This document shows positions 1-64,000 of a DNA stretch of 64,000 bases, one piece after another; the stretch's first letter is position 1; each line of letters opens with the position of its first letter. Source of the stretch: Neopestalotiopsis rosae. Its lineage: Eukaryota > Ascomycota > Sordariomycetes > Amphisphaeriales > Sporocadaceae. The stretch lies in NCBI GenBank assembly GCA_023078685.1, contig JALGAS010000005.1:930001-994000 (forward strand). The letters are read 5' to 3'. Below the pieces are notes generated by a model. The model was not told the DNA's origin. It worked only from the letters and a program-made list of their open reading frames with translations, and made no database searches. Made by a program: the position numbers and the translations under genes.

Positions 1-181
1 AGCCGATAAACCATTTCACTCAAGGCAGATTGCTTAGCACAATATTTGCACCTCCCATTACTCTATCCCAAAGATCTATGTACGTCCAAAAAGGTCAAGC
101 GCTGTATCTATGATTGAAAGTGGTACACAAAGCTCAAACGCAAATAGGCAACGAAACCTAGTGACATCTCCAATGCCCTTT

Positions 182-700
182 TTACACTCTGGAGACCGCA
201 GGTGGGCCATCGATCCAGTCGCACTTGACCACGACTTGCTGTCTAGCTGGGTCAATGGTGGAAGTCTAGAGGTAGCGAATGTCAGTATACCATGAAATAA
301 TCGATAATCTTTGCGTCCTGAGGGTGCCTACCTGAATACCGGTGACGGTCGTGGTCTTGCCGTCGTTGCTCTGGGATGAGCAGACGAGGTTATCCGAAAT
401 GCCGTTTAGTGTCGTCATGACGGCCAGCTCTCCGGGTTGTGCTGTTGTTGCAATTCTCATGTTAGTACTCCGAGCAAACTGCGCCCATACTGGAGCAACC
501 TGGATGAATATGCTCTTACTCAGTTGTCTGTAACCAGCTCCAACCTCCATGTTGGAGTGCACAGTGTTGCCGTCGACATCGGTGAATTCTACGGAGCCAA
601 TGTATGTCTGACGAGGTGCGACGCTGGCGTTTCCGGCTGGGGCGGCCAGGGCTGATCCGCTGGCCAAGAGGACCGTGGCGATGAAGGTTGAGAAGTACAT
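182..700 (-). CDS. small secreted protein, unknown function
   Basis: Two exons: 700-332 and 265-182, with a 66-base intron (331-266, GTAGGC...CTAG). Together they give a 150-residue protein. The start at 700 was chosen because it opens directly on a signal peptide (MYFSTFIATVLLASGSALA, followed by APAG). Upstream in-frame sequence is not protein-like, and a TATAAATA box lies about 110 bases upstream. The mature part has only two cysteines, one near the end of exon 1 and one in exon 2, which could form one disulphide. A PRQ motif after the signal peptide could be a pro-peptide cleavage site. I do not recognise a domain. Small fungal proteins of this type are common hypothetical secreted proteins; an effector role is possible but is not shown by the sequence. 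Confidence 0.75.
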
Positions 701-807
701 TTTGATATTTGCGAGGGATTCGAAGGTTATTATCAAATTGATGGTCGAGGAGGAATGGGATATAATATTCAAATTGAGAGATGGAGGCAATGGGAGGAGT
801 ATAGCAA

Positions 808-815
808 TATTTATA
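808..815 (-). promoter_or_regulatory. TATA box of the secreted-protein gene at 182-700
   Basis: TATAAATA on the minus strand, about 110 bases upstream of the start codon at 700. It is the only strong TATA match in this short promoter and supports the chosen start. Confidence 0.5.
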
Positions 816-3458
816 CTTCGGCAGAGCTCGTTAGCGTCATAGTTATAGAGTACGAAATACCGTGGCACTTCAATTGCCGATCAAGCTACGTAGTAGTAGT
901 ATGTAACATCGTCGAAAATTGTCAAGCATCAAGCATCTACAAATTGTCTACTGAGCCCTTCTTACGTCAACTACAATGGTGGCTGTGTCACTTCAGGAGT
1001 GACCTGTCAGCATTACTTTAGAGCGAACCCGACACTATGGAACACTAGGCCATTTTCATGTCCAAGTCTATAGGATCGTCGTTCGGGTTAGTGGACACTC
1101 GATGAACACGACCTGCGCGAAGGAATGTCAGCTGACGCTTGGTGTCTCTTTTTCAACAGACGCGATTGGGTACCGGAATCAGAAGGAAACGTCGCAGCCT
1201 CGTTTTTGCAACGTAGTGGGCATAGGTGGTCTGCGGACAGTCTTTGAAAAGTCCCTGAGCTAAGATGCTATTTACGGGTGATCGACATGGCGAACTTTTA
1301 TCACCGGAATGGTCCGGTGCTTCGAGAAGAAAGCGCCAAAAGGTTCCTCGAGGCGAGGTCTGTGGTCTTGAAATGCTGATTATGTCAAAATGACGTAGCG
1401 TGAGAGCCAGAAGCAATGATGCTTTGAAATATGCTCGAGGATAGTGTATCATTGTGATTGCACTAGACTGAAAGGCGGCATCTATCTACTATTTGCCGGA
1501 GGAGGCATTCGCCATGTCTTTCTACTTTCAAAAACATGTTTGTTCATGTTCTCCGGGGTCCCTCATAAACAGACCATTCGGCTCGTGATGTCTTCTACAA
1601 TACCATGATGTAAATCAACATACTGGCTGGTAAGCGAGCTTTTGATCACTTCAAAATGCTAGTTCGGGGCCGATTTATTAGAGAAATGCAAGTTTCTGAT
1701 TGCTCCTGCCTGCCCCAAAAAGTACAACCATTTCCTCTCTGGCTCGATTATTCGCTGAGAAACATGAACTTCTAGAACATGTAAGAATGCTATAAAAGGC
1801 GGTTAATATGGTTCTCATAATGTCTATTGTCAATGGCGACTCGTTCAGTCAGGATCTAGGTATAGAACGACTTGAAGATCAGTGCTATTTGCACGTCAAA
1901 ACTTCAAGCTACGAATCGAGAAGTCCACCGTCAAAGCAGTGAGGTGAGCAAAGTCAATACGTTTCAATGTACCAGAGCCATTGTCAGAGTCATGTCATTA
2001 TATGGCGTACATTGTATCTCGAGAGTGGATTCTACGCACTGATCACATGAGTTGCATCAAGGAAACCGTGCAATATACGATGCATGTCTCGACAATGGCA
2101 TCCTGGATGTTAGCAGGACATATTTGGCTTACTGCATCTTCAAGAACTTCGGCGAGCTTGATCAGATTGGTTAGTCAACTTGATCCTTTGCTCGATTCGA
2201 TCGAGGAATGATCGTGCAGATACCAGAACGCGGCCCCGTGAGCTTGCCTGAATGCTGTGGACATCTGTATGTCCGAGAACCGTGCTATTAACAAGGGGTA
2301 CTCCTTGCGTTTGAATAATTCTACAAAAGGCCATGGTGTTCTGTCGGTTCCCAGGCTCAAAATAGGTAAGGCGGTACTAATTAAATAATGTAGGTATCGT
2401 GAACGGTTTGCACAGCGAACATGAGAGATGCCACCATTGAGCGTTCATTGATGGTGTTTGTGTTATTCCCCACTGTACGTAAGATGGTGGTGACTTTTTG
2501 ACTTCGTGGCAAGTCTCAAGCCCACGTCGCAACACAAAAGTGCCACCACATTGAGCTTCAAGGGTCATTGACTCCATACTTTAAGGTGCTTTTCTGTAAC
2601 GTAGACAGATCTGGTGCTTTGAGAATCCACCAACCCGCGTCTTCTTTTCCCGTCCGATGGAGAAAACAACAGGGCTGAAAGTTAGCTCTGGGGAAAGAAA
2701 ACAACGTCCGAAGACCGTAGACGCATAGAAGGCGAAGCGTCAGGTACAAGATCAGACAAACAAGGTCCCCCGACTTGTCTAATATGAACGATCAGACGCG
2801 TATCAATGGCAGCTCGAACTTTGGCGTGACAGCTTTAAAGTACGGAGCCAATTGTTGTTCGAGCCCCGCCAAAAGTTCCGAAGTGCGCCCCACTTCTCCC
2901 CCTTTTGCCTTTGTGCTAGACCCCTACTCCCAGTCTGTTGACCTAGCAACGGAGCCCCCGAACCACAATATTTCCGTTCTCCAAGCGGCAGCCTTTCTCC
3001 ATGCTCTATGACATGACAGCACACTCGAGAGATCCACCACAAATTAAGACTTCGCGTCTTTGCCTTTTTTTCCCTTCGTACGTACATACAACATTGCTTC
3101 CCAAACGGCTTTGCCAATTTCCTTCAATTCTTCCTTATTTCCTTCTACACCTTCTTCTTTCCCCTCGCCAGCACTCTTTTTGGTAGAGTATATTTCCAAC
3201 CTTATCAGCCAGCCTAAAACTGGTAATTCCCGAGTAGGTTTGTTTATCGGAATTGGACCCACCCAGTAGTTGGTAGGCAGTCCTCTCCGAGCCTCGGGCG
3301 AAGAAGAAGCACCAAGAATCACCAACACTAGCGACATTGAGACGCGACCGAAACATCCAATTCGCCCTGACCACACGCGTCACACTTGTCGCCAGGATTG
3401 AGGGAGGGGGAAATCCAGTCGAAACATACCATACACAGCGAAGAGGATTCACATCAAC
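816..3458. other. intergenic region, no gene seen
   Basis: This stretch lies between the divergent secreted-protein gene and the kinesin gene. Open frames are short, overlap on both strands and lack domain-like sequence or start/intron structure. The last 400 bases (from about 3060) are rich in C and T, as fungal promoters and 5' leaders often are, and probably belong to the kinesin gene. Confidence 0.6.
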
Positions 3459-6400
3459 ATGTCCGCCAGAGATCCGGGGGCCTCTTCCATCACTGTCGCA
3501 GGTAAACCACCACGAGCAAAAGATTAGCCTCCGGCAGGCAGTCCGTTGACACGTTACCACAGTCCGAGTGCGCCCCTTCACGATACGGGAAGCCGCCCAG
3601 GTTCAACGGACCGATGGCGACACCGTCTTCTTGGGAGATGGCTCTCTAGCCGCCGCGCCCACGCCAAAACTCAAGTCCAGCGGCATTCGATCAATCATCA
3701 AGGTCGTCGACGACAGATGCTTGTACGTTGAAATGGCTTGTTCAACACGGATCCGAGCCCCTTGCTAATTATTACGCCCTCAACAGAGTCTTTGACCCGC
3801 CTGAAGATAGCCCTGTCCAGAAGTTCTCGAGATCGGTAGTACCAAACGGCAAAAAGGTCAAGGATCAAGTCTTTGCCTTCGATCGAGTCTTCGACGACAC
3901 CATTACACAATCCGAAGTCTACGAGAGCACGACAAAGAACCTGCTGGATAGCGTTCTCGACGGGTACAATGCCACGGTTTTCGCATATGGAGCCACGGGA
4001 TGCGGCAAGACACATACGATCACGGGTACCGCTCAGATGCCCGGTATCATCTTCCTTACCATGCAAGAGCTGTTTGAGAAGATTGCAGAGCGAAGCGAAG
4101 AGAAGCACACGGAGATTTCTCTGTCGTACCTGGAAATCTACAATGAGACGATCCGGGATTTGTTGGTGCCTGGTGGCAGCAAGCAGGGCTTGATGCTCCG
4201 GGAAGATGCTAACCAAGCCGTGACCGTCCCTGGTCTCACCAGCCATCACCCCAAGGATGTTCAAGAAGTCATGGATATGATTGTCCGCGGTAACGAGTAC
4301 CGAACTGTCTCGCCGACAGCAGCAAACGCTACATCTTCGAGATCCCACGCCGTTCTTCAAATCAATGTGGCCCAGAAAGACCGGAACGCGGCTGTCAACG
4401 AGCCTCACACTATGGCCACCCTCAGCATTATCGATCTTGCAGGTAGCGAGCGAGCTAGCGCCACCAAGAACCGAGGAGAGCGCTTGGTTGAGGGTGCCAA
4501 CATCAACAAGTCTCTGTTGGCTCTTGGTAGCTGTATCAATGCGCTCTGCGATCCGCGCAAGAAAAACCACGTTCCTTACCGAAACAGCAAGTTGACCCGT
4601 CTACTCAAATTCTCACTCGGCGGAAACTGCAAGACAGTCATGATTGTGTGCGTTAGTCCTTCGAGCGCGCACTTTGATGAGACGCAAAATACTTTACGAT
4701 ACGCCAACCGAGCCAAGAATATCCAAACCAAGGTCACAAGGAATGTGTTTAATGTCAATCGCCATGTCAAGGACTTCTTGGTCAAGATTGACGAGCAAAT
4801 GAACCTCATCAACGAATTGAAGGCACAACAGAAGGATGCCGAGCGACTAGCATTCGTCAAATTCCAGAAGCAACTCGAGAAGAGAGGATCAGCCGCAACC
4901 GAGGGAGTCCAACGTATTCGCACCGCTTACCAAAACTCCGAGGCCGAGCGACAAGACAAGGTTTCCCACATGAAGAAGCAGCGAGCGGTTGAAAGACGGA
5001 TCGGTCTCCTGTCGTCCTGGATCGCCGCGTTCGACGCGACCTGTGACACCAGAGAGGACGACGACTGCATGCCAAATAATCTTCTTGCCATGCGCAAGAC
5101 CGCGCAAGGCATTCTGGTCGAACTTGAGAACAGCCGTCACCACATTCACCAAAAGCTGGAGAAGACCAACTGGGAGAGAGCTATTGACTCTGCCCTTCTG
5201 CACAGCATCAACCAGCTCCCAAGCGGTGCCGGCTGTGCAGACACTGGAGAGGTTGCCTCTCTCCAAAGAGAAGCAGAGCTTTTGAAATCTCAATTTGCTC
5301 GCGAAGCATACCGCGAGGTGCTTGAGCAGGATAAGGCTGGAGACGCAGGCATGATGCAAGTGCTGCTGACTGCACAATTCGATATCCTCGCATCACTAGC
5401 AGAAACAGCGGATATGAACGCTGAAGATGCTGTCGCTCATGCAAAGACGTTTATCAACAGATTGCTGGACACCGGCTGCTCGGCAGCTGCGCACATCATC
5501 AAGCCTGAGGGCGGCAATGTGCCCGTGGAGAAGTTTGCTCCCTCCAAACGAGGCACACCGAAGAGGAAGAAGGCGATCAATGTCATGATTGACGGAGTCA
5601 AACTGATTCCCAACCCAGCTCTAGCTGCGGTTGTATCAGAGCAGTCACAGCTGCTTGCTTCTCCGGCTAAGGGTTCGCCACGACGCAGCCGTAGGGTTCA
5701 AAACGGGCGTAAAAGTATTTCTTTCACGCCGGTGAAGAAGAAGTCCCGCGTGGTCCGCTGGCGTGATGACGAATCCGAGGCTGGCACGATAGCAGATTTC
5801 GAGAAAACGCCCAAGAAGTATCCGTCATTGTCACCCCAAAAGTCTCCCGAAAAATCAACAGAGCTCCCTCCCCTCCCGTCCTACCTCAAGGAAGACTCCG
5901 CAGAAGAGTCTAGTCCGTCTCTCATTGCACCAGAAGCTACCTCCATGCCTCTCCCCAAACCAAGCCGCTTCCAGGCAGGCTTCTTGTCCAAGACCCGAAC
6001 ATCCATTCCCGGCCCCGGAGGCTCCCCAGTTGCCCCTACACTATCCTTGAACCTCACAGCTTCGGGTGATGACCGGACAAGCCCATTGCAAAGCCTGGAA
6101 AACTCACGAACTGCCAATAGCCGATCACCGTCTGGACGCATGTCTCTCAGCCCGAAGCCGTCGAGCAACTCACCCTCCAGTATACCAAAGCCAAAGTCGT
6201 ACTTCCACGATGAGAATCAGCCGCCTTACAACTCTAACTCGGACTCGGAAGGCCCCAGCTCCTTGATTGATCAGGCCAAGCTTCGATCCGCGATCCATGC
6301 TACCAGAAGCCGCGACAGACTATCGTCACTCGGCACCGCTCCATCGGGTGCAAGACGAGTGAGTTCTATTGGATCGTACCGAGTCTCCTCCATTGGTAGC

Positions 6401-6718
6401 ACCAGCCACAAAAGTGCAAGCTCACATCACTCCGGCGCCACGGCCAGCAACACTAACGGAATCTCCAGAATGAGACGTCTTAGCGGAGATCGAGAGAAGA
6501 GTCCACCCATCAGTTGCTCGCCATCTAATATGTCAATCGACGGTGTCCGCTCATTTACACCTGGTCAAGCACGACGAATGGGAATTGGCGGAAGCGTCAG
6601 AGGTACAGCCACTCCGGAACGAGTAGAAAAGGGCTCGAAGAATCGCAGAATAACTATTGGCAGTTCTGCGATGCAGTCCCAGTCTGCGCCTAAGAGGGGA
6701 AATGTGGTCTGGCGATAA
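3459..6718 (+). CDS. KIP3: kinesin-8 (Kip3/KipB-type) motor protein
   Basis: Exons 3459-3501, 3563-3722 and 3787-6718 give a 1044-residue protein. The two introns (GTAAAC...ACAG and GTACGT...ACAG) both keep the motor frame, joining ITVAVRVRPFT and DDRCLVFDPPED. The N-terminal motor domain has the P-loop GATGCGKT (about residue 136), switch I SSRSH (about 250) and switch II DLAGSE (about 284). It is followed by the Kip3-type neck IQTKVTRNV and a coiled-coil segment with many Glu, Lys and Gln residues. The C-terminal 400 residues are low-complexity, Ser/Pro/Arg/Lys-rich and probably disordered, with several SPxK-like sites that CDK could phosphorylate. Kinesin-8 motors walk to microtubule plus ends and shorten them, controlling spindle length and nuclear positioning. 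The family is clear from motor and neck; the tail function is inferred. Confidence 0.93.
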
Positions 6719-8028
6719 GTACTGTATAATAGTTTGAATATGTTCAAAGCGGGAGAAGGTGACTGAGATATACTTTGCACTTTTGGTTGCGGCGTTTTAT
6801 GGCCTTTTCTTGGCCAACGGCGGCGTCTAGGAGTTTGAGTTGGCATCGGACTAGGATTGCTGTACTATTCTTGTCTGTTTACAGTGGTCCTCGGATTAGA
6901 TGGTCCGGCATTTTCAATGATAATGCATGCATACATTTATTTGTTCGAAACTGGCTGCCCCTGACAGCCCCTTCACGGGGATTAAGTTTGCAGTGAAGTT
7001 CATTCCCCAGGATAGTATGTTCGTTTTGCCCTTTGCGTGCGTTAAAATTGCAGTGAATTTGGGCTGGGAACTCTAGGCAGCAACAGACGAATCAGCTCTC
7101 CTGTCGTCCTACCACAAGTACCAATGAACTTGAAGACAAATGCCTGATTGGACTCTCTCCTCCAGTACTAGTATTGCTGCAAAAGAGTACTGTAGATGGA
7201 GCAACGGAGAGTGTGATCTTTTCTTTGTGGGGATTAAATTTGCAGTGAAGTCCATCTCGCGGGACACCTGCATGCTGCACTCTTGACACAGGCTTTGGCA
7301 TTTCATCTCTACGTCTCGAACGCCACTGAAAGCTTGTATGCCACTAAAATGGCAGATTTTGTACGAAGCATCAAAAAAATCAGTCATAAGACGCGGACAC
7401 TGATGAACAGTCTGGCAAAACCTGCTCAGAGCATAGCTTTTGGTTGTTCTACCATCCGGTAATTGCAATTATGTCGGTGTCGCGGGGATATAACGTTGTT
7501 TCAGCGCCGTGATGATTCCTTCGTAGCACTATGAGTTGCGGCGAAATAGTGGCACTCAATCATCCAATCATCCAATCATCTTCTCATGTGCGAATGTCAA
7601 TCAATCGAAGTAGCAGCTCCCTCGTGAGGGCTAAAATTGCAGTGAAAAGTCGGGTCCCAATTCTTCGAATCGTAGCCAGCAGGCACTCGCCGACCCTGAC
7701 ACACGACTTTGCTAATCCAGTTTCCGTGAGATATAAGTGCGAGTTGCTCATGAGAATAAAAGAGAAGTTGTTACTATTTGTCCTCCGTGACATTTGCCAG
7801 CAGTATCTGTTCAACTGCCCCGGACTGGGAAACTCGCCTCTCCTAGAGGCTACAAAACCAGCCGGCCGGTGACTCTGTTGAACTGACTAGTATATATACA
7901 TCCTGTTCCCTAAAACGCGATTGCATGCTAAAACTGGTACAGATAATAAATGAGTGTTGAAGAAAATTCCTCTGTCTCCTTGTGCTACGACGCCAGCTTC
8001 AGCTATCCAGGCGTGATTCGAATCCCAA
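6719..8028. other. intergenic region carrying a repeat cluster
   Basis: Convergent spacer between the kinesin and the cysteine-rich protein genes. No gene is convincing. It holds four copies of a short repeated element (6970-7650, listed separately). Confidence 0.55.
6972..7646 (+). repeat. four direct copies of a TTAAAATTGCAGTGAA element
   Basis: The cores lie at 6982-6997, 7042-7057, 7234-7249 and 7631-7646, all in the same orientation. Each core varies around TTAAAATTGCAGTGAA, with GCAGTGAA invariant. Each is preceded by 10 to 14 bases that are G/C-rich and often self-complementary, for example CCCTCGTGAGGG before 7631 and CCCTTCACGGGG before 6982. The sequence between copies is unrelated. 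This looks like a dispersed short element or the end of a small non-autonomous transposon, not a tandem satellite. Confidence 0.6.
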
Positions 8029-8509
8029 TCAGCACTTATGGGGAACAATCTTGACACTTGGGTATTTCGCAGACAGCTCCAAGCAGCCGGCATCGTGGTG
8101 GGAAGTCTTGGCCGCCTTCCCCTCGCAGCCGACCTTCTCGTAGAACTCCAGCTTGGACTCTTTGCAGAGGCCTGCAGAGATGTGAGCGGACTTTTCTTTG
8201 CTAATGTTGGCGCAGGCCGTTTTTCCTTTGTCGACGTTGATGAGGTCTTTGCTTGCTGTGCCCTTGCAACTCTTTTCGGCAAACGGTGTGAAGGTGATGC
8301 CGATGGAGGAGTTGGAGGCGCGGATTGACAGATCGTCAACTGGAAGAGGCAGAAAACATTAGCTTTTAGATCACTTCGAACGATAGTCAAAATAGTGTAA
8401 GCCATGTTTGACTTTACGCACACGACTCGGTGCCAGGCGCAGCGTTGGCAAGGACGCTGGGTGCACAGAGGCAGGCTGCGAGAGCTAAGAGCGACTTGAT
8501 GGCGACCAT
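8029..8509 (-). CDS. small cysteine-rich secreted protein, effector candidate
   Basis: Exons 8509-8422 and 8339-8029, with an 82-base intron (GTGCGT...CCAG), give 132 residues. The donor GTGCGT was preferred over the nearby GTAAAG because only it keeps the second exon open (ESF|DDLSIRAS). The first residues, MVAIKSLLALAACLCAPSVLA, are a clear signal peptide. The mature protein, rich in Lys and Ser, has six cysteines (SCKG, ACAN, LCKE, GCEG, GCLE and the final KC), consistent with three disulphides. A TATAAATA box sits about 105 bases upstream of the start. I see no known fold signature. The size, signal peptide and even cysteine number match fungal effector-like or antimicrobial secreted proteins; that role is an inference. 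Confidence 0.82.
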
Positions 8510-8614
8510 TGCGAAGTTGTTGTTATTTCTCAGGTGAACGAACGTGTTTAGATTGTTCTATTGCTGTAGTTGATGGGAGTTCCATTTCGCTTGTCCTGAG
8601 AATGGAAGGCGTCG

Positions 8615-8622
8615 TATTTATA
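8615..8622 (-). promoter_or_regulatory. TATA box of the cysteine-rich protein gene
   Basis: TATAAATA on the minus strand, about 105 bases upstream of the start codon at 8509. Confidence 0.55.
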
Positions 8623-10015
8623 GCCCATGGTCGCTAAAGGCATGCCTCTAGATGATGTACATGATTACATGTCTTCGTGGTCGCTGGCGACTAGATGAAT
8701 TGTCTCTCGATGCATAGTCACTATAATTGTATTATGCCGCATGCCAAGCCGATTTTCCGTCTTCCCGCCCGGAAAGCAAGATCGGCTTACGCGTATGTAC
8801 AAGATCGGCGTTGTGGTTGACATAGCAGAACCGACGTCCCGCAGCTACAGGGCGGCAGGAAAGTTTGGGCTAGAAAATGTTCTTGGCGGCTCATTACGAG
8901 CATCACCGCCAACGTCCAAACTCTACAATCAATGATACATGCGTGAGGGCATACAAACCCGTGACCATACTTGCCAGGCCTTGTAAAAGAGAGTGTTACG
9001 CCAGTACTTACCCTATTTCAAGCTTCTCCCGTGACATAGCCTCACCAGCCTCACCGCTTTCCAGGCATCCAAAACTTGAGTCCGAAATGAGACGTAACCT
9101 ACTCAGTCAATGCCGTGTTCGCGGTCTACTGGGGCGGTACACGTACAGTAATTTGTCTTCTGTCTGTCACAAAGCGTTCAAACTTGAGGAACCGGTGAGA
9201 TCATTAGAAAGGGTATGCAGATTATTCAGGGGATCCGGAATCATTATCATACATTGCCTCACTGTAGGCCTAGCAAAATAGATGTTAGAGTGAAGATTTA
9301 CCTACTCCTACATCATCGCTACCATGTTGCTTGTGCCGTCGCGGCCCATTTAGTGGTTGACGTTAGTCACATATACTTCGCTCCCAGTGATACAGAGCTT
9401 CGGGTTGAAAGATAATTGACAGCATATCCTATAATTACTCAATTATTCGATATGTTTTCGATGACAACCTCGAAATTGTCATACACAGTCGACAAAAAGG
9501 GTATAAATAACTAATTTTATATCTTATCATTCTTTCCCATTTACTTTCATGATGGGGTTTAAAGGAGAAGCCTCTTGGAAAATATCGGTCAGACGCCAGG
9601 GTTTGTAGCAAACCAATTGTTATAGGGCCAATGTTGTGTTAGGAAGTTGAGGTTGGACTGCAATGCTGGAATGCAGGGGCATGAAGGACCAATGCAGCAC
9701 TCTTGTTGGCACATACCCTGCGCACAATTGGCTTGTAAGGCTTAGTGGTCCACCAACAAGTCTACCATACTAGGGTACAATGTCCTTCATTGAGGTGATG
9801 CGCCCTGCACTACAGACAGGGAAGACCAGCACTTGGATTCTTGCTTGAATCGGTTGGTCCCATATAAGTTATTTTGGCAGAATGCGAACGGTTTTCTTAT
9901 ATTGGATACATTCTCCAATTGTGTGTCATTATTGTCAAGTCTTAGACTACGTTGACATCGTCGTCCAGCCATAACCACCATCTGCTTCGACTGACTTCAC
10001 TTATGCAACAAGATA
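8623..10015. other. intergenic region, no gene seen
   Basis: Divergent spacer between the secreted-protein gene and the SDR gene. It contains an AT-rich patch near 9420-9540. No open frame resembles a protein. Confidence 0.55.
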
Positions 10016-11194
10016 ATGGCTCCTGCATTTGATATCACCCCTGAGAAACAGGCTGGCCCTCTCCACTTTTTCAAGAGTCAGCTGTTTGAGACGAGATGCC
10101 CCCTCTTGACGCACAAAGATGCAAATCTCACTGACAAGACCGCCATTATCACAGGAGGCAACGTGGGCGTTGGCCTCGAGACAGCACGCCAGCTTCTACG
10201 CCTAGGCGTCACGAAGCTTATCTTGGCTGTACGCAATGAGGAGAGTGGCGCCGCAGCAGCTAAGGCTTTGGATTCTGACCACTGCCTGGACAGCGACAAA
10301 CAGACTATTGAAGTGTGGAAGCTTGACCTGTCCTCTTATGATTCCATCACCAACTTCACGGAGCGTGTGAGGACATTGCAAGCCAGGCCGGACATAATCG
10401 TGCTGAATGCCGGTGTTTTGAAGGTTCAGCAGTCGTGGATCGACTCAACAGGTCGCGACGAAGATGTGCAGATTAATTACCTCTCTACCGTGCTTCTCCT
10501 AGTTCTTTTGCTAGGAGTGGTCAAGGAAAAGGCATCCGCATCCGCGGCGTCGTCTCCGGTCCACTTCGCACTTCTCTCTACTGTCAACGCACATTGGGCC
10601 AAATTCCCTGAGCGCAACGCCGACCCCTTATTTCCCGCATTTGACGCGAAAGATAAGAAGTACGACTTCATGGAGCGCTATGGCACCTCGAAGCTTCTAG
10701 TTCTTCTATTCTTGTCAGAACTCGTCAAGATCGTCCCCACGGAGTTGGTGATTATCAACGCCCCCACACCTGGTATGTGCTATGGGTCACGCCTCTCTCG
10801 CGACGGCGACGGCACACTCCTCGGAGTGGTTTTCGGAGTCTACATGCGCCTCGTTGGGCTCTCGACATCTGTTGGAGCTCGCAACGTTGTCGATGCTGTG
10901 GTCAAGAAGGGTGCCGAGTCTCATGGGCAATATCTCGAGAATGGAAGGCTGAGACCGTAAGTCAACAATGTCCTGACTACTTACGCAATATTCCACCACA
11001 AGTCCAAATTTTCATTTGTATGCATGGCTGACCCGCGGTTGACAAAAAAAAATAGTTTGCCACCACTCTTGTACACACCTGAAGGAGGGCAAGTAGCCAA
11101 GAAGCTTTGGAAGAACACGATTGATGAGCTCTCCTTTGCAGGCGTCGGGAAGATTCTAGAAGACTTCACTGGTAGTATCAATGGTAATCAGTAA
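10016..11194 (+). CDS. short-chain dehydrogenase/reductase (retinol dehydrogenase-like)
   Basis: Exons 10016-10956 and 11056-11194, with a 99-base intron (GTAAGT...ATAG), give 359 residues. Without splicing the frame stops immediately after the donor; splicing adds the C-terminus PLPPLLYTPEGGQVAKKLW. The Rossmann fold shows TGGNVGVG (residues 46-53), LNAGVL, a serine in LLSTVN (about 187) and YGTSK (Tyr about 222, Lys about 226), the complete SDR catalytic set with the NAD(P)-binding motif. The layout resembles fungal SDRs of secondary metabolism, which oxidise or reduce a carbonyl on a small molecule. It is followed 540 bases downstream on the same strand by a cytochrome P450 gene, so the two may modify one substrate. 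The substrate is unknown. Confidence 0.9.
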
Positions 11195-11733
11195 TTATTC
11201 AATACTTCCTTCGGATGTTAGCATTGCATAAACTTTTCATAATATCAACCCTGGTTTCCGCTTCGTTTGATCTTTTACTGGCTCTCACGTGTCTCGCAGG
11301 TCATAGGCTGATTCCAAGGCTTTCAATATTTGATGATTGTTGGTATTCTCGTTTGTTCTGATTACCGTCGCCGTTCACTCCCTGAATGATCCCTTGTTGC
11401 AGCCGTTGTGCGGACACTGTACAGGGAAAAAAGAGTAGGGTGTCGGGGCGAAGTAACCGACAACCAACAACACCCGCATTATGTTTGAGAGAAATGTTGG
11501 TTCTTGTTGTGGAAGTCTTACGGCGCAGTGGGTGGGGTGATAGACTGCGACACTATGCTGCATGTCGGTTGTTGGCTCGGCCATGCTCAGTCTGCCCCTG
11601 TCGAGATTCGGGGTGCTGGTGGAAAACTAATCTCTGACAGCACACTGGCTGGCCTGTCTTTGCCTGGCTGAGTAGCAGAAACAACAATGTTCATCGCATA
11701 TTCAAGAGATTTCCATAGCGCATTGGAAGAGCC
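11195..11733. other. intergenic region between SDR and P450 genes
   Basis: About 540 bases between two genes on the same strand, presumably the SDR terminator and the P450 promoter. No clear TATA box or gene is visible. Confidence 0.5.
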
Positions 11734-13404
11734 ATGTCCACGGCAGAGTTAATCACGGCCACCGCCGTAAAGGCTGGATCTGTTCTGATTCTCGCAGTAA
11801 GCATTTCACAGTGGCGAGCCGGGAGAGTTGTACATGATGCTAACCCTTATATCGCAACAAGCTCATTCTTCGTTGCATTTACCGTGCTCTACTGCATCCG
11901 CTGCGGCGATATCCTGGTCCAGTCCTGGCCAAGGTCACGTCGTTGTACGCCGGTTTCCATACTGCCAAGAAGAATTTACATCTTCAGGTCTTGCACAATC
12001 ATCAGAAATATGGTTCGGTTGTCAGACTGGCGCCGAACAGGCTGGTTTTCAACACCATAACTGCTTTCCGAGGTGTGCTTGCTAGACTGCTATTGAAAAG
12101 CCCAAGTTCTACTGACACCTGCGTTGGAAGACATCTATCAAAGTGATCAAATCATCAAGGCGTACACCTATCATTCCACTGCAAAAGACTTCAAGGTCAA
12201 TATCTTCTCTGAGCGCGATCGCGCGGCCCACCGCGCGAAGAGAAGGCTCATCGGTCAGGTCGTCACAGAGCGTTCCATGCGCTCGTTTGAGCCTGCAATG
12301 GCGGAACAAATCGATATCTACCTTTCGCAAATTCGAGAGGCGGCAAAGACCTCGACTCCTCTGAACATGACCGAAAAGGCAAGGCATCTAGCGCTTGATG
12401 TCGTTGGGCAATTAGCCTTTGGCTACGATCTCGACGTCCAGACCCGCCCAGAGAATCGCTTCATCATGGGAGCCATGGCCTTTTCGCACTTCAGACTCAA
12501 CATGTATCAACACATGGATATTTTGTCCAAGATTGAGCCCACATTTCTGCTCAACTATTTTGCCAAGGAGGCCAGGCAGAAGTATTGGCTTTTGTTGCAA
12601 AACATGATCAAGACTCGAATGGGCCAAGAGAAGAATGCCAAATCAGACTTCTACTCCATCGTCGCTGATGCGTTGGAGGCCGAGCCTGATACCTTGAACG
12701 GCGGGACCATGTGGACCGAAGCATTATTCTTCATGGCGGCCGGTGGCGACACTGTTGCAACTCTCATTTCTGCCACATTTTTCTACCTGTCTCGCAATCC
12801 CAAGTGTTACCAGAGAGTTGCCAAGGAGATCCGTTCCACATTCGCAAGCGGCAACGACGTTAAGGGCGGTCCCGAGATGGCCAGCTGCACATATCTCCGG
12901 GCGTGCATCGATGAGGCTCTTCGCATGTCTCCGCCGTCTGGCTCCATTCACTGGCGAGAACAAGCTCCTGCAGATAACAGACCTTTGATCATTGACGGTC
13001 AGGTGATACCACGAGGTACTCTAGTCAGCGTCAGTCCATACGCCTTGCAGCATAATGAGGCCTATTTCCCCGACCCCTTCACCTATACCCCCGAGAGATG
13101 GATCGAGGGCGACGAAGAGGCGCGCAAAATTTCACGCGATGCTTTTGGTGCCTTTTCTACTGGTCCGCGCAACTGCGCAGGCAAGGCAATGGCGTACCTC
13201 GAGTCGAGCCTGGTTATGGCCAAGACGCTGTGCTACTTTGATTTTGAGGTTGCGCCTGGCGACCTCGGCCGTGTGGGTGGAGGCACGCCCGGGGCTAAGG
13301 ACGGAAGAGATAAGCCTGGCGAGTTCCAGATATTTGATGTTTTCACCGCCAGCCATGATGGACCCTATTTGACTTTTCGCGCCCGCGATGACTTGTCCAA
13401 GTAG
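11734..13404 (+). CDS. cytochrome P450 monooxygenase
   Basis: Exons 11734-11796, 11862-12072 and 12131-13404 give 515 residues. The introns are 65 bases (GTAAGC...CAAG, with a GCTAACC branch site) and 58 bases (GTGTGC...GAAG). The splices restore the N-terminal membrane anchor (SVLILA|LILRCIY) and then the hinge YRALLHPLRRYPGP, typical of ER-bound fungal P450s. Further marks are the I-helix AAGGDT (about residue 294), ExxR in the K-helix (EALR), PERW and the haem loop FSTGPRNCAG (about 433-442), whose cysteine binds the haem iron. The family resembles the benzoate-hydroxylase and trichothecene-hydroxylase branch of fungal P450s. A reductase partner is not in the window. The adjacent SDR suggests a small biosynthetic pair; no backbone synthase is present here. 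Confidence 0.92.
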
Positions 13405-14537
13405 TGCTTGATGAGCAAATCTAACATCTTAGTATGGCTACTAGAGGTCGAGAGGGCCTGGAAAGCCATCAACTCTTGAGATTCATCATTCTGACACTTC
13501 ACCTACGATTTTGAAGGCAGGCTCACGACTCATTGGAGATAGTTGTGACTCTTGGGTGGAGATCGGTGAGGCCGCGTTTGCGGCCTGCATGGACTTTTTG
13601 AGGGGATATTGTCAGCCTCTCTGCGAGAGTTAAAATTGCAGTGAAATGTTTAGCTTCCTGTCCGACCCCGACCTATACCTTGTTGAGACTCTACACATGT
13701 CCAAGCCGCAGCAAATCAAACTCATTGTATGACTTTTTTCTAGAGGAATCGCCAGCCTGGGACCATCAAGTTCGGTCATAATGATTTCGCAAATCGGTAA
13801 TAAATTTGATTGGAAAAGTTTTAATCACTTGCCGTCTGGCATTATCATGTCATTGATTGAGAAGTTTCATACGCGCAGCTTTACTCGTAAATTTTCCTTT
13901 TCTTCTTCATCGTGAATCGATAGTGGTCACGTAGTGGCTGGTCATTTTCGGATCGTAAGAGTTCGCGCGTTGTTTTTCAAGACCCAGAATTCTGCATCTC
14001 AGGGGCGATGCCGAAAGCGTTGGAGTCCTTTTTTTTTCAATTCTTTTTTTTTCATATCCGTCTGTTCAACAGAAAGGGAGGTATCAAGGGGTTTCATTGA
14101 ATCAAGACAAAGGCACGCATAATATTCTTCAGATAAAAACGACACGTTCGGTCATCGCATATGACATGGATACTTCTAATGAAGTGCAGATGGATGTGCT
14201 CAAAACTCAATTCGTAAGCGAGCTGGATACGTATCATACGACGCGGTCGCTATGTCTTGTCTGCAATGTTCAAATCATCGCAAAAGGAATTTCGATTGCG
14301 GCCTGGTTGTCGTAAATCCAGGACAACAAGGTTGGCGGATGTATGATAACTAGTGAGTTTCTCTTGATATCTCTTTGAAGAGCAGTCACCATGTTAGTCT
14401 TGCAGAAACTCGATGAAGGTCATCATATATCCCAACGTTAGTGCTGGACTTAAATCTACAAAGGGCAGCATTCCGATTTTCTTGATTCTTGATGGGTATT
14501 GCTTTCCATTAGACAAACAGATAGTAAAGACTCAAAT
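13405..14537. other. intergenic region, one copy of the short repeated element
   Basis: Convergent spacer between the P450 and the 7TM gene. No gene is convincing. A poly-T run lies near 14030-14050. Confidence 0.5.
13618..13645 (+). repeat. copy of the TTAAAATTGCAGTGAA element
   Basis: The core at 13630-13645 matches the consensus exactly. It is preceded by CTCTCTGCGAGAG, which can form a 5-base stem with a 3-base loop. Same orientation as the copies near 7 kb. Confidence 0.6.
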
Positions 14538-15876
14538 TCATCTATTTGCAGACTTTGTCGTCATGATTATATGCTCCACTGATTCTGAGTCGTCATTATT
14601 TGGTGCTTGATTTGCACGATGACCCGTCCATCGATTTGATCCACCGAGCGGGTTGAGCTGAGATCCGTTGTATCCAGCTGACTTGTTCGTCGTGGGCTTC
14701 AAAGTGCCCATAATCGCCGTGTCGAGGACCGGAAGCGATGCGACCAAGATGCCCATTGCGAGATCCAGCGCCGTCCACCGGAGGATGACCGTGTATTCCC
14801 AAAAGTTGTCGTTGGTAACGGTCGTGGTTGTCTGCTGGAGCAAGCCCCCAAGAACGGATAGTGCTCCGACAAGCCAGATGGTGAACAGGCGGATCTTCTT
14901 GGCCAGGTTGATACGAATGTGCCATAAAATAACGACCGGAGACATGAGGAGAATAAATCCCTGCGGAATCTGTCAGCACATGCGTCTGAACGTATAGCAG
15001 ACTAGAATGGGACGGCTCCCTACCTGTACCACGTGTATAATGCTAAGCGTCCTGGACTGGATGAGGAGGTTGCCGCAATGGGCTGGCTCGGTCAAGCTAC
15101 CCGCATACCACTTGTCCCAACGCGCACGCGGTGGCGAGCAACTGAATACCCACCCTGACACAGGCGTTTGTTAGTCGAATGTCGTGGGAGGATAGACTCA
15201 GTACGTACAAAAGAGTGCCATGGCAATATAGACGATTAGTGTTCCCAAGAACACATCGGCGAAGATTCTCCATGCCTTCGACGCTCCATCGGCCAGGCGT
15301 CTGACAAACAAAGTGATCGAGACCTTGATGAGACCGACGGTAATAAAGAAGATCAGTTGGCATATACCCAAGTTGTAGGCGTATGTATTGTAATCAGCAT
15401 ATGTGCTCTCCCAAATGTGTCGACCGGCACCATTGTTGACAACTGTGGCGATCTGGAGACAAGGGTATACTACTGCAAGACACTGTTGTTGACGATCAGA
15501 TGGGATATTCAATCATTCTTTGTCGCTGCCTAGTGGCATATGTGTATGGGTCGTTTCGTACCGCAGCAACAAGAATGGCCCAGTCGTCGGAGCCGAATCT
15601 TGTCGAATTATTCTTGAGTCTGATAACGAGCCGTCCGATGGTCGGTAGTACAATAGCGAGAATGACAATGAGCATGCCAATAATAACGGCTGTCTGTTTC
15701 GACTCTTCTGCTGCGCTTTCGGGCTTTTTGGCGGCGTATAGGAATCCCTGGCTGGCGTTGGCGGTAAAGAGGCCATATGAACGATACCAGCCACGAATGA
15801 TGAAGAAGTCATCTTGGTTATTGGGAGGCTCGCCGATGAATGCAGATCCGGCACGAGCTCCCGCAGTGAGCTCCAT
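14538..15876 (-). CDS. rhodopsin-like seven-TM fungal membrane protein (Pth11/PF20684 type)
   Basis: Four exons are modelled: 15876-15562, 15452-15209, 15154-15024 and 14960-14538, about 370 residues. Family features are visible: an N-terminal segment before TM1 (VIIGMLIVILAIVLPTIGRL), FGSDDWAIL at the start of TM2, NNGAGRHIW after it, LIFFITVGLIKVSITLFVRRL, the FSCSPPRARWD motif with a conserved Cys and Trp-Asp, SIIHVVQ|GFILLMSPVVILWHIRI and a last TM rich in Leu, Val and Ala. The C-terminal tail is cytoplasmic, short and polar. Members of this family are orphan surface receptors; there is no CFEM domain. The first splice is uncertain: canonical GT-AG with an open frame forces use of ATCGCC at 15452 and shortens TM2, while residues VVYPCLQ just before it look native. 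An extra upstream exon is possible. Confidence 0.75.
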
Positions 15877-17651
15877 CGCACAGGTGAAGACGAAGAAGCA
15901 CAAATGACAGGAAATAGGACATCAATTATGTTTGCTGGGCTGCCATCAATGATATTTCAAGGACGGAACATTCAGACTCTAACGAGCCTAAAGTCACTGC
16001 ATCGAACCAAGTTACCATTCCATAATTAAGCCACAAGTTGAAGCAGGGGATCCCTCATAGACTGGAATTTAAACTCTGCATCCTAATGCCAAGCTGCAGC
16101 TGCAAGAACTTCCTAACCACGTTGGTGGCGTGACGGACCACGACTCTGCCGCAGAAACGAGACAAGGGGAGGCATCGCATCCAGTCTCTTGGGTTTCGGC
16201 TCCGAATACTTCTAGATCGTCAAGCACATTGGCATCTCGGGTTCACAGACACGTAGCACCCCGATAATAAAGCTGATGGAAGAAGGAGATTGGCCTTGCG
16301 AGACTGCAGCCTTGACATTGAGTCAATCCATTCAATTGTGAGTAAGGACAAGAAAATCAGATGCAAGGGTCGCCTGTCTCTTTGGAAACTGCGCAGAACT
16401 GCCTAATCTGTGCCTTTGAGCGAAACGAGGTAGTTTTGTCGCCATGGAACTGTTCTTGCGTGATGGCCGAGAACCGAACCAGACCGCCTGAAAGTATGGG
16501 ATGATGATTGCCCAGGGTCGAGATTTTCGATACGGGGGTCATACTTTATTTGTCTTTGATCCAGCGATTAGGTAGTGGATACAGCGCCAGCAGTGGTCCA
16601 CCTGAACGCTCATTCTGGGGTAATGATCGGATGATCCGGCTCTTGCCGGCAGATATGAAATGAAGCGCTGGCGGTATTTATGCTGTTTCTTAGCATCCTG
16701 GATGGGAAGAAAGCTGCGAGACAGTTCGTAACAGTCATGACTTGTGTGCTAGTCTACGGTACACAGGGGATCCTCACCCATTAGTGCCAACTATGCGTGG
16801 GGCTATAGAACCATTACGGAGTACAGATGCTCCGAACATAAAGTCGCCCGCCGGGGAAAAGAAGCCCGCGGATATCGGGTCAAATTCCGGAGAAAAGACG
16901 AGATGAAAATCTGCACTGCGATGGAGAAATACCATGTATTTGACGCAGAGATAAAGGGATTATCCAACGGTCGGTTGCAATATGCAAGCATTTGAACCCT
17001 GCATTTCTCCCGACAAGGCGGCTCAGGCCCTGGACTGCCAAGCACTGAATCCTAGAATGGGAGCGAACACTGATAACGCAGTAACCATGGTCCTTTGGGT
17101 CTCGAGACACCACACTGCATTGGCACTCTTGGACCAAAATTCCCATCGATCTTCTGTCTTTATCAAGCCCTTCCTCCTTCATTCTGATCACTATGCGTTT
17201 GACTCAGGTAAAGGCGTGATGAAAAACGATCAGACCGACGGTGGTTGAAAAGACCCGTTAAGTGTAGATATACTCCATACTGCGCTTTCAGAAGATGCAA
17301 TAGGGCCCAATTCTGCATCCTAGCAGCATATCCCTCCATCCCCAGGGACTCACTGCAGGTTATTCCAATAGACCCGTGGAGCATATCGAGACACCCATGC
17401 AGAGCAATTTGCCAACACTTTCTCCGTAAACATGTGCACGATATCTCGGGACCCCGAGATTCGCCAGTCTTTCCAGGTAAAAAGAGAAATGGTCTGACTG
17501 TCGCCCTCAAACCGGCTTTGCTCACGGTTTCCGACTCGTACGCCAACTCAGTCGTTCTTTTCATGCTCTTCAGTGCAGCACACTCGTTGAGCTGTCAATA
17601 CGGGCCGGTGAACTCGATAATTCTATTGTTAATACTATAATACTCTCCGCA
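15877..17651. other. intergenic region, no gene seen
   Basis: Divergent spacer of 1.8 kb between the 7TM gene and the hydrolase gene. Overlapping short frames occur on both strands; none resembles a protein. Confidence 0.5.
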
Positions 17652-18878
17652 ATGGTCAAATTCCTCGCATCTGTGACCCTTGCGGCCAGCGCCTGGGCCG
17701 CCGCCGTCAAGGACACCACCACCCGTCGGGCCGACGTGGATTGCACCGGCGTTAACGCCATCAACATCAACTGCAAATCGTCCGAGGCGCCGTACCACCG
17801 CGACCAGTTCTACGTCGGCGGCCGGTCGCTCAACGCCACCACCGGCACACTAACGGTGGACCAGCTCTACGTGGAAAAGCTGACGCCCCTCTGCGACAAG
17901 CACAAACCGAACCCGTTGGTGTTCATCCACGGTGGCGGCATTGCGGGTTCGACGTGGCTCAATACGCCCGACGGACGTGAGGGCTGGGCGTCCTACTTTA
18001 CGAGGCAGGGCTATGTCGTGTACCTGGTTGATTCCAACTCGATAGGCCGCAGCAGCGAGAATGATCTCGCCAGCTTCACCATGGTCGCCGGCACCTCCAA
18101 CGAGAATGTGCAGATCGGCTTCACGGCCGTCGAGCTGTACAACTACTACCCCCAGGCCGTGCTGCACACGCAGTGGCCGGGCTCGGGTCAGAACGGGGAC
18201 CCCATCTTTGACAACTTCAAAAAGACCTTTATCCCTCTGACCTCGAGCTACATTGCTCAGGAAAAGGCCATGCGTCTTGCTGGCTGCCAGCTGCTGTCGC
18301 TCCTCGGCGCCAATGCCTACATCATTTCGCATTCGCTCGGCTCGCGGTTCCCCATCTTGATGAGCAACGATTGTCCGCAGTACATTGCTGCCAGTATCAA
18401 CATTGAGGCCGCCAGCGTGCCTTTCTGGAGTTATGGGTACGGGTTGGGCGGTACTGCAAGCACGCCGTATGGCTTCACCTGGACTGCGGTTGATTACGAG
18501 CCCGCCATTTCCAATTCATCGGGTAAGTGAGATGCGATCTTTGAATATTGTATGAGAGACTGACCATGTGCCGCAGAGCTTGTAATCGAATCTGTCGGTG
18601 AAGAGACCTTAGCGAAGCGAAACTGCTACCGCCAAAAGGAGCCGGCGCGTCAGCTTCCCAAGATTGCCAGCGTGCCTTATTTGATGGTGACCAGCGAGGC
18701 CAGTGTGCACGTTACATACGACCACTGCATTGTCGATTACCTGAAGCAGGTCGGCGGCAATCCGGATTTCATCAAGCTTGCTGACATTGGCATTCATGGT
18801 AACTCCCATTTCATGCACGTTGAGAAGAACAATCTAGACATTGCTGCTGTTGTGAAAGATTGGATCGAAAAGCACTGA
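17652..18878 (+). CDS. secreted alpha/beta hydrolase (esterase-like)
   Basis: Exons 17652-18522 and 18577-18878, with a 54-base intron (GTAAGT...GCAG), give 390 residues. The first 18 residues (MVKFLASVTLAASAWAAA) are a signal peptide. HGGG at about residue 94 fits an oxyanion-hole loop and SHSLG at about 224-228 is a nucleophile elbow with Ser as the likely catalytic residue. The second exon supplies the last strand and the candidate catalytic His in GIHGNSHFMH. Several N-x-S/T sites and four to six cysteines fit an extracellular enzyme. The overall pattern (VNAININC, QFYVGG, GREGWASYFTRQGYVVYLVD) matches a fungal family of secreted esterase-like hydrolases without a firmly known substrate. 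GC-rich third positions contrast with the flanking spacer and support coding. Substrate is unknown. Confidence 0.88.
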
Positions 18879-19394
18879 GAAACTCGTCTCAATTGGATAG
18901 ATCGAGTATCCGTAGACTGATGTTGTCGACGTACTTACTCAATACCGCAAGTGGTAACCAGTAATAAAACCTTAGAATGAATACGATTGATCTAGGGGAG
19001 ATATAAAGGATGTAAACTTTGCGTGATCTTCATTGGTACGAAAATAGCTTTATACCCATCTTGTAAGACGTAGGAAGAATCCTGCCTTGTGCCTTGTCAA
19101 AGGATTCTAACGTAGGGCAGTGCTGGCGGTGCAGAACAATTTAGCACCTGACAGTGGGGCCCTGCAGCGTAAACGCAGTGACCGTTTGGACCTCTCTCGG
19201 TGGGATGGGCCATGCGACTTTGTGATCTTTCAGCTTCATTCGCGCGGCTGGGTCAAAGTCAGAACTGATATTAATACAGCCCAACGACCTTGCACTTTTG
19301 ATCATCGAGATGACTTTTTTGCGCTCTTTGCAGTAATTATTCGCGGCTTTGCAATTTTGTCTTTTGGAAGTGTAATTCAAGAATCAGTCGGATC
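18879..19394. other. intergenic region, no gene seen
   Basis: Spacer between two genes on the same strand. No gene or clear signal is visible. Confidence 0.5.
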
Positions 19395-20840
19395 ATGGCG
19401 AGCACTGTCGAAGAGCTGCGCGAGCAATTCAGCTGGCCTAGCGACATCCTTAGCCTTCTTCTGCTCATCGGCGGCGACATTGTGCAGACTGCGATCGCTC
19501 AGCAAACTGGATATACGATACGTATACCGGGCTCAAGAATATTCATTCCTGTCGCGCCTGTCTGTTTCTCATTCGGATGGGTTGCCTATGGCTTCTCAAG
19601 TCTCCTCGCGGCCGTCGGGGAGATGAGGTTGATGCCCAAGAATGAAGTCTCGGCAATACTCGTGAACTGCTCAAATAGCTACGCCCGGGAAGTTCAGTCG
19701 TGGGTGCTTGGCCGACTTCTCAGAGACCATGAAATTAGTTGTAGGCACGACTCTCAACCGAACGGAGACGGTAATGTGCATAACAGCATCAGGATCGACA
19801 TTTTCGAGGTCGGACCTGTGTCAAGGCCAGATCTGGATTTCGTGTGGTGGCTTGGTTGGGCTACTCTTCTTTTGCAAATCGCAATCGCAATCATACCCCT
19901 CGCTCTGTATGGCGACTGGGGAGTCTTGCTTATTGCTCTCGGCGGCAATGTGCTTGTCGCTCTTACATGTGCCATGCCTCAATGGAACGAAGAGAAATGG
20001 GCAGGTCGTTTACTAGAGAGAGAGAAAGTGACTTGCTTGACCCGCGGCAATGGGCATGGTCATATCATGGTCTTCGTCAGTAGAAAGGGTTCGTGGGATT
20101 TGGAAAGTCTCGCCACCGGTATCGCATCTTCGCAGCGAGTAGGCAGTCGATGGATGACCGTGTTACTTGCAGTCCTGTGGAGCTTTCTTCTCATCAGTGT
20201 ATCTGGTTTGAAAGAGCGGACTTGGTTCATGATCGGCATTGGAGCCATCGGCATGTTGCAAAACATCTATGCCGCTGGAAATACCAGGCAGCCTGGGGCG
20301 TTGAATCTTCACTTGACGCCTTTCGCGCGTGCCCCGATCATTGTGGGCCGCCGTAGGCCGTACGCGGACGACTCCGATGCTGATGTTGATTTGGACGCCG
20401 AAAGCCAAAATTTAGAGGAACTGAGTGCGTGGCTATCCAGTAAGGCCGAATTCCAGCAGCCGCAGGGAGAACTCAAGACTACTCCACAGATGCCAAAATG
20501 GCTGGCGACCATGTCAAGAGATGATGGCATTCCTTCTTGGCTGGAACCTATAACACCAACCACTGTAGCGAAGGCGTCAACTTGGAATAAGCCTCCTATA
20601 GCGAGCGCTAAAACCCCCAAGGTCATACACGCTATAGGGGTACATGGAGCACTAATCGAGCTTGAAAAGTGGATACCAGCAGCAGGACTGTCGCTAGTGA
20701 ATATCTTCTTCCCTGGGAATCTGGAGTATTTGGACTCAAACATTCGAGACAATGTCCATAAGAAATTTTGGAAGACGGCATTTCACACCGTATCTTTGAG
20801 ACAGAGAGCAGAGAGGCAGAGAAGGATGATGAACATATAA
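19395..20840 (+). CDS. multi-pass membrane protein of unknown function
   Basis: A single open frame of 481 residues without introns. About six hydrophobic segments are visible: SDILSLLLLIGGDIVQTA, FIPVAPVCFSFGWVAYGF, WWLGWATLLLQIAIAIIPLA, GVLLIALGGNVLVALTCAM, WMTVLLAVLWSFLLISVSG and TWFMIGIGAIGMLQNIY. A long soluble C-terminal region follows, with an acidic patch (DDSDADVDLDAE). I do not recognise a named domain, but the N-terminus resembles conserved uncharacterised membrane proteins of filamentous fungi. The gene ends about 350 bases upstream of, and on the same strand as, the NACHT-ankyrin gene; a functional link is possible but rests only on position. A transporter role is not indicated by any motif. 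Confidence 0.8.
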   Translation: MASTVEELREQFSWPSDILSLLLLIGGDIVQTAIAQQTGYTIRIPGSRIFIPVAPVCFSFGWVAYGFSSLLAAVGEMRLMPKNEVSAILVNCSNSYAREVQSWVLGRLLRDHEISCRHDSQPNGDGNVHNSIRIDIFEVGPVSRPDLDFVWWLGWATLLLQIAIAIIPLALYGDWGVLLIALGGNVLVALTCAMPQWNEEKWAGRLLEREKVTCLTRGNGHGHIMVFVSRKGSWDLESLATGIASSQRVGSRWMTVLLAVLWSFLLISVSGLKERTWFMIGIGAIGMLQNIYAAGNTRQPGALNLHLTPFARAPIIVGRRRPYADDSDADVDLDAESQNLEELSAWLSSKAEFQQPQGELKTTPQMPKWLATMSRDDGIPSWLEPITPTTVAKASTWNKPPIASAKTPKVIHAIGVHGALIELEKWIPAAGLSLVNIFFPGNLEYLDSNIRDNVHKKFWKTAFHTVSLRQRAERQRRMMNI

Positions 20841-21189
20841 GTCAAGTTATTTTGTAGGAAAATACGTTAAGACCTGCTCCAGCCAGTGTTGCTTGGAATC
20901 GGGAATTGAGAGTGAGCTGATGCTAAGCCCAGACAGCCCATTGTCTGCTTCGTTTTTTTTTCCAGTCAACGCCTATCCAATTGCACCCAAGGCGCTAATT
21001 GATGGGCTGAGAGCAGTACCTACATAATGCATCTATGTACATTTGAGCTCAGCCCCTCTCGGTCCTGTCTCGACCCTGTCCTAGAGGTCACATGCATTTC
21101 TCCTTCTCACCTCCTCTTTCTCAATCTTAAAAAAATCATGCACATTACCTGTCGAAGGTCGGAGTCATCCATGGAAGCTGCCGCTTAAC
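20841..21189. other. promoter region of the NACHT-ankyrin gene
   Basis: 349 bases between the membrane-protein gene and the NLR start. It has a CT-rich stretch (21050-21125) just upstream of the start, as in many fungal promoters. No gene is seen. Confidence 0.45.
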
Positions 21190-24100
21190 ATGTTTGTCGA
21201 GCGCGCGCAGACGGCATCTGCACAGAGCTTGAGTTTTGAGGACGGTATGTATGCAATCTTTTTAACATAGTTCAAGTTTGGCGTCAAGCAAGCCTACGCT
21301 ACTAGGCTGATTATTAGGATGTCATTCTTTTGCTAATTCGCAACAATGCAGCACTAGATACTCTTTTCAATAAGATCTTGGAACAGCTCAGACAAATCGA
21401 CCTCTTCTCGAATTTGAATCAGCCAGTGATCTTTCCAGTCTACGCACACGACAACCCAGTTGCAGGCACCGCTCACGCCTGGTGTGTGATCCAGATCATC
21501 AAATGGCTCGAGGCCGCAGGCTGCCGTGCTATTTCGGACAGAAATCCAATTCTTCCCCACCATGCCCAGAGAGGCGACAGCGCAGCGATCCGGAATATCC
21601 TTTCGAACCAGTTCTGTCTTTTACCTCAAGGCATTGGTGACTTCCAGGCTGCCAAAGAACGGACTCACGCGCATAAAGTCCTCGTATTCTGTTCTGAGGT
21701 ACTTCGACATTATTGTGTCAATGCGTCGGCTCGAAAATATGTGGAAACAATCGCAGATGTATATAAGGAGTATCGCGGCAAGCCAAGGGATGATTTGGAG
21801 CGACAACTTCACTCGACCGTTGAAAATGAGGCGAGAAACGGGAGTGCATGGTTCCACCATGTGTTGACGGAAATCGCCTTCCTCAAACTCAGAAGTGATC
21901 CTGACAGCCAAAACCATGGAATCATCCCAGTCACGCTTGACGGCGAGTTACCGGGTTATTTGTCCTTCATTGGCTCGACTGATCTGGTCCTCAAACGGGA
22001 GAGTGTCTCATTGTACGCTTCTGATTTACACAAGACGTTCTTCAAAATTCTATTGCAGATATATCCAGACCAAAACTTGACCATCAAGAAGTTCGAGGAT
22101 TGCTATATGACGCTCAAAAACCGTTGGGCAAGTAGCAGCGGAACAATTGCTCGAGACAGCTTGAATGTCGATGCTGTGAAGTTTATTCTTCAGGCGCACG
22201 CGTCCATAGAGCAAGAGACCCAGATCGCTACTCGGCACCGACTTAGAGATGGACGCAATGACCAAGTAGTCGAAGAGCGTGAGTCATCTCAATTCAAATC
22301 AGCCGGGCGATTACTAACAGTATAGAGTAGCTGGAGAAGAACCAGATGACGAAGCCCTATTAAAAGAATTTGTCGACAAGAGACATAAATTCCTCAGCAC
22401 ACTCGCCACAGTGCCATACCGCGAGAGAAAAGACAGAAATCCAGAACATGGCGAAGGCACGTGTAACTGGTTCAAGAGCCATTCGAAATTCCAAGAATGG
22501 CAACAAAGCAAAGGGGCAAACTTTCTCTGGGTTTCTGCTGACCCTGGCTGTGGAAAATCTGTCTTGGCAAAATACTTGGTAGACAATGTTCTTCCAAGCA
22601 CTGAGAAACAAATAAGTTGCTATTTTTTCTTCAAGGATGATTTTGTGGAGCAAAGGACGCTTGAGAGTGCTCTTCGATGCCTTTTACACCAAGTCTTTAA
22701 ACACAACCCATCGCTACTGGACCAAGAGCTGTTTGCCAGTTTTGAGGATGACAGCCAACTCTTGCATTCTCGCACAGATCTCTGGGAGACATTGACCAAC
22801 GTCTTCCAATCCAAACTCGTTGAGAGTTTTGTCTGTATTCTCGATGCTTTCGACGAATGCTCGGCCGATGATAGGTCCTTTTTCATGAAGAAGTTGCACA
22901 AGCTCTACATGGAGGAGCCGGTCCCACCCATCAAGCTCCTCCTGACGAGTCGACCTTACGAGGATATCGCTAGAGGTCTTAAAAAACTACAGAATAAGAA
23001 GCTAATCATTCACCTGGAGGGAGAAAGCGAGCAAGAGATGGATAAAATATCCCGAGAAATCGATATTGTTATTGATAAGAACGTCCACGACCTAGGCGAG
23101 GACCTCGACCTCGAGCCGGATGTCACTGCCCTCATCAAGAAAGAACTGTCTGAAGTGGAGAATAGAACCTATCTATGGGTCGCTCTAATGATAGACATGC
23201 TGAAAAATGCGATTCAAGCATCAAAAAGCGCTTTGAAGTCTCTAATCCAGCAGCTTCCGCGATCTGTCAGCGATGCTTATGAGAAGATTATGAGCAGAGA
23301 ACAAAACGACGCGACAAATGTCAAGACTAGAAGACTGCTGCATATAATTATGGCAGCTAAGGAACCGTTGACTCCGGGCCAAATTGCTGTGGCTTTCTCA
23401 ATGAGTGAAGGCGGCCCGTTTGACGAGAAAGCGATCAGCCGTGACACGAAATTTGTCAGGGAATTTTCCCGTCTTTTGATTGTTATTCGAAGCGAAGCTT
23501 CAAAGGCCTCTGATTTCAGTATATTGGAAGAAGAGACGATGATTGAGAAAACATACCTCGCTCATCAGACAGTCAGAGAATTCTTGATTATGGAATCACC
23601 TGAGCCGCCAAAAGAGGCTTTACTGGGGCCCTTCGTCCGATGGGCTCACTCCTTTCACCCTCAACATTCTAACCGAGTGTTGGCAGGAAGTTGTATGTCT
23701 TACCTTGAACAATATGATGCAAAAAGCTATTCCAACCACATGTTGGCAGGCTCGGTGGGGAGTTATGAATCTTTCTTTGAACCACGTGGTGCAAACGATC
23801 ATGTCTTCTCAGACTACGCCCAAATGTACTGGTATGTTCATTTGCGCGAATCGGGTGACATGGACGAGATAACGGTTGTACAATCACGAAATCTATGCGA
23901 TCCAAGCTCGAAACAATTCTGGCCTTGGTTCGGAAGATACTGGCGCAAATTATCCTCGGAAGCGCAGCCTCCTTTGAACTTTCGGATGAACCCCCCAACA
24001 AACATTACAGGCCTAATCGTTGCATCTATGGTAGGACTCAACGAGACAGTTGAGTTGCTACTCCATACGCAACAAGACTTAGAAGCGAAGGACAATACTC

Positions 24101-25049
24101 ACCATAAGACTGCTTTTTCTTGGGCTTGTTACTGGACCCATACTCGTATAGCGTGTTTGCTTCTAGACTGGGTGTCTAAGTCAAACGCTAGTATCTTCAA
24201 CAAATTATCAACCCCATTGACGACTTCGACGTTACACCATTGCATGACGTTATCGGGAGACTCATGTTTCTAGACTCAGACCCTAAAAAGGAAGCGGCCA
24301 AGGGGGACATCTTATGTTTGCTTGTGGAACGCGGGGCTGACACCAATTTACAGGATGCAGAAGGTAGCACTCCGCTGCATTTGGCAGTTGACTGTGGCGA
24401 AGCCGTGATGAAGTTGCTCTTGCAATCGGGAGCTGACCCCAATCTTAAAGATTGTAAGGGTCGTACCGTGCTTCAGGTAGCAGTACAAGAGGATTACCTG
24501 GATACGGCCAGGTTGCTCTTGAAACACGGTGCTGAGTCCGACCCCAATTTACATGATTCCGATGACCCGACACCGCTTCTAACGGCTATTGAAAACAACT
24601 CTATCGACATGACAAAATTGATATTGGACCATGAAGCTCATGTCAACCTTGAACGCAAGGCGTACAATCCTGTGACTCAACTGCACAAAATCACGTCACC
24701 TCTGATCTCCGCGATACAGCGTAGATATACAGAGATATCTGAGCTTCTCCTGAAGCGTGGAGCAAACATTGATTTCACTTCTCAGCAATGGAAAGAGTTG
24801 CTTCTTCAGGCAGTGCGGGATGAGAACAGAGACATTATTGAGATCATACTCGATCGTGGAGGTCATCTCAACTTTATGTTAAACGATGAGACACCACTTC
24901 TTGTCGCATCAAGATGTAACAAAAGGGAAATGACCGAGTTCCTACTATGTCGTGGAGCAGACGTAAACTATCAGCCTTCAGAAGAAGAACTCCTAGTCAG
25001 CATGTCAGGGCTCACAGCGGTATGGTATCCGTGGAGGCTCGGACTATAG
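21190..25049 (+). CDS. NLR-type protein: TIR/SEFIR-like + NACHT + ankyrin repeats, frameshifted
   Basis: Exons 21190-21244, 21352-22278 and 22328 onward; introns GTATGT...GCAG and GTGAGT...AGAG. Residues about 40-230 resemble a TIR/SEFIR fold: FPVYAHDNP, then IKWLEAAGCRAISDRN, KVLVFCSEVL, and IPVTLDGELPGYL. A NACHT domain follows, with Walker A ADPGCGKSVLAKYL (about residue 400) and Walker B CILDAFDEC (about 497). Two ankyrin repeats end the first frame, which stops at 24273 (975 residues). From about 24193 a second frame continues with seven or so further ankyrin repeats (GADTNLQDAEGSTPLHLA is one) to a stop at 25049. No plausible intron joins the frames. One missing base in the AAA run near 24197-24200 would join them into about 1230 residues. 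This is therefore either an assembly error or a recent mutation. Fungal NLRs mediate non-self recognition and programmed cell death; that role is inferred. Confidence 0.82.
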
Positions 25050-25727
25050 CACTCCCCACTACCTTGGGTTCCTTAGGCTTTTGCTATTGTTACTGAATAT
25101 ACCTATTATTGGCCCTATCACTCTTACTCACCCTCACGTTCCTTACACAGCAGCAGGACAGACCGATGGATTCTTCGGAGCACAGGTCCACTCTACAGAA
25201 ACTGTCCGATTGGGTAGTGAAGGAGAAGAGAAACACAAAAGGTCATACGCGAAAGGGCATCGCATAGTCGACAGTAGTCATACGTATGATGATCTGAAAA
25301 GAGGACGCCCATATGTATCATTTCTTTACCTATTCAGAATCTACATAGGGTATGAAGGACTCGAAGCGTGTAGTATGCGGCCATGTGCGTCGCAATAGAT
25401 TCTTGCAACAAACATGCAGCCACCAATTAGTCACATAAATTATAGATATATAACTCTAAAAAAGAAAATTCAATAAAGAATTCAAGACCTAGCTAGTATA
25501 GCAAAAAAATAGGAAAGTAAATTATCCGTCGTTACCCAACTAACATTTGTGTACTAGCGCTGCGGGGATGTACTTATGTACTTCAGGGCTCGCACCTCGA
25601 AATGTACGGGCCTAAGGCTAGCCCTGGGGTTGTCTTGCTTGTCGATGTAACAAAATATTTCGTTCTTATAGCAAACATCTAAGTTTAGAGCGGTATCGCG
25701 ACTTCCAGATCGTCGAGCCACGCAGTC
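25050..25727. other. intergenic region, no gene seen
   Basis: Spacer between the NLR and the GST gene. A 105-codon frame (25081-25398) begins with a leucine run but is not otherwise protein-like; it may be 3' decay of the NLR. A very AT-rich patch (25430-25530) lies before the GST gene. Confidence 0.45.
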
Positions 25728-26497
25728 ATGGCAGATAAAAAACTCACTCTGCTGCATCTTCAGGTAAGACTTAGCGCTTACCCGGATTGCATCGGCGACC
25801 ACTAACACGTCTCCAGCATTCGCAATCACAGAGCATCCTTTGGCTCATAGAAGAGCTCAAGGCAGAGTATGGCCTTGAATATGAGCTCAAGCTCTTTGAA
25901 CGCGTCAAGCAGCGCGCTCCGCCCGAATTGAAAGAGACGCACGTCTTGGGCAAATCGCCTCAGCTCATCACGCCGAGCGGCCGCGTCATTGTAGAGCGCT
26001 CCGCCATCGCGCTCTATCTCATAGAAACCTACGACACTGCGGGCAAGTTCAAAATCGCGTCGCCAGCCGCCACCCCGGACGACGATGCCGTCAAGGAGGA
26101 CTCGATGATTTCATTCGCCAATTCGACGCTCAGCGGCAATCTCATGCTGCGATTCATCTTCAAGGCATTGGTCGCCAACACGCCCTTTTTCGTCCGCCCC
26201 CTCGTCTCTGGCATGAGCGCGCTGCTCAACAAGGCCTTTTTGGCCGCCGAGGTCGATGCCAACATGTCGTACCTGGACTCTCTCCTCGAGGGCCGCGACT
26301 ATCTAATGGGCGGCAAGACGCCCACCAGGGCTGACTTTGTCCTTGAGTGGTACATTGATTGGGGAGCCCAGTCGAATCTCTACGAGGCGGGCAAGTACAA
26401 GAATATTGCATCGTGGTTGGAAAGGTGCACAAGCCGGCCAGCTTGGAAGAGTGGACTCGAAAAGGGCAATGGATATAATCTGACCGACTTTCAGTGA
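25728..26497 (+). CDS. glutathione S-transferase, Gtt1-like
   Basis: Exons 25728-25763 and 25817-26497, with a 53-base intron (GTAAGA...CCAG), give 238 residues. The tiny first exon encodes MADKKLTLLHLQ, the first beta strand of the thioredoxin-like domain, and splicing continues with HSQSQSILWLIEEL. Typical family marks follow: RAPPELKETHVLGKSPQLI (with the cis-Pro of the fold), VIVERSAIALYLIETYD (Glu-Ser glutathione contact) and the all-helical C-terminal domain ending in RADFVLEWYIDW and SRPAWKSGLEKG. The closest familiar relative is yeast Gtt1, a membrane-associated GST acting in detoxification and peroxide defence. A C-terminal hydrophobic part (LVANTPFFVRPLVSGMSALL) is compatible with membrane contact. 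Substrate range cannot be judged. Confidence 0.92.
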
Positions 26498-27340
26498 AAA
26501 GCAGGCTGTACGTAGGTAGGCAAATGGCGCAAAATGCCAAGCCTTGGGACATCGGTGATCCTGTAGCCTTGGCCGATCAGCACGCGACACACCTTGCGCA
26601 CATCGTTTTCTTGATATTGAGGCACGGCTGTTTTCATTCTCGATACTGATCTATACTCTGGTCAAGTTTATTTTACCCATTTCTATTGGCTTCATGAATA
26701 CTATCAGATTCGTCTTTCCATCTAAAGATGCACTTTGTCATCCTGTAGCGCCATTTTTTGTGCAACAACAGAGACACTCATCCCATTTGACTTTGAGACA
26801 TACAGTCAATTGATGATGGAGGGGGCCGCGGGCCCGCAAAGGTCCGAAAACCCCGAGCCCGAAGGAAACAAAGTCATATGGTGCGACGCAATTGGCTCCC
26901 CCAAGGGCCCGCCAAGTTGGGCGAAGGAATACCCAGACACAGCCCACCCACTACGAGCTACTACTCCGTACATAGGCTGACAGTCAGCCTATACGACCCG
27001 TCCCTCCCCCCAGCCCCAGGGAAGGACGCAGGTTGTTTTTGCTGTGTGACACACTCTCTGTGCCCAAGATGCCCATGGATGCCTGCCTACTACTTTGCTG
27101 ACGTACCTTAGAGTCAGGCGTCAGGATGAGCCAGACACCTTTGACACCTTGGGGTGTTGGCCCTTTTTTTTTTATCTTCCCCCTCCTTCTCGCGATTGAC
27201 TTTTGTTCGTTTCCATCGTAGTATTAAACTAAACAATACAAAAGAACAAAGCGACGGGTTTACTACAGTAGTGCTTCAAACAAAATCCACTTTTCCTACT
27301 TCGTCTAAAACAGTATTCAATTACCCACCCCGTACACCGA
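26498..27340. other. intergenic region, no gene seen
   Basis: Spacer with a T-rich run near 27163-27172. The last 150 bases (27180-27340) are pyrimidine-rich and are probably the promoter and leader of the next gene. No gene is seen. Confidence 0.45.
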
Positions 27341-27658
27341 ATGGCTAGCGCACAACTCCGGGCCCGGCGCCGCGTGGAAGCCGCGAAACAAGGCTTCCGC
27401 GGCGCCGTGCAGTGCCTGTTCGCGCTCGCCGTGCTCATGATTTTCGCCCTCGCCATCCTCGTCGGCACCGGCGCCATCAAGATGCCCGCGTGGTCCAGGA
27501 GCTTCACCAACCTGCCCGCCTCGCAGCGCGACGCCTATGGTGGCGCCTTGCTCGGATGCGCCTGCTTCTTTCTTGCCGTTTGCTGTGGGATTGGGGTCTA
27601 TTTGCAGAGGAGGGAGGCTCGACTCAATGCGCAGATGAATATCAGGTCGCGGGTGTGA
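27341..27658 (+). CDS. small two-TM membrane protein, unknown function
   Basis: An intronless frame of 105 residues. It has a basic N-terminus (RARRRVEAAKQ), a first hydrophobic helix (VQCLFALAVLMIFALAILVG), a short loop and a second helix (GGALLGCACFFLAVCCGIGVYL) followed by another basic segment (QRREARLNAQ). The basic ends suggest that both termini face the cytoplasm. Codon use is GC-rich at third positions, like a real gene and unlike its flanks. I do not recognise the family. Small two-TM proteins like this are often conserved fungal proteins of the ER or mitochondria, but nothing here specifies which. Confidence 0.65.
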   Translation: MASAQLRARRRVEAAKQGFRGAVQCLFALAVLMIFALAILVGTGAIKMPAWSRSFTNLPASQRDAYGGALLGCACFFLAVCCGIGVYLQRREARLNAQMNIRSRV

Positions 27659-27969
27659 GAGGTCGGCTGCGATAAACAGTCGTCCCATTTATTGGATGGC
27701 ACGCCGAACAACTCAAGGATTTCTTTGGTCTGGATATACCTGCACGATTTTACGATGACGATTTGATGAAGCACGGACGACGTTTGCAATGACAACGGCG
27801 CATCTGATTCAGGGATACAACGAGATGCATGAAGGATATGGAGGGAAACATTAGATTACGTCGGCTATTCTATCGACGACTATATACTGCGCCTGCTGCC
27901 ACAAAGGGCGACGAGGATTCCCGCCAGGTCACGACGCAAAGCGCATTTGCGCAACAACTCCCACATCAT
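27659..27969. other. convergent 3' spacer, no gene seen
   Basis: About 310 bases between two converging genes. It probably holds both 3' untranslated regions. Confidence 0.45.
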
Positions 27970-30900
27970 TTACTCATCAATCGCCCCCAGCACCGCCGCC
28001 TGCCGAGCAAAACTCGTAACATTAAACTCGCCCTCGACATCCCGGCCGACCAGGAAACTCTCGGGCGGACCCAGATAACTAGGCCGCACGCCGCCGAGGT
28101 CGACGATAACCTTTTGCACCACCACACTCGGCGCCAGGCCCCAGACGCGCAGCGTGTGCGCGCCCTCCTGCGTCACGTTCCACCGCGTCGTCGTGTTGTG
28201 GCTCGGGTGGTGGCCCCAGACGGCGTCGCCGACGGCGTAGCCCCAGGATGGCGGGAGGTCGGCGCCCACGCTGTCGCCGACGAAGCGGACCGTGGTCGCG
28301 GGTGCGACGGCTCCGTTCTTGGGAAACATGGACACGGCAAAGTGGAGCGGGTTCCGGTCCGAGAGGTAGTTTTGGCTCGGGCTGAGGTACAGCGTCACGT
28401 TGACGTTGGTCGCGTTGGTAAAGAGGTACAGGTCGTACTCGAGCGCCGGGCCCGTCTCGGGCGTGATTGGGTCGGCGTCTTGCGGCCACAGGGTCACGCC
28501 GCCATAGGTCCGGCCATAGTCCTTGAGGGTATGATAGGTGACATCGGTGCTGCTGTTGGTATAGGTGTTGCTCAAAGGATTGTAGATCCTCTGGTAGTTG
28601 GGACCCTCAATGGCAACGTACTTATCGGACTCGACGAAGCCGGTGGTGAAGTTGGATGGGACACTGCGCAGGTTGATTGGGAGCTGTATATACGGAGAAC
28701 CATACCAAGTTGCAAAGCCGCTGTGGCCGCACCCGGTAGTAAAGTTGATGTTGCTGACAGTGTTGTTAACAATCTGTGGCGCCGTGGCCCAGTCTATAGA
28801 CACAAATACACGCGTATCTGTGCCATTATTGGGTCCAACCGTGCCGCTGTACTGAGAGAGCTTCACCCAAGGCTGGTCTGTCTCTGCTTGCCAGTCACAG
28901 GATGCAGTGCCTCGAGAGAAGACGTCGAACCATCTCGTCGTGACGCCATATGGGTCGAGTGGTGGCAGCGTCAGGTACTTTCCAGAGTTGGTGTGATATT
29001 TATCGTCGCCGGGGATGCTAGCGTTGAGTCCTTCTACTGCAATGCCAACGGATCCCGCGACTGCAGAGACGGCGGATTGGACGAAGGACAAGGCCGGGGC
29101 AACGTTTCTCATGGGTTGCTGCCAATATCCATCGTATCCGAAATGTGTTTCTATGACTTTGTCAGCTCGTGCTTTGGTATAATGAATGTCTCGACTTACG
29201 ATCCAGCATGTGTTCCCACTTGCCATCCAACAGACTATCCCATTGCGCAGTAAGATCGCCGTCCGCATTAAAGTCTGCCAGGACTTGCATAGCCACGTCA
29301 TTAGCAGAGCTGCGGTGTTGATTGGCATAGACAGCGTTCCGCTCTGCACCAAGGTGTACCTTGTGGACAATCTGCCCACCAAGGATTGGATGCAAGACCA
29401 TTTCAAAAAAGGCGGCCTGCTCGCTTTCATCCAACTTGTCATGAATCGCCTGCGCATCTGTCGCAAGGGTATCCCACTGCGCCAAGATGGCGTCGGCCTC
29501 GTTGTAGTTGATAACCGAGTAGACGTACGGCTCAATCAGCTCATACTTTCTTCGGGCGGCGTACATGCCGTACCGCGTGAGAATATCGGTAATCTCTTCC
29601 GCATAGTCCGGACCAAACTCTCGCGCGACCCATGCCGTGAGCCAGTCAGTGGTGTTATCGACACCCCACTTGTCGGCATCATAGGCAATATCGAGAAAGT
29701 GGCTAAGGGGAAGTTCAAGAGGCTTGAGATCACCGATGTTGACAATCCAGATGCGGTCGGCGCCGTGAGCATACGCGAGCTGCATCTGCTCGGCCGTCTT
29801 TTGCAGCTGAATCGTGTTGATCCATTTGTAGTTGCGCGGATCGCCTACATAGTCAAAGTGGTAATAGACTCCCGCGCCGCCAGCCCGCCCCGTCTCGTTG
29901 AGGAGCGGCACCCGGCGCACGTTACCCCAGTTGTCGTCGGCCCACAGGAGGGTAACGTCGTCGGGCACCTCGAGGCCGTCGAGTATATAGCTAGCCACCT
30001 CCTTGTACAAGCACCACATTTGAGGCACCTGCGTGACGTCGGTCTCGAGAACGTCCTGGATGATTTGCCGCTGGTGTGCGACCAGCGTCTCGAGCATGCT
30101 CACAATAGCACCATTTCCCAGGCCTTCAATAGCGGTGTCACCGGTCCCGCGCATGCCCATGGTCCACAGGCTGTTTCGCGCATAGGGCTTGGCTCGTTGG
30201 GCGCCGTACACAAAGTACTCGTCAATGGTCTGATTGTTCAGATTGTATGCCCACGGTCCGAGTCCTTCATTGATGTAAAATGTGCCAAACTCATTCTGAG
30301 CGCGCATCATGGGCTCGGTGTGAGAGCTGCCCAGAACAATTTCCCAAGCATCTGCCAGGGGTTGGTTGGCAGGATCATCGACCTCGAACATGGTGCCCCA
30401 TAGTGCCGGCCAGAGATAGTTGGCGCGCAGTCTCAAGAGAATCTCAAAGACGTTTGCGTAGAAGTCCTTGTTGTAGCCATCGCCAAAGGGAGTGTCTGGG
30501 TAGTTTTCGCGCACCCAGCCGGACAGGCCGGGCTGTTCATCGTTCAGGAAGAAGCCGCGGTACTTGACCGAGGGCGGCCCCTGAACTTTGCCCTCTGGCA
30601 AGAACCAAATCTCCTTGTTCTGTCTGATGGGCACGTCTGCCCACCAGTACCAGGGGCTGACGCCAATCTGCTCGCTGATGTCGTAGAGACCAAAAATGAC
30701 GCCGCGAGGGTCACTCCCGGCAATCACGACAGCGCTTTCAGATCCATCGATGGGGCTGTCTACCACTTTTGACACAAATGATTCCCATTGACCTTGGATC
30801 TCGGATACGTCAAGCTTGCCACTTGCGATCAGGTCGTCAATGATTTTGGAGTGTCCGATCGTTCCGGCAATGATGACGGTATCGGCGGCCGAGGGTTCGG

Positions 30901-31315
30901 AGTATTCAGGTCCCGAGAAATATGCTGTGCCGTTGGTCGAGTACTATCAAGAGTGAGTATGTATCATCATTGTATATCAATGAGGAAAGCTTCAACGTAC
31001 CACTGTAAAATTCGCCGCGGCGGGATGATACTCGTAGGACGCGGGACTCGCGTCGGCATTGCCATTGCTCAGCGTATAATTCGTACCCGTAACCCGACCA
31101 AAGTCCTTGGCCAGATCGCCCGCGGCGCGAATGACGCCCCAGTAGTCATTATCGGCCACCAGGATCTGCGGTGTGGCGATGGAGCCACCAGCAAGCTGGA
31201 AGGCACCGTCCACGCTGGTGAAGCTAATGACGGGCTGTTGGCCGAGTCCAGTCACCACAGGCAAAATTGCCGCTGCCGTGGTGAGCAGGAGAGACCCGAG
31301 CTGTTGGCGATACAT
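27970..31315 (-). CDS. GH115 xylan alpha-glucuronidase, secreted
   Basis: Exons 31315-31001, 30943-29200 and 29150-27970 give 1079 residues. The introns are 57 and 49 bases (GTACGT...ATAG and GTAAGT...ATAG). The second acceptor was chosen because it forms LDQTHFGYDGYWQQP, a GH115 signature, across the junction (about residues 685-699); the alternative AAAG acceptor would give a different sequence. A signal peptide opens the protein (MYRQQLGSLLLTTAAAILPV). Other family marks are SPWYWWADVP, KYRGFFLNDEQPGL, RLRANYLWPALWG, LLWADDNWGNVRR and DRIWIVNIGDLKP. The C-terminal 390 residues form the beta-rich domain with many N-glycosylation sites. The enzyme removes 4-O-methyl-glucuronic acid from internal xylose units of glucuronoxylan outside the cell. 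Two GGCTAA motifs upstream (listed separately) fit induction by a Xyr1/XlnR regulator. Confidence 0.94.
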
Positions 31316-31857
31316 CTTTGCGTCGCGAATGCTATTGGTCAATGGCCTTCGCGAACCAAGGTTGAATCGGTCTCATCAAAGTGACTTTGAGCCTTGTCAC
31401 ATGGGGAAACGTCATCTCCCACATGGGAACGAGCTCTTTAAATAAATTCGCACCCCCATGGGTAGCATCTGCAGTCGTGCCCATGTCAAAGTGACAAGAC
31501 CATTTTTTCTGGGACCTTGGTACTGGAAATGAATGATCGTTGGCCAAGCAAAACTCACTTGCAGGCTATTCGGGAAAACTGCCAATTGCTAGGTTAGGGG
31601 TCAACTCCAATTCCACATCATCTCCTCATGACGATAGTCTCGTGAGGGGAAAACCAGACCGCCGTGCCGGCGTCCCAGTTACGCGGACATGGCTCAAGAA
31701 AGGGACCATGTCCACCCAGATCTGCATCTCACAGGTCCAATCTTGGAAGATAGCATCACCTCGCTGTGGTCCGGATTGGCGGGTAATTTGGACCCGAAGA
31801 TACTTGACAGCGAGAGGCCAACGGAGATGTTGGGGAAATGGGTTCCAAGACCCAAGG

Positions 31858-31863
31858 TTAGCC
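31858..31863 (-). promoter_or_regulatory. GGCTAA motif upstream of GH115 gene
   Basis: GGCTAA, the core recognised by XlnR/Xyr1 xylanase regulators, on the minus strand about 540 bases upstream of the GH115 start. A six-base motif is weak evidence on its own. Confidence 0.3.
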
Positions 31864-32232
31864 CATGGGAAAGTACTATAGAACAGCCAGGGGTTCCCCG
31901 CGTGGGCCCAAAATGAATCGCATGGGGTTAGTGTCTTGGCTTGAGATCTATAATGCATCTCTTATGAGAGAACATGTCTTGAGCATGCAGAGAGTATTGG
32001 TGCCCCAAAAGGATCTGAGATTAAAGAGAGCCATGATAGGTGAAGTTCAAAGTTTGGACATATGTCAAGCCATGTGAACAATTCATCGAGTCTTCTCGGT
32101 AGACCTTCAAGATCATACAGAGCAACTCCAACAATCATAGGTCTCTTTCAGATCAAAGCTCCCTCTCCACGGCTGCTGCCACTAACCCGCCATTCTCACG
32201 AGTGCGGAGAAATGGGGAAAGGCAGGGGCAAT

Positions 32233-32238
32233 TTAGCC
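32233..32238 (-). promoter_or_regulatory. second GGCTAA motif upstream of GH115 gene
   Basis: Another GGCTAA on the minus strand, about 920 bases upstream of the GH115 start. It has the same orientation as the motif at 31858. Weak alone. Confidence 0.25.
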
Positions 32239-33134
32239 GGCATAAGGTCCCGGGCCGGTTCAGTTCTTTTTGATCATAAGTTGAGCTTTGAAGGTCGTCC
32301 ATCTTGCCCATGCTGCAAATTGATCGTCGTCATGACTGGGAATGCTTGACAAGGCCCCCCTTTTGTGCGGGCAACCGACGACCGCCTCCATGGATCTCGC
32401 TTGAGCAAGCTTACCTAACCTGCCGACAGCGGGAGCAAGTTTGGACGGTGTCAAACATACAAATTGACTTGAACGTCGCAAGGACAAGCCAATTGACCTT
32501 GGCCCGGCCATGTTCGTCATTCAAACTGACCATGCACAGGCGTCGCAGTGGTGTACCTTGGGCGCCTGAGTCGACGTCGGCGCAGCTCCATACTGGTGAA
32601 TTACAGTATCGATGCAGATGCGACTGGCATTGGTTGTGGTACTGTTGGAAACTGGCAAGTTTCAAGGAGTCCAAGATCCATTGCTGAGATCCTCACCACT
32701 CGAGGCTCTATTGGTGTGCGATGTCGAGAGAGCCTGTCTTCGGCTTGCAATGCTATGGGTGAGAACTGTGAATAGTTCTACACTATGTCCACGGATATTG
32801 GACGGAAAAGATTGGCCGTGCACGACGGCATCCACAATCAATATGCCATGGCAGCTCCATCGGCGTTTGCACCAGTCTTGAACAAGATTGACGGTGATAA
32901 GCATATACAAAGGATGGCGAGGCCCGGAAATAGGGCTTATTTGCTTTTTGAAACAAAAGAGCGTTTGACGCAGCTTGTCTAGTTGTCGGCAGTTGGCTCT
33001 GTGGCCTTTGTATACTCGCGAATGATGCAATCGGGTGCGGGGTGGGGAGCTTTTGCGATGATAAGGAGCTGAAGTCGCGACCCAGCAGCACAGCGGGGTT
33101 AGGAGTTACGATGCTGGAAATGGGGAATCGGCTG

Positions 33135-33150
33135 AGTCACAATTGTGACT
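33135..33150. promoter_or_regulatory. 16-bp perfect palindrome with AP-1/Gcn4-type site
   Basis: AGTCACAATTGTGACT is its own reverse complement. It overlaps TGAGTCA (33133-33139), the classic bZIP site of Gcn4/Cpc1 and AP-1 factors, and is followed by GACGTC, a CRE-like core. It lies about 15 bases upstream of a TATA box and 127 bases upstream of the aldo-keto reductase start. Confidence 0.5.
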
Positions 33151-33164
33151 GACGTCTTTGAGAA

Positions 33165-33175
33165 ACATATATATA
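33165..33175 (+). promoter_or_regulatory. TATA box of the aldo-keto reductase gene
   Basis: CATATATATAA, about 105 bases upstream of the start codon at 33277 and just downstream of the palindrome. Confidence 0.5.
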
Positions 33176-33276
33176 ATTGACTTGGCGGTCAATTGAAAAC
33201 ATACTTACACGAAATTGGACATTCTATTCTCTACCAACTCATACACCAGAAATTCTATATCATCCACCCATACACA

Positions 33277-34444
33277 ATGGCAGCAAAGTACCCCCAACGC
33301 AAGATCGGAGACGCCTCCGTCTCGGCCATTGGGCTCGGGTGCATGGGCATGAGCTTTGGCTACACGTCGTACGGCGGCTACGACGACGAGGAGTCGCTCA
33401 AGGTCCTGACCAAGGCGGCCGACAGCGGCGTCACCTTTTGGGACACGAGCGACATCTACGGCCCCTTCACCAACGAGAAGCTCCTCGGCAAGTGGTTCGC
33501 CACGACGGGCCGCCGCGACGAGATCTTCTTGGCTACCAAGTTTGCCAATCGCTTCATTGATGGCAAGATGGAGGTGTTCGGAGATGCCGCGTACGTATAT
33601 TTGAAATGGCCTCTTTTACTACTGCTTGCTAGTCGTCAATTGCCGAGTAGCTAATATGACCCCATCAGATATGTCAAAAAGGCATGTGCCGAGTCCCTGG
33701 AAAGACTCCAGACCGACCACATTGACCTCTACTACCAACACCGCGTAGACGAAAAGACGCCCATTGAGGAGACGGTAGGCGCCATGGCCGAGCTGGTTAA
33801 GGAGGGCAAGGTGAAGTACCTCGGCCTGTCCGAGTGCTCGTCGCGCACCCTCGAGCGCGCCTGCAAGGTGCACCCGATCGCCGCCGCGCAGATGGAGTAC
33901 TCGCCCTTCGCCCTCGAGATCGAGTCGGACCAGACGCAGTTCCTCGCCACGGCCCGCAAGCTCGGCGTCAAGATCGTCGCCTACTCCCCGCTCGGCCGCG
34001 GCTTCCTCACCGGCGCCATCGCCTCCCGCGCCGACCTCGACCCCACCGACTCGCGCTTCCAGCACCCGCGCTTCTCGGACGAGCACTTTGCCAGCAACCT
34101 CCAGCTCGTCGAGACCCTGGCCGGCATCGCCAAGGATAAGGGCGTCACGCCCGGTCAGCTCTCCCTGGCTTGGGTATTGGCGCAAGGTGAAGGTAAAGAT
34201 TACGCCAATCCTACCTCATGTGACTATTGATTGCTAACTTATTTAAACAGACTTTATTCCTATCCCTGGTACTAAGCGGGTCAAGTACCTCGAGGAAAAT
34301 CTGCAGGCTGTCCATGTCAACTTGACTCCTGATGAGGTGACCAAGATTAGAAAGGCCATTGAGAGCGTGGGAGGATCAAAGGGCGCACGTTACCCACCGG
34401 CCATGATGGCCAAGTGTTTTGGAGACTCTCCTGAGCTGGAGTAA
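33277..34444 (+). CDS. aldo-keto reductase (AKR13/YakC-like)
   Basis: Exons 33277-33590, 33669-34192 and 34251-34444 give 343 residues. Introns are GTACGT...TCAG and GTAAAG...ACAG; the second donor was chosen to give [15 protein letters not shown], the usual coenzyme-binding strand. The (alpha/beta)8 barrel shows the catalytic tetrad Asp56 (WDTSDIYG), Tyr61, Lys88 (LATKF) and His129 (YYQHRVD). The C-terminal segment [16 protein letters not shown] binds the NADPH phosphate. The enzyme should reduce aldehydes or ketones with NADPH in the cytosol. The family resembles pyridoxal reductase and YakC-type reductases. Its promoter has a TATA box and a bZIP-type palindrome, hinting at stress or starvation control. 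Third positions are strongly GC-rich. Confidence 0.93.
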
Positions 34445-34835
34445 AAAAAAAGTTGCCCATACAAACGTGCTTGATGGGTTATAACCACTCATGCTCGATG
34501 GAATAAAGATCAAATAGTTTTGGTAAACGAAAAAAGCCATGAGCTGTTGGTACTATAGATTGTATTCAAGCAGATTTGAAACCAAGTCTGCAAAGTCGCC
34601 CATAATGGTTCGATAATTACCAATATTCGTAATGTTTCTAACGTGATTTTCAATAAGGGACCCCCTCATTGCTGGTATACCTCTTTACAAGCCACGCGTA
34701 CGTGGATATATCTTCTTGCCCAAAACTCCGTATTATGCGCCTATCTGTAAACAGTCCCCAAAACCCCCACATTCATCATTCGCAGTCGTTATTCCCTACT
34801 CAACTATGACACAAGAAAATTTAAAATGAACAATA
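34445..34835. other. convergent 3' spacer, no gene seen
   Basis: About 390 bases between two converging genes, AT-rich, probably the two 3' untranslated regions. Confidence 0.45.
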
Positions 34836-36426
34836 TTACATTGTTTCAAGATTCATCCAGGCCAAGGCGCCTATGGTGCTGGCAATGATGATACAAGTGA
34901 GAATGCCCGCACCAGCGCGATCAGCCGTAGTAATCTCGGCGAGCGGCGTCAGAGTTGACTCTTCACTACCAGCATTCGGGTCGCCGGCACTCGTTCCGCC
35001 GGTGGTGTTGGTGAGCGGCGGGCTGGCGGACAGCAGCGCCGTCAGGCCGCCGAGGACGTTCATCTGCTGGCCGGCGCCCGTCTTGCCGTCGAACACGCCC
35101 GTAGACCAGTGGAAGCCGCAGAAGCGGCCGTTGTCACCGCCGGTGCACTGCTTGACGGCGGCCTCGACCGACGTCTTGAGCACGGGCATGATGGTGTCGT
35201 ACGTAAAGGGCGCCATCATGGCCGTCGATCCCATCCAGCGGTGCAGGAAGCCCTTGAATGAGCGCATGTCTGCGTTACAGTTGCCCGGTTCGCAGGCCGG
35301 CTCAAATGCGATGCCGTCGGGGAAGAAAACTTCGAGAGTGCGTGTCAGTAGACCTTGGACTCGGTCTTGCCACACTTGCTCGCCATTTGTCTATTGCCAG
35401 GTTAGCAGAAAGTCCTTGTTCATCCCCAATTTTGCGTTTATGCTCACATAATTGTAAAGAAAAGCCGCGCCCTGCATCAACATGGCAGAGTTGTACGAGA
35501 ATTGAGCCTTGTTGATATCGGTACAATCGGGCAAGTGAGCACCATCGTAAACATTCCAGTCCGCGTCGACATAGCCCAGCTTCTCCATGAGGTCAAAGGT
35601 TCGTCCTGCAAGCTCCATATACGTGTCGTTATTCGTGTACCGGGCCAGGCGGGCTCCGATATTGAAGTAACAAGCATTGGCAATGGCTGTGGACAAAAAG
35701 TCAGTCACAATCCTTCCTCCTTGGCCCTGCATTCTTCCTCCGATTTGAAAACCTACTGTTGATATAGTCGAACCCATTGTTTGTCTGATACACCTGCCAT
35801 CTCAACCCCCACTGGCAATTCCCGCTGGGCACCCGCCTCTCCTCGTGCGTCTGCTCGTTGAAGACGGCCTGCGCCAGCGAGAGCCACTGGGGGTCCTCGG
35901 CGGGCGGGTCGGTGAAGCCCGTCTCGGCGGCGACGAGGGCCGAGAGGGCCCAAAAGGCCTGGTCGTCGTTGCCCATGGACGCGGACCAGTTGCGCGGCAT
36001 GAAGTCGCGGTTGTCGCCGACCTGGAAGAGCATGGCCGTGCTCGTCATGTCGTCGTACGTCTTGTCGCCCGTGTGGTGGCGGTAGTCGAGCAGCGTCCCC
36101 CACATGGCGCCGCCCTGCCACCAGTAGTAGTCGCCGTCGGGGGGAGGTCCCGGCAGGATGCCCGGCACCCATCCCGGCTCGTCGCCGCGGTAGAATGTGA
36201 GGAGGTCTTCTGCTACTTGCGATGCTGCTTCTTTGATGGAATCTGCAAGATTATAAAGTTAGATGACTTGCGACGACGAAGCGATGAGTGTTTGAAATTC
36301 ATGCGCGATTCGAATAAAGCGTTGCAACGAACCTGATGAACTGAGGTCGACGGTCAAGGCTGCCCGACTATGTTGCGCCGCTAGGCCGAGGCCGGCCAGT
36401 AGCGACCGTGATGATAACCTCACCAT
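34836..36426 (-). CDS. GH76 mannosidase-like cell wall protein (Dfg5/Dcw1 type)
   Basis: Exons 36426-36333, 36242-35757, 35686-35448 and 35390-34836 give 457 residues. All three introns keep phase: GTTCGT...GCAG, GTAGGT...ACAG and GTGAGC...ATAG. The joins give family sequence such as NNGFDYIN|TIANACYFNIGARLARY and LYNY|TNGEQVWQDRV. A signal peptide starts the protein (VRLSSRSLLAGLGLAAQHSR). GNDDQAFWAL at about residues 122-131 contains the two adjacent catalytic aspartates of GH76. YYWWQGGAMWG, ASMGNDD and GNCNADMRSFKGFLHRWM are also typical. The C-terminus has a Ser/Thr/Gly-rich stalk and a final hydrophobic stretch (AGAGILTCIIIASTIGALAWM), fitting a GPI anchor. Dfg5/Dcw1 proteins cross-link GPI-anchored mannoproteins into the cell wall glucan. 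Confidence 0.93.
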
Positions 36427-39333
36427 GTTGGAAATTCACTGTGCTGGGTATATTTCCCACTTTTCGACCGGGACTAATAGAAACCACGCCCGAAAAGAGC
36501 GAGCGACAAAGAAGTTCAAGGTATCACTGGCGTCTTGCTGAAGAGAAACGAGCGCAAAGGTACACAGAGAGCACCTCGATAGTATTGGTGGGTTGTTGGC
36601 CCAAATTCGCGGTTCAGCAAGCAGCAGAAAAATAGTGAAGGGAAGGAGAGAATGACGACGAAAGGAAGGACTCAGAAAACAAAGAAACACCAGCCCATAG
36701 GGCTACACTACAAGAAAGAGGAAAAAGAGCCGGCGCTTCTTGGTTTCCCTCCCACCCCCTCGCATTACACAATGATCACCATTAAACGAGCAGTTGGCCG
36801 TCTCATCATCCCTGAGCCAAGAGTCTTGACTTGTACTCTATCCAGCTGGTATCACGCAAGAACAAAAACAACTGGGGCGCACACACCCTCCCCCAGAAAG
36901 ATCTTGGGCGACAAAGTACGGGAGGATGGGTCGAAAATGGATACGCCAAGCATAATGTTATGGTTAAAATAAGGAGACCGGACCCATTAAATGGCTGGCC
37001 TGGTCGCCCTGGGGAAGGAAGAAAGGCGAATAAAGAGCATTGAAGGGAATGAATTGTGGGCAGGCCATGCTGAATTCTAGATGGTGAGTGGTCGAATCGG
37101 CAGGTTCAAGTCAGCCTTGGCAAAGAAAACAGCGGAGCAGCAAAAACAAAGACATTTGCGCTGGGCGCGAATCATGCCCTGGCTTGACTGGGAAGTGTGT
37201 GTGTGTGTGTGTGTGTGTGTTCCCAGGGCGAATACAGAGAGAGCATAACATAGCCTCGACGCCGAGAGGCTACGACGGGCAACGGCGTCTTGGCCGAGCC
37301 TGGGCGCATATCATCGATATCTAATCGACCATGGCTGTTTCGGAAAGACGATTGGGCACACAGGGCGGGCTTGCATTCTTGATAGGGAAAGCCGTCTCTT
37401 TACCACTGAAACCGCAAGCGACTGCTCAAGATCACCGCGGAAGACTAGGGTAAATGATGATATACTCTCAGATGCAGGTTGAAGATCAAACAAATATACT
37501 GAATACAAGACAAATAAAAAAAAGTTCAATATACTCGGTGCTCGAGTTGAGTGAACCCCCCACCTTTTTCTAGTTGGTAGCGCCAGACCTCCCACTGGAC
37601 GCGCCCCTGGCGATCTTGGCAAAGAAGTAGGGCCCCTCCATCCTCTAGAGTGCTAGCCGCATCTGTCTCACTTGACAGGGCATCTGCCGCCTGCCGAATG
37701 AGCCGGACGAAACGGACGGCATGATAGTATTTCAAAGGAATGTCATGTGGCTTTTGGTAGAAAGACAAATGGGAATTCCCAAGATGGATGTGTGTTGACC
37801 ATTTTCCCCCAGTATGCTGGATATCGAGGTTCGGACATACCCGTGCTCCTCGCTGCCCACTAATTGCCAGGTGTTTGGCGTGCCCAAAATAGCTGGTCGC
37901 TGTGATCCCAGAGGACGTTGTTAGTTCAACAGTCCAAAAGTTGGAAGTGGGTTACCAGATTGCGTCATAAACTACAAATACTCTCCTGCTTTGAGTGGGT
38001 ATATCAACCTCCGTTGATGGATGCAATTAACCAGCTTGCCATCGGTGATGATAATGATGATGCCTTTTGTATGTTCCCTGAAGAAGGCATGTGCTCACTG
38101 TAAAGTCACAGCAATGAACCTGCGCTTCATCGTAGCGCGACTTCTAGAAACCATCATGCTGCCCAGCAATGGCCCTCGTGCTGGCTATCACACCGATCAT
38201 GGACATTGTAACACTGCATCTGTGAAAGCTCAGGCGTGATCATATTGCTTTTCGTGAAAGCAGTGTTTGGATCATGCGCCAAAGATACTATTGCTGGCTC
38301 GGCGTGGATCCCACACCGTCCTTTCTCGTGTGGTCACACTACCAATTGCTCAAAACAGATTTGATTACAAGGGACCAACGCTTTGTCACGGTAATTTATG
38401 CGAGTAACAGTCACAGGGCGAAGAGAAAGGAATTGTTACGCGGAAACTTTGTTGTGACTCGAAAAGTATTGCATTGTTTTTGTTTATATAACCATTTGCA
38501 AAGTACGTCAAAGAGTCATCTGTGGCTTGACATTTTTGCTCAAAGCCGGAGGGAGAAAAACGAACTTATATGCCCTGACACGATCTCAAAGCAGTCCAAG
38601 TAAAAACAGAAACGCTTTGCTTTGCCGAATGAATTCCCTTTCTCTTCCCTGAGTGTATGGTTTGCCCTCACTCCCTCCCTTTCCCTTTGGCCTGGATGGA
38701 TCAAGTCGCAAAGGGAATCCTATGATTCCCTTTCGAAATGTAGTTGCCAAAGCTAGGGAGCGCGCGGGCTAGAGCCTATTGTAAGGCCTTGTGGTCCAGT
38801 CCTGTTTTCTAGAAAAAATCCGAATGCTCCCTTTCCTGTGACCAATGTTCGCCTGTGAGAGAAAAACGCCGTTGAACCCCTTTGGAAAACCCCCCTGATG
38901 GGTGGGTTTTTTTTGGTACCATGTTTATTTCGTAAATGAGAGTCGTGAAAAGAAGCCCTCTGGGTATGCTGGTTTTGGAGGAGAAAATGCAGAATAACGA
39001 TGCTTAGTATGCAAATGTCGTAAAAGTCGTGCCGTGGGATGTTGGTTGAAAGGCAGCTCGCTGTGTGGGAAAAAAAGAACAAGACCAAAACACAATTGAT
39101 ATGCAAGTGATCTAGAATCACCCGCTTTGAGCTCAACTCCAATGAGCCCTCGAGGGTCTTTTGCTGAAACGTGGAGAATTCCAAGCCATGTTCGCACCCA
39201 TCTTCCTCTAGAGCGAACTTTGAAAAAGCCGAAGTAGGCGTCGCAAGCTATAACGATGATTGCCTGTAGAAGCCCAGCAAGGCAAGCTCTCGGGCTGCTC
39301 GTCGTGACCGTTGCAGCAGACATGTAGTGAAGA
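36427..39333. other. intergenic region, no gene seen
   Basis: Upstream of the GH76 gene and downstream of the coiled-coil gene. It includes a (GT)n microsatellite at 37195-37220. Short frames on both strands do not resemble proteins. A box-like GGTTCAAGTC at about 37101 is not part of a tRNA. Confidence 0.45.
37195..37220 (+). repeat. (GT)13 microsatellite
   Basis: Twenty-six bases of alternating GT with no interruption. Confidence 0.9.
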
Positions 39334-40923
39334 CTAATTGCTCATGCGAAGAAGCCGGGTTCTGAGCCAGAGAATGAAAGCGGTCCAAGCACCGTGGGTT
39401 TTCCGCTTGGCGGTGTTTGAGCGTCTAGTGGACTGGAACGAGACGTGGCGAGCATCGTTTACATCCTCGTAAGCTCCCGTCTTGTTCGTTTCGGCAGCGC
39501 TGTAATTGTTGCGAGAGCACTTTTCCGACTCAAAGGTTTGTCGCCTTTGCGAAGTGCTCGGTCGCCCGCTGCTGTTGTTGCTAATCTTTCTGTTATGCTT
39601 GGTCTTTTGCGGCATGGCCTCTGCCAGCGCAGCAATTTCCTCTTGCCGTCTGGCCGCCTCTCTCTCCTTTTGCAGGGCAGCTGCCCTCTTCTCGGCTTCT
39701 TGGGCGCGCTTGTTGTCGGCACGCTCTCGCTGCTTAATTTCCTGGCGTGCGTACTTCTCCTCCTTGGCCATTTGCTTAGCCTGAATCTTCTTGCGTGCCT
39801 CGCGGACGTGCACTGCCCTGGTAGCTGTGTCGAGGTCGGACTTGGCGCGCAGACGGGGAAAGCCGTCGAGCGACGTTCTCGAAAAGGGCGACATGGAGGC
39901 TACTGGGCTGGTGGGGGAAGCAACAGAGCGGAGGGTTGGCGCTCGCGTGGTGGAAGAGCTCGAGGGCTCCTCTGCAAGGTAGGATTGGAGATCGGACCGG
40001 CTGGATACATTGACGAGGCGCGAGGATTGGGCAGGCGTGGTCGATGCGGATCGCAGGCCCGTACTGATGCGCAGCGAACTCTGCGATTTGGGCGTGTCGG
40101 TATAGGAAGACGTTCGCTGACTGTGCAGCGAGGGGCGACTGGGGCGGACGCTGGAGTCGGAGAGGCTCGGTTGTGATTGAGTGCTTGGGTTCGTCAGAGG
40201 TGGGCGAGTTTCTTGTTGCTGGCGGGGTGCAGACGTATAGCTGACATTGCTGGTGTTTGTGGTACTCCTCGATTTGCTTTTGCTGCTTTTACTGCTGCTG
40301 AGGTTGCTGTTGTCGGTAGCGGTGGTAGCAGTGCTGTTGTTGCTGGTGCTGTTTTGGTGGTTGCGCAAGCTAATATTGCTGGTGGCGGGCTGGTTGTTGA
40401 CGCTGTAGCTGTCATCGTCCTCGGTAATCGTTGGAGAGCAGTCACGGTCGGCGGAAAATGAGACCAGAGAGTTTGCGTACGACAGTGGAGGGGTCGCAGT
40501 GCGCGGCGTCTGCTGGAATGGGTGCACAAACGTCGTGCCAGTGCGAGAGCCAATTCCAAGTCCCAGTGCACTCCCACTGCCCGACGTCGCAACCGAAACA
40601 TAACTGTTGCCGCTGATGGACCGCGAGTGATGATAGCTGCGTCGTCCGCTGCTGACACCACCCACCACTGATGCCTCAGAGTAGCCAAAAGCTATGTCCT
40701 TTGACGTTCTTCCGCCCGCCTCGTAGCCGTCACCTGACCCCCATACATCGCTGCGATATGGCTCTTCCTGCTCGTCCCATCCTCGGTCCAGATCTATCGA
40801 GCTCTTTTCCGATTGTGACAACTTTTTGAGTATCGGCTTGACCACCTTGTGCTTTGACTTTCCAAACTTTTCACTGTCATTCGACAACGACCTGAGCGCG
40901 CCGAGTGGTTGAAAGGACGTCAT
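39334..40923 (-). CDS. Ser/Thr-rich coiled-coil protein, unknown function
   Basis: An open frame without introns; from the ATG at 40923 it gives 529 residues. The frame runs on upstream to 40989, but MTSFQPLGALRSLSND is the more natural start. The first third has charged and Ser-rich sequence. The middle (about residues 170-330) is a long Ser/Thr/Asn/Gln low-complexity region, with runs such as SNNSTATTATDNSNLSSS. At about 380-450 a strongly charged helix, rich in Lys, Arg, Glu, Ala and Gln (KKIQAKQMAKEEKYARQEIK), is a likely coiled coil. The C-terminus is basic and ends in AWTAFILWLRTRLLRMSN, a possible membrane-binding or amphipathic helix. I do not recognise the family. Low-complexity domains like this are common in fungal signalling or polarity proteins. 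Confidence 0.7.
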   Translation of the reverse strand: MTSFQPLGALRSLSNDSEKFGKSKHKVVKPILKKLSQSEKSSIDLDRGWDEQEEPYRSDVWGSGDGYEAGGRTSKDIAFGYSEASVVGGVSSGRRSYHHSRSISGNSYVSVATSGSGSALGLGIGSRTGTTFVHPFQQTPRTATPPLSYANSLVSFSADRDCSPTITEDDDSYSVNNQPATSNISLRNHQNSTSNNSTATTATDNSNLSSSKSSKSKSRSTTNTSNVSYTSAPRQQQETRPPLTNPSTQSQPSLSDSSVRPSRPSLHSQRTSSYTDTPKSQSSLRISTGLRSASTTPAQSSRLVNVSSRSDLQSYLAEEPSSSSTTRAPTLRSVASPTSPVASMSPFSRTSLDGFPRLRAKSDLDTATRAVHVREARKKIQAKQMAKEEKYARQEIKQRERADNKRAQEAEKRAAALQKEREAARRQEEIAALAEAMPQKTKHNRKISNNSSGRPSTSQRRQTFESEKCSRNNYSAAETNKTGAYEDVNDARHVSFQSTRRSNTAKRKTHGAWTAFILWLRTRLLRMSN

Positions 40924-41126
40924 ATTTGGTCGTGACCAGACTTCATAACCACCAGGGCGCCAACAATGGTCGTTCGTAGTATATAACAAATCTCACTTAT
41001 AATCACTTTCGTCGGGTATCCTAGTATAACGTATTTGTTTTTTTGTGTGTTCTTGTTTTGTTTTGTTCTGTTCCCTTTCGGTATATTCGAGTATATGTTG
41101 GCGTAAGGTTTGAACAATGGAGGGGA

Positions 41127-41147
41127 AGGAGGAGGAGGAGGAGGAGG
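41127..41147 (+). repeat. (GGA)n microsatellite
   Basis: Seven GGA triplets in a row upstream of the coiled-coil protein gene. Confidence 0.8.
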
Positions 41148-44100
41148 GGTAAGAAAGGATGAACAGGCTCGTGATGGCCGTCCTGTATCACCTAGACATA
41201 ATAGACATTGGAAACACAGAATCTGGGGATTGACAACGAGCGAGCAGGGTAATAGATGAGAGACGGGTCCTCCCTCTATCTATTCGGATTTCGGTTTGGG
41301 AGTCCCGAGATCCCGATCGATTCTACACGATGTAAAAAGGGGACCAGTGTTCTATTAGCGGTGTATGGTGATCACACCAAACAGAAAAAGGACAGGACAG
41401 GACTGGATAGTAGGACAGGGAGTCAAGTCAGTCGCGACAGGTACGATCACATTCTAGACGCCAGGGGGAACATTGGCGAGAGATTGACAATGATCGAAGC
41501 AAGTCTATTGACCAGGCCGAGTTTGGGGCAGCTAGCGATCGGGAGCGCGGCAGGAGTGGAGTTGGCAGGTGGTGATGGGGAGATTACGAATGCCCCCGGG
41601 AGGCGGAGGTATGGCGGTGTCTAGTTTTTTTTGTGGTCTCCCTCTTTTTTTTATTTTGTTAAAGTAAATATAAGTGAGCGAGCGAGTGGAAGTGAGGGAC
41701 CCAAAAAGTAAAAGTGAGAGGAGATAGATGCAAAGAAGAGGGGAACCGAGACGACGATAACGAAACGGGGTTCGACCGTATGACAAGAATGGGAATGGGG
41801 TTAGAAGAAAAAGTGCGCCAGCCAGACCGGGGCCAACGGGGCTCACGAGTTATGGGTTCCGGTCAAGGTCCTGTTCTGTTCTGGGCGTGAGCGATGAGGA
41901 GGCACAGCACGCACGACATAAGACGGGCCTAGATTAGATGGATCTATTTCCTTCACTCCCGAGTCTCACCAGGCCTTTTGTCCGCCAGCGAACCAAGGTA
42001 GTGAGTGAAAAGTAATAGATAGATGACCAAGAAATCAAGGCATTCTCTCATTCCCGTGTCTAGGTACAGAGTAGTATCAGCACTGAGGTATTATGAAATC
42101 CATCCCCAGAACCAAGGCAGACGAATACAAGCTATACTAGTCTAGCACATCATACACACATGGTTCATACATGCAAACGATGCGATGCGATGCGCACGCG
42201 AAACAGGCTCGACAGGACTGACTTCCCATGTCAACCACCGTCCGACATGTGGCATCCAGGCATCCAAATAGGCACACTTTCATCAATACACTCTTGGACA
42301 GTGCAGCGCAGCAGTACGTATGTCTGTCGATGCTGCGCAATGCCGGATGGAAGGATGACAAGTTCAAGGTTCAGCCTCATTTGCCCCTCCCACTCTGTCC
42401 CTCTTTCTTTTCACTTTTCTTTACTTTTCAGCTTTCAGCGGCGAGCACCGTTGGGATGGAGATTGCGGGATTGGATTGGAAGAGGGGGGCGAAAAAAGAG
42501 CGAGGAAGCGAAGAGGGCGCAGCAGCATTTCATCCCCCGATTGCTGATGAATATTGGGGATTATTCCGTTAATTTTCTCTGTTTATTATTACTAGTGTAC
42601 TTCGTATGTAGGTAGCAACAATATCTGTGCCTCTCATCAGCAGTTACAATCTGACGGTGACCCTTCCTTCACCTGTTCCAGTGTCCAGTCAGTTCATGTG
42701 GTTGGATAAGAACGGGTTTGACTGGGGATCCACCAGTAACACATTGATCACCGACGGATCAGTGAGCTTCCTTCGGGATGAGGGGAAAAAGTTGGCCGGT
42801 TTGGCCGGCCAGTGTCCAATCAAGAAGACCATGGATCCGGTCCGCCCACTATTGGCTGTGGGAACAAGCCATCAAGAGAAAAGAGACACCTCGGAGGCAG
42901 GCCAATTGGCCGAGAGATAGCGAGACTGGCTTGACTGGCTCGACTGGGAGGCTTCAGACTTTGGGTTGGGTCTAAGCGAAAGGTACGTCTAAGCCAGAGC
43001 TGCGCTGCTGCAGGCTTACACGCCACCAATGAAGATCTGGAGATATCGTCTGGGGAACAATCGGGACTAGCGAAATTCTACTCAAAAGTCTTGTCTGATC
43101 CTTTTTGAAAATCATATTAATGCTGCTGCCCAAGCCTATTGATGTTCAGAGTATAATGAGTATTCAATTTGGGCGCTCTTCCGTATCAAGTCTCGTCGCA
43201 TGCCATTAGACGGCACCTGGTTGGTTTCCAGTATGCGGGAAATATATGCATAGGTATTGGGATCGGCTTCAACGGTATCCATCAGAAAATGTCAATAGAA
43301 GACGCGGGTCCAGCTGTAAGTTGAACTGGTCTCCATTTTCTAGTTCCTGTCGTACGTACACTAAAATTTGCGCGCCAGTAATGGCAGATGCCAGACGCCA
43401 GAGGACCAGAAGACGCTCGTCCCCCCCCCCATTGGAAAAGCGACAACAAGCAAAAACTCTGCTGGGATCTAGAGTTCTGGAGTTTGTTAAAACTTCTCCC
43501 TGCTGCCACAGCAACCCTAGCAACAGCCTACAAGTCGGTTGCCAGCAGGGCCCGGCCGAGGCACTGGCAGTCAAAAGAACATGTCCCACCCCGCTCATTC
43601 CGCTTGGCAAAAGACGCACCGACGAGCGTCGTCCAAAGCTGACAAGCTTAGTTTCTAGTCTTCTGCAAGCCTTGGCCGGGACCGTTCTTCCTATGTTTGA
43701 AACATGTCAACTTGCCCCGAATGGAAGATCCCAAGCTGAGACCCGGGCCGTTGATATCCAATCATGGGCCGTCTCAGATTTTCATGACAACCTTCCCGTC
43801 CAGAGAAAAGGATGAGACCGGCAAAATATGAGAACCAAGAAAGAAGAAAACATCTCAATCATGTCGCCGTGGCCACCAAGCGGTCGAGCTGCCCAAGCTG
43901 CATGCACAGAAGGAAGAAAAGAACGCTTCTCGAAGGTCAACATGCCAGGGCCTAGAGGGGTTCTGGCTTCAGAATCGTGGGTTTCCTCCACCGCCTAAAC
44001 TGCGCATCGACCAGAGGGTGTTCATGAACCCCAGAACTATTGGAATTGGCGATCCACGCGAGAATAGGAGAACCATGTTTGCATGCTCGTCCGTGCACGT

Positions 44101-45536
44101 TTATGTCGCGATTATTGTACACCGCCAGAAAGACAAAAGTGCTGCTGGCTGCATTGCTTCGACATGTGCAAAGTAAGATGGTTTATAAAAACCTACCAGT
44201 GCCCGCGCGGGCGCGCGCGGATGTGTGAGCGTGTGGTGTGTGTACTCTGTATGCTCGCCTCTTCCAACTCTCTTTCCTCCTTCGCCCAGTCTGTCTCAGT
44301 CTTGCATCTGCCCTTGAAATCGCCTCCCCCATCTCATCCCGTCCATCAACCAAACGCGGAGTTTTATCAGATGCCATCTCCAACCCTGTTACCAGCACTG
44401 TCCATGAGACTCTCGAGGAGTGAGAAACGTGGTTCGGAACTTCGGACAGGAACCTGATATGAATAACCATGTGACTGACAAGCGAGCATGGCCACAATCG
44501 ACGCGTCACGCAGCCTGGCAGATAAACCTATTCAGGCTCCTGCCTGCGCGTTCCACTTTCCCAGGACTTCCGAGATTGATTACAGCCACCTCATTTATTC
44601 TATTCCTCCTGCCAATGCAGGCCCGCACAGTTTGCAGAACTTGTTATGAAGGCATGTCGCTGACTTGATTGCCTTGCGACTACTGACTACACATGCACAA
44701 GGTACACAAGCAATAAGTAGGTACGCTCTCTCAATCTCGCCAAAAGCTGCTTCGATAGCGGTCAATTCTGTGAAAATGCATCCGTCGCACACAAGTCCAG
44801 TCACCGAAACCAAAGGCCATTATTACGTGTGCACATGAGGCTGCACAGCAATTCCGGCAGAGAAGCGATAACATGACCCAAGTGAAAGAAATGACAATGA
44901 GGAGCCAATTGGGGAGGACCCGCGAAAACTCTCAATCTCAAACTACAATGCTACGAACCGAGATTATCGGGAAAATATGCGAAAATAATGACATCGACGA
45001 GTTCTCATTTGTCGATCTCGCCCGTTTCCCATCCATCGTGCCTTTGGAGATGCATTTTTGCATATTGACTTTGCTGCAAGGAAGGAAATAAATGAATCAA
45101 GAAAACTAACTTCTACCCGCAAAGAACGCTTGCTTGCTGCTTGTCGCGTGCTTGCTTGCTTGCTCGCTTGCTGCCGCTGCGGCTAACTGCGAACTGTACA
45201 TCGTAAGGCGTGTGCAACCCACCAAATACCCTCCAGGCGAGCGGATAATCTCCGAACGTTGGGATACACGAGTGAAAGAAATCATGGGACGCAGTTCCGC
45301 TCGGCTGCGATATTGAACTATGTTTGATGTATCCGGATTACATTGTACATACTTTCATTTCGACAACAGAATGATTTGTTTCGCGGCCCCATCAATATAT
45401 TATCCGCTCCGTCATGATATGTGACACGTGCTCGCTATTAATTTATATGGTGCAGAGACATAAGATGATCAGTGACCGTAGGTCTATTCTTGGACTTTTG
45501 TTTGGTCCTGTTGATATCCTTTCCACCATGTCTGAT

Positions 45537-45560
45537 GCTGCTGCTGCTGCTGCTGCTGCT
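45537..45560 (+). repeat. (GCT)8 microsatellite
   Basis: Eight perfect GCT triplets. The frame encoding polyalanine through it is short and not otherwise protein-like. Confidence 0.85.
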
Positions 45561-47064
45561 GGCGGCTCATCTGCGTTGCTGCAGTACACACTCGGCTGTC
45601 TGCAGGATATGCGGTGTTTTGGTCACAACGTTGCCGACTCACAGCGTCCGGCTGGTGTTACCTCAGTACACTTATTGATGTAAATGCTGCCGACATCAAC
45701 GCTTTGTCGTGACCAGTACATATCGATCACTTATTCATGACTCAAATTTATTTGTTAAAGAAAAATGCACATGATGGAGCCCGTTCTCCACGCTTGTGTT
45801 CTTTCTCTCGGCAATCTTGACTTGTTTCTGGCCAGCGTCGCGAATCTTCTGTCAAGAGATCGAGCCCAGGAATTTTATGCTCGACTCAGGGCCTGATCCT
45901 ACCCTGGACAACGGCAGTATCATATGTGGATAGGTTGGAACAAATACTCAATTCGAACAACCCATCTGAGTTACTTCCAACGGTGAATATCTGACTGGTT
46001 CTCCCACACATCTGATGTTGTCCGAGGCAATAAAGACCATCAGAACACCCGGGATCGATAACATAAAGATATACTCAAGTCACGAATTCACTTGATGATC
46101 TACTAGACGCCTTTGACCGTTGTTTTCCAGGTCGGGCGTTTGGGTATGAGCAGCCCGCCATATGTCTGCGACATGTCTAGCCAGTGCGCATCCAAGCTTG
46201 ACTTTCACGCCATAGGTCCCCTTGTCATTGGAATCAGTCTCGAGCATAAAAGTGAGTAGCTGATTATTGAATGCGTCGATGACGTCTACAAGGTGCGCTA
46301 CGCCTTGATGATGAATCGGTCATAATTCTCTTGTAATGAACAACAATGGCCATGTCCACTCCTCATAAATCGTGAAACGTTCAAAACAGCTACGGCAATG
46401 AAACCGTTGATAGCATTTCAAGGGCCAAGCGTGATAGCTATATTTTGGGACAAAGTCCCTCGTCTTTGACTCTTGAACGTGATACTACCATTTTTCCACG
46501 ATGTCTGTCATAACGAGAAAAGACACCACGCCTACGTCAAAATCTTCCAATTCATCAGGGTATGTGGATTTTGATCAAATTGAGCATTTAACAAAATATA
46601 CAGGACAGAACCATTGCACTCTCTACGACACAGTGATCAGGGGCTCATTGAATTCAAGACTTTGGCAATATTAGGGACATACAACCTGTAGCTATTGTAT
46701 GCTTCTATCAATACACTTACGAAGCGAGACAGTTACATCGCTGCTAAAGTCAGGGATTTCGAACAGGAGTGAACATAGCAACTGAAGAACAAGGACAAAA
46801 GAACGTTAAGCCGGCCATTACCACTCAGTGATTTGACCATTTGCACGGAGATCACAACTTGTTCACTGTTTTCACAAGCTATGTTGTCACCCAAACCTCT
46901 TCATCTCCATGGCCAATGAGCAAGATGATAGACATCCAGTTTTCGTATCAACTCTTAGATATTTGTTTTCACTCTACTACGATATTTTTTCTTAGTGAAG
47001 ATGTCTCAGACTCCCATCTCACTGGCGCCAGGACGATTCCAAATTTGACAACAGACTACCCATT

Positions 47065-47310
47065 ATGAATGACACTACACTTACCGCGAGTTGGGCGATA
47101 TTCACGGCGTTCATGTCAATGGAGAAAACAACGAGATCGTTGTGACACTATTTCTCTGGCCAGAACAACGCTTTCTGGCAGATCTCGAGGCTGCAATTGC
47201 ACAAGACAGGGGAACAGACAATACAAACTGTTGGCTACTCAGATTTTGCCATCACGGTACCCATTTGTAGAAGAGACAAGACTGACATCCGCCTTAGTAG
47301 CGATGTATGA
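47065..47310 (+). pseudogene. possible decayed coding fragment
   Basis: From an ATG at 47065 a frame reads MNDTTLTASWAIFTAFMSME, meets one stop (TGA, 47143) and continues with HYFSGQNNAFWQIS to a second stop at 47308. The composition is protein-like, with hydrophobic and aromatic residues well spread. I cannot assign a family. It may be a remnant of an old gene or a chance frame. Confidence 0.25.
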
Positions 47311-47581
47311 ATGGCGTTGTCGTCTTTTTCGGATACTGGGCAAGAGTGTGCAGCTGTTCGATGCCTTTCCATACGGCGAACAAGCGGACCGACACTTCAA
47401 CTTTGGAGGTGCCTTTTCGTCCTGGATGTCTGCTTCACTACTCAATGACACCAAGAAACCATGATACCAAATGTGCATTGCTAACGTAATCAGTTCCTGG
47501 TGAGCTGTTTATAACGGAGCGAAGTTCCGCTGCCCGGAGTACCAAGTTTAAGCCTCCACTCCAGGACCTCTACGTAGCCCT

Positions 47582-47751
47582 CCGGGCTTTTCCCACCAGA
47601 TAATAAAAGATATCTAAACCAAAAAAAACCCAGAGAAATTGTTAATTGAAGATGAGAAGAATGAAACAGGCATTCAAGAATGAATCACGGGCAAAAAACA
47701 TACAACACCGGGGATTCCCCAGCCGTCACCGATCTGAGTACTAATCCGGCG
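47582..47751 (-). pseudogene. truncated 5S rRNA copy with its 3' flank
   Basis: Bases 47697-47751 (minus strand) match the last 55 bases of the 5S rRNA gene at 50447-50566 without a difference. The 5' half is absent: beyond 47751 the sequence is unrelated to 5S. Downstream of the 5S 3' end, about 115 bases (47582-47696) also align with the flank of the intact gene (50339-50446), with scattered differences. The unit thus represents a duplicated 5S 3' part plus flank in the same orientation, about 2.7 kb away. Confidence 0.8.
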
Positions 47752-48256
47752 ATCACAGGACATGTCTACCTGGCGAAAATGGACCGTTTTCGCGATAGTT
47801 TATAAGACGGTAACGTGTGGCTCTCTCACCACGCTAAGGCTCTGAGCCTCTGACTGCCCAGTTTGTTCACTGCTTCGCCAAGACGATTTTAATTCATTAC
47901 TATACACACTGAACTTGAGGAGGTCGCAGCAGTGCTACGTTCCCGCTCACATTCTAGATATTTTATGCAGAGACGCACTTTGAGCCACTTGGACACCTTG
48001 TTCAAAAATGTTATTTCGAGTCCGATTCCAGCGATTGACTTACAGACTTCCGTAGCGGGGGGACGAGATCACGTGATGCGCCCCATAGTTATATATAAGT
48101 GACTGCCATCCGCAACCACAATGTTCGTTCCTTCCTTACTCTCTCTTTGCTTTAATACGTCACAATCCACACTGAAACAACTAAATTGGCAGGCAGGCAG
48201 TCACCAGCGCACATGTAAGTCAAAATGAAGGGGAACATTTCAACAATCAATCGACC

Positions 48257-48459
48257 GGCAGGTTGGCGCAGTGGTCAGCGCATCGAGTTCTCTAGTCCCC
48301 CAGTGGGCAGCCCGGGCAGATCCAAAGGCGGAGGGCACCAGAGGGCCTCTGTACAACACACGCTCCGGGGCCTGACAAACCCCAGCCAGAACCCGGCGGA
48401 TCTCTCACTCGCGGTGGTGGCCTTCTCGAAGGCCCGGGGTTCGAATCCCCGACCAGCCA
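48257..48459 (+). tRNA. tRNA-like Pol III gene with long intron, anticodon unclear
   Basis: The ends pair as an acceptor stem (GGCAGGT with ACCAGCC, one A-A mismatch) and are followed by A. The D-arm is GCGC-AGTGGTCA-GCGC, with A box TGGCGCAGTGG at 48264-48274. The T-arm is CGGGG-TTCGAAT-CCCCG, with a perfect B box GGTTCGAATCC at 48438-48448. The anticodon stem halves TCGAG and CTCGA are separated by about 145 bases, so an intron of roughly 130 bases would interrupt the anticodon loop. The 5' half of the loop reads TTCTCTA, which does not give a standard loop, so I cannot assign the anticodon. The D-arm and T-arm style recall elongator tRNA-Met. A run of T (from 48466) could terminate Pol III. 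It may instead be a tRNA-derived element or pseudogene. Confidence 0.55.
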
Positions 48460-48546
48460 ATCTTCTTTTTCCCTTTTTGTCCTTTTTCTTCTCTCATTAG
48501 TTTGCGGAGTTCAGGTGTCTTTTTCTTATCGAGTATATATTATATA

Positions 48547-49602
48547 ATGCTTACTTTCAAATCAGATCTCAAGGCCGATTATAATATTTCTATGCCATTA
48601 TTTTCTACCGAGATGGATAAACTCAAAATCGCCCGCCATGGGGGCCTTCAACATCTGACCCGCATATTGGGACTCTCTGACGAGCATCTCTATTCCACGC
48701 AAGACGCCATCTTCGTCTCAATCGACTTGGAAGTTTCGAGACAAGAGAGAAGTGCTGCTTTAAACGACAAGAGCTATATACCACATGTGAAAGAGCTTGG
48801 TATCGCATGCCTTGACACTCGGCATGTCTTCGCTGTCAAGAGTTCGTCTTGCGAGGACTCGCGGCTTGAAGGTTCATCTTCCGGGGAATTTTCGGGTTTG
48901 AACTGTAATACGGAAACACGTTCTATCACGACAAATCAGTTCTCAACGTCTCATTCTTCAAAGGACTTTGAAGACTGTGATATAACCAACTTTCAAGAAT
49001 GTGTATTTGCCGAAACGTTTCATATTCACCAGCGCGACCTAGCTGCTACTATTACTCAATACCTGAGGATCCAAGACTCAACACATCTTGATACTATTCG
49101 CAAGATTGTCATTACCGGCCACTCGATAAAACAAGACTGGAATATTATTCAGCGACTAGGGGTTGACATCAATCGCATCGCTCCTATCATAGGAGTGGTT
49201 GACACCCATTCATTGAGCCGTTATATCATCAAAGATGCGCCTGGTTTCTCACTTTCGGACATTTTAACCCATTTTCAATGCCCTTACAACTCGTACGAGC
49301 TTCATAACGCCGGAAATGATGCCACATATACGCTTTATATTATGGTCCTCCTAGCAGTCAAATGGGCAGCTGGCAAGGATATGGCCCAGGGAGGATTGGC
49401 AAATATTGGACGGCTGCAGAAATTCATGGAAACCGAATCCAAGGCTAGGCGCTGGAAGCCGGTAAGACGTGCATTAGGTGCTCGTAGCTTCGAGGGTAGC
49501 GTTGGAAGCATGTGGTCGGAATCCAAATCAGAAGCCAGTGAAACAAATAATGGGAAGAAATCAGAAGCCAGTGAAACAAATAATGGGAAGAAAGAAATAT
49601 AA
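48547..49602 (+). CDS. DEDDh 3'-5' exonuclease-like protein (Gfd2/YDR514C type)
   Basis: An intronless frame of 351 residues from the ATG at 48547, which directly follows a TATATATTATATA stretch. A second in-frame ATG (MPLFSTEMDK) lies 15 residues in. The RNase H-like fold is marked by FVSIDLE (first acidic pair), VITGHSIKQDW (second) and ELHNAGNDATYTL (the His and last Asp), the DEDDh set of Mg-dependent exonucleases. The Gfd2/YDR514C family is the closest match I recognise; QIP-like nucleases of RNA silencing are more distant. Codon use is richer in A and T than in the genes to the left, which may mean transfer or weak expression. The C-terminus has two exact copies of an 11-residue unit (SEASETNNGKK), encoded by a 33-base tandem repeat. 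Confidence 0.78.
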   Translation: MLTFKSDLKADYNISMPLFSTEMDKLKIARHGGLQHLTRILGLSDEHLYSTQDAIFVSIDLEVSRQERSAALNDKSYIPHVKELGIACLDTRHVFAVKSSSCEDSRLEGSSSGEFSGLNCNTETRSITTNQFSTSHSSKDFEDCDITNFQECVFAETFHIHQRDLAATITQYLRIQDSTHLDTIRKIVITGHSIKQDWNIIQRLGVDINRIAPIIGVVDTHSLSRYIIKDAPGFSLSDILTHFQCPYNSYELHNAGNDATYTLYIMVLLAVKWAAGKDMAQGGLANIGRLQKFMETESKARRWKPVRRALGARSFEGSVGSMWSESKSEASETNNGKKSEASETNNGKKEI

Positions 49603-49669
49603 GAGGTAGAAAGAAAAGAGAGATAATGGGAAGAACGAAATATAAGAGGTAGAAAGAAAAGAGAGATAA
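49525..49669 (+). repeat. minisatellite in the 3' end of the exonuclease gene
   Basis: Two exact copies of a 33-base unit (49525-49557 and 49558-49590) inside the reading frame are followed by two copies of a 43-base A/G-rich unit (49594-49636 and 49637-49669, the second partial). The stop codon at 49600-49602 lies in the first 43-base unit. Length changes here would alter the protein C-terminus. Confidence 0.85.
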
Positions 49670-49956
49670 AGAAATAAAGAAATCGTCTTGGTACGGAAGA
49701 GTGCAGCAAGGCAAGAACTATGCTCGTTCGAGCTGTTGCGAATATATTCACAAACAAAACGCACTAAAAAGTCTTATAAACTCACTGCGTTAAAGGATAT
49801 CGTTAATCCCATCCAAAGACCAGCCTATGACATATATTTGGCTGGGATGTGGCAGAGGACCTTTCTCTAGGATCTCGCCTGGTCAAGTCACGAGCAGAAT
49901 GTTGGTCGTGCTGTGCAGGATTTCTGCCATGAGGGACTGTAAAGGTGATAATTTCG

Positions 49957-50277
49957 TTACACGCCTCCATGATAGTGTACTGCATTTTGGTCATGGCTTA
50001 GAACCACCCGGCAAGAATCAGAGATTCGGACGGTTACCAGACAGTGCACCTGATGAAACCCAGCTATTGAGTAGGCGTCGCGGCCATAAAAATGAATAGG
50101 TTTTGGCAGATTGTGCTTCTCCGCATTGTTCACGGCAAATACCCCCCTTCTCATGCGTACAAGAGCCATTGGTGGACGCGTGGCGAACGACGAACAGCAA
50201 CGAAGCCAGGGAAATGAACTTATTTGGAACATATGAAGCCAATTCTCTCTGGTGGCATTCATCACTGTCCGACTCAT
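49957..50277 (-). pseudogene. UstYa-like (DUF3328) remnant
   Basis: The minus-strand frame reads RRGVFAVNNAEKHNLPKPI, then FYGRDAYSIAGFHQVHCLVT. This matches the layout of UstYa family proteins: a G-x-x-x-V segment, a Pro-rich LP segment and the first HQxHC metal-binding motif. After HCLVTVR the similarity ends, and I do not find the second HxxHC motif or an N-terminal TM in the same frame. UstYa-type oxidases modify ribosomally made peptides such as ustiloxin. No precursor gene is visible here. I read it as a decayed fragment. Confidence 0.42.
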
Positions 50278-50446
50278 CTTTGGGCACGAAGTGTGCCATC
50301 TTCACAGTAGAGATTTAGTGGATGATGGACCACACCCCGGCCTTTCTCACCAGATAATAACAAATATCGAAACAAAGAAATGTGAGAAATTGTTAATTAA
50401 AGATAGGAAGAATAAAAGAGGCATGCAAAAATGCGTCATGGGCAAA

Positions 50447-50566
50447 AACATACAACACCGGGGATTCCCCAGCCGTCACCGATCTGAGTACTAATCCGGC
50501 GCTTCTCAGTTTATCTAGGGCAGAGCGGACGGGATGCCGAGTTCTCTAAGAGCTATGGTCGTATGT
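50447..50566 (-). rRNA. 5S ribosomal RNA gene
   Basis: Exactly 120 bases on the minus strand, starting ACATACGACCATAG and ending GGTGTTGTATGTT, with the usual 5S features: helix I pairing between ACATACGAC and GTTGTATGT, the CCCGTCCGCTC segment, and GCCGGATTAGTACT with GGTGAC in the 3' half. A run of T follows directly, as a Pol III terminator. The 5' half GCTCTTAGAGAACT differs from common ascomycete 5S, so this may be one of several 5S variants that such fungi carry as dispersed genes, or a diverged pseudogene. A truncated copy of its 3' part lies at 47697-47751. Confidence 0.85.
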
Positions 50567-53400
50567 GATTGCTATGCGTTTTATCGAAAAACATATTAGA
50601 AAACTTTTAGCATTGCAAAGTCATGCACCGCCAACTGCCAGCCCTACTGCTGGCGCGATGCTATGTCTTTCTTTTTTAGCCGGTCGAGATGGTGAACCCG
50701 TTCTGAGAGGCTTCTTATAGCAAGTAATCATCTATGAGAATCCCCTGGCTGTTCCGCGAAGGAATCTGGAGGATATCCAGCCATGAAGTTGTATGCGAAC
50801 GTTTACGAATCGCTCTGTGCCCAGTGCTTCCACGGTCGCAGCGAATATCACTTCGAGTGCGAGCTTTGCAAGTTTGGTGCTCTTTTGGTCGGCACCTTGG
50901 TAGAGGTTCCGAGGTAGTCGCCTGCAATCAGAGCGAATTCTCAACTCCTTTGCGAGGGTTAAAAATGCAGTGAAAGCATCAGCCGAAAACGCCACAAACC
51001 TCAACCTTATATGCAAATGTGTCAGCCCCTTTGCCGTGCCGCCCGCCGTGCGGCTCGCCCTGCTAGAGTGTCTGTGAATGTTATGGAAATGTCCTTCGGT
51101 TTGGTGGCCTGGTATACGAAGATGCTCTCACATTTCGCGAGCCAATTGCCTCTAATCATGCCCTTCTAGACGTAAGCACATATTTGGTGATATGGAATAC
51201 TCTATGAAGACGTCTAGTCAGGATATAATTGATCAATCGACATAGAAATCCTTTTACCGGCCAGTCAGTGTGTACGACTACTGTTTTGTACAGCCCGCCA
51301 TGGTCGGAAGCTGACGAAACCGTTGATTGGATGTGACATAAAATAATAGTCAATTTCAGCTCGCAAGTTGAACCAAGAAAGCCTTGCACGCCTCGACAAG
51401 TTAGAGTCCTTTGTCGTGGTCATGGCCCGTCTACCAGAGGCAAACTCAAGGATGGCGAGGTTGGAGAGATGAAAACGAATCGAGCAAGACTTATCGAGTA
51501 AGCAACATCTACATCGATCGATCAAATAGTTCAGATACAGATATTCGGATCCTTGACAAGGGTGATGACCTAGTCAAGAATTATTTTTGAAATCGATCTA
51601 ATTCAAAATTGAACAGCCGAGATAGAGTATCGAATATATCCATATCCTTCACGTGCCATGATCGAGTGTGGTCAGCATCACGCCTTGACTGAACCATCAA
51701 GTTCCAACTTGTGGACAAGAATGTTTCTATTCGCTCGCAACGACCTGTGTAGTTCATTGTCCTCGTCTTCATACCGGCGAGAGGCCCGTAGGCAGAGAAA
51801 CAGGGTCAATCTGATCCGCAGGCTTACTCCAAAGCTCATTGTGGTAGTATGCGCCCTTGTGATGTTCCCGTTACAGATTAATCACCTCGATGTTTGAAGT
51901 CTCCCTTTATGGTCGGTCAAGGCTTGCTTGATACAGAGGGAATACGTGCTCGGGAGCAATTCTGTCTGGCTTGGCCTATAGAATGCGGCGGCAGGGCCTG
52001 GTGACACAAGATCATTTCAGCCTTTGAAACCTGGTTGCAATATCCCAATAAAGGGCGCAATTTTACACAAAGAACGAGGTGTTATGGCATAGACTTAGAT
52101 GTACCAGTATAGAGATTTGAAAAAGTTGTTTTCGAAGATCCAATGGCATTGTACATTTTTCACGGGCATTTGACTATATAGGATTTTGTCTTTTCTAGAT
52201 CATCAAAGGTCTCAATTTCTACTACATAAGCCTGTCATCTTTACACTTGGCTGATGTGCAAGGCCTTGAGCACCAAGTCCCAGGTCATTGTACTTCTTCC
52301 CAAATGACTGACATGTACTCTTGGGTACGGGGCACGATGGCCTCTATGAATGAAAACAGCAGATATCAGATTATTGTGATTCACACATTGACTCAAAATT
52401 GGCAAATGAATATCGCAGTGAAAAGAGGAATAATCAATAATTGGACGTGAATATACTGACTCGAGCAGACCCGAGAACCGGAACGAGCTCAAAGATGGCA
52501 ACTTTGACGCTCGGAGCCCGGACGATCTCTCATGTCGCGCATCGGAAAGATAATCATAAGAATAAACAAATGACAAGAGTCCGTAAGGACCCCTAGGAGG
52601 CGAAAAGAATTGAGGCTCCGAGATTGGTCTTGAAGCTACTTTACTAGCGTTGCATGTTGCACATAACATTAACGCGGCAAGGAAATTTCAGCTTTGGTTC
52701 GTTGGCATTCGTAGGATACTCAAGTGGGAAAATTTCAGCGAATCAGTACGCATCGGCGTTGGATGGATCTACGCTGCTGGCTGCTGGAGAGGAGGGGTCC
52801 TGCAAGCCAAAAAAGTCAATTCTCAATTGGGATTGTGAGAAGGGTAGTAGCCTTGTCCCAATTGCTAACAAGGGTTTCAAGAGAGAGTAAGCAAAGCAGG
52901 ACCGCCCCGGGTTGCCGTCCTCATTGACCTATGAGAATGGGAGGAGTATATTGATCAATCTACGTTGCAGCAAGCATCCGCGTTTATCTCTTGCTTAAAT
53001 GGAAGGAAAATGGAGCAAATGCAATGAAGATCCAGGAAAAGGAAAAGGAAATCTCCAAAGTCCGGAGAAGCTGGTCCTTCTCGCCTTCTGTTGTGGTCCC
53101 CTCGTGACCTGTTCTGATGTAGATCATTCTGCAACCACTCGACTATACATGACTGATCTAATCCTAGGATGCGGCTAATGAGGGTTGAGTGTTTTTGGGC
53201 TTTCCAAGTCAATCTGAGTCGAGCTGCAGCCTTCCCGCCGTCCTCTTTTTGAAACTAGGGTGCAGAGAGCGAGCGAGATTAGGCAATCGAGTCATGCCAT
53301 GGAATGACAAATTTGATCGCTCTTGAGAGGGAGATCGACTGTTGAGAATCGATTGATTGGTTTGTGTGCACGATGATGTAATTTGTTCTTGGAATAATAA
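50567..53400. other. gene-poor region with one repeat copy
   Basis: Short frames only. It holds one copy of the TTAAAATTGCAGTGAA element at 50947-50974. The plus strand near 51360-51500 reads like a decayed coding stretch (NQESLARLDKLESFVVVMAR) broken by a stop. No gene is convincing. Confidence 0.45.
50947..50974 (+). repeat. copy of the TTAAAATTGCAGTGAA element
   Basis: CTCCTTTGCGAGGG precedes TTAAAAATGCAGTGAA, one base different from the consensus core. Same orientation as the other five copies. Confidence 0.55.
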
Positions 53401-56400
53401 AGGCTCGCCACCTAAGTGTGGTTTACCAACCTCTCGGGTGGCTATTTGTTCGTGTGCAACTTGATCGGTCTCTGATTCGCTCCCGCATGCTCTTCAAAGG
53501 ACAGTGTTTTGGGAACGCTGTGTCATTGCCATTTGCACACTTGTTCATGAAGAATGAAATCAAAACGTCCCCGTATTTGAGTCCAATGTTGAGGCTAACC
53601 AGTGATGGTAACTCTCGCGAGACGATATCAGCGACGTAAAGTACTTCTCTGTGGCAGACGATTTGCTGTACAACGCAGCTGGAGACACGCTTGAGGCTGA
53701 TTTGAGATGTATTACAAATAATCACTTACATGTAAGCAAAAGTGGTTGGCTCCAGCCAAGCCTAACACAGAGTACATACAACATAACCACGACTCATACT
53801 GGAAGAAAACACCAAGACGACGGGGGCAAAACTTGTTGTCAGAGCCACTTTCTCAACAAGACGTTTGGGGGAAAGGTATAGGTCTGAACTGAGGTTGAAA
53901 GGGTATACTGCTCCAGAGTAGCGGCAGAGACTACTGCATGTGAGTGAACAACTCACTCATATGCGGGCCAACCAGGCAAGGCCAGGCCCGGGGGGCATGC
54001 TCCCTGGTCTGCCGGAGGAGGACGAGAGAAAAAGTAGACAGAAATCAGCATGTCAATTTTGACGTTAATGTGGACAAGGACGACTTACCGTTTGCGTTGT
54101 CATAAGCCGTCATTTGTTTGTTTTCAAAATAATGGAATTAAAAGATTGAAAATTTGAAAATTTTTTCTCTCAAGACCATGGTTCTGTGACCTGTATGCAG
54201 TCTGCAGAGTGATGTGTGTGGACTTTATCCGCGCAAACCCTTGGGTCTGCGTCACCCAGATTCGATACCCACCGGAAGCACGAAAGTCGTTCCCCGTTGC
54301 CTGTTCCCGTGGGTGGACCAATTTCCACTGGGTTCAGGGTCTGGAAACGGTTTCACTCGGACGTACGTCTTGACATTGGCAGCTGCCGAATATAGAGCTG
54401 CAAAAGGTTATTGCTGTGCAGTCATAGGTACTTGTCGTTGTGTACTTACTTGGCTACAGTTGTGCATGTACGTAGAGAAGTGGGAGCACGAGGTGCAGTG
54501 GTCGCTAAGCGCTTCTACCGCTTTCTGGGGTCGCAGGGGGTGTGTTGAATGTTTGTTCATATGCGTGGCAGACCCGTGGTGGTCATCATTGCCGGGGGGA
54601 ACTGCTCGTTCTGGCCGCTAAATGGATGCATACATGGCCAGCTATTGGAAGAGAACCACAAGCGGGAAATGCATGCCGTACAAAGGAAGGGAGAAGAAGA
54701 GCAAAGCAGAAGGCCATTGCACGATTGCATTACGCTTATGGGAAAAGTCCTTCCCGGGTGAATAGTGACTTTTCCGATACTTTCAAAGCTGTATCAAGCA
54801 CGTCTGGAAATATCTTTTTCTTTTTTTTAACCCGTAGCTTTTTTTTTTATGTCCATATTGCGGGATAAACCAATGTGCTTGAACAGATTGTCGATCCGCT
54901 CTTCGTTCTGGACAGGGCCGTAATAGGTCCGCGGTGGATCTGGAGCACTTCTCTGGGATTACCATCCGAGTAGAGCCTCGGCACGGTAAAGGGAAGCTCG
55001 AATTTCTCAACCATATCCAAGCCCAGAGTGGCATGATGATGATGCCAAACGATCTCCAAGGTTCGATACCATAGCGACCTGCTCGTATGCAAGGTATAAA
55101 TGCTGAAACCAAGGGGCCAGCATTCCTGGAGAACTGGAGTCCATAATCTCATTTGAGCAAGAGCCACCAGTCAGATTTGTTGCACTCCGCGATGCAAGAT
55201 TGCTCCAGTGCCTAAGCTTATATCAATGCTGGCCGTCAAATGGGATTGCTGTAATAAGTGTGGGCGCAAGTAGTGCGGGCGGGCATTAGGTAGCTATTAT
55301 CCATGATACGCCCCTAAAACGGTGCAGAAGAGTGAGTGCAACGCAGCTTGGTCGTACACAAATAGGTTGGTCGTCTGCCGCAAAAGCTCGTGGCAACAGT
55401 GCGCGAGTGCCGTTCTGGTCGGTGCATTTCCACGTTTGTACAGCCATTTCTGCGATGTGCATGATCTGCTACACGTCCGTCTTGGGAACGAGGGCTGTCC
55501 ATCAATAGTAGCACCTAGATATGAGCCGTTTCCATATTATCAATTGCTCATTTGGCGGAGCCGTTCCCTTTTGACCATGTATACTGTTCATCTCTGGAGT
55601 GGCAGTCCATTTACACGAGAACTGGTCATTTGCCGTCTATAGAAGGCCGTTGTTAGAATGAATGGACAGTGAGATGTGCTGAGACGAGGTAATATGGTTC
55701 TGTTTCCCCATTGCGAACATGCCTGCAACAACGGCTCAGCCACTGCGGGAACGCTGCAATGTAAATCTCGAGCTTTATTAATTGCCAGGTTGTTGCAAAG
55801 CAACCTCACAAATTTTTTTCTTTTTCCTTAAGGCTGAAGGGGCCATTCAGTCTCGGTGGTTGGTAGGTAATATTACCGTACACGTACAGAGTCGGACAAG
55901 CAGGGCTACCTGATTTGTCCGTGGATCAACAAGAACACAGCCCAGTGTTGCTTCTCCACAAACCCCAAATCATGATGAGCGCGCTAATTTGAGGCGGGAA
56001 GATCCCCAGGCCTAGGCGAAAGTATGGATTGCCAATTCGGGAGGGGCTCGTCGGTGATGTTACCAAATGCCTTGTAGTCCAGTGGACGCTTGTTCGTTCC
56101 CCAGGCTCGATATTCAGGAACACGGCCTGTCCTGCCGTGGATCCTGTCCGATGCTCAAGAGTTGGAATCAGTCTGTGCAAAAGCAGAGAAATATGACCAA
56201 AGGGGTAATTGATGTATGACATGGGATGGTATGGACTTCGGACCGTTGTCTAGCTTGGACACTTTCATTCGTGGGTCGTCGTGAGCAGGCCCTCTTCCTA
56301 CTGTGGGTGGATTGGGCATGTTTCTCTGCAGCATTGGTCCAGTGAGTCGGAGGTCCGGCGCTGACTTGCGCTGGTGGCTTGCCCCCGCGATACCAACGAG

Positions 56401-59400
56401 TACCGCCATGTGCGAGCACTCGCGCATCTAGGCTTGCTTGCACAATGAATGAACGACTTTCCCAGCTGCTGCATCATCTTCTCGGAATGGGCGACCAAGA
56501 GGCCACAGATGACACGCATGCCGGTTCTGCAAGGTAGATTCCGTTGCAGGCTGGTTCGGTACATAAACTTGTTCCTGAAGATGCAAGTTCGGGCGCGGCT
56601 CGTCTTCCGGCGGTATGATCGCATGCAGTATGTCGCTCGACCTACCTAACTGCTGTAGGGTCAAAGCGACGTGCGACGGACAAGACCTTTCCAGAACGAC
56701 ACCATCCGTGTCTTCGTCTCATCTCGTTTTTGCTTCTTTCCCCCACCAGTCTGGGCCGTTGCATGGCAGGCATGAAATTTAACCCCCAACTTTTTCATCG
56801 TCGGAGCCTCTTCCTCTGTAGCCACATGAGACGGCCGCACGCATGTTCCAGAAGCCAGTGTCTACTCGCTTGTCAAGCTTCTCAGCATGACGATGATCAT
56901 GACCAGGGTGGAAGGCCTGCATATACTACTTCCTGCGCGCATCCGAATAAGTACATATGAGTAAGTCTGGCTATAGTGACGTCTTGCATTGCCGAGGGTC
57001 CTTTTTAGGTGACTTGCATCTGCCGCAATGTGGTCTAAATGAACTTGGCTGGAAAGGCAGGCCGTGATTTCGTGGTCGCTCATTCCAAGCAATCAATTGC
57101 TCGCTCGCGGGCTGGCTGGTTGGCTCTTTGCGACGTACAGGTAACCATCTGAGTTAGTCGATTGCCATGTAACGAGTAATAGTGTACGGAATAAATCCAT
57201 GCTAGACCAGTTCTGAACGATACAGCTTTTGCAGACGTGGCGTCACACATCGCTAACAGCTGATGCAACCAAGCGTATCTTGATTTCTATAGTCTAAGGA
57301 TTCCAGATGCAACAGACGAACAAGCATGCGTAGTCTCGCAAGCCTCTCGTATCATTGTAGAGATGGTGTGTCGGCCATGGATTGATGGCCGTGTGCAGCG
57401 TACCTGTACAATGGGCCCGGAGCGACAAGTCGGGCGTGGACAAGGTAACCATCCACATACAATCTCGTATGTATGAGCCACCGTTCTCGTTACATAGTCG
57501 GATGACTATAAAGCAGCACTCAATGTCATCGGTTAGGAGGAGCACGTACCAAGATCTTACCCGGCAAACATAGGCCGTGGAGCTTGGCATCGTTAAGCTA
57601 TCTCTCCCTGTGTACCTTTTCGGAACGAGGTCTCTGATGTTGGCTGTCTGAGCTTCGCTAGGTCCGTTTTGGCAATGCCTATGACTGCGACCACTGATTA
57701 AACAAAGAGATGCCAGATACCCATCCCTGGATTCCTATACACAGCAGCTCACAGAAGACTTTCGAATTACCTGAACGCAAATATTGTCTTTGCTCGGTTG
57801 AGACAAAAAGTGACCCTGCCAAAAGGAGCGCCACTAATCTCGGTGTTGAGCGAGGCTTCGCATGGCGAGACGCATGCAGCCAGAAACGGTTCCTTGTCAC
57901 TTGCCGAGACGAGTATTCCACAGGCGAAGGAACCGCGTCAACTTTGTGGTAGTACAACCCAAGAAGTCAGGACATATTTCTTTTTTCTCTCATGCCACGT
58001 GGGTTGCTCATGAATCCATATGCTTTGGCATGTGCATGTTTGAACCTTAAAAAACAATTCTCATTCTTCAGCATCGAAAAGCAAAACACGGTATTGATTG
58101 GAGTAGGCGTGCGGCTGACGATTCATGTCGCATGCTGCGTCAGCAGAAGACAACGTCCATTGTGGAATGCTCACATTTGGCATAAAAAAGTCAAGAATAG
58201 CACGGGTCTTGACGAATACCCACGTCCCATGGACACCCAAGATCTAGACGCCGGGGCACTTGGAGGAGAGTCCCGAGAGTCGGCCACGGCAAAACACCTC
58301 ATTGGCCAATGGCTCGTCTCTGTCGATCAATTATAAAGTCCCGAAATGACAAAGCCGATCTTTTTGGTGTCGCCGTTGCTAGTGTCCAAGTGCTCATTGG
58401 TGCTGGCTGTCTCGTAGTTCAGACAGCCGCGCGCAACCGTATCATGGTGTTTCCTATTACCGGCACTAATGCTGGATTTGATGATTGCAATATAAAGGAT
58501 TCGTGACCACAACGGTGCGCTCACGAGAAGACTGTGTCTGGTCTTGCTCGTGAGGTGAGGTGAACTGAAAGAGAACGAACCCTTGTCGAGGTCTTGGTAG
58601 TGCGAATGACCCCGGCCGGACACCGAGCAATTGCTCTGGTCGCCAGGGTTTGATCATCGCCCCCAGTCGAGTTGAGACTGGGATGCAAACTTTCCCATGG
58701 AGACGCGCGGAGAGAAACCCTGTCGGGATAATACTCTGAATCGGCAGGTCATCTCCCGATTGCATGATCATTTCAGGCCACGCTGTAAAACGACGTCGCT
58801 CATGAGCTCTAGCGACACCTTCTGCTGGGAGGGATGATTGCACGTGCTCCCCAGGGACATTGTAATAAAGTTCATATCAGTGGCCGGGGGTGAGGTGATT
58901 ATCTGTTTTATTGCGACGTGGTGGTCGGTTATTCTTGTTCGTGGTGCAACAGAGCATAGTAGAGCCAAAGCAGTGCAGAGGACTGGAGCAATCCGGGCTG
59001 ATTAGGTTAGGTACCTACGTATAAATGGGATCAGCGGGCCCAAGCTGCTGCCACTATTATAGCGATCCGTTGGACGGGGAATGCCAGGCCACGGCGCCGG
59101 GACCATTAGATGGAAATAAAATAGATTGGTGGAGTTGCGTTTGGACCAGAGGAGAGGCTGGATGGACATTGGGCTTGCTGAGAGGCTGATGACATTTGGG
59201 GGTTACGGAGTATGTTTGTTTGGCGCGCGCACACACACACACACACACATACTCCCACGCACAAGGCCACGACTCCAAATGCAAATGCGGCTCTGGCTTA
59301 GACTAGCTGTAGGGTCGTACGAGCGCACGAGTGAACGAGCATGTTGCGGAATGAACCGTCAAGGAACACGCATAGGTCCTTCCTGCCTTGCCTGAATCAA

Positions 59401-60400
59401 ATTTTTTTTTTTGGTTCTGTGCTCAGATTCAAAACCGTCTCAAGTGCACAAGAAAATATGCAGGCTCCTGTGTTGTGCTTTCTCTTTAAAGAGAATATAC
59501 ATACAAGGCAACTACATTACATGTAAGCAACGACGACCTGCAAGTCAGTCCGTTCAAGGGTTTCTGGACCTGGAAGGCGCTAGGCGTGATGCCGATCTGG
59601 AACACGAAGATACTCTCGAGACGCCATTGCTCTTTGCCTGGGTGTTCTTCAACATGGTTGCTGGCCCTGGCTCATGTCTGTAGACTTGTTGAAGTAGGTG
59701 AGTCTCCTGACAAATGTCTGATGCTGCTCGGTCAGACTCTTCATCCGCCCATATTGTCAATGCTCACCTCACTGCCTCTGTACCTACCTACCACTCTGGG
59801 CGGTGATATTCCTGTTTGCCCACGGGCTGGGCTGGATTGATTACAATGTGCATTGCGCGTTCTTGGACAAGTCTGAAAATAGCAGTCGATTCATTACGCT
59901 CATCACTTTCTGTGCCCTGCATCGATGACTGTGATCTGTTCTGGAGGGCCACGAGTGGGTTCGGTGAGGTCAAGGTGAATCGTTTATTGCATGTACACGA
60001 GCCGGCTACGGGATCTGGCCCGGAGCAATCAATACCCATGAGGCAGTTCTTCGGCCATGGGATATTTTCATCAGCAAGCCGTTCGGCAATGTTTGAACGG
60101 GACCACGGGCGATATGGAGGTAGGGGGAGAAAATAAAAGTGGCTCCTTGTAATTTACAATCACGACATGGAAATTGGGAAACGAAGTGACTACGTACTAT
60201 GATGGGTTTTTTGTGCGTTCGTGCCCCAGGATTCTTGTCGCTCCCTACGACCAATCTAGCGAGCGAGTATACGGCAGAGTCCACGGCCTCGTTCTTCCAC
60301 ATCCCGTAATACCGGGGCGCTCCAGCCTTCTCGGCCAGACAGACAGACGAATATCGGACCATTCGTCCAGTCAGTGAGGGCTTCGTGTCCCAGACTCCCA
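53401..60400. other. gene-poor region, no gene seen
   Basis: About 7 kb without a frame that looks like a protein, on either strand. A minus-strand frame at 54847-55167 has a somewhat protein-like composition but no recognisable family or gene structure. A (CA)10 tract lies at 59230-59249. Confidence 0.45.
59230..59249 (+). repeat. (CA)10 microsatellite
   Basis: Uninterrupted CA repeat preceded by GCGCG. Confidence 0.85.
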
Positions 60401-63400
60401 GGATGCCTAGGTAGGTACACAGGTAGTACTGCTCGGCTGGTTGAGCGTCGCACGGCCATTGGGTGAGGCTCCCTAGATCGGCGCTAGACAGCCAGACGAG
60501 TAGCTATGACCAGGCGGCGACTCGAGGGTCACGATGGCCCGTTATTGCCCGCCCGCTGCCGTAGATGGGCCCTGCGAGATCAGACGCGGCGCTTCACAGA
60601 GCTTGGCCTGGGGCGGGATGGATCTCTGAGATTGAAGACCGGGCTGGCTCCAGTGTTGGGATGGATCATTCATGGAGCTGGGCTATTTCGCAACCAGAGA
60701 GAGGGACACTTGTTGTTTTTGTCCCCACCCTTGGCGCTCAGCTTCAAAGTACCTATCTTGCCTATCTCTACCTTCCTTGTACCAAGTCGCTAACTTGCTG
60801 TACGCGCTTACTAGCTAGGTAGCTAGGTGGCCAGCATCAGGTCAGTACATTAGTGTATTCCGTAGTCTTGTATGGAGAAGAGTGTAAGTTATGTAAGGCA
60901 TCTGTATGGTGCAATCCGTTTGATATGGGGAAAAGTGCGAGGGAAAAAAGAGCCGTCGGACAACTGGCTGGCGGCGTAGGCTAACATGGTAAACAACTAG
61001 CTAGCTCGAATTTGGCTAACCAACCGTTATCATCCGATTGCGCTTTCTTGCCCCATCGACAAACTCACAATCCATATCCATGGATGCTATCAATTCCTCC
61101 ATGTTTTCTCCTTCTGTCTGTGTCCTTGTCGTTCGTCCTCGGGGTCTGCCCTTCTTCCCCCAGAACGAATTGATGAAACAAACTCACATACACATGCACA
61201 CTGCGCCTATAACGTTGGTTTCGTTCGACCTTGCGAGTTTAGATCTCGATATCCGAGAGGACCCTGCTCAGAGATAGATTGCGTGACGAAAGGCGCTTTT
61301 ACCGAATTCGAGAACCTTGGAGTCCTCCGGCATCTTCGCCTATTGTTAAGTTACTCCGTGCATAGGTTTAGAGGTAGGTGCAGGTAAAGTATTGTGCCCA
61401 TGTCATGGAGCGGCGCCGCCGTTGCTTGAGCGAAGTGACATACATGGTTAGTTTAAATAGCCAAGCAAGTATACATACTATTATACCTGGGTCACTTATC
61501 TGCGCCACCTACCTATGCCTATGCGTATACCTGCGCTCTCCGTGCATCCATAAAATCCACCATTTCCCCAAAATATACATGAATACACGGCTGGAATGCG
61601 ACTCCCAATTTGTATCAATTCGCAACATGTATAATGTAGACTTATTCCGCATGTACATACATACATATAAATGTAATTTACTTACTCGGGTCTTCTTATT
61701 GCGTGAGCGCGACGCAACTTTGTCTCTCAATGCCAGCCAACGAAAGTGTTTAGTTTGAGGGCCTGTGCAATGGGAGCAGCATATTGCAATTCTCATTCGC
61801 CTTTTACCTCACCCGCAAGCCCAATGACATAAGTGCAATTATGCACGGCTACTCATGGTCAAGCATTCAACGGGATCTCTCTTCTACTACTCAAGACCCT
61901 GCCAACCTGCCCGGGCAGCAAGAAACGAGACATGCTAGACAGGATACAAGCTTAACGGCCGAGTAAGAAGATCGGCTGAAGAGTTGCTGGCATTGATTGA
62001 TTCTAGAGGACCAGAACTGCAGGGTATTCCGATTCAAAGTACCGCGGATGTACTGGATCGTTCCCCAAGCCGCTCCACGCATGTAGCTTTTCGTCTGTGA
62101 GGGCCGAGAGCGTTGACAGATGCAGCAGCAGATGCAGCGGCGCGACTGTGTGGTTTATTCTTAATTTTTTTGCACCTCTGCCTTTGTGAACCCTGGATCT
62201 TATACAATCCCATTATGACTTGTGCTAATTCGATATCTGATCTCGATACATTCCATTTTCTCTCTCTCGCTCTAGCCATTCTCTCTCGTCTCTTTCCCAA
62301 TCCTAATGATATTAACAATCAATTATTATTTCTGGCCCCGTCCTAATTACTTGCCCTCCGGTCCTCTCTGTTGCCCCCCCTCCCGTTCCCTGTCTGTCCA
62401 CTTTACGCCGCTTCATTTAGCAGGGCCCTTGTAGGCGCAGACAACCCCACCACACCCCCTCTGGCCAGGGTGATGCAGCATGACCCAGGGTCCTCTGCAG
62501 CTACTGCGAGGAGGGGCAGCAGGGGCCACCGATTCAACTACTACCAGGCCAAATTTGTTCATGAATCTCGAACGAGGGTTTCCGGACAGTCGATCAGGAT
62601 GCAGCAATACCAGCAACAGAAAAGATGCCTAGGTACGAAGAGAGAAGCGTCCTGGGCGAAGCCGGGCCCAAGTGACTCCCTGCTCGAAAGACTCACTCTC
62701 TCACCCTAGTCCCGGGCCGGCGAACCTCCTCCTCGTCATGGGTATACTGCTAGTGGGAGGTGGTCCTTTTGGTCAGCCGTTGCATTGCTGGAGGAGACTT
62801 GTACTTACTCGATTGAGCGCTGGGTCAAGGTCATGGTCGGGCGGCCTAGGTAAGTCGCTGGGCTGTCTGGTGGCTACGGTGCTCACACTACTGGGAAAGA
62901 TAGGCCGGTAGGTAAGGTAGGCGTAAGAAAAATACGCTACGGCTTGGAGACATGTAGCCCGTCGACCGTGGGCCGATACCCACTAAACTAGGTAAGTACC
63001 TACCCACGACAACCACTACTTATTTTTTTCCTGGCGGCCAAACTACTACCTACCTGCTGTCTGGTACCCTGCCTTACCTCTGACCCCCCTCCCCATCCTC
63101 CTCTCTCAGTCGCCCAAAAAATACCTTACTTCTCAGTTCAAATATTCCCAGCCAATGTATGGCACCTAGGCACTATGTAGTAAGAGGAGCAAGTAGTAGT
63201 ACTACTATGCACGTCTTTTTCACATTTCTCCCATGTACTTTGTTGCTCCTCCCATCGACAGCCGAATGTGCTCTGGTCTCTTTTTTTTGTCAATCCAGTC
63301 TAGACACTAAATAGGCCGTATCCGTTTCTTTGCGTTTTAACCCATCGTTTACGTTATTGACCGTTGCTCGAAAAGGTGGTTCCATATCGCCTGCATTGGC

Positions 63401-64000
63401 CTATATATCCTGATTCTTTCCTCCGGTATCCAGTTCTGTGATCCATCTCCTCCCCTCGATCTTGCCTATCTTCTTAGAAACCTTTTCTCTCTCGTTTCTT
63501 GTCTTTTCAAAAGGTCCACTGGGCAATGGGCTGTTTTCTTTAAACAACGAATTCTGTCTGTCTGTTGTCTTCCTGTCCTCTGTACAGTATTTGGGTTACT
63601 GCGGTTTTTGGGCCTATCTCTCTCGACGAATCATCTCTCCTCCTCTCGAGCAACATTCTGCGCATCTTCTGACGGCAGTGAAAACCACTCGTTTTGGTCT
63701 TTGCATGTGTAATTCTTCATCTCGACGGTATATACACCTGGAAAGGAAATACCACGATCTGGGCCACAGCATAATCAGACCTTCAAGAAGCAGCATCTCG
63801 GGAAGATTGTGCTACTCTCGGTAATCCCTGCCGTGGTCACGAATCCGAGAACAGCCAAAGAAAGAAACAGATAGGAAAATAGACCATTCGTGGTTCTCTC
63901 TTTCCTCTCGTGTCTCCATCGAGCAGTTGTAAAAACTCAAGCTGGCAAGCACAGGACACAGTTCTCGCAATCCGATGACAGAACCTGTCTTGAACACCCC
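60401..64000. other. TAGGTA-rich and CT-rich region, probable upstream region of an outside gene
   Basis: CTAGGTAGGTAC-type and TACCTACC-type words recur (around 60408, 60811, 62846, 62989, 63045). From about 63400 the plus strand is pyrimidine-rich (CTCCTCCCCTCGATCTTGCC), typical of a fungal promoter and 5' leader. No coding frame is convincing. It probably belongs to a plus-strand gene beyond the right edge. Confidence 0.35.

Follow-up and report, generated by a model that had tools for sequence, protein, structure and literature searches.

A SEFIR-like N-terminal domain of predicted TIR fold in a putative NLR gene of Neopestalotiopsis rosae

The gene starting at ATG 21190 on the + strand of the window (the whole stretch of Neopestalotiopsis rosae DNA that was analysed, 64,000 nucleotides) encodes an N-terminal domain that almost certainly has the SEFIR/TIR fold. 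With moderate confidence we regard the product as a fungal NLR in which this SEFIR-like, TIR-fold domain may be the effector, so that sensing would lead to oligomerisation, nucleotide cleavage and then cell death or a signal. This reading draws on sequence comparison and a structural model.

The assembly holding the gene comprises 53.8 Mb in 17 contigs. Exon 1 (21190..21244, +) codes for MFVERAQTASAQSLSFED, contributes one base to the following codon and ends at the donor GTATGT at 21245; its product matches the N-terminus of P0001 and P0002, proteins from Neopestalotiopsis/Pestalotiopsis. Intron 1, placed from the sequence at 21245..21351 (+; GTATGT ... TGCAG), restores the frame and fits the stretch ALDSLFDKILE of P0002. 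By comparison with the same two proteins, the product across this intron reads MFVERAQTASAQSLSFED-ALDTLFNKILEQ. An alternative acceptor at 21317 broke the frame and was rejected. Exon 2 (21352..22278, +; protein residues 19-327) is an open frame that covers the SEFIR/TIR-like domain and a helical C-terminal extension; protein residue numbers equal domain residue numbers plus 19. A probable, frame-compatible intron 2 (+; GTGAGT ... AG) lies between the effector domain and the NACHT domain at about 22279..22327, with unsure ends, and the comparison with P0001 and P0002 places the start of exon 3 at about 22328. The gene is thus read as three exons instead of one. The motifs named in the sequence-only reading do sit in one open frame, 21318-22325. 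YAHDNP, IKWLEAAGCRAISD, KVLVFCSEVL and IPVTLDGELP were all found there, placed as claimed.

The NACHT domain and ankyrin repeats that had been proposed downstream were both recovered by strong Pfam matches. The NACHT/NPHP3_N nucleotide-binding domain spans 22456..23049 (+; E 1.1e-41 for NPHP3_N and 4.6e-8 for NACHT). The ankyrin repeats span 23998..25049 (+), with an Ank_2 match at 24192-25046 (E 8.8e-37) preceded by a weak one that stays below the cut-off (E 1.6e-4). With NPHP3_N, NACHT and Ank matched, the architecture is that of a fungal NLR whose ankyrin part changes frame. The change occurs near 24191-24210, and an in-frame stop follows at 24271-24273. The protein as read therefore has 975 aa and ends at 24273 inside the ankyrin repeats, and further repeats are found in another frame at 24192-25049. 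Either a frameshift or a splice would be needed to join the 975-aa frame to the frame ending at 25049. Since P0001 runs smoothly across the same place, a frameshift explains the break most simply. Several GT-AG introns could formally link the two frames; the likeliest of them, 24191-24273 (83 bases), is unproven and would remove a conserved ankyrin segment. The frame change and the stop behind it would fit a gene that is real and has been disabled in this strain, with its sensor cut and a 975-aa protein left. We consider this possible and lean against it, since the effector and NACHT parts stay open and the frame change could also come from an assembly error or from a GT-AG intron, 24191-24273 for example. 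A disabled gene would be compatible with either an enzyme or an adaptor.

AlphaFold2 gave a confident model of the exon 2 domain (pLDDT 86.4, pTM 0.86) with the flavodoxin-like alpha/beta fold of the TIR type. Ranks 1-36 of the fold comparison were TIR/SEFIR throughout, including 'receptor A' at rank 24, which we take to be the SEFIR domain of IL-17RA. Foldseek alone, run with the domain model, found nothing at E <= 0.001 in either the PDB or the viral models; its top PDB rows were phosphatases, not TIR, and were dropped at TM-scores of 0.13-0.15 by model length. The TIR/SEFIR-like layout that the sequence-only reading saw in this part of the protein is thus borne out by the predicted fold, by the fold ranks and by the SEFIR profile match described below. 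As the case against it called for both the lack of a clan match and the lack of a flavodoxin-like sheet, the predicted sheet leaves it standing.

Direct searches were silent. The Pfam models TIR, TIR_2 and SEFIR gave no match to the domain even at E <= 10, so the direct HMM match that had been suggested as a check did not appear. TIR and SEFIR were likewise absent among the 25 commonest Pfam families of 38 rows (the domain and 37 relatives) and among the matches listed for 10 further sequences. A Pfam match to UBA_N4BP1_C (E 0.19) was discarded as noise. The domain had no match in NCBIfam or PADLOC, a sequence search of the PDB was of no help, and tblastn found no match in plasmids.

Relatives were found in a search of 5.8 billion proteins, which yielded 63 at E <= 10 on long proteins, and in a second search with 13 aligned domains, which yielded 50 domain-sized relatives. 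All but three of these 113 have E <= 1.3e-5; the exceptions, P0063, P0112 and P0113, have values from 0.004 to 0.05. The closest named relatives of the domain are from Neopestalotiopsis (71%) and Pestalotiopsis (60%). Taken together, the relatives form two sets. In the first set the named members belong to fungi of the Pezizomycotina, and many are NLR-like, combining NACHT or NB-ARC with repeats of the ankyrin or TPR type. The second set consists mostly of NACHT proteins with WD40 or HEAT repeats; its named members come from Mycoavidus, Glomeribacter and a bacterial endosymbiont of Mortierella elongata, together with one partial protein filed under Linnemannia. The 41 rows that we call bacterial-type were assigned by names, architecture and likeness; among them, 7 have a bacterial name, one (P0086, Linnemannia) has a fungal one and 33 have none.

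The domain alignment was compared with other families at the level of profiles, using 96 rows for the family, 11 of 12 loci for bacterial SEFIR, 21 of 25 for TIR_2 (19 after cleaning), 15 of 15 for deoxyribosyltransferases, 20 of 20 for HET and 19 of 20 for response regulators. With hhalign the family matched SEFIR at 96.3% (E 1.3e-9, 161 columns, 11 rows), and at 95.3% (E 2e-8, 10 rows) with a near-copy taken out. Against this score of 51.8, 50 column shuffles of the SEFIR alignment reached no more than 18.5 and reversed profiles scored about 15, both kinds of control being under 1%. A chance match was rejected on these grounds. The match was also obtained with the fungal-type rows alone (94%, 55 rows) and with the bacterial-type rows alone (90%, 36 rows). 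The TIR_2 set of 21 rows held two SEFIR proteins (L056 and L058, which are L030 and L034 of the SEFIR set). The TIR_2 match was 40.6% with them and 3.6% without; with query and template exchanged it was 9.2% and 15.8%, respectively. When the insert at domain residues of about 124-162 was removed by three different cuts, SEFIR gave 96% and TIR_2 65-68% (89-92% before L056 and L058 were removed). The positive control, SEFIR against TIR_2, gave 99.95%, and 99.5% with the cleaned sets. We therefore narrow the proposed TIR/SEFIR identity: SEFIR is clearly nearer, at 95-96% against 4-16% for TIR_2 (65-68% without the insert), and by sequence the domain is a relative of SEFIR, its kinship with TIR running mainly by way of SEFIR. 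Alongside the profile match, it shares with bacterial SEFIR (PF08357) the fold group, the F-Y-H, D, S and I-P anchors and, in the trimmed alignment, the Glu. It differs from it in an insert of ~40 residues before helix C, the HH before the Glu, the Q-x-x-L-L-P motif and the helical C-terminal extension, and it is missed by the Pfam model.

Untrimmed, the family matched deoxyribosyltransferases at 0.12%, HET at 0.04% and response regulators at 0.07%, and all three stayed at or below 1.6% with the insert cut out. An origin from deoxyribosyltransferases is thus without profile support. HET domains (PF06985), like the present domain, sit at the N-terminus of fungal NLRs, where they act as cell-death domains, and the literature regards them as remotely TIR-like. 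Profile support for a HET origin is absent as well, by a test that is insensitive, since HET against TIR_2 also went undetected.

For the conservation analysis we removed 18 homologs with short coverage from the 113 and added the present gene to the remaining 95, giving 96 rows with a median pairwise identity of 30%. A few polar residues are invariant, and the rest of the domain drifts. In domain numbering and on the + strand, the conserved segments are the end of beta-A with its loop, FPVYAHDN (21432..21455; F27, Y30 and H32 in 94/94 rows with a letter there); S-D after beta-B (21534..21539; D62, protein D81, 96/96; S61 94/96); Q-F-C-L-L-P at the end of helix B (21609..21626; Q86, protein Q105, 96/96); beta-C and its Ser, KVLVFCS (21675..21695; S114, protein S133, 96/96); FHHVLTE at the start of helix C (21852..21872; H168, H169 and E173, protein H187, H188 and E192, in 96/96, 95/96 and 96/96); and beta-D, IIPVT (21921..21935), placed by model and alignment. 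V170, T172 and R180 are unchanged in 96/96 rows as well. Between beta-C and helix C lies the family-specific insert (21720..21842, +), two helices in the model (124-140 and 145-161) that are unmatched or gapped against SEFIR. Except for Q86, T172 and R180, the model places the invariant polar residues at the strand ends (A, B and C) and in the first turns of helix C, the region of the NAD+ pocket in TIR enzymes. Such strong conservation could also serve folding or assembly.

FHHVLTE contains the candidate catalytic motif H-x3-E. The search for the catalytic Glu of NADase TIRs, recommended with the sequence-only reading, had a mixed outcome: E192 is invariant and located on helix C, while its pairing with the Glu of SEFIR or TIR_2 varies between alignments. 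E173 (E192) pairs with the conserved SEFIR Glu in all five trimmed alignments, and in the untrimmed alignment the SEFIR Glu pairs with H168 (H187) instead. The TIR_2 Glu lines up with L171, two positions before E173, in four of five trims and with a gap in the fifth; these trims used the set that included L056 and L058. Four residues before E173, where TIR has Trp, the family has His (95/96) or Tyr (1/96). The domain thus differs from the TIR NADases AbTir, SARM1, RPS4/RUN1 and SPARTA in its profile match, in the Trp position and in the register of the Glu. Judged from the alignments, E173 (E192) is a strong candidate for the catalytic Glu, short of proof.

We propose that the ankyrin repeats would sense a ligand or a guarded protein, whereupon the NACHT domain would oligomerise and thereby pack the N-terminal domains together. 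The packed domains might then cleave a nucleotide, with E192 as the putative catalytic residue; our best guess for the substrate is NAD+. In allorecognition or defence, this would cause the cell to die in a local and regulated way, or would signal for such death. Several results count against this account: the absence of a direct Pfam match to TIR or SEFIR, the failure of Foldseek to find a PDB match at E <= 0.001 with top rows that were not TIR, the replacement of Trp by His together with the shifts in Glu register, and the ankyrin part that is out of frame as read. So does the weak profile similarity to TIR_2, the side on which known NADases fall. Also to be counted against it, the best-matching solved SEFIR domains, those of ACT1 and IL-17R, are scaffolds for which we know of no enzyme activity.

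In a non-enzymatic adaptor, NACHT oligomers would serve as the template for a SEFIR/TIR assembly, and this assembly would bring in other proteins in the manner of IL-17R-ACT1 or MyD88 signalling. We think this unlikely and consider an enzyme likelier, as a few polar residues stay invariant amid drift and the genome offers no evident partner. Queried with four different family members, it yielded no second locus with the domain, so that this SEFIR-like locus is the only one found, which speaks against a partner protein carrying the same domain. Nor did the SEFIR and TIR_2 models match over the cut-off anywhere in the genome; for SEFIR this absence is weak evidence, because the SEFIR control genomes were silent too, yet the model did match in 12 of 299 bacteria. 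The partner of an adaptor might, however, have another fold. An enzyme of other substrate or chemistry (a nucleoside/nucleotide N-glycosidase, a cyclic ADPR synthase or a nuclease) is quite improbable, given that profile similarity to the deoxyribosyltransferase family is absent (about 0.1%).

A fungal NLR with a SEFIR-like effector is in keeping with the cluster of NLR N-termini from Pezizomycotina reported by Wojciechowski et al. (2022; PMC9815663), which has a median length of 389 aa, partly resembles SEFIR and has an AlphaFold2 model that favours homology to TIR and HET. Judged by this description, the present gene very probably belongs to this kind. The likeness lies in the place within NLRs, the fungal group, the SEFIR resemblance and the relatives in Mycoavidus. 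In the parts of that paper available to us, relatives in Rhizophagus and Mycoavidus are separate proteins, whereas the Mycoavidus relatives found here are on NACHT proteins, and those parts name no catalytic residues. The kind is thus already described, and the invariant residues make the vague label 'TIR-like' testable. A 2026 preprint surveying eukaryotic TIRs (PMC13142454) reports, as far as its accessible text goes, hardly any TIRs from fungi and, in the entire InterPro STIR clan, not one fungal sequence. TIR/SEFIR-type immune-signalling domains have rarely been noted in fungi. A fungal branch backed by both the SEFIR profile and the fold thus fills a gap that the Pfam models miss. In the portion seen of PMC12774641, SEFIR is listed as one of the domains whose NAD+ cleavage serves defence against phages. 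Among the titles and abstract openings listed for the literature, none describes an activity test of this fungal domain. If NAD+ is cleaved, this effector chemistry would be common to fungal NLRs, plant TIR-NLRs and bacterial defence.

In a tree of the 96 rows, the fungal-type and the bacterial-type rows form the two sides of one branch with an SH-aLRT of 100; the tree was made by a quick method, with SH-aLRT in place of bootstrap, a midpoint root and several long branches. Since the two sets flank a single branch under a midpoint root, it gives no direction of transfer. P0086, the partial protein named Linnemannia gamsii, is at zero branch length from the unnamed bacterial-type P0054; either a fungal assembly has picked up DNA of an endosymbiont, or the gene was transferred recently. 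A scan for FHHVLTE[ILM] in 84,980 bacterial and archaeal species gave 25 pattern matches, one of which encodes a relative (Candidatus Glomeribacter gigasporarum); the scan used a single pattern, missed Mycoavidus and is no full census. Among 44 pattern matches in a viral collection, the contig L097 encodes a NACHT-WD40 protein with this domain and looks bacterial. By eye, L097:1380-5525 and L002:5491-9413, the latter from an endosymbiont of fungi, show an NLR-like order of a helical/TPR-like stretch, the SEFIR-like domain, a NACHT-like NTPase and HEAT-like or WD40 repeats. NACHT receptors are described, in the part consulted of PMC11291939, as common to Mortierellomycota and Mycoavidus.

As this domain also sits on NACHT proteins of bacteria living inside fungi, one may ask whether host and symbiont have exchanged immune genes. 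Speculatively, the family may be a previously uncharted clade of SEFIR-like domains that has an active site (the invariant HH-x3-E, S, D, Q and R) and a chemistry of its own, near-exclusive to fungal NLRs and to NACHT receptors of endofungal bacteria, whose receptor parts moved between host and symbiont; the bacteria might then mimic or silence fungal immunity. We regard this combination as rather doubtful.

The genome is rich in HET domains, with at least 150 stretches over the cut-off (150 of 350 candidates were scored, and all passed). Just upstream of the gene, there is a 508-aa open frame with hydrophobic stretches (19314-20840, +), for which Pfam, from position 19395 onward, gave nothing at E <= 0.001. 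The window further holds ordinary genes for a cytochrome P450 (12097-13404, +), a glutathione S-transferase (25775-26497, +) and a glycosyl hydrolase of family 115 (29162-30943, -). A DEDDh exonuclease-like domain (PF21762, E 3e-27) is encoded at 48454-49599 (+), and PF21762 also occurs on P0010, a SEFIR-NACHT-ankyrin relative.
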